From an uncultured Pelagibacteraceae bacterium (GTDB taxonomy: Bacteria > Pseudomonadota > Alphaproteobacteria > Pelagibacterales > Pelagibacteraceae), in the NCBI GenBank assembly GCA_902572605.1, contig CACGGD010000006.1, positions 1 to 43,409 on the forward strand: DNA of 43,409 bases. Reading direction: 5' to 3'. The position numbers and the translations under genes were made by a program. Shown here one piece after another: positions 1 to 43,409 of the stretch (position 1 is the stretch's first letter; the number at the start of each line of letters is the position of its first letter). The notes under the pieces were generated by a model that did not search any database, was not told the origin of the DNA, and saw only the letters and a program-made list of their open reading frames with translations.

Positions 1-1261
1 CTAAAGCACCTGAAGATGCAGCTAAAGTAGTTCTTCCAGCTGTTCCAATCGAGGCGAGAAGAGCGTATTGAGTAGCTGTGTATGTTCTATCAACGAGCAT
101 TGAAATGAAAGCAACAAACGCCACTGTTGCAAAGGCAGCTGCCATATCATCAAATATAACTGCGATTGCGAATAGCAACTCCGACTTACCCGACCAAGCC
201 AATAATGAAAATAGCAGATTTGTCGAGGCCATTAATACTCCAGATACAAACATTGCTTTAATTACCCCAGAACGAATTGCAAATAATCCACCTAGCAAAG
301 TGAAAATGACAGTTGTAACCCAACCAAGTCCTTTAGAATAAAGAGCAATATCTGACTTTGTAAAGCCAATTTCTTTATAAAAGATCACAGACATTCTGCC
401 CAAGAAAGCTTCACCAATTTTAAAAAGAAAGACAAAACCCAAAATTGCTATTGCAATATTAAAACCATTTTTTTTAAAAAAACTTATCACTGGACCAACT
501 ACTGTTCCAGTTAACCATACAATAACTTTTGCTAATATATTTGAATAACCTAGCTTATCTTCAATCATCATATCTGTTTGTCTTTGATTTTCTGCTCTAT
601 CGTTTTGTTGTGGTTCATTCACAAATAAAAGACCTATATTACAACTAATAACGATTATCCCTAAAATTAAAAAAGTTATTTGCCAGTAATTCTCAAAACC
701 TGCTTGTTGAAAAAATTCCGCTGCATTGAGAGCTACAGCGCCACCTAATTTATAGCCTGTCCACCAACCAACAACTGCCATCGCAGCACCAGCTTGCATA
801 GACTTTCCTTCATGTTCACCAATTTGTTCTATTCTTAAAGCATCAACAGTGATATCTTGAGTAGCTGATGCGATAGCGATTATTAATCCAATACTGATTA
901 CTAACGATAGATTTGCAGTAGGATTTATTAAGCTCCAGCAAACTAAACTAATTAAAATTATAGTTTGCATAGTTATTATCCAGCCCCGTCTATGGCCTAC
1001 TTTGAGTGTTAACCAAGGAATTCTAACTCTATCGATTATAGGAGCCCATAAATAATTAAAAGCATATACAGCGAAAATTAAACCTGCCCAACCTATAGTA
1101 CTTCTACTTAAACCATCTTCTTTTAACCAAAGACTTAAACTACTTCCAATTATAACCCATGGGAATCCACTTATTGCTCCAAGCAACAATATCTTTATCA
1201 TCCTTCGATCAAAATAAACTTTGAAAGTTTCTCCAAGCGATTGTTTTTTGTAAATCTCCAT
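1..1261 (-). CDS. ampG: AmpG-like MFS permease (3' end cut off)
   Basis: This is an inner-membrane major-facilitator permease of the AmpG type, which in characterised bacteria imports anhydro-muropeptides for cell-wall recycling. The reading frame runs from an ATG at 1259-1261 to the left edge without a stop, so about 420 codons are present and the C-terminus is missing. Hydrophobic segments occur throughout. Family signatures are visible: TQDITVDALR near the middle, then a Gly/Ala-rich stretch after EHEGKSMQAG, and QYALLASIGTAGRTTLA near the truncated end. It starts 3 bases after the trkH stop, so the two are probably co-transcribed, although their functions are unrelated. The substrate in this organism is inferred; a related MFS importer cannot be excluded. 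Confidence 0.83.
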   Translation of the reverse strand, partial: MEIYKKQSLGETFKVYFDRRMIKILLLGAISGFPWVIIGSSLSLWLKEDGLSRSTIGWAGLIFAVYAFNYLWAPIIDRVRIPWLTLKVGHRRGWIITMQTIILISLVCWSLINPTANLSLVISIGLIIAIASATQDITVDALRIEQIGEHEGKSMQAGAAMAVVGWWTGYKLGGAVALNAAEFFQQAGFENYWQITFLILGIIVISCNIGLLFVNEPQQNDRAENQRQTDMMIEDKLGYSNILAKVIVWLTGTVVGPVISFFKKNGFNIAIAILGFVFLFKIGEAFLGRMSVIFYKEIGFTKSDIALYSKGLGWVTTVIFTLLGGLFAIRSGVIKAMFVSGVLMASTNLLFSLLAWSGKSELLFAIAVIFDDMAAAFATVAFVAFISMLVDRTYTATQYALLASIGTAGRTTLAASSGAL

Positions 1262-1264
1262 AAA

Positions 1265-2713
1265 TTAATTTCTCCAAAAAGATGGAAAGAATAATACTAA
1301 AACTGCAAACAATTCTAATCTCCCTAGAAGCATTCCTATAGAAAGTATCCATTTAGATATATCAGGTATGGCCTTATAGTTTCCATTCGGTCCAATCATT
1401 TCTCCTAGACCAGGACCTACATTGGATATTGCGCTAGCTGCACCCGAAATAGCTGTTAGGAAATCAAGTCCTGAAATAGATAAAAGCATAGCTATAATAA
1501 AAAAAATGAATAGAAATGAAAAAATAAATATAATTACCGAATTAATAAAATTGTCTGATATTTTTTGATTATTATATTTAGATATTATTATACTATTAGG
1601 ATATATTAATTTTTTAATTTGATTTTTTAAAAAAATAAATAACATTTGCAGTCTAAAAATTTTAATTCCACACGCTGTAGACCCAGCACATCCACCTACA
1701 AACATTAAGAATAAGAAAAATATTAATGAAAACTTTCCCCAAAGGCCAAAGTCATCCGTGACATATCCAGTTCCAGATAAAATTGAAATAACATTGAAAG
1801 AAGATATTCTAATTTTATCTAAAATAGTACTTTCGTAGCCAATAAATAATAAATATACAAACATGATAAGTATTGAAATTAAAATCAGGTTAATTAAACC
1901 TTTAATTTGTACATCTTGAAAAAAAACTTTTTTATTACCTTGAGCAAATTTTAGATAAGAAATGAAAGGTATACTTCCTAATACTATGAATATACTTGCA
2001 ATAATCTCTATATTTGGATTTTTAAAAAAACCAATAGAATCGTTATGAGTTGAAAATCCTCCTGTAGCTATTGTAGTCATGGCATGAGATATACTATCAA
2101 ATATTGACATCCCAAATATCCAGTAAAAAAGTCCACATAAAAAAGTTAGAACTAAATAGGTTGAGATTATAATAGCTGCAACCTCAATCGTTCTAGGTAA
2201 AATTTTTTCAGTGCTATCAGGTCCTTCCATTTTAAATAATTGCATTCCACCTACTTTTAAAAGAGGTAAAATTGTAATTGCCATTACAACTATACCTATT
2301 CCGCCTAACCATTGCATTATAGCCCTCCATAACAAAATACTTTTTGGACTTTCATCTAAATTGGTTATGATGGTCGCTCCAGTGGTAGTAATCCCTGACA
2401 TGCTCTCAAAAAAAGCTTCACTAAAAGAAAATTCTTTTGGAGATAAAAGAAATGGCAAACTACCGAAGATAGCAACCATTAACCATGCTAAAGTAGAAAA
2501 CAAAAAAGTTTGCCTCAGGTTTAATCTAAATTCTCTTTCTAAATTGGCCAAAACAAACAATACACCTATGAAAATCGTCACAAACGAAGAAGAAACAAAA
2601 CTATGACTGTTCTCATTATATAATATTTGAATTGAGTAGGGAATTAACATTGAAAAACCGAGCACAACGAGTAGTACTCCAATCATGAAAAAAACAGTTT
2701 TGTTTGTAGCCAT
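1265..2713 (-). CDS. trkH: Trk-type K+ uptake channel subunit TrkH
   Basis: Membrane subunit of the Trk potassium uptake system, 482 residues, the usual TrkH size. It has four M1-P-M2 repeats with selectivity-filter glycines. The filter loops are TTTGAT (109-114), ATGGFST (216-222), SGTGYVTDD (313-321) and NVGPGLG (431-437). A conserved GGCAGSTACG stretch lies at 340-349, and hydrophobic segments span the whole protein. TrkH normally works with the cytosolic NAD-binding regulator TrkA, which is not encoded in this window. The start at 2713 places a hydrophobic first helix right after MATNKT. It is divergent from lysK with a 93-base spacer and is followed after 3 bases by the AmpG-like gene. 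A KtrB-type relative is possible, but the length and insertions fit TrkH better. Confidence 0.93.
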   Translation of the reverse strand: MATNKTVFFMIGVLLVVLGFSMLIPYSIQILYNENSHSFVSSSFVTIFIGVLFVLANLEREFRLNLRQTFLFSTLAWLMVAIFGSLPFLLSPKEFSFSEAFFESMSGITTTGATIITNLDESPKSILLWRAIMQWLGGIGIVVMAITILPLLKVGGMQLFKMEGPDSTEKILPRTIEVAAIIISTYLVLTFLCGLFYWIFGMSIFDSISHAMTTIATGGFSTHNDSIGFFKNPNIEIIASIFIVLGSIPFISYLKFAQGNKKVFFQDVQIKGLINLILISILIMFVYLLFIGYESTILDKIRISSFNVISILSGTGYVTDDFGLWGKFSLIFFLFLMFVGGCAGSTACGIKIFRLQMLFIFLKNQIKKLIYPNSIIISKYNNQKISDNFINSVIIFIFSFLFIFFIIAMLLSISGLDFLTAISGAASAISNVGPGLGEMIGPNGNYKAIPDISKWILSIGMLLGRLELFAVLVLFFPSFWRN

Positions 2714-2759
2714 AGTGTTTGAGATTATTTAAATAGATATAAAATTCAACTTAATATCT

Positions 2760-2765
2760 TATAAT
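2760..2765 (+). promoter_or_regulatory. Possible -10 box for lysK operon
   Basis: A TATAAT hexamer lies in the 93-base spacer between the divergent trkH and lysK genes, 41 bases before the lysK ATG. No convincing -35 box is seen at normal spacing. In DNA this AT-rich such a hexamer can arise by chance, so this is only a candidate. Confidence 0.3.
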
Positions 2766-2806
2766 TATATCTGTATTTTATACATAAAATTTAATAAACC
2801 TTACTT

Positions 2807-4375
2807 ATGCTTGATAACAACTTAATTCAATCAACTTCCTCCTGGCCTTTTGTAGAAATTAGAAAACTTTTAAAAGATAGAAAAGAAATTATTAAAAAAA
2901 ACAAAAGAATTACCTTTCAAACAGGTTATGGTCCAAGCGGATTACCTCATATAGGCACTTTTGGAGAAGTTGCCAGAACTACTATGATGATTAATGCTCT
3001 AAACCATATTCAAAAAATTGATCATGAGTTGATTACTTTTTCAGATGATATGGATGGTTTAAGAAAAGTTCCAGACAATATTCCTAATGATAAAATACTT
3101 AAAGAAAGTTTAGGAAAACCCTTAACTAGTATTCCAGATCCCTTTAAAAAATTTAAAAGTTATGGAGAACATAACAATGAGATGCTTAAAGAATTTTTGA
3201 ATAAATTTAATTTTAAGTTTATTTTTAAAAGTTCGACGGAAAGCTATAAAAAAGGAATTTTTAACAATTCTTTAATGAGAGTTTTAGAAAAATACGAAGA
3301 TATTATGAATATAATTTTACCTACATTAGGTCATGAAAGAAAAAAAACTTACTGTCCATTTTTACCTATTTGTCAAAAAACCGGAAAGGTTTTAGAAATT
3401 CCATTATTAGAAATGGACAAGAAAACAGGAAAGGTAATTTTTAATAATAATGGCCAAAAACTCAATACAAATATTTTAGATGGAAACTGCAAATTACAAT
3501 GGAAAGTAGACTGGGCAATGCGTTGGTTTACATTTGACGTTGACTTTGAAATGTACGGTAAAGACTTAACTGAAAGCGCTATACTATCTAATAAAATTTG
3601 TAGATCTCTTGGTAAAACTCCACCAAATGGTTTTGCTTATGAGTTATTTTTAGATGAAAAAGGTGAAAAAATTTCTAAGTCTAAAGGAAATGGTATTTCT
3701 ATCGAACAATGGTTAAGATACGCATCTCCTGAAAGTTTATCATTGTATATGTATCCTAATCCTAAAAGAGCAAAAAAACTCTATTCCGAGGTTGTACCTA
3801 AAACTGTTGATGAATATTTATCTAATATAGAAAAATTTCCTAGCCAAAAGGAGAAGGATCAAATTTTAAATCCAGTTTGGCACGTGCATAACGGGACCCC
3901 TCCAAAAGAAAAAATAGTAATGCCGTTTTCAATGTTATTAAATTTGGCTGGATCAAGTAATGCTGAAAATAAAGAAATTCTCTGGAAATTTATAAATAGG
4001 TTTCATAAAGAAATAAAACCTAAGAATCATCCAATTCTTGATGGACTTACTGAGTATGCGATTAATTATTTTAAAGATAAAGTTGAACCAAATAAAAAAT
4101 TTAAAAAACCCAATTCTGAAGAAAAAAAAGCTTTAGAAAATTTAGTAATAAAATTAAAACAAATCGATCAATCTTTAAAACCTGAAGAAATCCAAACTTT
4201 TGTCTATTCAGTTGGAAAAGAAAATGGATATGAAAAAAATCTTCGAGATTGGTTCAAGCTTATTTACGAAGTAGTTTTTGGCGATGAAAATGGACCAAGA
4301 ATGGGTTTTTTTATAAGTTTTTTTGGACTTAGTGAAACAATTCAACTAATAAATGATAGAATAAAAAATAATTAA
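2807..4375 (+). CDS. lysK: Lysyl-tRNA synthetase, class I
   Basis: Charges tRNA-Lys with lysine in the cytosol using the archaeal-type class I fold, not the class II LysRS of most bacteria; class I is known from many alphaproteobacteria. The protein has 522 residues, normal for the family. It has a HIGH-like motif with PHIG at 47-50 inside GPSGLPHIGTF, and a KMSKS-like motif KISKSKGNG at 289-297. A CPFLPIC cysteine pair lies at 184-190. The alpha-helical C-terminal half matches the anticodon-binding region expected in this class. Its stop overlaps the pyrD ATG by one base, so the two are probably translationally coupled. No class II lysS is present in this window. Confidence 0.95.
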   Translation: MLDNNLIQSTSSWPFVEIRKLLKDRKEIIKKNKRITFQTGYGPSGLPHIGTFGEVARTTMMINALNHIQKIDHELITFSDDMDGLRKVPDNIPNDKILKESLGKPLTSIPDPFKKFKSYGEHNNEMLKEFLNKFNFKFIFKSSTESYKKGIFNNSLMRVLEKYEDIMNIILPTLGHERKKTYCPFLPICQKTGKVLEIPLLEMDKKTGKVIFNNNGQKLNTNILDGNCKLQWKVDWAMRWFTFDVDFEMYGKDLTESAILSNKICRSLGKTPPNGFAYELFLDEKGEKISKSKGNGISIEQWLRYASPESLSLYMYPNPKRAKKLYSEVVPKTVDEYLSNIEKFPSQKEKDQILNPVWHVHNGTPPKEKIVMPFSMLLNLAGSSNAENKEILWKFINRFHKEIKPKNHPILDGLTEYAINYFKDKVEPNKKFKKPNSEEKKALENLVIKLKQIDQSLKPEEIQTFVYSVGKENGYEKNLRDWFKLIYEVVFGDENGPRMGFFISFFGLSETIQLINDRIKNN

Positions 4376-5421
4376 TGTTCTCAATTTTAAGACCTTATAT
4401 ATTTTCTTTAGACCCTGAGGTAGCACATGATTTAGCAATTAAATCTCTAAAAGTAAATATTTTACCACAAAGTTTCTTTAAAGTTGAAGGAGAAGAACTT
4501 CTTGAAACTAATTTATTCAATATGAAACTTCCTAATCCAATTGGTTTGGCTGCCGGTTTTGATAAAAGTGCAGAGGTTTATAATTCTCTTTTTAAGTTTG
4601 GTTTTGGATTTATAGAAGTGGGAACTGTGACACCTAAACAACAATTAGGAAATCCTAAACCTAGAATTTTTAGGCTAGAAAAGGATCAAGCTTTGATCAA
4701 CCGTCTTGGATTTAACAATCATGGATCTGAGGTTATATCTAAAAGAATCTCAAATAATCGACCAAATGGTATTTTAGGAATAAACATCGGACCGAATAAA
4801 GAAACAAAAAATAAGGAAGAGGATTACTACGCGTGTCTAGATAAATTAGGAATTTATGCAAATTATATAACAATTAATATTTCTTCACCTAACACAGAAG
4901 GATTGAGAGATTTCCACGATAAGAATGAAATGGAAAAATTATTATCTGGATTATATAAAATCAAAAAAGATAAAAGATTAGAACAATCAATCGCTATAAA
5001 ACTTTCACCAGATATTAACAGTGAAGATATTAGCGGTACAATAGAGCTGATTAAAAAATACAATATCAAAGGAATTATCATTTCTAATACCACTGATAGC
5101 AACCGAAAGAATTTATCAGATGTTAAAAAAAATGAAAAAGGTGGATTATCTGGACAGCCTTTGAAAGACATTTCAACTAATTTAATAAAAAAATTTTATA
5201 AAGAAACTAAAGGAAAAATTAATATTATTGGCGTAGGGGGCGTAGACTCAGGAGAAAGTGCATTTGAAAAAATTACCGCTGGGGCTGATGTGGTACAATT
5301 ATACACTGGTATGGTATATAAAGGTCCAGGAATTGTAAAAGATATAAAAAAAGAGTTAATCTCGATTTTAAAAAAAGAAAATTTTAAAAATATAAGGCAA
5401 GCAGTTGGAATTAATGCTTGA
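4375..5421 (+). CDS. pyrD: Dihydroorotate dehydrogenase (quinone), class 2
   Basis: Oxidises dihydroorotate to orotate in pyrimidine synthesis and passes electrons to ubiquinone at the inner membrane. At 348 residues it has the longer class 2 form, with an amphipathic N-terminal helix (about 1-30) before the FMN-binding TIM barrel. GLAAGFDK (57-64) and the catalytic-serine motif NISSPNT (168-174) are present, and the C-terminal GVGGVDS and GADVVQLYTG segments bind the FMN phosphate in relatives. It begins in an ATG overlapping the lysK stop and ends 40 bases before rpmB. Confidence 0.96.
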   Translation: MFSILRPYIFSLDPEVAHDLAIKSLKVNILPQSFFKVEGEELLETNLFNMKLPNPIGLAAGFDKSAEVYNSLFKFGFGFIEVGTVTPKQQLGNPKPRIFRLEKDQALINRLGFNNHGSEVISKRISNNRPNGILGINIGPNKETKNKEEDYYACLDKLGIYANYITINISSPNTEGLRDFHDKNEMEKLLSGLYKIKKDKRLEQSIAIKLSPDINSEDISGTIELIKKYNIKGIIISNTTDSNRKNLSDVKKNEKGGLSGQPLKDISTNLIKKFYKETKGKINIIGVGGVDSGESAFEKITAGADVVQLYTGMVYKGPGIVKDIKKELISILKKENFKNIRQAVGINA

Positions 5422-5461
5422 CCCATAAACCTACAACAATTATACAGCGTTAGGAAAATTT

Positions 5462-5740
5462 ATGTCTAAAAGATGCGAACTAACAGGAAAATCACCTCTA
5501 AAGGGTCATAACGTAAGTCATGCTAAGAACAAGACTAAAAGAAGATTTATACCTAACCTTAAAAAGGTAGTTTTTAAAAGTGATATTCTTAAAAAAAATA
5601 TAAGACTTAATGTGACTAATGCAGCTTTAAGAACAGTAGATTTTAAAGGTGGTTTAGACAAATATCTTTTGTCAGCAAAAAATTCAAAATTATCTAACAA
5701 AGTAAAAAAGATTAAAGCATTTATCTCTTCTAAAGCATAA
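5462..5740 (+). CDS. rpmB: 50S ribosomal protein L28
   Basis: Structural protein of the large ribosomal subunit, 92 residues and strongly basic. The N-terminus MSKRCELTGKSP followed by GHNVSHAKNKTKR and RRFIPNL is typical of L28. The C-terminal part continues with LNVTNAALRTVD and a Lys-rich tail, as in alphaproteobacterial versions, which are longer than the E. coli protein. The next gene's ATG directly follows its TAA. Confidence 0.97.
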   Translation: MSKRCELTGKSPLKGHNVSHAKNKTKRRFIPNLKKVVFKSDILKKNIRLNVTNAALRTVDFKGGLDKYLLSAKNSKLSNKVKKIKAFISSKA

Positions 5741-6301
5741 ATGAGTCTTTTCTATAAATTAGGCGCTTCAATGGGTTTTGTAGTTCTGATCTCAAACTAC
5801 TTAGTCCAGTTCCCAATAAACCATTTTGGTTTAAGTGAAGTATTAACTTATGGAGCATTTACTTACCCGATTACATTTTTGATTACAGATTTAGCAAATC
5901 GAGCATATGGAAAAACTGTGGCTAGAAAGATAGTTTACATTGGTTTTTTTATAGGTGTTTGCTTAACTTTATTGATTTCAACAAATTTTTCAGACTTCAT
6001 TTCAGTGAGAATAGCAATCGGATCAGGTCTTGCTTTTTTTGTTGCTCAAAATTTAGATGTGAGAATTTTTGATAAGCTACGTAAAAAAACTTGGTATGTT
6101 GCTCCGCTTATATCTTCTATTTTTGGTTCTATAGTTGATACGTTTTTATTTTTTTCAATTTCTTTTTATGGAACAGATATTCCTTGGGTAACTTTAGCTT
6201 TTGGAGATTTATCCGTTAAGTTATTTATTGCTCTATCAATGTTAATACCTTTTAGACTATTGTTGTCTAGTATAAAAGATTTTTCAGAAATTAGACGTTA
6301 G
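5741..6301 (+). CDS. Queuosine-precursor transporter family (YhhQ/VUT)
   Basis: Integral membrane protein of 186 residues with about six hydrophobic segments, matching the YhhQ/DUF165 (VUT) family. The family signature is seen early, as TYPITFLITDLANRAYGK (about 41-58), with an acidic residue inside a membrane segment. E. coli YhhQ imports queuosine precursors (preQ0/preQ1) used to modify tRNA; the same role here is inferred. The gene abuts rpmB with no spacer, so it is probably co-transcribed with a ribosomal protein, and it ends 9 bases before the convergent cobT stop. Substrate specificity within this family cannot be read from sequence alone. Confidence 0.85.
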   Translation: MSLFYKLGASMGFVVLISNYLVQFPINHFGLSEVLTYGAFTYPITFLITDLANRAYGKTVARKIVYIGFFIGVCLTLLISTNFSDFISVRIAIGSGLAFFVAQNLDVRIFDKLRKKTWYVAPLISSIFGSIVDTFLFFSISFYGTDIPWVTLAFGDLSVKLFIALSMLIPFRLLLSSIKDFSEIRR

Positions 6302-6309
6302 TAAAAAAA

Positions 6310-8103
6310 CTAGTGTAAAGTTTTTTTGTTTTTTTCAACAAAAAGATCTGTAAGTTGATTAATCATTACATCACCTAAATCTTGCACATCTGTAATCTTA
6401 ATCGCTTGGTTATAGTACCGAGTTACATCGTGACCGATACCTATTGCTAATAATTCTATATTTTTTTTATTTTCAATCCATTTAACAGTATTTTTTAAAT
6501 TAGTTTCTAAATAATCGCTTGAATTAGTTGATAATGTCGAGTCATCTACTGGTGCACCATCTGAAATTACCATCAAAATTTTTCTTTCTTCTTTTCTTTT
6601 AGACATTTTATTGTAAGCCCATTTTAAAGCTTCTCCATCTATGTTTTCTTTTAATAAACCTTCCTTTAACATTAAGCCCATATTAATTTTTTCTTGTCTC
6701 CAAGGCATATCTGCTGATTTATAAATTATATGTCTAAGATCGTTTAATCTTCCAGGTAAATTAGGTTTATCATTTTTCATCCATTTTTCCCTAGAGGATC
6801 CTCCTTTCCAATGTTTAGTTGTAAAACCTAAAATTTCTACTTTAACTGAACAACGTTCTAAAGTTCTTGCAAGTATGTCAGCACAAATGGCTGCTACTGA
6901 AATTGGCTTTCCTCTCATAGATCCAGAGTTATCAATTAAAATTGTAACCAAAGTATCTTTAAATTCAATATCTCTTTCTTTTTTAAACGAAAGAGAATTA
7001 AAAGGATCAATTATTATTCTTGGTAATTTTGAGTTGTCTAATAAACCTTCTTCTAAGTCAAAATTCCAAGATCTATTTTGTTTTGCCAAAAGTTTTCTTT
7101 GAAGTTTATTTGCCAGTTTAGAAACGAAATTTTTAAGCTGTAATAACTGTTGGTCCAAATTTTTTCTCAATCTATTGAGCTCATCTTCACTTTCTAAGTC
7201 TTTTGCTTTGATTATTTCATCAAATTCTTCTGTATAAATTTTATAATTTAAATCTCGTAAACTATTTTTAATATTTTTTCTATGGTCCGATTGAGATTGA
7301 TCTTCTATTTCGATTTCTTTTGTATCTTGATCAGACTCCTTTGCTTGACTCTCTAAATCTGGAACACCAGAATCTATTGACATTTCTTGTTGTTCTTTTT
7401 TTTCTTCTTTTGTTTTTTGTTCCTGTTTTTTTTCATCTTTCTGGTTTTGTTCTTTAATTTCCTCGTTTTTTTCCTCATTTTCAAAATTTTCATCTAGACT
7501 TAAATTTGAAATTAGATCTGAGATAATGGAATTATATTGGTCTTGATCATGGGTTAAATTACCTAGTTGTTTAATTTTTCCTTTAAATTTTTCATTTAAA
7601 TTTTTTTGATATGACTTAAGTTTTTTTTCTAATTCTTTGCTGTTTTTTGAGTCGAAAAGTTTTACCCTTAAATAATTCTCAAAGGACTCTATTATTTTAT
7701 CCTCACTATTTTTAAGATCTAAAGAATTAGTCCTTTCTTGGTAATATTTTTCTATATTATTTTTTATTCCTTTGAATTGATCAGAGCCTAGTTTTTCACA
7801 TCTAATCTTCTCAGCAATTTTATATAATTTCTTTGATAAGTTTCCATCAGGTTCATATAATTTAAAAATTAAATTATCACTAAATCTTACTTTAAGAGAC
7901 TTAGAGTCTGCTATCGCTCTTATTTGACTATAATTGATTTTGTTATTTATTTGCTTAATTTCTGGCAATTGAATTATATTATTTTTTGACTCTAAATTTT
8001 TGTTACCGAATGAAATTTCTACATTTTCAGAATTTGATAAAGATTTTACTGTAGAACTAATAGCAGTTTTAAAATTTTCTAATATTTCTAACTTTTTGTC
8101 CAC
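6310..8103 (-). CDS. cobT: CobT-like VWA protein (cobaltochelatase subunit family)
   Basis: Homologue of CobT, the VWA-domain subunit that with CobS and CobN inserts cobalt into hydrogenobyrinate diamide in aerobic B12 synthesis. It is 597 residues. An N-terminal domain (1-200) is followed by a highly charged Glu/Lys/Gln-rich linker (about 205-275). The C-terminal VWA domain has the metal-site motif DNSGS at 391-395 and ISDGAP at 513-518. The gene starts 3 bases after cobS. No cobN or other corrin-ring gene is in the window and SAR11 is generally regarded as unable to make B12, so its actual client may not be cobaltochelatase. The MoxR-type ATPase plus VWA pairing itself is clear. Confidence 0.92.
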
Positions 8104-8106
8104 TTT

Positions 8107-9084
8107 TTATAAACTAACATTTATTGAAGACTCCGGAAGGTCTTCTCCAAAACACCTTTGGTAATACTCGGATATAATTTTTTTCTCTAATTCATCACAT
8201 TTATTGAGAAAAGTAACTCTGAAAGCATATCCTCGATCTTTAAAAATAGATGTGTTCTCTGCCCAATGCAACACAGTCCTTGGGCTCATGACGGTAGAGA
8301 TGTCTCCATTGATAAATCCTTTTCTTGTAAGATCAGCAACTTTGATCATATTAGATAATATTTCTTTGCCTTCTTTATTATTAAATTTTTTATTTTTAGC
8401 CAAAATGATTTCTAACTCTTTTTCAAAAGGTAGATAATTAAGAGTAGAAACTATATTCCACCTATCCATCTGTCCTTGGTTTATTTGTTGTGTTCCGTGA
8501 TACAACCCTGAAGTGTCTCCAAGTCCAACGGTATTTGTTGTTGCAAATATTCTAAAAAAATCATGTTGTTCTAAAACTTTATTTTTATCTAATAAAGTAA
8601 ATCTACCATCGCTTTCTAATACTCTTTGGATAACAAACATCACATCTGGTCTTCCTGCATCATACTCATCAAAAACTAATGCGACTGGGTTTTGAATTGA
8701 CCAAGGTAAGATTCCTTCTTTAAACTCTGTGATTTGTTTACTATCTTTTAAAACAATCGCATCTTTTCCAATTAAATCAATTCTACTTATGTGACTATCT
8801 AAATTGATTCTAACACAAGGCCAGTTTAATCTAGCAGCTACTTGTTCTATGTGAGTAGACTTACCTGTTCCATGATAACCTTGAATAAGGACTCTTTTAT
8901 TAAAAGAAAAACCTGCAAGAATTGCAAGAGTAGTATCTTTATCAAATTTATAATCTGAGTCTATTTTAGGTACATATTCATTTTTTTTAGAAAAAGCATC
9001 AACCTGCATTTCGCTATCAAAACCAAAAGTCTGTTTTACAGAAATTTTCATATCTGGTTTTGTAATAAATTGTTCTGTACTCAT
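8107..9084 (-). CDS. cobS: CobS-like MoxR-type AAA+ ATPase
   Basis: AAA+ ATPase of the CobS/MoxR group, 325 residues, the normal CobS length. Walker A is GYHGTGKST at 69-77 and Walker B is LVFDEYD at 136-142. The characteristic [15 protein letters not shown] segment lies between them (about 94-108), and a sensor-like ATTNT lies downstream. In cobaltochelatase, CobS rings power CobT/CobN, and the partner cobT follows after 3 bases. The start overlaps the end of the J-domain gene by 4 bases, so the three genes are probably translationally coupled. With no cobN nearby, the pair may act as a general ATPase/VWA remodelling unit; this is inference. Confidence 0.94.
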
Positions 9085-9596
9085 TTTTTTCCTAATGTTT
9101 TCTTTAACTGGCTATAAGCTAATGTGATTTTTTTAAGCTTATCTTCAAATTTTTTATTTCCTTGGTTTTTATCAGGATGATATTTTTTCACAAGGCTTTT
9201 AAATTTTGAGTGGATTTCCTCCCATTTTGTCTTATCATTTAGCTCCATAACCTCTAGAGCATCCCTATCAGTTTGTGAAATTTTCGTTTTTTTGAACTCT
9301 TTAAAATTTGAGCTTTTGAATATATTAAGCTTATCATCCAGAGCATTGTTCCACAGAATATTGAAGAAATTTTCAGAAGAGCCAAAATTTTTAGTAGATT
9401 TATGCCAAGTTAAATCTGATTTTATAAAGAATTCTATTTCTTGATCATTCATATTCTCAAAATAGTTCCAATTTTTATTAAAGATTTTTATATGTTTTAA
9501 ACAAAGTAATCTGTATTTTCTGCTATTATCTCTCTCAACTGGAGCTTTATACGCACCTATTTCTTTACAATCTTTCCAATCACAGATTATTTTCAT
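9081..9596 (-). CDS. J-domain co-chaperone with N-terminal Cys/His region
   Basis: A 171-residue protein with a C-terminal J domain (about 112-171). It carries the HPD tripeptide at 140-142, which in this family stimulates Hsp70 (DnaK) ATPase. The N-terminal 70 residues contain C5, C10, C32 and H35, a spacing that could bind a metal ion. This J-protein type with the J domain at the end is found next to cobS in other alphaproteobacteria (from memory). It overlaps cobS by 4 bases, which suggests it delivers DnaK to substrates of the CobS/CobT complex. It is divergent from bolA with only 34 bases between start codons. Confidence 0.88.
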
Positions 9597-9630
9597 ATTA
9601 ATTTTACTTCTATATAGTAAATTTATAAAA

Positions 9631-9885
9631 ATGGAAAATTATTTTAAAGATATTGAGAATAGATTAAAAGAAAAAATAAATTTTGAAAAACTAGAAATTA
9701 TTGATAATTCAAAAAAACATAAAGGTCACAAATTTTTTTCAGAAGAAAAATATCATTTACACTTAAAAATAAAATCCCTATATCTTAAATCTATATCAAG
9801 GTTAAGCGCTCAAAAATTAATTATGAATATTTTGAAAAAAGATCTTAAAAATAAAATCCATGCTTTAGAGATTAGTATTGAGTAA
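9631..9885 (+). CDS. bolA: BolA-family protein
   Basis: Small cytosolic BolA protein of 84 residues. Family members bind monothiol glutaredoxins through a shared Fe-S cluster, and some act as regulators. The characteristic pattern is visible: a GHKFF segment after a Lys-rich helix, a YHLHLKIKS beta strand, a helix beginning RLSAQKL, and the terminal IHALEISI. It diverges from the J-domain gene across 34 bases and its 3' end overlaps the convergent aroB 3' end by 14 bases. The role in this organism is inferred from the family. Confidence 0.9.
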   Translation: MENYFKDIENRLKEKINFEKLEIIDNSKKHKGHKFFSEEKYHLHLKIKSLYLKSISRLSAQKLIMNILKKDLKNKIHALEISIE

Positions 9886-10984
9886 AGTATTTAACAAGTT
9901 TATTTAACTCATTAATAGAAATTTTATTTTTATTAGGCATAGTTGTTTTGCCAATTCTATTTAATAATATAAAATTTATCTTTTCATCATTGTTTTTCTT
10001 ATCATTTTTAAGATAAGGAATTAATTTTTTTATTTCTTTAGTTTTTTTGTATTTATTAAATGAGTAATTTAAATTATTAGATTCGTAAATATCCAAGAGT
10101 TCATTTAGAGTTTTTTTATTACAAACTTTTTTTATAATTGAAAGTTTTGTTGCTAAAATCATTCCTGCAAGTACAGCTTCACCATGAGTAATACTTTTTG
10201 AATAATTATTTTTTACCTCTATAGCATGGGCAAAGGTATGTCCAAAATTAAGAATCATTCTTAAATTTTTTTCATTTACATCTTTGTTGACAAAAAATAA
10301 TTTAATATTACAACTTTTTTTAATAGCATAAATCAACTTTTTCGAATGATGAGAAAAAATATATTTTGTATTTGATTTAAGCCAGTGAAAAAATTTTTTA
10401 TCATTTATGATGGCATGTTTTAATATTTCTGCATAACCACATATCATTTCTTTTTTTGGTAAACTTTTTAAAAAAGATGTATCACTAATAACTAATTTGG
10501 GCTGAGAAAAAGCTCCTATTAAGTTTTTACCGTACTTAGAATTAATTCCTGTCTTTCCTCCGATAGCCGCATCAACTTGAGATAATAATGTGGTTGGAAC
10601 ACTAATAAAATTTATACCTCTTTTTAAAATACTTGCGACAAAACCAGCAAAATCTATTGTAATCCCCCCACCAATACCTACGATTAAATCTGATCTATTT
10701 AAATTTTTTAAAAGTAATTTATTTAATAAATGAGTTACTGAATTAATTGATTTTGTTTTTTCATTTGCATTAAAATTATAAACATATACTTCGTATCTTT
10801 TTAAATTCTTTAAAATTTTTTTTTTATATTTTGAAGGAACGCCTTTATCAAGAATTAAAGCAATTTTTTTTGTTTTTGGACTCAGGGATTTAATTTTTAA
10901 TGACAATAAATTTAAAATATTATTTCCAATTAATATAGAGTAGTCTTTATTTGAATCTTTGAATTTAATTTTCTGAACTTTCAT
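9872..10984 (-). CDS. aroB: 3-dehydroquinate synthase
   Basis: Second step of the shikimate pathway, converting DAHP to 3-dehydroquinate with NAD and a divalent metal. It is 370 residues. The NAD-binding GIGGGITIDFAGF (103-115) is followed by SVPTTLLSQVDAAIGGKTGIN. The metal ligands expected from the family are E186 (GYAEILKH), H249 (NFGHTFAH) and H267 (THGEAV). The first 20 bases overlap the end of aroK, so the pair is probably translationally coupled, as in many bacteria. The 3' end overlaps bolA on the other strand. Confidence 0.96.
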   Translation of the reverse strand: MKVQKIKFKDSNKDYSILIGNNILNLLSLKIKSLSPKTKKIALILDKGVPSKYKKKILKNLKRYEVYVYNFNANEKTKSINSVTHLLNKLLLKNLNRSDLIVGIGGGITIDFAGFVASILKRGINFISVPTTLLSQVDAAIGGKTGINSKYGKNLIGAFSQPKLVISDTSFLKSLPKKEMICGYAEILKHAIINDKKFFHWLKSNTKYIFSHHSKKLIYAIKKSCNIKLFFVNKDVNEKNLRMILNFGHTFAHAIEVKNNYSKSITHGEAVLAGMILATKLSIIKKVCNKKTLNELLDIYESNNLNYSFNKYKKTKEIKKLIPYLKNDKKNNDEKINFILLNRIGKTTMPNKNKISINELNKLVKYFTQY

Positions 10985-11492
10985 ATAATTTAATAATTTT
11001 ATTTACAATTTGGTCAGTATTCATTAATTTACACCTAATTTTAAAATCTGACATATTATAGATTTTCTTCCTTTCAGAGTAAATTTTATAAGCAGATTCT
11101 TCTAAGCTATCTTGATTGAGCAGAGGTCTCTTTTTAACATTTTTTAATCTAATTAATAGAGATTTTATGTCAAGATCTAACCAGAAGCTTATTGATAAAT
11201 TTTTTGCTTCTTTACGAATTGATGAGTCCATAAATGCTCCTCCACCAAGTGCTATAACTGAATTGCTCTTTTTAAGTTCTTCAAGAGTAATCTTTTTTTC
11301 AATCTTTCTAAAATAATCTTCACTTTTATCTTCAAAAATTTGTTTTATTGTTTTTTTTTCTTTTTTTTCAATCAATCCATCTATATCGATAAATTTAAGT
11401 TTTAGCTTTTTTGCAAGCTTTTTACCTACAGTTGATTTACCAACACCCATCATTCCAGTTAATAGAAGGTTTTTTTTCAATTTTGTTACCAA
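10965..11492 (-). CDS. aroK: Shikimate kinase
   Basis: Phosphorylates shikimate to shikimate-3-phosphate with ATP. It has 175 residues, the normal size. The P-loop GMMGVGKST is at 13-21, the shikimate-binding DID at 36-38 and the GGGA motif at 83-86. The lid region contains RPLL. It overlaps aroB by 20 bases. Upstream it is divergent from the small membrane protein gene at 11554 across 61 bases, which must hold both promoters; I could not define either with confidence. Confidence 0.96.
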   Translation of the reverse strand: MVTKLKKNLLLTGMMGVGKSTVGKKLAKKLKLKFIDIDGLIEKKEKKTIKQIFEDKSEDYFRKIEKKITLEELKKSNSVIALGGGAFMDSSIRKEAKNLSISFWLDLDIKSLLIRLKNVKKRPLLNQDSLEESAYKIYSERKKIYNMSDFKIRCKLMNTDQIVNKIIKLYESSEN

Positions 11493-11553
11493 TTTTAAAT
11501 TTGATTTATCATAAATATGTCTTATTTTTTGAGTTTAAATATATTTTTTTACT

Positions 11554-11736
11554 ATGCAACTGAAATACAACCGACAGCCTAGCATTGGAAGTTCAATAGG
11601 AAGAATTTTAATTAAATTAATTTTGGCTTTGGTCTTTTTTATTGTAGCAATTTTTTTAATTGAAAAAATAAATTTTCCTAGCCCGGAACAAAATTATAAA
11701 ATTGATATCACCGATGAAATTAATAAGCTTAAATAG
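11554..11736 (+). CDS. Small single-pass membrane protein, function unknown
   Basis: A 60-residue protein with a polar N-terminus (MQLKYNRQPSIGSSIGR), one strongly hydrophobic segment at about 20-41, and a charged C-terminal tail. The sequence resembles nothing I recognise by name. Its last 23 bases overlap the start of the following exported-protein gene, so the two are probably translated together. The positive-inside rule predicts a cytoplasmic N-terminus and a periplasmic tail, where the exported protein would also reside. Function unknown. Confidence 0.68.
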   Translation: MQLKYNRQPSIGSSIGRILIKLILALVFFIVAIFLIEKINFPSPEQNYKIDITDEINKLK

Positions 11737-13453
11737 ATATATAAGCTTATTAATTTTATTAATTTCATTTTCTCTTTTGCCTTTGCATGCAGAAGAGGAA
11801 ATTGATATTTGGAATAAGGAAAAAAAAGAAAAATCAAATTTAAATGAAAACGTTGATAAAGAAAATATAACGTCAACTCCCAAAATAGTTATCTCAAATC
11901 AAACTAATAACAATATTGAAATTGAAAATGAAATAGTAAAAGCTTCTGAAAATATAAAAATATTTGGCATTTATGATCCTGCAGAAAATGATTTTGATTT
12001 AAATATGTGGACTGCGACAGAAGCAGAAGATATTAGATCGAGCATTAAAAGAATTAAAAAAATTAAACTTTCAAATACTGCTACAAAATTATTTGAAAAT
12101 ACAATTTTATCTTTTGCTTACCCGCCTAAAGGAATGAACGATAAAGAATTTGTAAATTTAAAAATTGATTGGTTGATAGAAAATAAAAAGGTGAGCCTAA
12201 TAGAACAATTTCTAAAACAAAACAGTACTTTTCCTAATAAAAAAAAACTTATTCAATATTTAGTTGATAGTAACATTGCTAAAGCCAATATCAAAGAAGG
12301 TTGTAAGCAAATAAATTTCTTAGATAAAAATATTAAAGACTCATATTTAGATAAATTTAAGATTTATTGTTTAGTTTTTAACAAAAAGAAAAATGAAGCT
12401 CAGCTCCAGTTTGATATTTTGAGAGAGGAAAAACAATCCAATAATTTTTTTGATGATAAAATGAATTTTCTTTTGGGAGTAACCAATAAAACTACTAAAA
12501 AAGTTAAAGAAGATAATTTACTTAATTTTTATCTTTCAAGTGTAACTATTGAAAATTTTACCTATGAACCTAAAAAAGATACAAAAAAAATAATATGGGA
12601 ATATTTAAATGCTGCGAATCTAATAAAACTGGATGATGCTCAAGACAAAGAAAAATTAAAAAATTTAGAAATTGCAGCTAACAAAGATCAGTTTGATAAA
12701 CAAAAAATATTTGATATTTATTCCAATTTTTCTTTTGATTTAAATAGTTTGATAAAAGCTGAAGATATTTATCAAAGATTTGATAATATTGATGCTAGAG
12801 CTTTAATTTACCAAAGATATTTACTTTCAGATAATGAAGAAATTAAAATTAGATTATTGTTATTACTTAAAGATTTATTCCAAAAAGATGATTTATCTAA
12901 TATTTTTGTTGAATTTTTAAGCGATAGACTTAAAGAAATCAATCTCAATGATGTTGAAGAGTCTTATAAAGAAGTTGTGCGAAAAAATATAATCACTGAA
13001 GAAGAATTAAAGTTAGGAAAAATTAAATATAACGATAAAATTTTGCACAGATCAAGATTATTAAAATATTTTGATAATGAGATAACTCAAAAAAAAGCTC
13101 AAAAAGATTTTATTAAAATATATAAAAAAATCAAAAAAAATAGGAAATATTTCTTTTCTGCTAAAGATTTAGCCTTAGTTGAGTCACTAGTAAAAGATGG
13201 ATTCGAAATTCCAAAAGAATTTAATTATCAAGAAATTTCTAAAAATTATAATATTCCATCAAATTTATTGATACTTGGAAAAAGGAAAGAGTCAGCCTTT
13301 TTAACATTGAAATTAGTAGAAATAATCGGAGAGGACGAAGCTTACAATTTGGATCCGGAGACAATTTATTTTATAATACATCTTTTAAATCAGAATAATT
13401 TAAAAAAGATTAGAAATGAAATTTTAATTTCAGCTCTTCCACAAAGAAGCTAA
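11714..13453 (+). CDS. Large exported protein, function unknown
   Basis: About 579 residues, starting at ATG 11714. A TTG 12 bases upstream would add four residues, but the ATG gives a clean signal peptide: MKLISLNRY, a hydrophobic core, and LLPLHA before acidic EEEID, a likely signal peptidase I site. The mature part begins with a polar, Asn/Glu-rich region (about 25-80). The rest is largely predicted alpha-helical with repeated Leu/Lys/Glu patterns, which could be a TPR-like or other helical solenoid, but I see no clear repeat consensus. It overlaps the small membrane protein gene by 23 bases and is followed after 18 bases by def. No recognised catalytic motif. Confidence 0.8.
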   Translation: MKLISLNRYISLLILLISFSLLPLHAEEEIDIWNKEKKEKSNLNENVDKENITSTPKIVISNQTNNNIEIENEIVKASENIKIFGIYDPAENDFDLNMWTATEAEDIRSSIKRIKKIKLSNTATKLFENTILSFAYPPKGMNDKEFVNLKIDWLIENKKVSLIEQFLKQNSTFPNKKKLIQYLVDSNIAKANIKEGCKQINFLDKNIKDSYLDKFKIYCLVFNKKKNEAQLQFDILREEKQSNNFFDDKMNFLLGVTNKTTKKVKEDNLLNFYLSSVTIENFTYEPKKDTKKIIWEYLNAANLIKLDDAQDKEKLKNLEIAANKDQFDKQKIFDIYSNFSFDLNSLIKAEDIYQRFDNIDARALIYQRYLLSDNEEIKIRLLLLLKDLFQKDDLSNIFVEFLSDRLKEINLNDVEESYKEVVRKNIITEEELKLGKIKYNDKILHRSRLLKYFDNEITQKKAQKDFIKIYKKIKKNRKYFFSAKDLALVESLVKDGFEIPKEFNYQEISKNYNIPSNLLILGKRKESAFLTLKLVEIIGEDEAYNLDPETIYFIIHLLNQNNLKKIRNEILISALPQRS

Positions 13454-13471
13454 TTACAATATAAGTTATAT

Positions 13472-13993
13472 ATGTTAAGAAAAATTCTTACAGAACCTGA
13501 TCCTATTCTAAGAAAAAAATGTGAACCTTTAGAAAAAGTGGATATCGACACAAAAAATCTTATGGACGATATGCTAGAAACTATGTACGCAGCTCCGGGG
13601 ATTGGCTTAGCTGCAGTACAGGTTGGTATTTTAAAAAGATTGATAGTGATTGATATTTCTAAAGGTGAAGAACAAAAAAAACCTCTATTTCTTATAAACC
13701 CTAAAATAATAAATCAATCTAAAAAAACCTCTGTATATGAAGAAGGTTGTTTATCTATACCAGGACTATTTGCTGAAATAGAACGACCAGCTGAATGCAT
13801 ACTTAAATATATTGATTATCATGGTAAAGAAAAAGAATTAAAAGCGGAAGGCCTTTTAGCCACTTGTATTCAACATGAAGTTGATCATTTGAATGGAGTA
13901 TTATTTATTGATTATTTATCAAAGCTTAAAAAAGACATGATTATAAAAAAGCTTGTTAAACAAAAAAAAGGAATTGAAAGAGTAATAGTCTAA
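13472..13993 (+). CDS. def: Peptide deformylase
   Basis: Removes the N-formyl group from nascent proteins. It has 173 residues. All three family motifs are present: GIGLAA at 43-48, EGCLS at 91-95 with the metal-binding C93, and HEVDH at 135-139 supplying two histidines and the catalytic glutamate. It is followed after 4 bases by fmt, which adds the formyl group, so the formyl cycle genes are paired as in many bacteria. Confidence 0.98.
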   Translation: MLRKILTEPDPILRKKCEPLEKVDIDTKNLMDDMLETMYAAPGIGLAAVQVGILKRLIVIDISKGEEQKKPLFLINPKIINQSKKTSVYEEGCLSIPGLFAEIERPAECILKYIDYHGKEKELKAEGLLATCIQHEVDHLNGVLFIDYLSKLKKDMIIKKLVKQKKGIERVIV

Positions 13994-13997
13994 ATTA

Positions 13998-14918
13998 ATG
14001 TCACAAAAAATTGTTTTTATGGGAACGCCCGAGTTCTCCGTACCTGCTTTAGAGTCTATAGTTAACTCTAGTCATAAAGTTTTAGCTGTGTACTCTCAAC
14101 CTCCTAGTAAGGCAAATCGAGGTCAAAAAATAATCCCTTCAAAAATTGAGGTATTTGCAAAAAAACATTCTTTAAATTTAAGAACCCCAGATAATTTAGA
14201 TGATAACAAAGAATATAATTACTTAAAAAAATTAGAACCCGACATTGTAATTGTAGTAGCTTACGGAAAAATTATACCCAAAAAATTTCTAAATCTATCA
14301 AAACATGGTTTTATAAATGTTCATGCCTCACTCCTTCCAAAATGGAGAGGAGCTGCGCCTATTCAAAGATCAATTATCAATTTGGACAATCAAACCGGGA
14401 TAAGCATTATGAAAATAGTAGAAGAACTAGATGCCGGACCTGTAATGCATCAAGATAAAATTCAAATAAATGAGAACGTAGATGCTTTAACTCTGTCAAA
14501 AGTTCTGTCAAAATTAGGCGCTAAGTCTATTATGAATGCAATAGATGAAATTGTGAAGGGTAAGGCTATATTTTTGGAACAAAATCATACAGAAGCAACT
14601 TATGCAAAAAAAATTTCAAAATCTGAAGGAAAAATTAATTGGAGTCTAAGTGCAAAAAAAGTATTGGCTAAAATTAATGGCTTGAATCCAAATCCTGGTG
14701 CATGGTTTCAATACAAAAATGAAAGATTTAAAGTATGGAAAGCAGAAATAGTGAATAAAAATAGTGATGCAGGTAAGACAGTAGATGATCAACTTACAAT
14801 AGCCTGTAATGAACAATCGATTAAAATTCTTGAAATTCAGAAAGAAGGAAAAAGCAGGCAATCAACTAACGAATTTTTACTTGGCAATAAGATAAAAGAA
14901 GGTGAAAAAATAATTTAA
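13998..14918 (+). CDS. fmt: Methionyl-tRNA formyltransferase
   Basis: Formylates initiator Met-tRNA using 10-formyl-THF. It has 306 residues, with an N-terminal formyltransferase domain and a C-terminal tRNA-binding domain. The N/H/D catalytic set is seen as N107 and H109 in NVHASLLPKWRGAAP and D145 in LDAGPV. The substrate loop PPSKANRGQK lies at about 35-44. It sits between def and truA, with 4 bases before it and a one-base overlap after it. Its cofactor links it to the one-carbon genes at 27194-32280. Confidence 0.97.
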   Translation: MSQKIVFMGTPEFSVPALESIVNSSHKVLAVYSQPPSKANRGQKIIPSKIEVFAKKHSLNLRTPDNLDDNKEYNYLKKLEPDIVIVVAYGKIIPKKFLNLSKHGFINVHASLLPKWRGAAPIQRSIINLDNQTGISIMKIVEELDAGPVMHQDKIQINENVDALTLSKVLSKLGAKSIMNAIDEIVKGKAIFLEQNHTEATYAKKISKSEGKINWSLSAKKVLAKINGLNPNPGAWFQYKNERFKVWKAEIVNKNSDAGKTVDDQLTIACNEQSIKILEIQKEGKSRQSTNEFLLGNKIKEGEKII

Positions 14919-15658
14919 TGTTTACATATCAAATAATAGTTGAATACCTTGGAACAAATTTTGTTGGATGGCAAATTCAAAAGAATGGTCTTTCAGTTCA
15001 AGAAGCATTAGAAAAAGTTTTATCCAAGTTTTTAAAAGAAAAAATAAGAGTTATAGGATCTGGGCGTACTGATGCTGGAGTTCATGCTAAAGAACAATCA
15101 GCTCACTTTAAAACAAAACATAAGATAATTAATAAAAATATTTTTATAAATTCCATTAATTTTTTTTTAAAAAAAAACCCTATTTCTGTTCTGAGTGTAA
15201 AAAAAAGATCAAAAAAATTTCATGCAAGACATAGCGCAAAAGAAAGAATCTATAAGTACTTTGTTATTAATAGGCATTCATCTTTAGTTCTAGAAAAAAA
15301 TAAAGCCTGGCATATTAAAAAAAACCTAGATGTAAAAGTTATGCGAAAAGGAGCAGAAATTTTGAAGGGTACTCACAATTTTTCAACATTTAGAGCTTCC
15401 TCTTGTCAAGCCAAGTCCCCAATTAAGACATTAAAAAAAGTTGCAATAAAAAAAAGTAAAAATAAAATTGTTTTAATTTTTCAATCTGAGTCTTTTTTAC
15501 AGCAACAAGTTAGATCAATGGTAGGATCTTTAAAATATCTTGGAGAGGGGAAGTGGAACTTAAATGAATTTAGAAAAGCATTTTTATCAAAAAAAAGAAC
15601 AATGTGCGCTCCACCGGCACCAGCTCACGGTTTATATTTAACTAAAGTAATTTATTAA
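14918..15658 (+). CDS. truA: tRNA pseudouridine(38-40) synthase
   Basis: Makes pseudouridine in the anticodon arm of tRNAs (positions 38-40). It has 246 residues. The catalytic aspartate is D52 in the motif GSGRTDAGVHA (47-57), and a second family block SFLQQQVRSMVGSL lies near 193-206. The ATG overlaps the fmt stop. It ends 3 bases before the convergent glycosyltransferase stop, with no visible terminator between them. Confidence 0.97.
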   Translation: MFTYQIIVEYLGTNFVGWQIQKNGLSVQEALEKVLSKFLKEKIRVIGSGRTDAGVHAKEQSAHFKTKHKIINKNIFINSINFFLKKNPISVLSVKKRSKKFHARHSAKERIYKYFVINRHSSLVLEKNKAWHIKKNLDVKVMRKGAEILKGTHNFSTFRASSCQAKSPIKTLKKVAIKKSKNKIVLIFQSESFLQQQVRSMVGSLKYLGEGKWNLNEFRKAFLSKKRTMCAPPAPAHGLYLTKVIY

Positions 15659-15661
15659 TAG

Positions 15662-16813
15662 CTAAATTAAAACTTTATTCAAAAAAGGTAAAATTTTATT
15701 CCATTTAAATTTTTCTATGGTCTTAAGAGCTCTTTTTGAAGCAGATAAGCTAAAAGTCTTATTTCTTTTTAACTTTAAAATTAACTTGATCATTTCTTCG
15801 TTATTTTTATAAAAACTTATTTTACTATCTTTAATTGTGTCAAAGTTTTCTATAACTTGTTTACTGCAAACACTAGGGATGCCGTAAGACATATAGGTTA
15901 GTAATTTCGTTTGAATGCCTGATGAAATTTTTAAATTAGCTAATCCGCAAATAACTCGATCTAAATGTGGATCTAAATTATCAATTTTATCCAGTATTTT
16001 AACATTTCGTTTTTGATTTAAAAAAAACTTATCAATTTTAGATATTTCACCAATAATGTGGAATTCTACATTAGGGTATATTTTACAAATTAAAGGTAAA
16101 ATTTTATTTGTAAATTCAAAACATGCATTTCTATTTGGAGCGTATTTAATATTGCCAATGAAAATTATTTTATAATTTTTTATGTTAAATTTATATTTTT
16201 TCTTAATTTGATCAACGCCAAACGAATATTGAATTATCTTTTTTTTATATTTTTTATCTACGGCATTAATTTCTTTTTTAGAATGTAAAAGAATTTTTTT
16301 AAAAGTTTTAAAACAAATTTTTTCATATCTTTTTAAAAGTAAACTTTCAATAAAATAAATTATTCTAATCGGATTAAAAAAAAATAGTCTTTTACTTGTT
16401 TGCTCGTAGTTTTTAGATACTAAATCTGCCATATCTAGGACGCTATTTTTTTTTAAATTTTTTGGAATATATTGGGCTGCTCTAAATGATTGAAAAAATA
16501 TCAAGTCATAATTTTTATAGTTATCTTTGACATATTCATTAATTTTAGGAGAATAAAAATAACCTAATTGTAATGGCTGAAGTTTTAACAATGAAAGAAA
16601 TATATAAAAAACTTTTGAAATTAAGCTAGGATTACTAAAACCTTCATAATTGAACTTACTCTCTCTTTTTTTCACATTTTGAAAATTTGGACTTAAGACT
16701 TTAACGTAATTATCTCTACTTAGAAAATAAATAAATTTTTTTGCTCTAATTACATCACCTGAGTATCTTCCTGAAAAAGGGTTTCGAGTGGTGATAAACA
16801 ATATTTTTTTCAT
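15662..16813 (-). CDS. Glycosyltransferase, GT4-like
   Basis: A 383-residue protein with the two-domain layout of GT-B glycosyltransferases, probably cytosolic and membrane-associated. The N-terminal domain starts with KKILFITTRNPF and SGDVIRAKKF (18-27), a sugar-acceptor-side pattern seen in GT4 enzymes. The C-terminal domain begins near IIFIGNIKYAPNRNA (about 215-230) and includes a donor-binding stretch SGIQTKLLTYMSYGIPSV (about 298-315). The donor and acceptor are unknown; a surface polysaccharide or lipid-linked sugar is plausible. It is the last gene of a long minus-strand operon and overlaps the SET-domain gene by 4 bases. Confidence 0.82.
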   Translation of the reverse strand: MKKILFITTRNPFSGRYSGDVIRAKKFIYFLSRDNYVKVLSPNFQNVKKRESKFNYEGFSNPSLISKVFYIFLSLLKLQPLQLGYFYSPKINEYVKDNYKNYDLIFFQSFRAAQYIPKNLKKNSVLDMADLVSKNYEQTSKRLFFFNPIRIIYFIESLLLKRYEKICFKTFKKILLHSKKEINAVDKKYKKKIIQYSFGVDQIKKKYKFNIKNYKIIFIGNIKYAPNRNACFEFTNKILPLICKIYPNVEFHIIGEISKIDKFFLNQKRNVKILDKIDNLDPHLDRVICGLANLKISSGIQTKLLTYMSYGIPSVCSKQVIENFDTIKDSKISFYKNNEEMIKLILKLKRNKTFSLSASKRALKTIEKFKWNKILPFLNKVLI

Positions 16814-17274
16814 CTATAGGATTTATGACTTTTTAATTTTCTTATTCGCCATCTTGACTCTGATCTTACAATATATTTTACACAATTTTTTGATCCACAT
16901 TTGCAAGGAAAATCTTTATAATCTTCATCGAAACCAAATCCATAGTCATAAGTTAACTCTTCACCTTTTTTTATATTTCTGATTGCATAAACCCAAACTT
17001 TTAAACCTGTTCCAAAAACTTCACAATTAGGGTCACAAGAATGGTTAATTAATCTTGCAGTATTATATTTAAAATCTCCATCAAGATCATATCTTTTATT
17101 AATGTTAAAAAGATATATTGCTTTTTCGTTGTCAAATTTAGGATTTTTTTCTACTTGTTTTTTAGTAATAATTTTACCTTTGTATTCAATTATTTTTGTA
17201 CGATCTTTAATATCTTGCTTAGCATACAAGCCTTTATTGTCGATATTTGACTTTTTTATTTTATATAATTTCAC
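16810..17274 (-). CDS. SET-domain protein methyltransferase with post-SET motif
   Basis: A 154-residue protein that is almost entirely one SET domain, a fold that methylates lysines using S-adenosylmethionine. The key blocks are GLYAKQDI near the N-terminus, RLINHSCDPNC at 74-84 (cofactor and pseudoknot region), and EELTYDYGF at 105-113 with the catalytic tyrosine. A post-SET cysteine group CKCGSKNC lies at 124-131. C80 and the three post-SET cysteines could form the zinc site known from eukaryotic SET enzymes. It overlaps dapE upstream and the glycosyltransferase downstream by 4 bases each. The substrate is unknown. Confidence 0.88.
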   Translation of the reverse strand: MKLYKIKKSNIDNKGLYAKQDIKDRTKIIEYKGKIITKKQVEKNPKFDNEKAIYLFNINKRYDLDGDFKYNTARLINHSCDPNCEVFGTGLKVWVYAIRNIKKGEELTYDYGFGFDEDYKDFPCKCGSKNCVKYIVRSESRWRIRKLKSHKSYR

Positions 17275-18428
17275 TTAAAATACTCTACTAAAATATTTTT
17301 ATAAATATCTGTAAGCTTTCTAAGATCTGAAACTGAAACACACTCATCAACTTTATGCATAGTTTTATTTACCAGGCCAAATTCAAGACATGGAGCAATT
17401 TTTCTTATAAATCTTGCATCTGATGTACCCCCAGTTGTCGAAAACTTTGGATTAATTTTTGTAATTCTTTTTATAATTTTTCTTGCCATAAAAATTGTTT
17501 TTTCAGGTTTTGTCAAAAAAGAATTACCATTGGCCAAATATTCAATTTTAAAAGTACATTTATTTTTTCTACAAATATTTTTTACTATAGAGTTGATTTT
17601 CTTTTTTAAAGAATTTGTAGTATGAAAATTATTATATCGAATATTAAATTGGGCTTTTGCTTTTCCTGGGATTACATTGTGAGCTTTATTATCAACATAA
17701 ATTCTAGTAAACTCCAAGTTTGATGGTTGAAAATTTTTATTACCTTTATCGAATTGTTTTTCTTTTAATTTTTTACAAACATGAACTAAAGTATTAATAG
17801 GGTTATTTAATAGATGGGGATAAGCTACATGACCTTGAATTCCAAATATTTCTATTTTACCTGTTAAACTGCCTCTTCTGCCAATTTTAATCATTTCTCC
17901 CAATTTATTTGGATTAGTTGGCTCTCCTACTATGCAAAAATTAATTTTTTCTTTTTTCTTTTTTAGATAATCAACAACTTTTTTTGTCCCATTAATTGCA
18001 TAACCTTCTTCATCTCCTGTAATTAAAAAGCTTATAGAGCCATTAAAATTTGGTTTATTTTTTAAAAATCTATTAACAGCTACTATAAAACAAGCGATAG
18101 AACTTTTCATATCATTAGCGCCTCTACCAATTAAATGGTTTTTTTTAACAACTGGTTTGAAAGGATTAACTGTCCAATCACTGATATTTCCTGGAGGCAC
18201 AACATCCGTGTGGCCAGCGTAACAAATATTTGGTTGTTTATTTCCTAATCTGGCATATAGGTTTTTAATAGGTTTACTATTTTTATCTTTAAATTCTAAA
18301 ATTTTACAATTAAAGCCCAGAGATTTGAGTTTCTTTCTCAAAAAATTTATTGCTCCAGCATCTTTCGGAGTGACGCTAGGAAAACGAATAAGTTCTTTAG
18401 CTAATTCTAATTCGTTGATTTTTCCCAT
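17271..18428 (-). CDS. dapE: Succinyl-diaminopimelate desuccinylase
   Basis: Releases LL-diaminopimelate from its N-succinyl form in lysine and peptidoglycan synthesis. It is an M20-family enzyme of 385 residues needing two zinc ions. Expected metal and catalytic residues are visible: H73 in AGHTDVVPPG, D106 in GRGANDMKSS, the catalytic E140/E141 pair in TGDEEGYA, and the glutamate of GEPT (168-171). A further histidine lies in NKTMHKVDE near the C-terminus. It overlaps dapD by one base and the SET-domain gene by 4 bases. lysC at 37894 feeds the same pathway. Confidence 0.97.
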   Translation of the reverse strand: MGKINELELAKELIRFPSVTPKDAGAINFLRKKLKSLGFNCKILEFKDKNSKPIKNLYARLGNKQPNICYAGHTDVVPPGNISDWTVNPFKPVVKKNHLIGRGANDMKSSIACFIVAVNRFLKNKPNFNGSISFLITGDEEGYAINGTKKVVDYLKKKKEKINFCIVGEPTNPNKLGEMIKIGRRGSLTGKIEIFGIQGHVAYPHLLNNPINTLVHVCKKLKEKQFDKGNKNFQPSNLEFTRIYVDNKAHNVIPGKAKAQFNIRYNNFHTTNSLKKKINSIVKNICRKNKCTFKIEYLANGNSFLTKPEKTIFMARKIIKRITKINPKFSTTGGTSDARFIRKIAPCLEFGLVNKTMHKVDECVSVSDLRKLTDIYKNILVEYFK

Positions 18429-19255
18429 TAGTCTCTTAATAAATCATTTATTGAAGTTTTGCTTCGAGTTTTTTCATCAACTTTTTTTACAATCACAGCA
18501 CAATACAAAGCAGGACCATTAGGATTTTTTTTATTTGGCATGGACCCAGGGACAACGACTGAATATGAAGGAACTTTTCCATAAGTGAATTCCCCTGTTG
18601 ACCTATCAACTATTTTTGTTGATGCTCCTATATAAACACCCATTGAAATAACCGAACCTTCTTCTACGATTACACCCTCAGCGATCTCAGATCTTGCTCC
18701 TATAAAACAATTATCTTCAATTATAACTGGACCAGCTTGTAACGGTTCAAGTACTCCTCCTATGCCTGCTCCTCCAGAAATATGACAATTTTTACCTACC
18801 TGTGCACATGAACCAACAGAAGCCCAAGTATCTATCATTGTACCTTCGTCCACAAACGCACCAAGATTTACAAAACATGGCATTAGAACTACGTTTTTTG
18901 CAATAAACGATCCTTTTCTAACTACTCCGTTCGGAACATGTCTGTAGCCAGCTTTTTTCCAATCATCTTCATTCCACAAAACTGACTTACCTGGAACTTT
19001 GTCGTACCAAGTTGTGTAAGGGCCTTTTGACATAGTCATTTTGTTTACTCTAAAACTTAATAAAATTGCTTTTTTTACCCATTGATTTACCAACCACTTG
19101 CCATCTTTTTTCTCTGCGACTCTAACATCTCCTTTATCAGTTAGCTCGATAGTTTCATTAATTGCATCTATAATTTTTTTATCTGAGTTTAAAGAAATAT
19201 TTTCTTTATTCTCAAAAGACTTATTAATAATTTTTTCTAGTTCATTTGTTTTCAT
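18428..19255 (-). CDS. dapD: Tetrahydrodipicolinate N-succinyltransferase
   Basis: Succinylates tetrahydrodipicolinate in the diaminopimelate pathway. It has 275 residues. A helical N-terminal domain is followed by a left-handed beta-helix of hexapeptide repeats. Conserved stretches include [21 protein letters not shown]-type sequence and [16 protein letters not shown] near the middle, and [10 protein letters not shown]. The gene overlaps the upstream HAD phosphatase by 14 bases and dapE by one base, so dapD and dapE should be made together. Confidence 0.98.
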
Positions 19256-19907
19256 TTATTTCCTTTAAAAAACTTGCTAGTTTATCAGTTTTGTAATTTA
19301 TAAACTCAGCATCTGAAAACTTTGCTGCCCAAGGTTCATTATTTTTAATCCAAACAGTTTTCATTCCTAATTCATGCGCTGGTTTTAAATTTCTTGCTAT
19401 ATCTTCAAAGAATATACAATATTGTGGCTCAATTTTGTAATCTTCTACTAATTTTTTATATGGTTCTTTTGAAGGCTTAGGAATAAATTCAGAGTCTCTA
19501 ATATCAAATATGCCGTCAAAAAGCTTATCAATACCAATCTTTTTAGTTACATTTTCAGCATGAGCCCTAGAACCATTAGTGAATATTATCTTTTTTCCTT
19601 TTAATTTTTTTATCTCATCCTCTAAAACTTCATCTTTGTTTAAAAAATTAAGATCCACATCATGAACAAACTCTAAAAATTCATCTGCATCAATTTTATG
19701 ATGCTTAATCATTCCATTCAACGTAGTGTTGTATTCTTGGAAATAATTTTTTTGAATTTTTTTTGCTTCTTCTTTGTCTACATTAAGTTTCTCTGAAATA
19801 AATTTTGTCATTTTTTTATCAACTTGGTCAAAAACTTTAGTAGCGCCATCATATAAAGTGTTGTCTAGGTCAAATAGCCAATACTTAATGTTGTTTAAAT
19901 CATTCAT
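19242..19907 (-). CDS. HAD-family pyrimidine 5'-nucleotidase-like hydrolase
   Basis: A 221-residue haloacid-dehalogenase-type phosphatase. Motif I is [10 protein letters not shown] with the nucleophile D13 and D15. Motif II is FTNGSRAHA (about 110-118), a conserved lysine lies in [10 protein letters not shown], and motif IV is [17 protein letters not shown]. The sequence pattern fits the pyrimidine 5'-nucleotidase (PynA/SDT1-like) subgroup, which removes phosphate from UMP/CMP. That substrate is inferred. This type often sits next to dapD in alphaproteobacteria. It overlaps argB by 4 bases and dapD by 14 bases. Confidence 0.87.
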
Positions 19908-20773
19908 TTTCTAATTAAAGTTCCCGACCCTGTATCTGAAAATATTTCATGAAGTATTGAGTGAGGCTTTCTTCCATCAAGAATTACAACACCTCTAACT
20001 CCATTTTCTACTGCATCCACACAATTTTCTATTTTAGGAATCATTCCTCCTTCGACTATCTTCCACTTGATTAAATTATCAAGATCAAAAGGTTTAATTT
20101 CAGAAATAAGATTTTTTTTATCATCATAAACACCCTCAACATTTGTCATCAATATTAATCTTCTTGCTTTAAGTTTTTTAGCTATAGCGCTTGCAGCTGT
20201 ATCTCCATTAATATTAAAAGTTTGATTATTTTTACCTAAGCCCAGTGGGGCTATAATTGGAATTTTATTCATACTTAAAGCACCTTGAATTAAATTTGTA
20301 TTAATCTTTTCTGGGATTCCTACAAAACCTAGCTCCTCTCTTTCTGGTTTAACTTCAATTATATTATCCTTTCTTGTATGAAAAGAGGCTGCTTCAGAGC
20401 CTAATTTTTTTAGGGAGCTTACTATATCATTATTAAAATCTATTAATACTTCTTCTACAGTATTTATTATATTTTTATCTGTTACTCTTAAACCATTAAT
20501 AAATTTTGAAACAATCTTTTTTTTATCTAACTCTCTTTTAATTCTTGGACCACCTCCATGAACAACTATAATAGAAAGACCTAATTTGTTAAGTACATTT
20601 ATATCTGCAATAAAATTATCAAAAACTTTCCTATCTATTAGTACATTTCCACCATATTTGATTACAATTTTTTCTTTTTCGTATTTTGATATGTATTTTT
20701 GAACGATATTAATATCTGGAGCTTTTTCAGGCCAAAATTTTTTTATATCGTCTAAACAAATTGCTTTTGACAT
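19904..20773 (-). CDS. argB: Acetylglutamate kinase
   Basis: Phosphorylates N-acetylglutamate in arginine synthesis. It has 289 residues. Amino-acid-kinase motifs are clear: KYGG at 39-42, HGGGPRI at 72-78, and NINGDTAAS (about 188-196) for nucleotide binding. The start directly abuts the yidC stop and the end overlaps the HAD gene. The other arginine gene here, argJ, lies 15 kb away on the plus strand. Residues before about position 30 form the N-terminal helix seen in arginine-sensitive hexameric forms, so feedback control by arginine is possible. Confidence 0.97.
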   Translation of the reverse strand: MSKAICLDDIKKFWPEKAPDINIVQKYISKYEKEKIVIKYGGNVLIDRKVFDNFIADINVLNKLGLSIIVVHGGGPRIKRELDKKKIVSKFINGLRVTDKNIINTVEEVLIDFNNDIVSSLKKLGSEAASFHTRKDNIIEVKPEREELGFVGIPEKINTNLIQGALSMNKIPIIAPLGLGKNNQTFNINGDTAASAIAKKLKARRLILMTNVEGVYDDKKNLISEIKPFDLDNLIKWKIVEGGMIPKIENCVDAVENGVRGVVILDGRKPHSILHEIFSDTGSGTLIRK

Positions 20774-22453
20774 TTAATTTGTTTTTACTTTGGTCTGTTT
20801 CATTATCACCCATTGCTGAGCAATTGTTAAAATATTGTTTATAGTCCAGTACACCACTAAACCTGAAGGGAAAGATGCTAAAATAATTGTTAAGAACAAA
20901 GGAAAAAATGCAAATATTTTTGCTTGAATTGGATCAGCTGGAGCAGGATTAAGTTTTTGTTGAACCCACATTGAGGCACCCATTAATATTGGCCAGATTC
21001 CAATAATTAAAAAACTTGGAGGATCCCAAGGTATCAAACCAAATAAATTAAAAATTGAGGTAGGATCCTTATCAGATAAATCTTTAATCCAACCAAAGAA
21101 AGGTTGATGCCTCATTTCTAGAGATATGAATAGCATTTTGTAAATAGCAAAAAAGAAGGGTATCTGTATCAAAACAGGCAAACATCCAGATGCAGGGTTT
21201 ATTTTTTCTTTTCTGTATAAAGCCATCATCTCTTGTTGAAGCTTTACTTTATCCTCTTTATGTAATTCTTTTAATCTCATCATCTCTGGTTGAACGGCTT
21301 TCATTTTAGCCATAGATCTGAATGAGTAATTGGCAAGTGGAAAGAAAATTAATCTTATTCCAATTGTAATAATTACTATTGCAATACCAAAGTTACCAGA
21401 ATACTTGAATAAATAGTCAATTATAAAGAATAGAGGTTTAGTGAAGAAATAAAACCATCCCCAATCAATGACTAAATCAAATTTATCTATACTTTGATTG
21501 GCAGCATACGAGTCAATCGTATCAACTTCTTTTGCAGCAACAAATAATCTCACCTCATTAGAATTATTTGAGGATGGATTTACTTTAGTTGGATTATTTA
21601 AAATGTAGTTAGCTTTAAAAGAGTCCTTGTATAAGAAAGTAGATTTAAAATTTTCCCCTTTTTTTGGCACTATAGCTGTCATCCAGTACTTATCTGTAAT
21701 ACCAAACCAACCTTCATTAGCTTCTCTAACTATTTTGTTTTCCTCAATATCATCATAATCATCCTCTTTGAGCTCTTCATCAAAAACCCCAATGAATCCC
21801 TCGTGAGAGATATAAAAATTTTGAATATCATCAGGTATTTTATTTCTTGTAATCTGCGCATAAGGATACAAATCAAATGTTTGGTTTGAGTTATTTTCAA
21901 CTTGTTGAGTAATTTTAAATAAATATTTGTTATCTAATTCAATTTTTTTTTTGAATATAATTCCATCGCCGTTATTCCATTCAAGAGTGACAGGCTGTTT
22001 GTCTGTTAAAATTTGGTTTCCATTAACTTTCCAAATTGTTTTTTTTGAAGGAACTTTTATTTTATTTCCAATGCTTGTCCAGCCAGTTTCAACGTAAAAT
22101 CCATTTTCTGTTTGAGCTGGATTTAAAAATTCGACATTTAAATTATTTTCTAAATTTTGTTTGTGTTTCTTGAAAGAAATATCATCTATTAGTCCACCTT
22201 CTAAAGATAAAGAACCTACAATACTACCGTTTTCAATTTTAATCCTTTCAGAACTATTTAATGAGTCTTCTCTTGAAATTAAATTAACTTTCAAAGACTC
22301 GTTAATATTTGGCGTTATAATATTCTCATTAGTTTTCTCTTGTTGTGCATTAATATTATTTTTAACAGGTTTAGGACTCTCGAAGAATGCTGCCCAAAAG
22401 AGCAAAACAGACATAGATAAAGCTATCGCTATAAAAACATTCTTATTATCCAT
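20774..22453 (-). CDS. yidC: Membrane protein insertase YidC
   Basis: Inserts and folds inner-membrane proteins, alone or with SecYEG. It has 559 residues with the Gram-negative layout: a first membrane segment at about 5-22, a large periplasmic beta domain to about residue 340, then five membrane segments. The conserved positively charged groove region follows [16 protein letters not shown], and cytoplasmic loops carry [18 protein letters not shown]. It overlaps yidD by 8 bases, giving the classic rpmH-rnpA-yidD-yidC order. The GTPase gene engB, often next in alphaproteobacteria, is not here; argB follows immediately. Confidence 0.98.
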
Positions 22454-22715
22454 TTATTTTTTCCTTAGTTAAATCTTTTTTATTTTGCACTAAGTCTAAA
22501 CCGTGGCCGCCACCTAAAATTTTAAACGGATGACAACTAAATATTCTTTTCATACCCATGATTGAACCTTTTATTAATCCATGAGTTTTGAGAGACTCTA
22601 TATAGTACTCTGAACAAGTAGGAAGATATCTGCATCTACCCCCTAAAAGAGGTGAGATAAAATATTGATAAAATTTTATTATCAAAATATTTAAAAATAT
22701 AATTAACCTAGTCAT
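22446..22715 (-). CDS. yidD: Membrane protein insertion efficiency factor YidD
   Basis: Small membrane-associated protein of 89 residues that helps insertion of YidC-dependent proteins. The family core is intact: [19 protein letters not shown], a [11 protein letters not shown] segment, then GGGHGLDLV where many homologues have GGxDPVP. The N-terminus is a short hydrophobic helix. It overlaps rnpA by 4 bases and yidC by 8 bases. Confidence 0.95.
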
Positions 22716-23062
22716 TTACTTAATTTTTTAAAACATTTTATCATTGATGGCATAAGCACACTTTGTTTTTCCGCATAAGCATTTGATTTTCCAAAAACTA
22801 TATAAGTATAATTTCTGTTAATTGCACCTCTTTTTTTAAGCAATTTATGAACAATGGCTTTTAGTTTTCTTCTTATTTTGTTTCTTTTGACAGCATTACC
22901 AATTTTTTTTTTCATTACAAAACTAATGATTAAGTTGGTTTTATATTTAGGTTTATAAAAATTTTTTGCAGCAAATATTGAAAAGTACTCTGAGTGAACT
23001 TTTTTTTCTTTAAGTGTTTTCTTGAATTGGTTGCTTTTTTTTAAACTTTCAAGCTTAACCAT
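22712..23062 (-). CDS. rnpA: Ribonuclease P protein component
   Basis: Basic protein subunit of RNase P, which trims the 5' ends of tRNA precursors. It has 116 residues. The family's RNA-binding signature appears as [19 protein letters not shown] (about 51-69), preceded by the beta strand NLIISFVM. It lies 8 bases after rpmH and overlaps yidD by 4 bases. The RNase P RNA gene is not in this window. Confidence 0.96.
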
Positions 23063-23070
23063 TTGTTTGA

Positions 23071-23205
23071 TTATGTTGATATTGTTTTACGACCTTTAGC
23101 TCTTCTTCTAGCTATTAGTTTTCTCCCAGTTTTAGTCCTCATTCTTGCTCTAAAACCATGCCTTCTTTTTCTCACTAGATTACTTGGCTGATAAGTTCTT
23201 TTCAT
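23071..23205 (-). CDS. rpmH: 50S ribosomal protein L34
   Basis: A 44-residue, highly basic large-subunit protein. The translation starts [20 protein letters not shown] and ends in an Arg/Lys-rich tail, a near-textbook L34. The ATG is at 23203-23205 and the TAA at 23071-23073. It heads the rpmH-rnpA-yidD-yidC block and the longer ten-gene run behind it. It is divergent from the TVP38-type gene across 50 bases. Confidence 0.97.
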
Positions 23206-23255
23206 AAATATTTAAAGGTATATATTTTAATTGCTGTCTATTGTACAGGTAAATT

Positions 23256-23978
23256 ATGAGCAAAAGACTAAAACTATTTTTAGGAATATCTTATATTACG
23301 ATCTTATTTGCTTTCCTGTATTTGATTTTTTCTTTTGTCGACGTAACAAGATTGGATGATTTTTTATATTATAAAGAATTACAGATAGATTTGGAAAAAA
23401 TGATTGGGAATAATCTTTTTACAAATCTTTTCATATTCTTTTTATTTTGTTTAGTTTGGGTATCTTTACTAGGATTTGGTTCTCCTCTTCTAATTATTTC
23501 AGGTATTTTATTTGGAAAATGGATTGGAACCCTTATTTCAGTTTTATCAATTTCTATCGGTGCTTTAATTCTTTACTCGATAGCTAGTTTCTTTTTTAAA
23601 GATTTAGTTCATAATTTATTGGAAAAAAGATTTATTAAATACATCCATCTTTTCAAAAAAAATGAATTTAACTATTTTTTAGCTTTTAGATTATCAGGAG
23701 GATTAGGTATTCCTTTTGGACCACAAAATGTATTACCTGTTATTTTCAATATAAAGAAATCAAATTACTTTTTTGCAAGTTTTTTAGGTTTTATTCCAGT
23801 ATTCTTTATTTGGAATACTATTGGTTCAGGGTTAAATGAATATATAAAACAAGCAGATAATTTTAGCTTTATTAGATTACTTTTAAATAAGGAGATTTAT
23901 ATACCAATAATTTTCTTTATAATTGTTATGTTAATATCAGTGATAATTAAGAAGACAATATTTAATGATAAAAATTAA
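23256..23978 (+). CDS. TVP38/TMEM64-family membrane protein (VTT domain)
   Basis: A 240-residue inner-membrane protein of the VTT (DedA/TVP38/TMEM64) superfamily. The first membrane segment is at about 7-28. The core has GFGSPLLIISGILFG and the re-entrant-loop pattern FRLSGGLGIPFGPQNVLP, followed by AYFFASFLG-like and further hydrophobic stretches. Related proteins are linked to lipid scrambling or transport; the role here is inferred only from the family. It diverges from rpmH over 50 bases and lies 32 bases before the 62-residue membrane protein. Confidence 0.86.
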   Translation: MSKRLKLFLGISYITILFAFLYLIFSFVDVTRLDDFLYYKELQIDLEKMIGNNLFTNLFIFFLFCLVWVSLLGFGSPLLIISGILFGKWIGTLISVLSISIGALILYSIASFFFKDLVHNLLEKRFIKYIHLFKKNEFNYFLAFRLSGGLGIPFGPQNVLPVIFNIKKSNYFFASFLGFIPVFFIWNTIGSGLNEYIKQADNFSFIRLLLNKEIYIPIIFFIIVMLISVIIKKTIFNDKN

Positions 23979-24010
23979 TAAAATTTTTAAAGAACGAGGT
24001 TGTAAAATTA

Positions 24011-24199
24011 ATGGTTGAAAAACTGAATTGGTTAGCCTGGTTAATTTTAGTCATTTTATGGAATTATGGTTTTCCTGAAGCAACGCCTTTTCAAGATGTA
24101 GCAGTTGCCGTAATTTTGTCCTTATTGTTTATAATTATTAGATTAATGAGATCAAGATACTTGCATAAAATCAGTTCTAGAAGTAAAAATAGGATCTAA
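24011..24199 (+). CDS. Small membrane protein, function unknown
   Basis: A 62-residue protein with two likely membrane segments: about 7-19 (WLAWLILVILWNYGF) and 27-46 (VAVAVILSLLFIIIRLM), then a basic tail rich in Arg, Ser and Lys. The Trp-rich first segment and the sequence FPEATPFQDV suggest real selection, but I do not recognise the family. It lies between a TVP38-type membrane protein and a basic 64-residue protein, all in the same direction. Confidence 0.65.
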   Translation: MVEKLNWLAWLILVILWNYGFPEATPFQDVAVAVILSLLFIIIRLMRSRYLHKISSRSKNRI

Positions 24200-24201
24200 T
24201 G

Positions 24202-24207
24202 AAGGAG
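24202..24207 (+). promoter_or_regulatory. Strong Shine-Dalgarno site
   Basis: An AAGGAG box lies 8 bases before the ATG at 24216. Most genes in this window have weak or no such site, so this is one of the better ribosome-binding sequences and supports the 64-residue gene being translated. Confidence 0.7.
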
Positions 24208-24215
24208 CGCTTAAT

Positions 24216-24410
24216 ATGGGAATTCACTACGATTATAAATCTACACGTGGCGATAAAGCAATGAAAAAAGAAGCTAAGCGCAAAGCACGGATTGAACAAA
24301 GAAGAGCTAAGAGATCTAGCAATAGCCCTAAATTGTCTGAAGAAAAAGAGATGCACGATATAGACAAGCCTATCACGCTTGAAGATTTAACAAACCCAGA
24401 TAAAAATTAA
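24216..24410 (+). CDS. Small charged conserved-type protein, function unknown
   Basis: A 64-residue hydrophilic protein. The N-terminal half is basic (KKEAKRKARIEQRRAKR, about 17-33) and probably forms a charged helix; the C-terminal part is acidic, with a KPITLEDLTNP segment near the end. The start MGIHYDYKSTRGDK and a strong ribosome-binding site at 24202 support a real gene. The charge pattern would suit RNA or ribosome association, but this is speculation. It lies 17 bases after the small membrane protein gene. Confidence 0.7.
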   Translation: MGIHYDYKSTRGDKAMKKEAKRKARIEQRRAKRSSNSPKLSEEKEMHDIDKPITLEDLTNPDKN

Positions 24411-24417
24411 TTTTAAT

Positions 24418-24543
24418 ATGAAATCTTTTGTTAAAGAAGATTCTCTATTAAAAATTCGTGAGATCTCATTAAAAAAAAATTTAAAAAAAAGGAAGAAATT
24501 CAAGAGCAAAATTAAAAAAAAAAATGACCGTCCTATCAGATAA
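24418..24543 (+). CDS. Possible very small basic protein
   Basis: A 41-codon reading frame from ATG 24418 to TAA 24543 fills the 113-base gap before dcd and overlaps the dcd start by 20 bases. The product begins [18 protein letters not shown] and ends in a Lys/Arg-rich stretch. In this genome gaps between co-directional genes are normally only a few bases, which favours a real gene. The A-rich sequence could give a Lys-rich frame by chance. No homologue recognised. Confidence 0.4.
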
Positions 24544-25075
24544 ATGGATTAAAAAAGCAGCTCAAAATGGGATGATAAAACCTTTTGTGAGCAAGCAAGT
24601 TAGAAAAGGTAAAATTTCTTTTGGACTCTCATCTTACGGTTATGATGCAAGAGTTTCTAATGAATTTAAGATATTTACCAACGTAAATTCTGGAATTGTA
24701 GATCCAAAAGTCTTTAAGAAAGAAAGTTTTGTAACAAAAATTGGAAAAGAATGCATAATTCCCCCAAATTCTTTTGCATTAGCAAGAACTGTTGAGTATT
24801 TTAAAATTCCTGAAAATGTACTGGTGATATGTCTAGGTAAATCAACATATGCAAGATGTGGAATTATTGTGAACGTAACGCCACTAGAGCCTGGATGGGA
24901 AGGACATGTGACATTAGAATTCTCAAATACCACTCCTTTGCCGGCTAAAATTTATGCTAATGAAGGTGTTTCTCAATTTGTATTTATCAAAGGTAATGAA
25001 AAACCTAGTATTACATATGCTAAAAGGAAAGGTAAATATATGAAGCAAAAAGGTGTGACCCTCCCTAAGATTTAA
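24524..25075 (+). CDS. dcd: dCTP deaminase
   Basis: Deaminates dCTP to dUTP, the main source of dUTP for thymidylate synthesis. It has 183 residues, typical of proteobacterial Dcd. The active-site region [10 protein letters not shown] (about 105-114) with the downstream [17 protein letters not shown] is highly characteristic, and [15 protein letters not shown] lies near the N-terminus. The start ATG lies directly after a long A-run and inside the preceding small frame. murA follows after 8 bases. No dut gene is in the window. Confidence 0.97.
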
Positions 25076-25083
25076 TATCTTAA

Positions 25084-26340
25084 ATGCAAAAATTATTGAT
25101 AAACGGAAAAAAAGAATTGTCTGGAAAAATTTCTATTTCAGGATCTAAAAATGCCACTTTACCAATTTTGGCAGCAACTATTTTATCTGATAAAGCAAAA
25201 TTAAAAAATATACCCTTAGTTAAAGATATTTTTACAATGGTTGAGCTATTAAAATTTATAGGATTAAAAGTTAATGTTTTAAAAAATAATAATACAATCC
25301 AAATACAAAATATAAATAAAAATATTAAAACTCTGGCTCCTTATAAGTTGGTAAAAACAATGCGAGCAGGTGTATTAGTTTTAGGACCACTCTTAGCCAA
25401 ATATAAGAAGGCCAAAATTTCTCTTCCAGGGGGTTGTGCAATAGGAACTAGACCAGTTAATTTACATCTTTTTGCACTAAAAAAATTTGGGGCAAAAATT
25501 AAAATAAAAAATGGTTATATTGTTGCTGAAGCAAGAAACGGATTAAAAGGAGCAAATGTTAGTTTCCCTAATATTTCAGTGGGAGCTACTGAAAATGCTG
25601 TGCTAGCAGCATTTAACGCTAAAGGAAAAACAATACTAAATAATTGTGCAGTAGAACCTGAGGTTAAAAATCTTGTTGAATTTTTAAATAAGTTAGGTGG
25701 AAAAATTAAAATTATTGGACGAAAGATTTTTATTACGGGGTGTAAAAAAATTAAAAAGAATGTAACACATGAAGTTATTTTTGACAGAATTGAACTTGGT
25801 ACCTATATGATAGCCGCGGCTTTAATAGGTACAAAAGTTGTATTTAATAAGATAGATCCAAAAGTAATTAAAACAGAGATCAATATTTTAAAAAAAATGG
25901 GAGTAAAGTTACAAGCTCTGAAATCTTCTATCAAAATTTTTAAAAGTAATAATATAAAAAAAATCAATATTTCAACAAAACCTTATCCTGGATTTCCAAC
26001 AGATTTACAAGCACAACTAATGGTTTTAATGACTTGTGCTCAAGGAACATCAAAGATAAAAGAAAATATTTTTGAAAATAGATTTATGCATGTTCCAGAG
26101 CTAAAGCGAATGGGTGCAAACATAGAAATAAAGGATAAAACAGCAACTATTAAAGGACCTTCAAAATTAACTGGTGCAGAAGTTATGGCAACAGATTTAA
26201 GAGCATCAGTGAGCTTAGTATTAGCAGGTTTAGTAGCAGATAATAGAACAATTATTAATAGAATATATCACCTCGACAGAGGTTATGAATTTTTAGAAAA
26301 AAAATTGAAAATTTGTAAAGCACGTATTAAAAGAATTTAA
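25084..26340 (+). CDS. murA: UDP-N-acetylglucosamine 1-carboxyvinyltransferase
   Basis: First committed step of peptidoglycan synthesis, transferring enolpyruvate from PEP to UDP-GlcNAc. It has 418 residues. The substrate-binding GSKNA (K22, N23) is near the N-terminus, and the catalytic cysteine is C118 in LPGGCAIGTRPVNLHL; this is the site fosfomycin attacks in other bacteria, and Cys predicts sensitivity at the enzyme level. The RASVSLVLAGL block near the end is also family-typical. The DUF2948 gene follows after one base, as in other alphaproteobacteria. Confidence 0.97.
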   Translation: MQKLLINGKKELSGKISISGSKNATLPILAATILSDKAKLKNIPLVKDIFTMVELLKFIGLKVNVLKNNNTIQIQNINKNIKTLAPYKLVKTMRAGVLVLGPLLAKYKKAKISLPGGCAIGTRPVNLHLFALKKFGAKIKIKNGYIVAEARNGLKGANVSFPNISVGATENAVLAAFNAKGKTILNNCAVEPEVKNLVEFLNKLGGKIKIIGRKIFITGCKKIKKNVTHEVIFDRIELGTYMIAAALIGTKVVFNKIDPKVIKTEINILKKMGVKLQALKSSIKIFKSNNIKKINISTKPYPGFPTDLQAQLMVLMTCAQGTSKIKENIFENRFMHVPELKRMGANIEIKDKTATIKGPSKLTGAEVMATDLRASVSLVLAGLVADNRTIINRIYHLDRGYEFLEKKLKICKARIKRI

Positions 26341-26341
26341 A

Positions 26342-26785
26342 GTGAAAGCTAAAAATTTAAAACTTATAGCTAGAACCAACGAGGATTTAAGAATTATTTC
26401 TGCTCATCTTCAAGATTCAATTTTGAGCATGACAGATATAGCAAACTTAAAAAAGAATAAAATTTTTCTAATGCAGCTTAATAGGTTTATGTGGGAAGAC
26501 GTTGAAAAAGGTGTTTTTAGAAAAAATAAAAGAATTAGAACAATATTGAAATTTGATAATGTTTTAGAGGTTAACTCAAAAAATATAAGCCAATCTAAAA
26601 AAGATAAATTTTTAGATTTTCTAGCTATCGAGAGCAATCAAATGCCTGATAATAATTATGAAATGAAATTAATATTTTCTGGAGACTCAATTATTAGAGT
26701 AGTTACTGAAGTAATTGAAGTTACTTTAGATGATCAAGGAGAACCTTGGGATACAAAAAATAAGCCAAAACACAAAGTTTTATAA
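26342..26785 (+). CDS. DUF2948 family protein
   Basis: A 147-residue protein of unknown function that commonly follows murA in alphaproteobacteria. It starts with GTG one base after the murA stop. The sequence KNLKLIARTNEDLRIISAHLQDSIL, split across residues 4-28, and the MQLNRFMWEDVEKG segment (about 44-57) match my memory of the DUF2948 family. No catalytic motif is evident. Its stop overlaps the ATG of the next small frame by one base. Confidence 0.82.
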   Translation: MKAKNLKLIARTNEDLRIISAHLQDSILSMTDIANLKKNKIFLMQLNRFMWEDVEKGVFRKNKRIRTILKFDNVLEVNSKNISQSKKDKFLDFLAIESNQMPDNNYEMKLIFSGDSIIRVVTEVIEVTLDDQGEPWDTKNKPKHKVL

Positions 26786-26889
26786 TGCTGAAATATTCTA
26801 AAGAAGATAAAAAAATTATAAAAATAGAGATTGAAAGATTAGGTTCTTTAGTTATAAATCTAGCAAAATATTTAAAAAAGGATTTTTAA
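26785..26889 (+). CDS. Possible 34-residue protein before infA
   Basis: A small frame whose ATG shares one base with the DUF2948 stop and whose TAA abuts the infA start codon exactly, so it would be coupled at both ends. The product starts MLKYSKEDKK and contains a likely amphipathic helix (about 8-31, with IEIERLGSLVINLAKYL). No homologue recognised. The double coupling argues for a real gene; the short length argues for caution. Confidence 0.45.
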   Translation: MLKYSKEDKKIIKIEIERLGSLVINLAKYLKKDF

Positions 26890-27105
26890 TTGGCAAAACA
26901 AGAAACTCTAGAATTTAAAGGTAAAGTAACAGAATTGTTACCTAATGCTATGTTTAGGGTTAAACTTGAAAACAATCATGAAATTTTAGCTCACACGGCT
27001 GGAAAATTAAGAAAGAATAGAATAAGAGTTTTAGCAGGCGATAATGTAATGGTTGAAATGACACCATACGATCTAACCAAAGGTAGAATAACTTTTAGGT
27101 TTTAG
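26890..27105 (+). CDS. infA: Translation initiation factor IF-1
   Basis: Binds the ribosomal A site during initiation. It has 71 residues forming one OB-fold. The product reads [19 protein letters not shown] and continues with [21 protein letters not shown], then [13 protein letters not shown], all IF-1 hallmarks. The start codon is TTG at 26890; no ATG fits. The last base of the TAG stop is also the first base of the downstream tRNA-Phe, so gene and tRNA must be processed from one transcript. Confidence 0.97.
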
Positions 27106-27179
27106 GCCTTGTAGCTCAGTAGTAGAGCAGTACCCTGAAAAGGTATGTGTCGTAAGTGCGATTCTTACCAAGGCCACCA
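27105..27179 (+). tRNA. tRNA-Phe (GAA)
   Basis: Folds into a full cloverleaf. The acceptor stem GGCCTTG/CAAGGCC (7 pairs) is followed by discriminator A and an encoded CCA. The D stem is GCTC/GAGC, the anticodon stem GTACC/GGTAT, and the T stem GTAAG/CTTAC. The anticodon loop CTGAAAA gives GAA at 27137-27139, which is phenylalanine. Two loops are odd: the D-loop AGTAGTA has only one G where G18-G19 are expected, and the T-loop TGCGATT has G at position 55. G1 is also the last base of the infA stop codon. The fhs ATG follows 14 bases after CCA. Confidence 0.93.
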
Positions 27180-27193
27180 CTAAGTAAGGATTA

Positions 27194-28879
27194 ATGAATA
27201 AAATAAAATCCGATATTGAAATAGCAAGAGCTGCAAAAATAAAACCAATTGCAGAAGTTTTAAAAAAATTTAACATTTCTGATGATCCCTTTACCTTTAG
27301 TCCTATGGGACGCCATATAGGAAAACTTAATTTAGATTTTATTTCCACATTAAAAGAAAAAAAAAATAATTTAATTTTGGTTACTGCTATAACTCCAACT
27401 CCAGCTGGGGAAGGTAAAACAACTATAGCAGTTGGTCTTAGCGATGGTTTAAATAAAATTGGAAAACAATCTATAGTTTGTTTAAGAGAACCTAGTCTAG
27501 GACCTGCTTTTGGAATGAAGGGTGGAGCCGCTGGAGGAGGTTACGCACAAGTCATCCCAATGGAACAAATCAATTTGCACTTCACAGGTGATTTTCACGC
27601 TATAACTTCAGCTCATAATTTACTTTCTGCTTTAATAGATAATCACATATATTGGGGAAATAAATTAAATATAGACCCCAAAAATATTGTATGGAAAAGA
27701 GTATTAGATTTAAATGATCGATCACTTAGAAAAATAGAAATTAATCTTGAAAAGTTAAAAACTAACACACCTAGAAATGATAGTTTTGATATCACTGTTG
27801 CTTCAGAAGTTATGGCAATTTTTTGCTTATCAAATAGTATTCAGGACTTAGAAAAAAAAATAGGAAATATTACAGTTGCATACACTAAAGATAAAAAGCC
27901 TATTTATGCAAAAGATTTAAAAGCTCAAGGACCAATGACTGTACTTCTTAAAGAAGCTATTAGACCTAATGTGGTACAAACTCTTGAAAATAATTTAGCC
28001 ATTATTCATGGTGGACCATTTGCAAATATTGCTCATGGGTGTAATTCTATTCTAGCAACAAAAACTGCATTAAAATTATCTGAATATGTTATTACAGAAG
28101 CTGGTTTTGGTGCTGACCTTGGAGCTGAAAAATTTTTAGATATCAAGTGCCGTAAAGGAGAATTGCAACCTAGTTGTATCGTTCTAGTAGCAACAATTAG
28201 AGCTTTAAAAATGCATGGGGGAGTAGAGAAAGATGAGCTTAAAAAAGAAAATTTAGAGGCACTTAAAAAAGGCCTTCCTAACCTTGAACGACATATTGAA
28301 AATATTAAAAAATTTGGTTTAGACTTAGTTGTAGCGGTTAATTATTTCGCCTCAGATACTGATAATGAAGTAAAAACTATCCAGGACTTTTGTTCAAAAC
28401 TCGGAGTTAAAGCGTGTCTTTGCACACAGTGGTCAGATGGCGGAAATGGGACTAAAGACTTAGCTAATCAAGTAGTTGAATTAACCAATAAGAGCAACAA
28501 AAGTAAATTTAAATACTTGTATTCAGATGAAATCTCAATTTTAGAAAAAATAGAGAGAATCGCAAAAGAAATTTATAGAGCAAAAGGCATAGATATAGAT
28601 GAAAAAATTAAAGAACAAATAAAAAAGATTGAAAAAGATGGATTTAGAAAATTTCCAGTTTGTATTGCAAAAACTCAATATAGCTTTTCTACAGACTCTA
28701 AAGTGAAAGGAGCTCCTTCAGATCATAAATTATCTATTAGAGAAGTAAGATTATCAAGTGGAGCAGAATTTATAGTCGTTGTTTGTGGATCTATAATGAC
28801 TATGCCGGGACTTCCAAGAGTTCCATCTGCTGACAATATTAAATTAAATAAAAAAGGTGAGATCGAAGGTTTATTTTAA
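27194..28879 (+). CDS. fhs: Formate-tetrahydrofolate ligase
   Basis: Interconverts formate plus THF plus ATP with 10-formyl-THF plus ADP. It has 561 residues, the normal length. The N-terminus with [16 protein letters not shown] and [13 protein letters not shown] is typical. The P-loop TPAGEGKTT is at 69-77, and [19 protein letters not shown] (98-116) follows. An AAGGA site lies just before the ATG. The neighbours formate dehydrogenase and a MetF-like protein suggest it runs towards formate and ATP when methyl groups are oxidised, as inferred for the LigM-MetF-Fhs set of Sphingobium. It can also supply formyl-THF for fmt and purines. It ends 1 base before the convergent fdh stop. Confidence 0.97.
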
Positions 28880-28880
28880 A

Positions 28881-30080
28881 TTACTTTTTTTTGTATTTTG
28901 CTGCTTCTTCCGATCCACCAGTTGCACTCCCTTTACTGTAAGAATGAGCACCCATTCCTGCTAGTTGGCCATTCTGAACGATTAAATAAGGATCTCTAAT
29001 AGGTTTTTTGTCGAAAAAACATTCTAAGATTTCTCTAACACCTGCAGCATATCTAGCTTGTGCAGACAATGAAGTTCCAGAAGTGTGAGGTGTCATACCG
29101 TGATTTGGCATAGATCTCCAAATGTGATCATTTGGTGCTGGTTGAGGAAACCATACATCTCCAGCATAACCGCTTAATTGACCTGATTTAAGAGCTTTTG
29201 CGATTGCTTCTCTATTACAAATTTTTCCTCTAGCAGTATTAACGATATATGCACCTTTTTTCATTTTACTTATCAATTTATCGTCAAATAAATTTTCTGT
29301 TTCAGGGTGAAGAGGACAATTGATTGTCACAACATCACATACTTTTACTAAAGATTCTACCGAATCGTGAAAAGTTAAATTTAATTCTTTTTCAACTGAG
29401 TCAGGTAATTTATGTCTATCAAAGTAATGAAGATGAACATCAAACGGTTTCATTTTTCTTAAGGCATCTAAACCTATACGTCCAGCAGCAACAGTACCTA
29501 TGTGCATGCCCTCTACATCGTAAGATCTATAAACTGCATCAGCAATATTCCATCCACCTTGATTAACAATATTGTGTTGGTTGTGATAATCTCGCACTAA
29601 AGATAAAATCATCATTACAATGTGTTCTGCTACTGATCTAGAATTACAATAAGTAACCTCAACTACATCTATTTTATTATCCATCGCAGCTTGTAAATCA
29701 ACATGATCAGACCCAATACCTGCAGTAATTGCCATTTTTAAATTTTTTGCAGACTCTATTTTTTCTCTAGTTAAGTAATAAGGCCAGAAAGGTTGAGATA
29801 TAACGATATCTGCATCTACAAGCTCTTTATCTGCTTTACAGCCTTTTGCATCTTTATCGGAAGTTACGACTAGCGTATGACCATTTGACTCTAGAAATTT
29901 TCTTAAACCCAATTCTCCCGAAACGCATCCTAACAATTCTCCAGGATTGAAATCTATTCCCTTAGGTGTTGGTAACGTCATTCCATCAGGATATTTATCT
30001 AGCTTTGGTAAACTAGGTATAGGGTAGCTTTTTGGCATTCCCCCTTTAGGATCATCGTATAAAACACATAGTATTTTCAT
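28881..30080 (-). CDS. fdh: NAD-dependent formate dehydrogenase
   Basis: Metal-free, cytosolic enzyme oxidising formate to CO2 with NAD+. It has 399 residues. By position the protein matches Pseudomonas sp. 101 FDH (numbering from memory): P97/F98 in QPFWP, I122-G123, N146, the catalytic R284 in NTARG, D308, Q313 and H332 in PHTSG. D221-R222 favour NAD over NADP. The NAD-binding fingerprint is GTVAAGRIG (195-203) and the C-terminal AHSYSKG is intact. A GAGGG ribosome-binding site precedes the ATG. It is divergent from the MetF-like gene and shares an operator-like spacer, so it is probably co-regulated with that operon. Confidence 0.97.
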   Translation of the reverse strand: MKILCVLYDDPKGGMPKSYPIPSLPKLDKYPDGMTLPTPKGIDFNPGELLGCVSGELGLRKFLESNGHTLVVTSDKDAKGCKADKELVDADIVISQPFWPYYLTREKIESAKNLKMAITAGIGSDHVDLQAAMDNKIDVVEVTYCNSRSVAEHIVMMILSLVRDYHNQHNIVNQGGWNIADAVYRSYDVEGMHIGTVAAGRIGLDALRKMKPFDVHLHYFDRHKLPDSVEKELNLTFHDSVESLVKVCDVVTINCPLHPETENLFDDKLISKMKKGAYIVNTARGKICNREAIAKALKSGQLSGYAGDVWFPQPAPNDHIWRSMPNHGMTPHTSGTSLSAQARYAAGVREILECFFDKKPIRDPYLIVQNGQLAGMGAHSYSKGSATGGSEEAAKYKKK

Positions 30081-30096
30081 TTTCCCTCGCCATTTA

Positions 30097-30125
30097 TTTG
30101 ACTATTATCAAAGGTCAAAGTCAAA
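30097..30125. promoter_or_regulatory. Inverted repeat in divergent fdh / metF-like promoter region
   Basis: A perfect 7-base inverted repeat, TTTGACT at 30097-30103 and AGTCAAA at 30119-30125, with a 15-base spacer. The right half also holds a tandem TCAAAG/GTCAAA direct pattern. It lies 17 bases from the fdh ATG and about 60 bases before the metF-like ATG, the right place for a dimeric regulator acting on both. No regulator gene is nearby. Confidence 0.5.
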
Positions 30126-30185
30126 CTTTTCTTGCATTGATTTTTCTGGACACCACCTAGGCTTCATTGATATATCCCGAGAAAT

Positions 30186-30914
30186 ATGAAATTTTCATTA
30201 GAAATAACAATGAAGACAGATCTTTCAGTTTTACCAAAGGTTAAAGATGTCTACATAACAATGTTGCCTGGTAATGACTTTAGAGATGTTGCAAAGAAAG
30301 CAAAAGAACTTGTGCAAAATGGGTTTAATCCTGTTCCTCACTTTCCCGCTCGATCAATTAAAAATTTAATAGAATTAAAAGAGTATACTTCTATGTGTAA
30401 AGATTTTGGCGTAAAACAAGCTTTGGTAATTGGAGGAGGTGCCGAACCAATTGGTGATTACCACTGCTCGTTGCAATTATTAGAGACAGGTTTATTTAAG
30501 GGGATGAAAATAGGAATAGCTGGACACCCTGATGGGTCCCCTGATATATCGGATTCAGATTTAGAAAAAGCGATGAAGGATAAAATGCCATTTGCAGATT
30601 ACATTGTTACACAATGGTTATTAGACCCAAAACCTATTAATGATTTTATTTCTAAACAAACTTTACCAGTTCATGTAGGGATTACTGGACCTTTAAAAAT
30701 AAGCAGCTTACTTAAGTTTGCTAGTATTGTTGGCGCAAAAAATTCTCTTAACTTTCTTAAGTCAAACGTAACAAAGGCTGTAGACTTACTAAAACCTAAA
30801 GACCCAAATGAATTAATTGAAAATCTTAAATCAGCTACAGATAATTTTCATATTTACACTTTTGGTGGTTTAAAGGAAACAAACAAATGGTTGGAACAAA
30901 ATAATTATGCCTAA
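30186..30914 (+). CDS. Short MetF-like (methylene-THF reductase superfamily) protein
   Basis: A 242-residue TIM-barrel protein of the methylenetetrahydrofolate reductase superfamily, shorter than MetF (about 290). The first strand FSLEIT contains E6, matching the catalytic glutamate position of MetF. Further matches are NPVPHFPARS (48-57), IGIAGHPDGSPD (109-120), FADYIVTQWLLDP (136-148) and LPVHVGITGP (160-169). The RGD stretch of MetF is replaced by VIGGGAEP (81-88). I infer that it oxidises methyl-THF made by the adjacent methyltransferase or channels folate to it. Its stop overlaps the next gene by 8 bases. The 30186 ATG is preferred over 30210 because it keeps the E6 strand. Confidence 0.82.
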   Translation: MKFSLEITMKTDLSVLPKVKDVYITMLPGNDFRDVAKKAKELVQNGFNPVPHFPARSIKNLIELKEYTSMCKDFGVKQALVIGGGAEPIGDYHCSLQLLETGLFKGMKIGIAGHPDGSPDISDSDLEKAMKDKMPFADYIVTQWLLDPKPINDFISKQTLPVHVGITGPLKISSLLKFASIVGAKNSLNFLKSNVTKAVDLLKPKDPNELIENLKSATDNFHIYTFGGLKETNKWLEQNNYA

Positions 30915-32280
30915 AAAAGTCCCTAATTCTTATAAAGTTGAAAAAGTAAATTACGATAAAGTTAAACACGAAACATCAGTTGACCAATCAGATAGACTAG
31001 TTCCTTATAATTTAAGACAGAGCGGACCAACTAAAGTAGAAATGTTAATATCTACACGGGTAAGAAAATCACCTTACTGGCACCTATCCATGAAAGCCGG
31101 ATGTTATAGAGCTACAGTTTATAATCGTATTTACCATCCTAGAGGTTATGTAAGGCCTGAAAAAGGAGGAGCAATGGTAGAATACCAAGCGATTAAAAAA
31201 CACGTAACGATGTGGAATGTAGCAGTAGAAAGACAAATACGAGTTAAAGGACCTGATGCAGAAAAATTTACAGATTACGTTATTACTAGAGATGCCACAA
31301 AAATTTCTACAATGAGGGGGCGTTATGTTATTCTTTGTAACTATAAAGGGGGAGTTCTCAACGATCCAGTTTTAATGAGAGTAGCTGATGATGAGTTTTG
31401 GTTCAGTTTGTCAGACTCTGATATAGGTTTATATTTACAGGGAGTAAATGCAGATAAAAGATTTGATGTTGAAATAGATGAAATCGATGCTTGTCCTGTT
31501 CAAATACAAGGACCAAAATCAAAAGCATTAATGAATGATTTAATTGGAGATCAAGTTGATCTTGATAATATGCCATTTTACGGTCTAGCTGAAGCAAAAG
31601 TAGGGGGCAGAAGCTGCGTTATTTCTCAATCAGGGTTTTCTGGAGAAGCTGGTTATGAAATTTATCTTAGAAATGCAACTTTGTATGCAGAAGATATGTG
31701 GAATGCTGTACTTAAAGCAGGAAAAAAACATAAATTAATGGTTATAGCTCCGGCTCATCACCGAAGAATTCAAGCAGGAATCTTATCTTGGGGGCAAGAT
31801 ATGGACCAGGAACACAACCCTTTTCAATGTAATTTAGGTTATCAAGTATCATTATCTGGAAAAGGTGAATGGAATAAAAAAACTGACTATGTTGGTAAAG
31901 AGGCTTTAGAGAAAATGAAGCAACAAATTAAAAATGGAGAGAAGCCTTACAAATTACAACTTGTTGGTTTGGAACTGGGAGGAAAACCCATAGAAGATTA
32001 TGCTAATGATTTTTATTTAATATCAAATGCCAATGGCGGTAAACCAGTAGGTTATATTACATCACCATGGTATCATCCGGAAAAGAAAAAAAACATTGCT
32101 ATGGGTTACGTGCCTTTCGAAGGAAACTTGAACAACAATGGTTTTCCAATTGGTAATTTTGGAAAAAAATATAAAGTACATTTACCAAAAAAATATTCTA
32201 GCAAACCTGTTGAAGCTGTGATTGTACCAATCCCATTTACAGAGTCATATAATGCAAATACCAGAGAATCAAAAAAGTAA
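30907..32280 (+). CDS. DmdA/LigM/GcvT-superfamily THF-dependent methyltransferase, substrate unknown
   Basis: A 457-residue folate-dependent demethylase-type enzyme of the aminomethyltransferase (GcvT) superfamily. Residues 48-200 resemble SAR11 DMSP demethylase DmdA: RVRKSPY, YNRIYHPRGY, HVTMWNVAVERQ, NDPV and FSLSDSDIGLYLQG. It is longer than DmdA (about 370), with roughly 40 extra N-terminal residues and a C-terminal barrel domain ending PIPFTESYNANTR, like vanillate/syringate demethylases LigM/DesA (about 470). It is therefore not called DmdA. It probably moves a methyl from an O-, N- or S-methylated compound to THF. The start overlaps the MetF-like gene by 8 bases. Confidence 0.82.
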   Translation: MPKKVPNSYKVEKVNYDKVKHETSVDQSDRLVPYNLRQSGPTKVEMLISTRVRKSPYWHLSMKAGCYRATVYNRIYHPRGYVRPEKGGAMVEYQAIKKHVTMWNVAVERQIRVKGPDAEKFTDYVITRDATKISTMRGRYVILCNYKGGVLNDPVLMRVADDEFWFSLSDSDIGLYLQGVNADKRFDVEIDEIDACPVQIQGPKSKALMNDLIGDQVDLDNMPFYGLAEAKVGGRSCVISQSGFSGEAGYEIYLRNATLYAEDMWNAVLKAGKKHKLMVIAPAHHRRIQAGILSWGQDMDQEHNPFQCNLGYQVSLSGKGEWNKKTDYVGKEALEKMKQQIKNGEKPYKLQLVGLELGGKPIEDYANDFYLISNANGGKPVGYITSPWYHPEKKKNIAMGYVPFEGNLNNNGFPIGNFGKKYKVHLPKKYSSKPVEAVIVPIPFTESYNANTRESKK

Positions 32281-32281
32281 T

Positions 32282-32304
32282 TGATGCTGAAAAAAAAAGT
32301 ATCA
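32282..32304 (+). other. Intercistronic hairpin
   Basis: TGATGCT at 32282-32288 pairs with AGTATCA at 32298-32304 (seven pairs including one G-U) around an A-rich 9-base loop. It sits directly after the stop of the DmdA-like gene and 8 bases before the next ATG. There is no T-run, so it is not a standard terminator; it may protect upstream mRNA or tune translation of the next gene. Confidence 0.4.
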
Positions 32305-32311
32305 TTCGGCA

Positions 32312-32755
32312 ATGGATCAAAAGGACTTTTATAAAATATTCAAACCTCAGCTTACTCCAAAAAAGATGTTGGAACTCGGAGTATTTGGCGGAGCATATTT
32401 TGCTGATGGGGATATTAAAGAATTTCCTAAATCTTGGTTCACAAAAGCAAAATTAAGCAAAACTTTTGATGTAAATCTTAATCGATTTAAAATTGAGTCT
32501 GGCTTATCAAGAAAAGAATGGATTAATAAAGGATGGATATTTAAAGAAGATCCTTTGGGCTGGTTTCAATGGTATTGCAGATTTAAAAATGGAAGACGGA
32601 TTCCAAAAATTGATCAAATTCAAATTAAAAGATGGAAAGCTTTTGGAGATAGACACGGACCTGCAGTGAAAAAAAATTGTGAAGAAGGAGATTTACAATG
32701 TAGAAGAAGACAAAGACAAGCTTTGCTTCAATGGGCTTACAATCCAATTTTTTAG
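32312..32755 (+). CDS. Conserved protein of unknown function, Trp/Arg-rich
   Basis: A 147-residue cytosolic protein without signal peptide or membrane segment. It is rich in Trp, Arg, Gly and Phe. Notable stretches are MLELGVFGGAYFADG (19-33), EFPKSWFTKAKLS, WINKGWIFKEDPLGWFQWYC split over about 70-89, and a C-terminal CRRRQRQALLQWAYNP with two cysteines in NCEEGDLQCRR. I recall similar uncharacterised proteins in many bacteria and some eukaryotes, but can name no function. It follows the DmdA-like gene after 31 bases containing a hairpin, so it may belong to the one-carbon operon. It ends 1 base before the secA stop on the other strand. Confidence 0.82.
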   Translation: MDQKDFYKIFKPQLTPKKMLELGVFGGAYFADGDIKEFPKSWFTKAKLSKTFDVNLNRFKIESGLSRKEWINKGWIFKEDPLGWFQWYCRFKNGRRIPKIDQIQIKRWKAFGDRHGPAVKKNCEEGDLQCRRRQRQALLQWAYNPIF

Positions 32756-32756
32756 A

Positions 32757-35312
32757 CTAAACAGAACCACAACAATGTTTATATTTTTTTTCAGAACCAC
32801 AAGGACATTTTTCATTCCTACCTACTTTTTTATTCTCATTAGATACTTCTCTTAATTTTTCCTCTTTTTTCTCTTCATTAGATACAACAATATTAAGGTT
32901 AAGTAAAAATTTAATAACATCATTTTTTATTTTTTCCAATAACCCTTCAAAGAGAGCAAAAGATTCTTTTTTAAATTCAGAGAGTGGATCTTTTTGGCCA
33001 TATGATCTTAGACCTATCACTTGTCTAAGTTGTTCTAAATATTGCAAATGAGATCTCCAGGAAAAATCAATAATTTGTAAAAATATCTTTTTTTCTAGAT
33101 CATTATTTTGTTCTTCACCGATTACATCTATTCTTTTTTTCTTTTTTGATAAGTAAATATCTTTAATTTTTTCCGAAAATTGTTCTTTATTAAGTGAGGC
33201 GATAGATATTAATTCTTCATCGTTAACAGCATTTCCAAAAGCATTTTTCAGGGAGGTAAGATAAGTTTTTTTATCACTTGTTTTTTGGTAAATATTTCTT
33301 TGTGTTTCTAAATTATTTATAACTTCGTTTAAGAAATCTTCTAAAATTTTTTTTATATTGGTATTTTTTAAAATTTTTAATCTTTGGGAAAATATAACTT
33401 GTCTTTGATCATTCATCACATCATCAAACTTAATCAATGTTTTTCTGATATCAAAATTTCTTGCTTCAACTTTTTTTTGAGCTCTTTCCATTGCTTTATT
33501 AATCCAAGGGTGATCTATTGACTCATTTTCTTTAAGTCCTAATTTTTTAAGCATTCCATCTATAGAATCACCTCCAAAAATTCTCATTAATTCATCTTGT
33601 AAACTTATAAAAAAAATTGAGCTACCAGGATCTCCTTGTCTTCCCGACCTCCCTCTTAACTGGTTATCAATTCTTCTACTCTCATGTCTTTCGGTACCAA
33701 TTATAAATAAACCTCCAAAATCTTTGACTTTTGACTCATCTTTTTTAATTTGGTCAACGTCAATTGTTTTTCCTTCTTCGATAAAATCTTTATTTCCACC
33801 TAATTTTATATCTGTTCCTCGTCCCGCCATATTAGTTGCGATAGTTACCCCATTAATTTTTCCTGCTTCTGCAATAATTTTAGCTTCTTTCTCGTGTTGT
33901 TTAGCGTTTAGTACGTTATGTTTGATTTTTTTTTTATCTAAAAGCCCAGAGATTTTTTCAGATTTTTCAACACTTGTAGTTCCAACCAAAACTGGTTGTC
34001 CTTTATTATTACATTCAATAATTTTATTTGTAATTGCATTATATTTTTCTGTTTCAGTTCTAAAAATTTGATCATTATAGTCTTTTCTTAAAAGTTTTTT
34101 ATTTGTAGGTATCGAAACAACATTTAATTTATAAATATCATAAAACTCCTCTGCTTCAGTGATAGCAGTTCCTGTCATGCCAGATAACTTTTTGTATAAT
34201 CTAAAATAATTTTGATAAGTGATAGAAGCTAAAGTTTGGTTTTCTTCTTCAATTTTAACATTTTCTTTTGCCTCTAATGCTTGATGTAATCCATCAGAAA
34301 ATCTTCTTCCATCTAAAACTCTACCAGTAAATTCATCAATAATTTGCACTTTTCCATCTCTAACAATATAGTCCGTATCTTTTTTAAAAAGTAAATTAGC
34401 TCTGAGAGCTTGATTTATATGATGAACAAGACTTAAATTTTCTGGATCGTAAAAATTATTATTTTTAAGAATTCTTTTTTGAATAGATAATTTTTCAATT
34501 TTATCTATACCTATATCAGTTAAAATTGCATTTTTATTTTTTTCATCTAATTCAAAATCATTTTTTTGTAAATGTTTAATAAATTCATTAGAAATTGAAT
34601 AAAGATTAGTTTTATCTTCTAGCTTACCTGAGATTATTAAAGGTGTTCTTGATTCATCGATTAAAATACTATCTACTTCATCCACGATACAATAATTATG
34701 ATCTCTTTGAACCATTTCATTAAGCTCATATTTCATATTGTCTCTAAGATAGTCAAAACCCAACTCATTGTTAGTGGCATAAGTAATATCACATTTATAA
34801 TTTTCTTGTCTTTGTATGTCGTCCAAATCATTTGTTATACATCCAGTAGAAGTTCCTAAAAAATTAAATATTTTACCCATCCATTCGGAGTCTCTTTTTG
34901 CCAAATAATCATTTACAGTAACTATATGGACACCTCGACCTGTTAATGAGTTGAGATAAGCTGGAAGAGTGGAAACAAGCGTTTTGCCCTCACCGGTTTT
35001 CATTTCAGCGATCTTACCTTCATGTAAAATAATACCTCCAGCTAACTGAACATCGTAGTGTCTTTCTCCTAATGTTCTTTTTGCAGCTTCTCTAACCAAA
35101 GCAAAACTTTCTGGAATAACACTATTCAAGGCCTTTCCCTCTTGGACCGATCGTTTTAGGTTTAATGTTTTTTCTTTAAATTCACTATCAGATAGAGACT
35201 TAACTAAACTCTCTTGCTCGTTAATAGCAGATATTAAGTTCTTTGTTTTGTCTAATTCTTGTTGATTAGAGCTTTTAAATATTTTATTAAAAGTCCTTGT
35301 AAATATATTCAT
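32757..35312 (-). CDS. secA: Preprotein translocase ATPase SecA
   Basis: Motor ATPase that drives export through SecYEG. It has 851 residues, somewhat shorter than E. coli SecA (901). Walker A is MKTGEGKT at 104-111. The DEAD-like VDEVDSILIDESRTPLIISG follows (about 215-234), motif VI-type RGRSGRQGDPGSS is present, and the C-terminal zinc motif CPCGSEKKYKHCC has C836, C838, C847 and C848. The zinc tail binds SecB in relatives. It is divergent from argJ with a 44-base spacer. The PPIase gene usually found beside argJ in alphaproteobacteria is absent. Confidence 0.98.
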   Translation of the reverse strand: MNIFTRTFNKIFKSSNQQELDKTKNLISAINEQESLVKSLSDSEFKEKTLNLKRSVQEGKALNSVIPESFALVREAAKRTLGERHYDVQLAGGIILHEGKIAEMKTGEGKTLVSTLPAYLNSLTGRGVHIVTVNDYLAKRDSEWMGKIFNFLGTSTGCITNDLDDIQRQENYKCDITYATNNELGFDYLRDNMKYELNEMVQRDHNYCIVDEVDSILIDESRTPLIISGKLEDKTNLYSISNEFIKHLQKNDFELDEKNKNAILTDIGIDKIEKLSIQKRILKNNNFYDPENLSLVHHINQALRANLLFKKDTDYIVRDGKVQIIDEFTGRVLDGRRFSDGLHQALEAKENVKIEEENQTLASITYQNYFRLYKKLSGMTGTAITEAEEFYDIYKLNVVSIPTNKKLLRKDYNDQIFRTETEKYNAITNKIIECNNKGQPVLVGTTSVEKSEKISGLLDKKKIKHNVLNAKQHEKEAKIIAEAGKINGVTIATNMAGRGTDIKLGGNKDFIEEGKTIDVDQIKKDESKVKDFGGLFIIGTERHESRRIDNQLRGRSGRQGDPGSSIFFISLQDELMRIFGGDSIDGMLKKLGLKENESIDHPWINKAMERAQKKVEARNFDIRKTLIKFDDVMNDQRQVIFSQRLKILKNTNIKKILEDFLNEVINNLETQRNIYQKTSDKKTYLTSLKNAFGNAVNDEELISIASLNKEQFSEKIKDIYLSKKKKRIDVIGEEQNNDLEKKIFLQIIDFSWRSHLQYLEQLRQVIGLRSYGQKDPLSEFKKESFALFEGLLEKIKNDVIKFLLNLNIVVSNEEKKEEKLREVSNENKKVGRNEKCPCGSEKKYKHCCGSV

Positions 35313-35332
35313 TATACTTCTATATATGTATT

Positions 35333-35338
35333 TATAAT
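35333..35338 (+). promoter_or_regulatory. Possible -10 box for argJ
   Basis: TATAAT lies 18 bases before the argJ ATG in the 44-base divergent spacer with secA. The matching -35 position would fall in the secA start codon region and is not a good match. Given the AT-rich background this is a weak candidate. Confidence 0.33.
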
Positions 35339-35356
35339 CTAAATTAAACAGTAATT

Positions 35357-36661
35357 ATGACGATAAATTTAAAAAACTTCCTAAACGATAAATCTAAAAT
35401 GTCTAAAATGGGGGAGTTTCAAAACCTTAAACAAATTGAAGGGCTTGAAATGTCCTCAGTATCTGCTGACTTGTATGGAAATGGTAGAGATGATTTATCA
35501 TTATTTTATTTTAGCAAAGGCGCTAATTACGCTACAGTAACAACGACCAACAGTATAATCTCTGAAACAATAGCTTGGAATAATAGCTCTCATAAAAAGT
35601 CAGTTAAAGGTTTGATGGTAAATACAAAAAATGCAAATACTTTTACAGGAAAACAAGGAAAGGAAAGTTTAGATATTATAGCAAAAAATTTATCAAGAAT
35701 TTTAACTTTGAAAGAATCAAAATCAGAAAAAGGTACTTCTGAAACAGTAAGAATCAAAGATTTAATTTTTGCTTCAACTGGAGTTATAGGCGAACAGTTT
35801 CCAGTTGATCAAATAAAAGATGCTTTACCTAATTTAGTTGAAAAACTAAAAAAAGAACATACCAAATTATTTTGGCTGAAAATTGCATCTGGGATGATGA
35901 CAACTGACACAAAACCAAAACTAGCTTATGAGGAAATTTTATTTGGAGATGAGCTTGTAAAAATATGCGGAATAGCAAAAGGCTCAGGAATGATTGCTCC
36001 TAATTTAGCAACAATGTTATCATTTATTTTTACTAACGCAGATATAAATTCAAATTTATTAAAATCACTTTTAAAAAGAGCCGTTGCTAATACATTTAAT
36101 GCTATAACTGTCGATAGCGACCAATCTACAAATGATATGGTTTCTTTATTTTCAACTAGAGCAATTAAAATAGGTCAAAATCTTTCTTTAAATGATAAAA
36201 TAATTCAAAAATTTGAATTAAGTTTAAAAAAATTATGTTTAAATCTTGCGAAACAAATTGTAGTTGATGGAGAAGGGGCAAAAAAATTTTTAACAGTAAA
36301 AGTTATTAATGCTAAATCATTAGGTAGCGCAAAGAACATTGCTTTTTCAATTGCTAACTCTCCTTTGATTAAAACAGCTGTAGCTGGAGAGGATCCAAAT
36401 TGGGGGAGAATTATTATGGGGATTGGCAAATCTGGAGAGATGATAGATTCTAAAAAACTTAAAATTAAACTAGGAAATCTTATTGTTGCTGAAAACGGAA
36501 AAATTTCAGATAATTACAATGAAGAAAAATTAAAAGAATATATGAGGTGGGACTCAATAGTTGTAGAAATTAATTTAAAATTAGGTAGCGATGCTTTCGA
36601 GTGCTATACATGTGACTTCACCCATGATTATATAGATATCAATGCAGACTATAGAAATTAG
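35357..36661 (+). CDS. argJ: Glutamate N-acetyltransferase / ornithine acetyltransferase
   Basis: Moves acetyl from N-acetylornithine to glutamate, closing the cyclic arginine pathway that includes argB. It has 434 residues. The self-cleavage site is in IAPNLATMLSF, where T219 would become the N-terminal nucleophile of the beta chain. ASTGVIGE (139-146), MTTDTKPK (181-188) and VDSDQSTND are further matches. The segment normally NSGNAN is NTKNAN (89-94) here, and the region before it is diverged. It is divergent from secA, as is common in alphaproteobacteria. Confidence 0.93.
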   Translation: MTINLKNFLNDKSKMSKMGEFQNLKQIEGLEMSSVSADLYGNGRDDLSLFYFSKGANYATVTTTNSIISETIAWNNSSHKKSVKGLMVNTKNANTFTGKQGKESLDIIAKNLSRILTLKESKSEKGTSETVRIKDLIFASTGVIGEQFPVDQIKDALPNLVEKLKKEHTKLFWLKIASGMMTTDTKPKLAYEEILFGDELVKICGIAKGSGMIAPNLATMLSFIFTNADINSNLLKSLLKRAVANTFNAITVDSDQSTNDMVSLFSTRAIKIGQNLSLNDKIIQKFELSLKKLCLNLAKQIVVDGEGAKKFLTVKVINAKSLGSAKNIAFSIANSPLIKTAVAGEDPNWGRIIMGIGKSGEMIDSKKLKIKLGNLIVAENGKISDNYNEEKLKEYMRWDSIVVEINLKLGSDAFECYTCDFTHDYIDINADYRN

Positions 36662-36686
36662 AGAATAAACTGGATAATATACTTTA

Positions 36687-37109
36687 ATGATAAAATATAA
36701 CCTTAAATGCAATAATAATCATGAATTTGAAAGTTGGTTTTCTGACTCAAACGAATTTAATAAATTAAATAAAAAAAAATTGCTCGAATGTATTTATTGC
36801 TCTTCAAATAAAATTGAAAAATCTATTATGTCACCTATGGTTTCAGGAATAAAATCAAATGAAGATAAAACGAATCTTTTAGATCAAAAATTATTAAATG
36901 AAAAAAATCAGCTAATAAAACTCAGAGAGCATATAGAGAAAAATTTTGAATTTGTTGGAGACAAGTTTAGTGAAAAAGTAAGAGATGTTTATTATGACAA
37001 AGAAACTAAAAAGAGCATTTATGGGACAACTACTCCAGAGGAAAAAAAAGAATTAGAGGAGGAAGGTATTGATTTACTAAGCATTCCCTGGGTTAGTAAA
37101 GATAATTAA
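36687..37109 (+). CDS. DUF1178 family protein
   Basis: A 140-residue soluble protein of unknown function. It begins MIKYNLKCNNNHEFESWF with a zinc-ribbon-like pair of cysteines (C8 and, later, CIYC at about 36-39), then KSIMSPMVSG, which is typical of DUF1178. A Lys/Glu-rich middle could be helical, and the C-terminus ends SIPWVSKDN. It lies 25 bases after argJ and its stop overlaps the convergent ubiG stop by 4 bases, so transcription of the two may interfere. Confidence 0.87.
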   Translation: MIKYNLKCNNNHEFESWFSDSNEFNKLNKKKLLECIYCSSNKIEKSIMSPMVSGIKSNEDKTNLLDQKLLNEKNQLIKLREHIEKNFEFVGDKFSEKVRDVYYDKETKKSIYGTTTPEEKKELEEEGIDLLSIPWVSKDN

Positions 37110-37831
37110 TTTTTAAAACTACAAACAATATAATTAACAGAGAGATTTTCAGATTTTTTCCATTTATTAAAAATGGGATTAAATTCCAGCCCTTTAATAT
37201 CATTTGTTGAAAATTTTATATCTGATAATTTTTTTTGCATTTCTTCAGGTTTTATAAATTTGTTCCAATCATGAGTTCCAATAGGCAACCATCTTAATAT
37301 ATATTCAGCTCCAATAATTGCCTTTATATAAGATGAAAACGTTCGGTTAATTGTTGCTGTGAACATTAAACCATTTTTTTTTAACAATTTATAACAAGAT
37401 TTAAGATACAGATCTAAGTTATCCACGTGTTCAACAATTTCAAGATTTAAAATTATATCAAATTTTTCTTTTTCATCTAATTGTTCAGGAGACTTATTGA
37501 GATAAGTAATCTTTAAATTGTTTTCTTTACTATGCAGAGAAGCAACTTTTATATTTTTTTCAGAAGCATCTATGCCTGTAATATTTCCACCTAAACGAGC
37601 CATTGGTTCACTTATTAAGCCACCACCACATCCAATATCAAGAATTTCCAAATTTTTAAGAAAATGTTTTTTATTTCTATTTAATTTAAAATGTTTTGAA
37701 ATTTCCTCTAAAATATATTCAATTCTAATGGGATTAAACATATGTAAAGGTTTAAATTTACCATTTACATCCCACCATTCGTCAGCTAATTTTGAAAACT
37801 TTTGAATTTCCTCTTTATTTATTGTAGTCAT
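37106..37831 (-). CDS. ubiG: Ubiquinone biosynthesis O-methyltransferase UbiG
   Basis: SAM-dependent O-methyltransferase used twice in ubiquinone synthesis. It has 241 residues. The start contains FSKLADEWWDVNGKFKPLH, a UbiG hallmark. The SAM-binding motif DIGCGGGL is at 65-72, with the acidic loop GIDAS near 87-91. GTHDWNKFI in the second half is also family-typical. It is divergent from lysC over 62 bases, an arrangement common in alphaproteobacteria. Confidence 0.96.
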   Translation of the reverse strand: MTTINKEEIQKFSKLADEWWDVNGKFKPLHMFNPIRIEYILEEISKHFKLNRNKKHFLKNLEILDIGCGGGLISEPMARLGGNITGIDASEKNIKVASLHSKENNLKITYLNKSPEQLDEKEKFDIILNLEIVEHVDNLDLYLKSCYKLLKKNGLMFTATINRTFSSYIKAIIGAEYILRWLPIGTHDWNKFIKPEEMQKKLSDIKFSTNDIKGLEFNPIFNKWKKSENLSVNYIVCSFKN

Positions 37832-37893
37832 CTATTCTTAATGTATTAATTATACTTAATTAAATTCTGTTTATATTATATTAAAATCTAGCA

Positions 37894-39105
37894 ATGGCAA
37901 AAAAAGTATTAAAATTTGGCGGAACTTCTGTAGGAACTATAGAGAGGATTCTACATGTGGCAAAAATCATAAAAAAGGAGTATGATTCTGGCAATGAAAT
38001 TATAGCTATAGTTTCGGCAATGTCTGGCAAAACAAACGAGTTATTAAAACAATCTAAAGCTATTTCTGAAAACTTTAATAAAAGAGAACTAGATGTACTT
38101 TTGAGTTCAGGAGAACAAGTGACGAGCTCTCTGTTAGCTGGGGCATTAATAGAGTATGGTGTTAGATCTAAGTCATGGCTTAATTGGCAAATACCAATTT
38201 TGACAGAAGGCGATCATTCAAATTCTAGGATAGTAAATATTAATATAAAAGAAATAAATAAATTTTTATCAGATAAAGGAGTAGCAATAATTCCTGGTTT
38301 TCAAGGAATTTCTAAAAATGGAGATGTGACTACAATTGGTCGAGGCGGTTCTGATGCTACAGCTGTCGCCTTTGCTAAAATATTTGATACAGACACTTGT
38401 GAAATATACACAGACGTTGACGGAGTTTATTCCACAGACCCAAAAAAAATACCTGTAGCAAAAAAAATAGATAAAATTTCCTACGATGAAATGCTTGAGC
38501 TATCATCTCTAGGAGCAAAAGTTATGCAATCTTCAGCAGTACAAACTGCTATGATGTATAATATTCCACTTGAAGTTAAGTCTACATTTACTGATAGGCA
38601 AGGAACAAGAATTTTTGATAAAGAAAATTTAGACTATACTAAAAGTGTTACAGGAGTAGCTTACTCAAAAGACGATGCCAAAATTACTTTAATGGGGGTA
38701 CAAGATAAACCAGGAGTTGCTGCCAATATATTTGAGCCATTAAGTAAAAATCAGATCAATGTTGATATGGTGATACAAAATATTTCATCAGACCATAAAA
38801 TTACAGATATAACTTTCACAATTAAAAGAGATGATCTTGTAAAGACTATAGAAATATTAAAAAATAATAAAGAAATTAAATATGAAAACATGAGTCATAA
38901 TAATAAAGTTTCTAAAATTTCAATAGTAGGAGCAGGAATGGTTTCTACACCTGGAGTAACTTATAAAATGTTTCGAAGTTTAGCGGAGGAAAAAATTAAT
39001 ATTTTAGCTATTTCTACTTCAGAGATAAAATTGTCTGTAATTATTAATGAAGAAGATACTTTAAAAGCCATAAAAAAATTACATACAGCTTTCGATTTGG
39101 ATTAA
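37894..39105 (+). CDS. lysC: Aspartate kinase
   Basis: Phosphorylates aspartate at the head of lysine, diaminopimelate, threonine and methionine synthesis. It has 403 residues: a kinase domain with KFGGTS at 7-12, [17 protein letters not shown] and [14 protein letters not shown], then two C-terminal ACT domains (from about 262) that in relatives bind lysine and threonine for feedback control. [10 protein letters not shown] and [14 protein letters not shown] are ACT segments. ispG follows 2 bases after the stop, so lysC leads a five-gene run to the DUF4167 gene. Confidence 0.97.
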
Positions 39106-39107
39106 AA

Positions 39108-40202
39108 ATGGAAATTAGACCTCATAGAACAATAAGCAGAAAAAAAACAAAAAAAATTAAAGTTGGTAATATTTCTGTAGGAGGAAATTCTGAAATTAGT
39201 GTTCAATCTATGACCAATACACTTACAACCAATATAAAAGAAACAGTAAAACAAATTCATTCATTAGAGGAAGCTGGCGCAGATATAGTAAGAGTTTCTT
39301 GCCCAGATGAAGCTTCAACAAAAGCACTTAAAGATATAGTTAAAGAAGTAAGAGCTCCAATTGTAGCAGATATACATTTTCATTATAAAAGAGCCATCGA
39401 AGCAGCAAAAATGGGAGCAAGCTGTTTACGTATCAATCCTGGAAATATCGGATCAAAGGATAGAGTTTTAGAAGTAGTGAAAGCAGCTAAAGATAATAAT
39501 TGCTCTATAAGAATTGGAGTGAATGCAGGTTCATTAGATAAAACTTTGTTGGAAAAATATAAAGAACCTTGCCCCGAGGCGCTTGTGGAGAGTGCGATGT
39601 ATAATGTAAAATTATTAGAGGATAATGATTTTTTTAATTTTAAAATCAGCGTTAAATCTTCAGATGTATTTTTAACTGTTAAATCTTATAGGAATCTATC
39701 CAAAATTTGTGACTATCCTTTACATCTAGGAATTACAGAGGCAGGAGGTCTTCTTACTGGCAGTATAAGGTCATCGATTGGTATCGGGCAACTTTTAATG
39801 GATGGTATAGGAGACACAATAAGAGTTTCGCTTTCTTCTGATCCAGTTGATGAGATCAAATCAGGTTATGAAATTTTAAAATCATTGGGCATTAGAGCAA
39901 GAGGAGTAAATATTATCTCTTGCCCTTCTTGTGCTCGTCAAGCGTTTCCAGTGATTGAAACTGTAAAAGAACTGGAGAAAAAGCTATCACACGTGAAAAA
40001 ACCAATTACCTTGTCTATAATAGGATGCGTAGTTAATGGACCTGGAGAGGCAGCACAAACAGAAATAGGTCTCACCGGAGGAGGACAAGATAGCAATCTT
40101 TTGTATTTATCAGGGTTACCACATAAAAAAATAGCAAGTTCAGAGATAATAAATAAAGTTGTTCAACTTGTTGAAGAGAAAGTTAAAGAAAAAAATAATT
40201 AA
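39108..40202 (+). CDS. ispG: 4-hydroxy-3-methylbut-2-enyl diphosphate synthase
   Basis: Fe-S enzyme of the MEP isoprenoid pathway, converting MEcPP to HMBPP. It has 364 residues: a TIM barrel starting with VQSMTNT, and a C-terminal Fe-S domain. The cluster ligands are C272 and C275 in SCPSCARQ, C307 in [10 protein letters not shown] and E314, two residues beyond the positions in E. coli IspG (C270, C273, C305 and E312, from memory). The barrel includes VADIHFHYK and LRINPGNIG. It is between lysC and prfA with spacers of 2 and 3 bases. Confidence 0.98.
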
Positions 40203-40205
40203 ATA

Positions 40206-41279
40206 ATGATTCCTCTAGAAAAAGTGCAAGATATTATTGCAAAGCACGATAATTTAGAAAAAGAGTTATCCGCTGGTAATATTGATACAAAACTATTTGC
40301 TAAAAAGTCTAAAGAATATTCAAGTTTAGGAAATATTATTTCTTATGCTAGAGATTTTGTGAAATTTGATAAAGAAAAAAAAGATTTGGAGCAGATAATT
40401 GAAGATAAAAATAGTGATACAGAAATGGTTGAGATGGCAGAGAAAGACTTACAGGAGTTGAAAATTAAAAAACAAGATTATGAGGATAGATTAAAGATAT
40501 TTTTGCTGCCAAAAGATGAAGATGACGATAAAGATGCAATAGTTGAAATTAGAGCTGGTACAGGAGGTTTGGAGGCTTCTCTTTTTTGTTCAGATTTATT
40601 TAAAATGTATGAAAAAGTTTGTTCTAAAAAAAAATGGAAATTAGAAATTATCAGTATTTCTAAAAGTGAAGCAGGAGGGTTCAAGGAGGTTATATTTTCT
40701 GTTAGTGGAAATAATATTTATTCTTACTTAAAATATGAATCAGGAGTTCATCGAGTGCAGAGAATTCCAGAAACAGAAACTCAAGGACGGGTACACACTT
40801 CCGCTGCAACGATTGCAGTATTGCCCGAGGCAGAAGACGTTGACATACAAATTAAGGAGTCGGATTTAAGAATAGATGTTTTTAGAGCAGGTGGTCCTGG
40901 GGGACAATCTGTTAACACTACTGATAGCGCTGTTAGAATTACTCATATTCCTTCCGGAGTAGTTGTAAGTCAACAAGATGAAAAATCTCAACACAAAAAT
41001 AAAGCTAAAGCTCTAAAGATTTTAAGATCAAGAGTTTATGAGGCTGAAAAAAGAAAAAAAGATCAAGAACGATCTAGCAACAGAAGAAGTCAAATAGGTA
41101 CTGGAGATAGATCAGAAAGAATAAGAACCTACAATTTTCCTCAAGGAAGAGTAACCGATCATAGAATTAATCTTACTTTACATAAACTTGACGAGTTTTT
41201 AAATGGAGAAATTCATGAAGAAATGAATCAAGAATTAAGATTAAAAGAACAAGATATAAAACTAAAAAATTTAAACTAA
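40206..41279 (+). CDS. prfA: Peptide chain release factor 1
   Basis: Releases finished proteins at UAA and UAG codons. It has 357 residues. The stop-codon-reading tripeptide is PET at 188-190 in [13 protein letters not shown], the RF1-type PxT motif. The universal GGQ is at 232-234 in [13 protein letters not shown]. The glutamine is the target of PrmC, whose gene overlaps the prfA stop by one base. Several genes in the window end in TAG (for example infA), consistent with RF1 use. Confidence 0.98.
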
Positions 41280-42121
41280 TGGAAATCTTAAAACTAATTA
41301 ATAATGGTTCAAAACAACTGAGAGATAAAAATATTAATTCTCACAAAATAGACTCAGAAATTTTACTTTCTGAAACACTAAACCAATCAAGAGAAAATAT
41401 ATTAATTAACCTAGATAAAAAAGTTGATCCAAAAAAAATTAAAGACTTTTATAAATTTATTCAAAGAAGGTCTTCAAAAGAACCGATTGCTTATATTTTA
41501 AAAAAAAAAGAGTTTTGGAGTAAAAGCTTTCTTGTAGACTATAATTCTTTGATACCAAGACCTGAAACGGAGTTAATGGTTGAAAAAATAGTAAAAATTT
41601 TTGAGTCAAAAGATATATATATTTTAGATATCGGGACAGGGACAGGCTGTATATTGGTAAGTATATTAAGTGAATTAAAAAACTCTAGAGGGATAGGTAT
41701 AGATATTTCTTCAAAAACAATACAGATAGCCAATGCAAATTTAAAAAAACATAATTTAACTAAGAGAGCCAAGTTTTATAAGAGATCTTTAGATGAGATT
41801 TATCATAATAAATTTGACTTAATTGTATCTAACCCCCCTTATATAATGAGAAAAGATTTAAAAAATTTAAATGAAGATATTAAAAAATTCGAACCTAAAC
41901 TAGCTTTAGATGGCGGAAATGATGGGCTTGACGTTATTAAAAAAGTTATCTACAAATCGAAGAATATCTTAAAGATTAAAGGTATGCTCGCCTTAGAAAT
42001 AGGAAATGAGCAATTTAAAAAAGTTTCAAAAATATTAAAAAGCAATAGATTTAAGACTAGATATTTAGTTAAAGATTATCGGGAAAATATTAGATGCATA
42101 CTATCGACATTAGAAAATTAA
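41279..42121 (+). CDS. prmC: Release factor glutamine methyltransferase PrmC
   Basis: Methylates the glutamine of the GGQ motif in release factors. It has 280 residues. An N-terminal helical domain (1-85) binds the release factor. The SAM-binding motif DIGTGTGC is at 117-124 and the catalytic NPPY at 185-188. LIPRPETELMVE (91-102) is also typical. Overlap with prfA ensures coupled expression. DUF4167 follows after 21 bases. Confidence 0.97.
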   Translation: MEILKLINNGSKQLRDKNINSHKIDSEILLSETLNQSRENILINLDKKVDPKKIKDFYKFIQRRSSKEPIAYILKKKEFWSKSFLVDYNSLIPRPETELMVEKIVKIFESKDIYILDIGTGTGCILVSILSELKNSRGIGIDISSKTIQIANANLKKHNLTKRAKFYKRSLDEIYHNKFDLIVSNPPYIMRKDLKNLNEDIKKFEPKLALDGGNDGLDVIKKVIYKSKNILKIKGMLALEIGNEQFKKVSKILKSNRFKTRYLVKDYRENIRCILSTLEN

Positions 42122-42142
42122 AATTAACGGAAATTATAATTA

Positions 42143-42505
42143 ATGAATAATAATAGAAGAAGAAGTTTTAGACCTAGGTCACAAAGAAATAACTTTAGAC
42201 GCAGAAACGGTTCTATGAATGCAAATAATGGGACCAATTTTAATAGCAATGGAAATATGAACTTTAACAGAAATGGTTCTATGAACAATCCTCATAATGT
42301 TGAAAAAACTGTGCAAAAATTTCAGCAATTAGCTAAAGATGCTCAAAGTAATGGAGATCCTGTTTTGGTAGAAAATTACTTACAACATGCTGATCACTAC
42401 TCAAGAAGATTAGCAGAATTAAATGATAGAAGTACAAATAATTCTGATAGTGAGAAAAATAATAGCGTGTCAGATACATCAATCAAAGATGTATCAAAAA
42501 ATTAG
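42143..42505 (+). CDS. DUF4167 family protein, Asn/Arg-rich N-terminus
   Basis: A 120-residue protein of unknown function typical of alphaproteobacteria, following prfA-prmC. Residues 1-50 are disordered and rich in Arg and Asn, with a repeated NGSMN unit at about 22-26 and 45-49. Residues 52-93 form the conserved part: VEKTVQKFQQLAKDAQ then GDPVLVENYLQHADHYSRRLAEL. The tail is Ser/Asn-rich. The basic, disordered start suggests RNA or ribosome binding, which is inference. No signal peptide or membrane segment. Confidence 0.88.
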   Translation: MNNNRRRSFRPRSQRNNFRRRNGSMNANNGTNFNSNGNMNFNRNGSMNNPHNVEKTVQKFQQLAKDAQSNGDPVLVENYLQHADHYSRRLAELNDRSTNNSDSEKNNSVSDTSIKDVSKN

Positions 42506-42534
42506 AATTCATTAAATCATAAATAAAATCAAAT

Positions 42535-43409
42535 TTATCTTAACTTAGATAACTTAAGGTCAATTTTAATTCTCGCTAATTCAAAATCCTCTCTTGCTTT
42601 TCCTTTTAAAATTTTTCCAGACGGCAATTTGAGTTTCTGTGAGTTTACTTTTTTGCCATTAACAATTACCTCATAGTGTAGGTGTGGCCCAGTAGAGAGA
42701 CCAGTTGACCCAACATATCCAATAATTTGCCCTTGCTTAACTCTTTTTCCTTCTTTAATTCCACGAGCAAAACTTTTCATGTGAGCATAAACTGTTTCAT
42801 AAGTGGAGTTGTGTTTTATTTTAACACAATTTCCACCACCACCACACCATCTTGCTCTAGTAATTTTACCAGAACCCGAAGCCATAATAGGAGTTCCGCT
42901 TGGAGCTGCAAAGTCTGTTCCTCTATGCATTTTATTATATCCTAAAATTGGATGTTTTCTCATGCCATAAGAAGATGATAAGCGCGCTCCATTAATAGGA
43001 GTTTTCATTAAAGATTTAACAATACTTTTTCCTTTTATATCGTAAAAACCTAGGTCACTGTCGTCTTTAAAACTATAAAGATTTATTTGGGTACCATTTA
43101 CAAACATTGAAGCATAAATTATCTTACCAGTATCTTTGACAATGTTATTATCATCTTCAAATTTTTCGTATAAAACCTCAAACCAATCTCCTTTTCTAAT
43201 ATCTCTTTGAAAATCTACTTCAAAACCAAAAATTCTAGCAAATTCCACTATTATGTTTGGCTCAATTCCAACTTCTATGGCTGAACTATATAAATTATTT
43301 TTAATTTTATTTTTTAATACAACTTCTTTCTTATAAAGTTGAAGTATATTTTCTTTAATTATAAAGCTATCTTGACTCCTTCTTATTTCAATAGTTGAAG
43401 TGTTGCTTT
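42535..43409 (-). CDS. M23 family cell-wall peptidase (N-terminus beyond window)
   Basis: Zinc metallopeptidase of the M23 (LytM/lysostaphin) type, probably periplasmic and cutting peptidoglycan cross-links. The frame stays open to the right edge, so the start and any signal peptide lie outside; a GTG at 43248 is internal, since the residues before it (SSAIEVGIEPNII) continue the family's pre-catalytic domain. VDFQRDIRKGDWFEVLYE belongs to that domain. The catalytic domain has HRGTDFAAPSGTP (first zinc His), YAHM, and STGPHLHYEV with the HxH pair near the C-terminus. It could also act as an amidase activator if catalytic residues were lost, but they look intact. Confidence 0.93.
   Translation of the reverse strand, partial: SNTSTIEIRRSQDSFIIKENILQLYKKEVVLKNKIKNNLYSSAIEVGIEPNIIVEFARIFGFEVDFQRDIRKGDWFEVLYEKFEDDNNIVKDTGKIIYASMFVNGTQINLYSFKDDSDLGFYDIKGKSIVKSLMKTPINGARLSSSYGMRKHPILGYNKMHRGTDFAAPSGTPIMASGSGKITRARWCGGGGNCVKIKHNSTYETVYAHMKSFARGIKEGKRVKQGQIIGYVGSTGLSTGPHLHYEVIVNGKKVNSQKLKLPSGKILKGKAREDFELARIKIDLKLSKLR

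Follow-up and report, generated by a model that had tools for sequence, protein, structure and literature searches.

A SAR11_1265-type methyltransferase as a candidate tetrahydrofolate-dependent glycine betaine demethylase

A 43,409-nucleotide stretch of DNA (the window) from a SAR11 genome (Pelagibacteraceae), a very common bacterium of the ocean, encodes a methyltransferase, here called AMT, beside metF-like, fhs, and fdh genes, and raises the question of which methylated compound this enzyme acts on. An earlier note on this DNA had described a tetrahydrofolate (THF)-linked demethylation and C1-oxidation module. The genes fit such a module, but it is not new: a 2011 paper (PMC3160333) already reported both the metF–AMT pair and THF-linked oxidation in SAR11, and described SAR11_1265/1264, the type to which the present pair belongs, as metF next to an aminomethyltransferase with no known substrate. 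With the gene pair known, what is new is the substrate proposed here from gene neighbours, glycine betaine (GBT). Where the note had seen no evident substrate, neighbourhood and co-occurrence point to GBT or another quaternary betaine.

Gene layout and linkage

The adjacency of the four genes and their coordinates were confirmed (Table 1), including the overlap of metF and AMT by exactly 8 bases (30907–30914) and the divergence of fdh from metF across a shared spacer, both of which the earlier note had reported. An Rfam scan of the window at gathering scores returned one tRNA and nothing else. FolD, correctly said to be missing from the window, is encoded on another contig of the same genome (G000:C3, about 76,036–76,854; 45% identity to E. 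coli FolD). The metF-like protein scores 12.6 bits against PF02219, below the Pfam threshold (cut-off 24), and matches the solved MTHFR chain 7xg9, which we take to be Sphingobium MetF, at 5e-34; its gene is the single match in the assembly.

Table 1. Features of the locus, in window coordinates
Feature	Position	Strand	Size and matches
fhs (Fhs, formate-THF ligase)	27194–28879	+	561 aa; NF010030, 882 bits (cut-off 652)
fdh (Fdh, single-subunit NAD-dependent formate dehydrogenase)	28881–30080	-	399 aa; NF005750, 669 bits (cut-off 329)
Divergent spacer, fdh / metF–AMT	30081–30185		105 bases; no Rfam match inside
metF-like (short non-canonical MetF, methylene-THF reductase)	30186–30914	+	242 aa; PDB chain 7xg9
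AMT (candidate THF-dependent glycine betaine demethylase, SAR11_1265 type, GCV_T family)	30907–32280	+	457 aa; PF01571 and PF08669
ORF matching no Pfam or NCBIfam family	32312–32755		147 aa

AMT and metF are adjacent in all 80 named SAR11 loci, so their linkage is more than chance. Within about 10 kb of AMT, fhs is found in 39 of the 80, and the four-gene set with fdh beside metF–AMT in 15, a linkage local to one part of SAR11. Neither outcome that the earlier note had named as refuting, a place within GcvT or true DmdA or a lack of conserved linkage in related genomes, was seen; the tree described below has no stand-alone GcvT or LigM rows. Outside SAR11, the metF of the gammaproteobacterium G443 lacks its middle part and survives as a remnant, so the pair is broken in that genome. 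The 147-residue ORF adjoins AMT in 8/80 SAR11 loci, and L142 has one more at a distance of 9.4 kb past AMT; being beside AMT in so few loci, it was dropped as a module member.

Family placement of AMT

AMT carries PF01571 (140.9 bits, cut-off 25.6) and PF08669 (31.2 bits, cut-off 25.9), which places it in the GCV_T superfamily, and its 457 residues contain no FAD (DAO) domain of the dimethylglycine/sarcosine dehydrogenase type. Against the curated model for DmdA (NF009133) it scores 244.4 bits (cut-off 410), and the true DmdA of the same genome (G000:C2) scores 480.6. The GcvT models NF001567 (160.8 bits, cut-off 300) and TIGR00528 (140.1, cut-off 236) and those for LigM (NF047885; 31.8, cut-off 580) and DesA (NF047633; 43.4, cut-off 800) likewise stay below their thresholds. 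In a tree of 43 rows, including five outgroup domains and omitting L001 and L251 (no match), L002, and any LigM, DesA, or stand-alone GcvT rows, the 14 AMT rows form one clade (support 100/100), and 10 DmdA rows over the cut-off plus one below it form a separate clade (100/99). A true DmdA is therefore ruled out by score and by clade, and a GcvT or a LigM-like enzyme by scores. The view that the enzyme is neither a normal DmdA nor a normal LigM was borne out; the label "DmdA/LigM-like" in the earlier note does not hold for LigM in particular, with a score of 32 bits against 244 on the DmdA model.

The best PDB sequence match of AMT is DmdA 3tfh (1.8e-44, residues 49–395). At its N terminus the protein is extended by a conserved stretch of about 45 residues, with the motif R-x-V-P-x-N-L-R-Q-S-G, and its conservation is very high (mean column identity of 73% over 11 sequences from several families). 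Residue D153, invariant in 11/11 and 25/25 rows, aligns with the catalytic Asp of T. maritima GcvT, presumably D96. The AlphaFold model is poor (mean pLDDT 50). AMT is very probably a DmdA-like methyltransferase that carries out THF-dependent demethylation of some kind. A Trp described as DMSP-specific in the accessible text of PMC7487153 (Trp 171, equated with structure position 197 by spacing) is Phe in 13 of the 14 AMT rows; this site was dropped as a substrate marker since the DmdA rows themselves vary (W, Y, or F).

Genomic association with dimethylglycine and sarcosine oxidation

Co-occurrence was examined in 99 genomes of the family Pelagibacteraceae, 49 with AMT and 50 without an AMT ortholog. 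A mitochondrial-type dimethylglycine dehydrogenase (DMGDH), counted at 79% identity or more with some matches being fragments, is present in 49/49 of the former vs 4/50 of the latter. The joint loss of many genes in one part of the family inflates this co-occurrence, and the P values, which ignore shared ancestry, were not taken as proof. DMGDH lies on the AMT contig within 20 kb in 30 of the 49. In the part of SAR11 that includes the window, the two genes are on different contigs in all 18 AMT-bearing g1 and g2 genomes. The DMGDH of the window genome has its best match in mammalian dimethylglycine dehydrogenase (4pab, 1.4e-201) in a PDB search that could not tell DMGDH from sarcosine dehydrogenase and in which no chain of the latter appeared. 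After its gene come ETF-like genes and one that is ETF-QO-like, and the genome also holds soxBDA (sarcosine oxidase) and a soxG-sized gene.

Among the 11 genera outside SAR11, seven carry a DMGDH-like, DMG-oxidase-like, or Sox gene no more than about 10 kb from AMT, where about 0.43 would be expected by chance (P about 2e-8, under a rough null whose fusion-gene counts came per genome from the DmdA-model search, with four assumed for G443). These neighbours belong to different branches: relatives of the SAR11 DMGDH in L179 and L185–L187, and the DMG-oxidase type in L180, L182, and the gammaproteobacterial loci L197–L199. Gene order in L180 and L182 is soxBDAG–DMG oxidase–metF–AMT. In three gammaproteobacteria (G443, G505, and G539), the gene for the betaine regulator GbdR (498, 512, and 501 bits; cut-off 480) adjoins AMT, together with a serine dehydratase and a DMG-oxidase-like protein, and G505 and G539 carry AMT–metF–fhs. 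AMT is genetically associated with DMG and sarcosine oxidation, the exceptions being the 18 unlinked g1 and g2 genomes and four of the 11 outside genera (G126, G217, G114, and G736), where neither a DMG nor a sarcosine gene lies in that range of roughly 10 kb.

The occurrence of other enzymes for the first GBT demethylation was also surveyed; the accessible part of PMC12478193 calls this mechanism elusive, solved for one group, with Bhmt proposed for SAR11. Possible enzymes of this kind are in general present: among 18 genomes with AMT that were tested, PF02574 is found in 16, PF00848 in 13, and PF06253 in one (G343). Within the family, PF02574 is absent from 19 of the 49 AMT-bearing genomes, the window's included and six of them 92–99% complete. 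These 19 therefore have no detected Bhmt or MetH and would need another enzyme if they use GBT. The window genome has none of PF02574, PF06253, and PF00848, and a tblastn of SAR11 Bhmt over the whole assembly gave no match, absences that are weak alone because the genome is 82% complete. G505 and G539 match neither PF00848 nor PF06253, and so have no detected GbcA or MtgB; their five PF02574 proteins show 21–25% identity to SAR11 Bhmt or no match, and no Bhmt was detected.

Proposed substrate, alternatives, and known systems

On the basis of neighbourhood and co-occurrence, GBT is probably the main substrate of AMT. The enzyme would convert GBT and THF to dimethylglycine and 5-methyl-THF; MetF, which we infer to run in the oxidative direction, would yield methylene-THF, FolD formyl-THF, Fhs (likewise in the inferred direction) formate and ATP, and Fdh CO2 and NADH. 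Dimethylglycine would pass through DMGDH with ETF and then sarcosine oxidase to glycine, and a single folate oxidation line could take up all three methyl groups of GBT. In keeping with this, GBT methyl groups are oxidised to CO2 by SAR11 cells, and GBT raises their ATP (abstract and Table 3 of PMC3160333). In L272 and in 5/80 SAR11 loci, the genes for an OpuAC-type betaine-transporter binding protein and its permease directly precede metF–AMT, and Bhmt is close by, which also favours GBT. Against GBT stand the co-occurrence of DmdA with AMT in 42 of the 49 SAR11 genomes, DMSP as another possible cargo of OpuAC-type transporters, and a DddP-like protein encoded in L272 (338 bits, cut-off 600).

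An unlikely alternative, though the strongest, gives AMT a different quaternary or sulfonium substrate, such as proline betaine, a choline-type compound, homarine, or some other sulfonium osmolyte, and has it merely share the neighbourhood of GBT genes. Bhmt lies near AMT in 5/80 SAR11 loci and a GbcA-like Rieske oxygenase in 22/80, so at these loci the substrate of AMT could be a different betaine. The closest known relative, DmdA, takes a sulfonium, and the transporters encoded next to AMT belong to the broad OpuAC type. Against this reading, dimethylglycine-type neighbours recur in unrelated genera, and two of the three gammaproteobacteria with GbdR beside AMT have no other known GBT demethylase.

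A reverse or housekeeping role (methyl-THF for methionine synthesis, or a GcvT-like function) would suit the high conservation of AMT, but it is improbable, as half of the family genomes (50/99) have no AMT ortholog, 19 of the 49 that do have no MetH, and the GcvT score is 161 of the 300 bits needed; MetE and MetH are also reported absent from SAR11 in the accessible part of PMC12478193. More doubtful still is removal of the second DMSP methyl group, from methylmercaptopropionate (MMPA). Thioethers that carry no charge donate methyl groups poorly. Kinship with DmdA and similar metagenomic abundance lay behind this speculation of Sun et al. 2011 (PMC3160333), and 42 of the 49 AMT-bearing SAR11 genomes have DmdA over the cut-off. 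However, only 7 of 17 AMT-bearing genomes tested do (two of the seven SAR11), and in G173, G382, G343, G736, G443, and G505 nothing scores higher on the DmdA model than AMT, which lowers this reading, as does the linkage of AMT to DMG and sarcosine genes; MMPA proceeds via DmdB and DmdC, as far as the accessible text of PMC5069961 goes. Vanillate/syringate O-demethylation of the LigM or DesA kind shares the pathway logic and a MetF of the 7xg9 type but is hardly credible given the LigM and DesA scores and the lack of aromatic-degradation genes noticed among the partly annotated neighbours. Arsenic demethylation was dropped, as the accessible part of PMC6426599 names no such enzyme.

GBT is a major marine osmolyte (salt-protectant). 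The proposal that AMT demethylates GBT gives a named candidate gene for this step in SAR11 without detected Bhmt and, if true, would mean that GBT breakdown can also begin by another, unrelated route in which the methyl group is burned for energy; a gene that has lacked a substrate since its description in 2011 would then become a marker for the respiration of GBT methyl groups. The balance tips slightly towards a single enzyme that moves the GBT methyl to folate without cobalamin, O2, or homocysteine in these SAR11 and in some gammaproteobacteria beside GbdR. As described in the accessible part of PMC12478193 (PNAS 2025), MtgBCD and MetF2 of Ruegeria pomeroyi likewise pass a GBT methyl to THF for MetF-type oxidation, but through three proteins and cobalamin, and MtgB (PF06253) is matched in 1/18 AMT-bearing genomes. 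Sphingobium LigM/DesA with MetF and formyl-THF synthetase follows the same logic, whereas AMT reaches only 32 and 43 bits on those models. SAR11 Bhmt (SAR11_1173) and GbcAB have also been assigned the first GBT methyl removal; Bhmt uses homocysteine and GbcAB uses O2, their folds are unrelated to AMT, and there are genomes with AMT in which their families go unmatched. DmdA (NF009133; 3tfh) shares the GCV_T family, and THF-dependent methyl transfer is expected for AMT as well, but AMT differs in its separate clade, N-terminal extension, dimethylglycine-gene context, S-G-E or T-G-E in place of S-K-Q, and N104 where DmdA and relatives have Asp. A further close system is SAR11_1265/SAR11_1264 of Ca. 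Pelagibacter ubique HTCC1062, alike in gene pair and order and taken as orthologous from family, adjacency, and the 2011 paper; HTCC1062 has its fhs (SAR11_1285) and a molybdenum formate dehydrogenase at other sites, whereas in the window fhs and an NAD-dependent Fdh adjoin the pair, and where the HTCC1062 enzyme was left with the MMPA guess, glycine betaine is proposed here.

Identity of the 457-residue protein and its neighbors

Re-reading of the window bore out the ORFs, strands, 8-base overlap, and divergent spacer described in the earlier note, and family-model scores make its Fhs and Fdh identities unambiguous. The window corresponds to contig C6 of genome G000 (909 kb, 82% complete), the assembly of which encodes only one copy each of MetF and Fhs and two distant relatives of Fdh (~26% identity). 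Short and divergent, the MetF-like protein falls under the Pfam MTHFR threshold (12.6 bits, cut-off 24); 7xg9 is the sole PDB match (at 0.001) of SAR11 MetF and also the best match of the gammaproteobacterial MetF.

The 457-residue protein (AMT) contains GCV_T and GCV_T_C domains (Pfam), and its best PDB sequence match is DmdA. It scored under the curated cut-off of all eight NCBIfam models matched, including those for DmdA (244 bits, cut-off 410), GcvT (161, cut-off 300), trimethylamine N-oxide (TMAO) demethylase (160, cut-off 1100), and LigM (32, cut-off 580); by these scores the protein is neither a normal DmdA nor a normal LigM, as had been suggested. In a 43-row tree, the 14 AMT rows group together (100/100) and separately from the DmdA clade (100/99, one sub-cut-off row included). 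AMT is strongly conserved, with 73% mean column identity across 11 sequences from several families. An Asp (D153) is retained at the position of the catalytic Asp of GcvT, and all 14 AMT rows have Asn at N104, where the other 24 rows (10 DmdA, 14 DmdA-like) have Asp. Further DmdA-like stand-alone aminomethyltransferases from other alphaproteobacteria (loci L082-L097), many with the IRKSPYFDATVRWG motif, fall outside both clades. The 147-residue protein encoded downstream of AMT is 88-94% identical in eight close relatives, and a 70% identical copy lies 9.4 kb beyond AMT in L142.

Locations of the features discussed, in the window or in numbered loci around AMT genes
Feature	Location	Details
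fhs	window 27194-28879 (+)	
fdh	window 28881-30080 (-)	
metF-like	window 30186-30914 (+)	
AMT	window 30907-32280 (+)	
147-aa protein	window 32312-32755	no Pfam or NCBIfam family
metF remnant (G443)	L197:8771-9167	middle missing
Bhmt and the DMGDH paralog directly after it (G043)	L272:6743-10190	paralog distinct from DMGDH tracking AMT
Rieske oxygenase	L190:11261-12490; L272:10819-11997	best model GbcA, 115-125 bits, cut-off 670
M24 protein (G043 betaine cluster)	L272:11970-13229	resembles DMSP lyase DddP, 338 bits, cut-off 600
Trio downstream of AMT	L119:12014-15278	DUF3726 protein, 556-aa protein with no Pfam match, M19 dipeptidase

Distribution and linkage to dimethylglycine genes

An AMT ortholog (E of 1e-190 or less) was found in 49 of 99 family genomes. 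Matches of at least 53% identity occur in 13 of 289 genomes at class level, two of them (G000 and G003) from the window's own family, and matches at E 1e-90 or less in six of 398 at phylum level, including the window's genome and one already counted. The best 80 of 591 named relatives, which served as the SAR11 loci compared, are all SAR11-type and nearly all from Pelagibacteraceae. In all 80, metF adjoins AMT (cut by a contig end in L130), whereas fhs and fdh lie within ~10 kb in 39 and 15, respectively, with contig ends shortening several loci and all 15 also containing fhs. The proposed linkage of four genes therefore stands for the metF-AMT pair, upon which the full set is a local arrangement.

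Dimethylglycine dehydrogenase (DMGDH) matches of at least 79% identity, some of them fragments, are present in 53 of the 99 family genomes, including all 49 with AMT; four genomes (G029, G068, G088, and G091) have DMGDH alone and 46 have neither, counts that shared ancestry inflates. For DmdA over its cut-off, 42 genomes have both genes, seven AMT only, five DmdA only, and 45 neither. In 30 of the 49 genomes, AMT and DMGDH share a contig and are at most 20 kb apart; in the other 19, namely G083 and every AMT carrier in genera g1 and g2 (18 genomes), they are on different contigs. The DMGDH of G000 is a near full-length match to the mammalian enzyme; ETF-like and ETF-QO-like genes come next on contig C1, which also carries soxBDA and a soxG-sized gene. 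A compact layout is seen in L119, where ETF genes and DMGDH diverge from metF-AMT, with soxA, soxD, soxB, and fhs nearby. In G043 (L272), a binding-protein gene of the OpuAC type and a permease gene lead into metF-AMT, and genes for Bhmt, the DMGDH paralog, a methyltransferase, and a GbcA-like Rieske protein run in the opposite direction; two parallel glycine betaine (GBT) routes perhaps coexist in this genome. The order proX-proW-metF-AMT with Bhmt nearby recurs in five of the best 80 of 591 loci. In 22 of the same 80, metF-AMT has a Rieske oxygenase gene nearby, divergent from metF in many loci; its product is another candidate enzyme for a betaine step. The trio downstream of AMT is conserved in 26-28 of 82 SAR11 loci.

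Outside SAR11, AMT neighborhoods were read in 15 genomes from 11 genera. Genes resembling DMGDH or dimethylglycine (DMG) oxidase, or sarcosine oxidase genes, lie within ~10 kb of AMT in 11 of the 15 genomes and seven of the 11 genera (G258, G128, G281, G173, G354, G343, and G443), compared with 0.43 genera expected by chance (P about 2e-8 under a rough null); none were found within that distance in G126, G217, G114, and G736. In G128 and G355, soxB, soxD, soxA, a soxG-like gene, a DMG-oxidase-type gene, metF, and AMT run in one direction. The gammaproteobacterial genomes G505 and G539 have the order AMT-metF-fhs. In G443 a metF remnant, of which only the two ends match the intact G505 copy, separates AMT from fhs, weakening one of the three gammaproteobacterial cases. 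All three encode GbdR near AMT (512, 501, and 498 bits, respectively; cut-off 480). Also nearby are genes for a serine dehydratase and for a protein resembling DMG oxidase, both called by scanning in G505 and by similarity and ORF in G443 and G539.

Alternative enzymes for betaine demethylation

Among 18 AMT-bearing genomes tested, PF02574 was matched in 16, PF00848 in 13, and PF06253 in one (G343), so an argument from missing alternatives is valid for some genomes only. PF00848 is matched by proteins of G443, one of which shares 45% identity with the SAR11 Rieske protein. Neither PF00848 nor PF06253 was matched in G505 and G539, and their five PF02574 proteins are unlike Bhmt (four 21-25% identical to the SAR11 protein, one with no match). 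PF02574 had no match in 19 of the 49 family genomes with AMT; the window's genus accounts for four of these (all of its AMT carriers), g2 for 12 (of 14), and g4 for three (G051, G074, and G093, 97-99% complete). G000, at 82% completeness, has no match to any of the three families, and a tblastn search of its whole assembly with SAR11 Bhmt and Rieske proteins also gave none. As MetE is reported absent from SAR11 (PMC12478193) and G000 lacks MetH, methyl-THF would have no evident outlet there except oxidation via MetF.

Prior assignments and a proposed reaction

Sun et al. 2011 (PMC3160333) describe a THF-linked C1 oxidation pathway in SAR11 and list SAR11_1265, beside metF (SAR11_1264), as a DmdA-related aminomethyltransferase of unknown substrate, with the second DMSP methyl group as its guessed target. 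GBT steps are there assigned to BHMT (SAR11_1173), DMGDH (SAR11_1253), and SarDH (SAR11_1221), and another aminomethyltransferase, SAR11_1303, is suggested for GBT. In a table from PMC5069961, SAR11_1264 and SAR11_1265 have values of 0.20 and 0.12 and of 0.10 and 0.10 (taken as mRNA from an inferred heading), and 1.38 and 1.46 and 1.29 and 1.30 (likewise taken as protein); they shift together, in line with co-expression. The same source reports that sulfur limitation raises bhmT. Among the open-licence papers and passages searched, no assignment of GBT to a SAR11_1265-type enzyme was found.

We propose that AMT is a THF-dependent GBT demethylase; the identities and linkage of the genes are shown, and every further step is inferred. 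Its product, DMG, would be the substrate of the associated DMGDH. Co-localization of Bhmt and Rieske genes in some SAR11 allows for another betaine as substrate, and gene context cannot settle the specificity. DMGDH and sarcosine oxidase yield methylene-THF directly; a quaternary ammonium donor gives methyl-THF and hence requires MetF. Such a requirement would explain why AMT keeps metF beside it in g1 and g2 too, despite DMGDH being on another contig there. GBT can be viewed as a nitrogen analog of DMSP, and by analogy with DmdA, which lacks the N-terminal extension of AMT, THF would attack a methyl group on the cationic center of the substrate.
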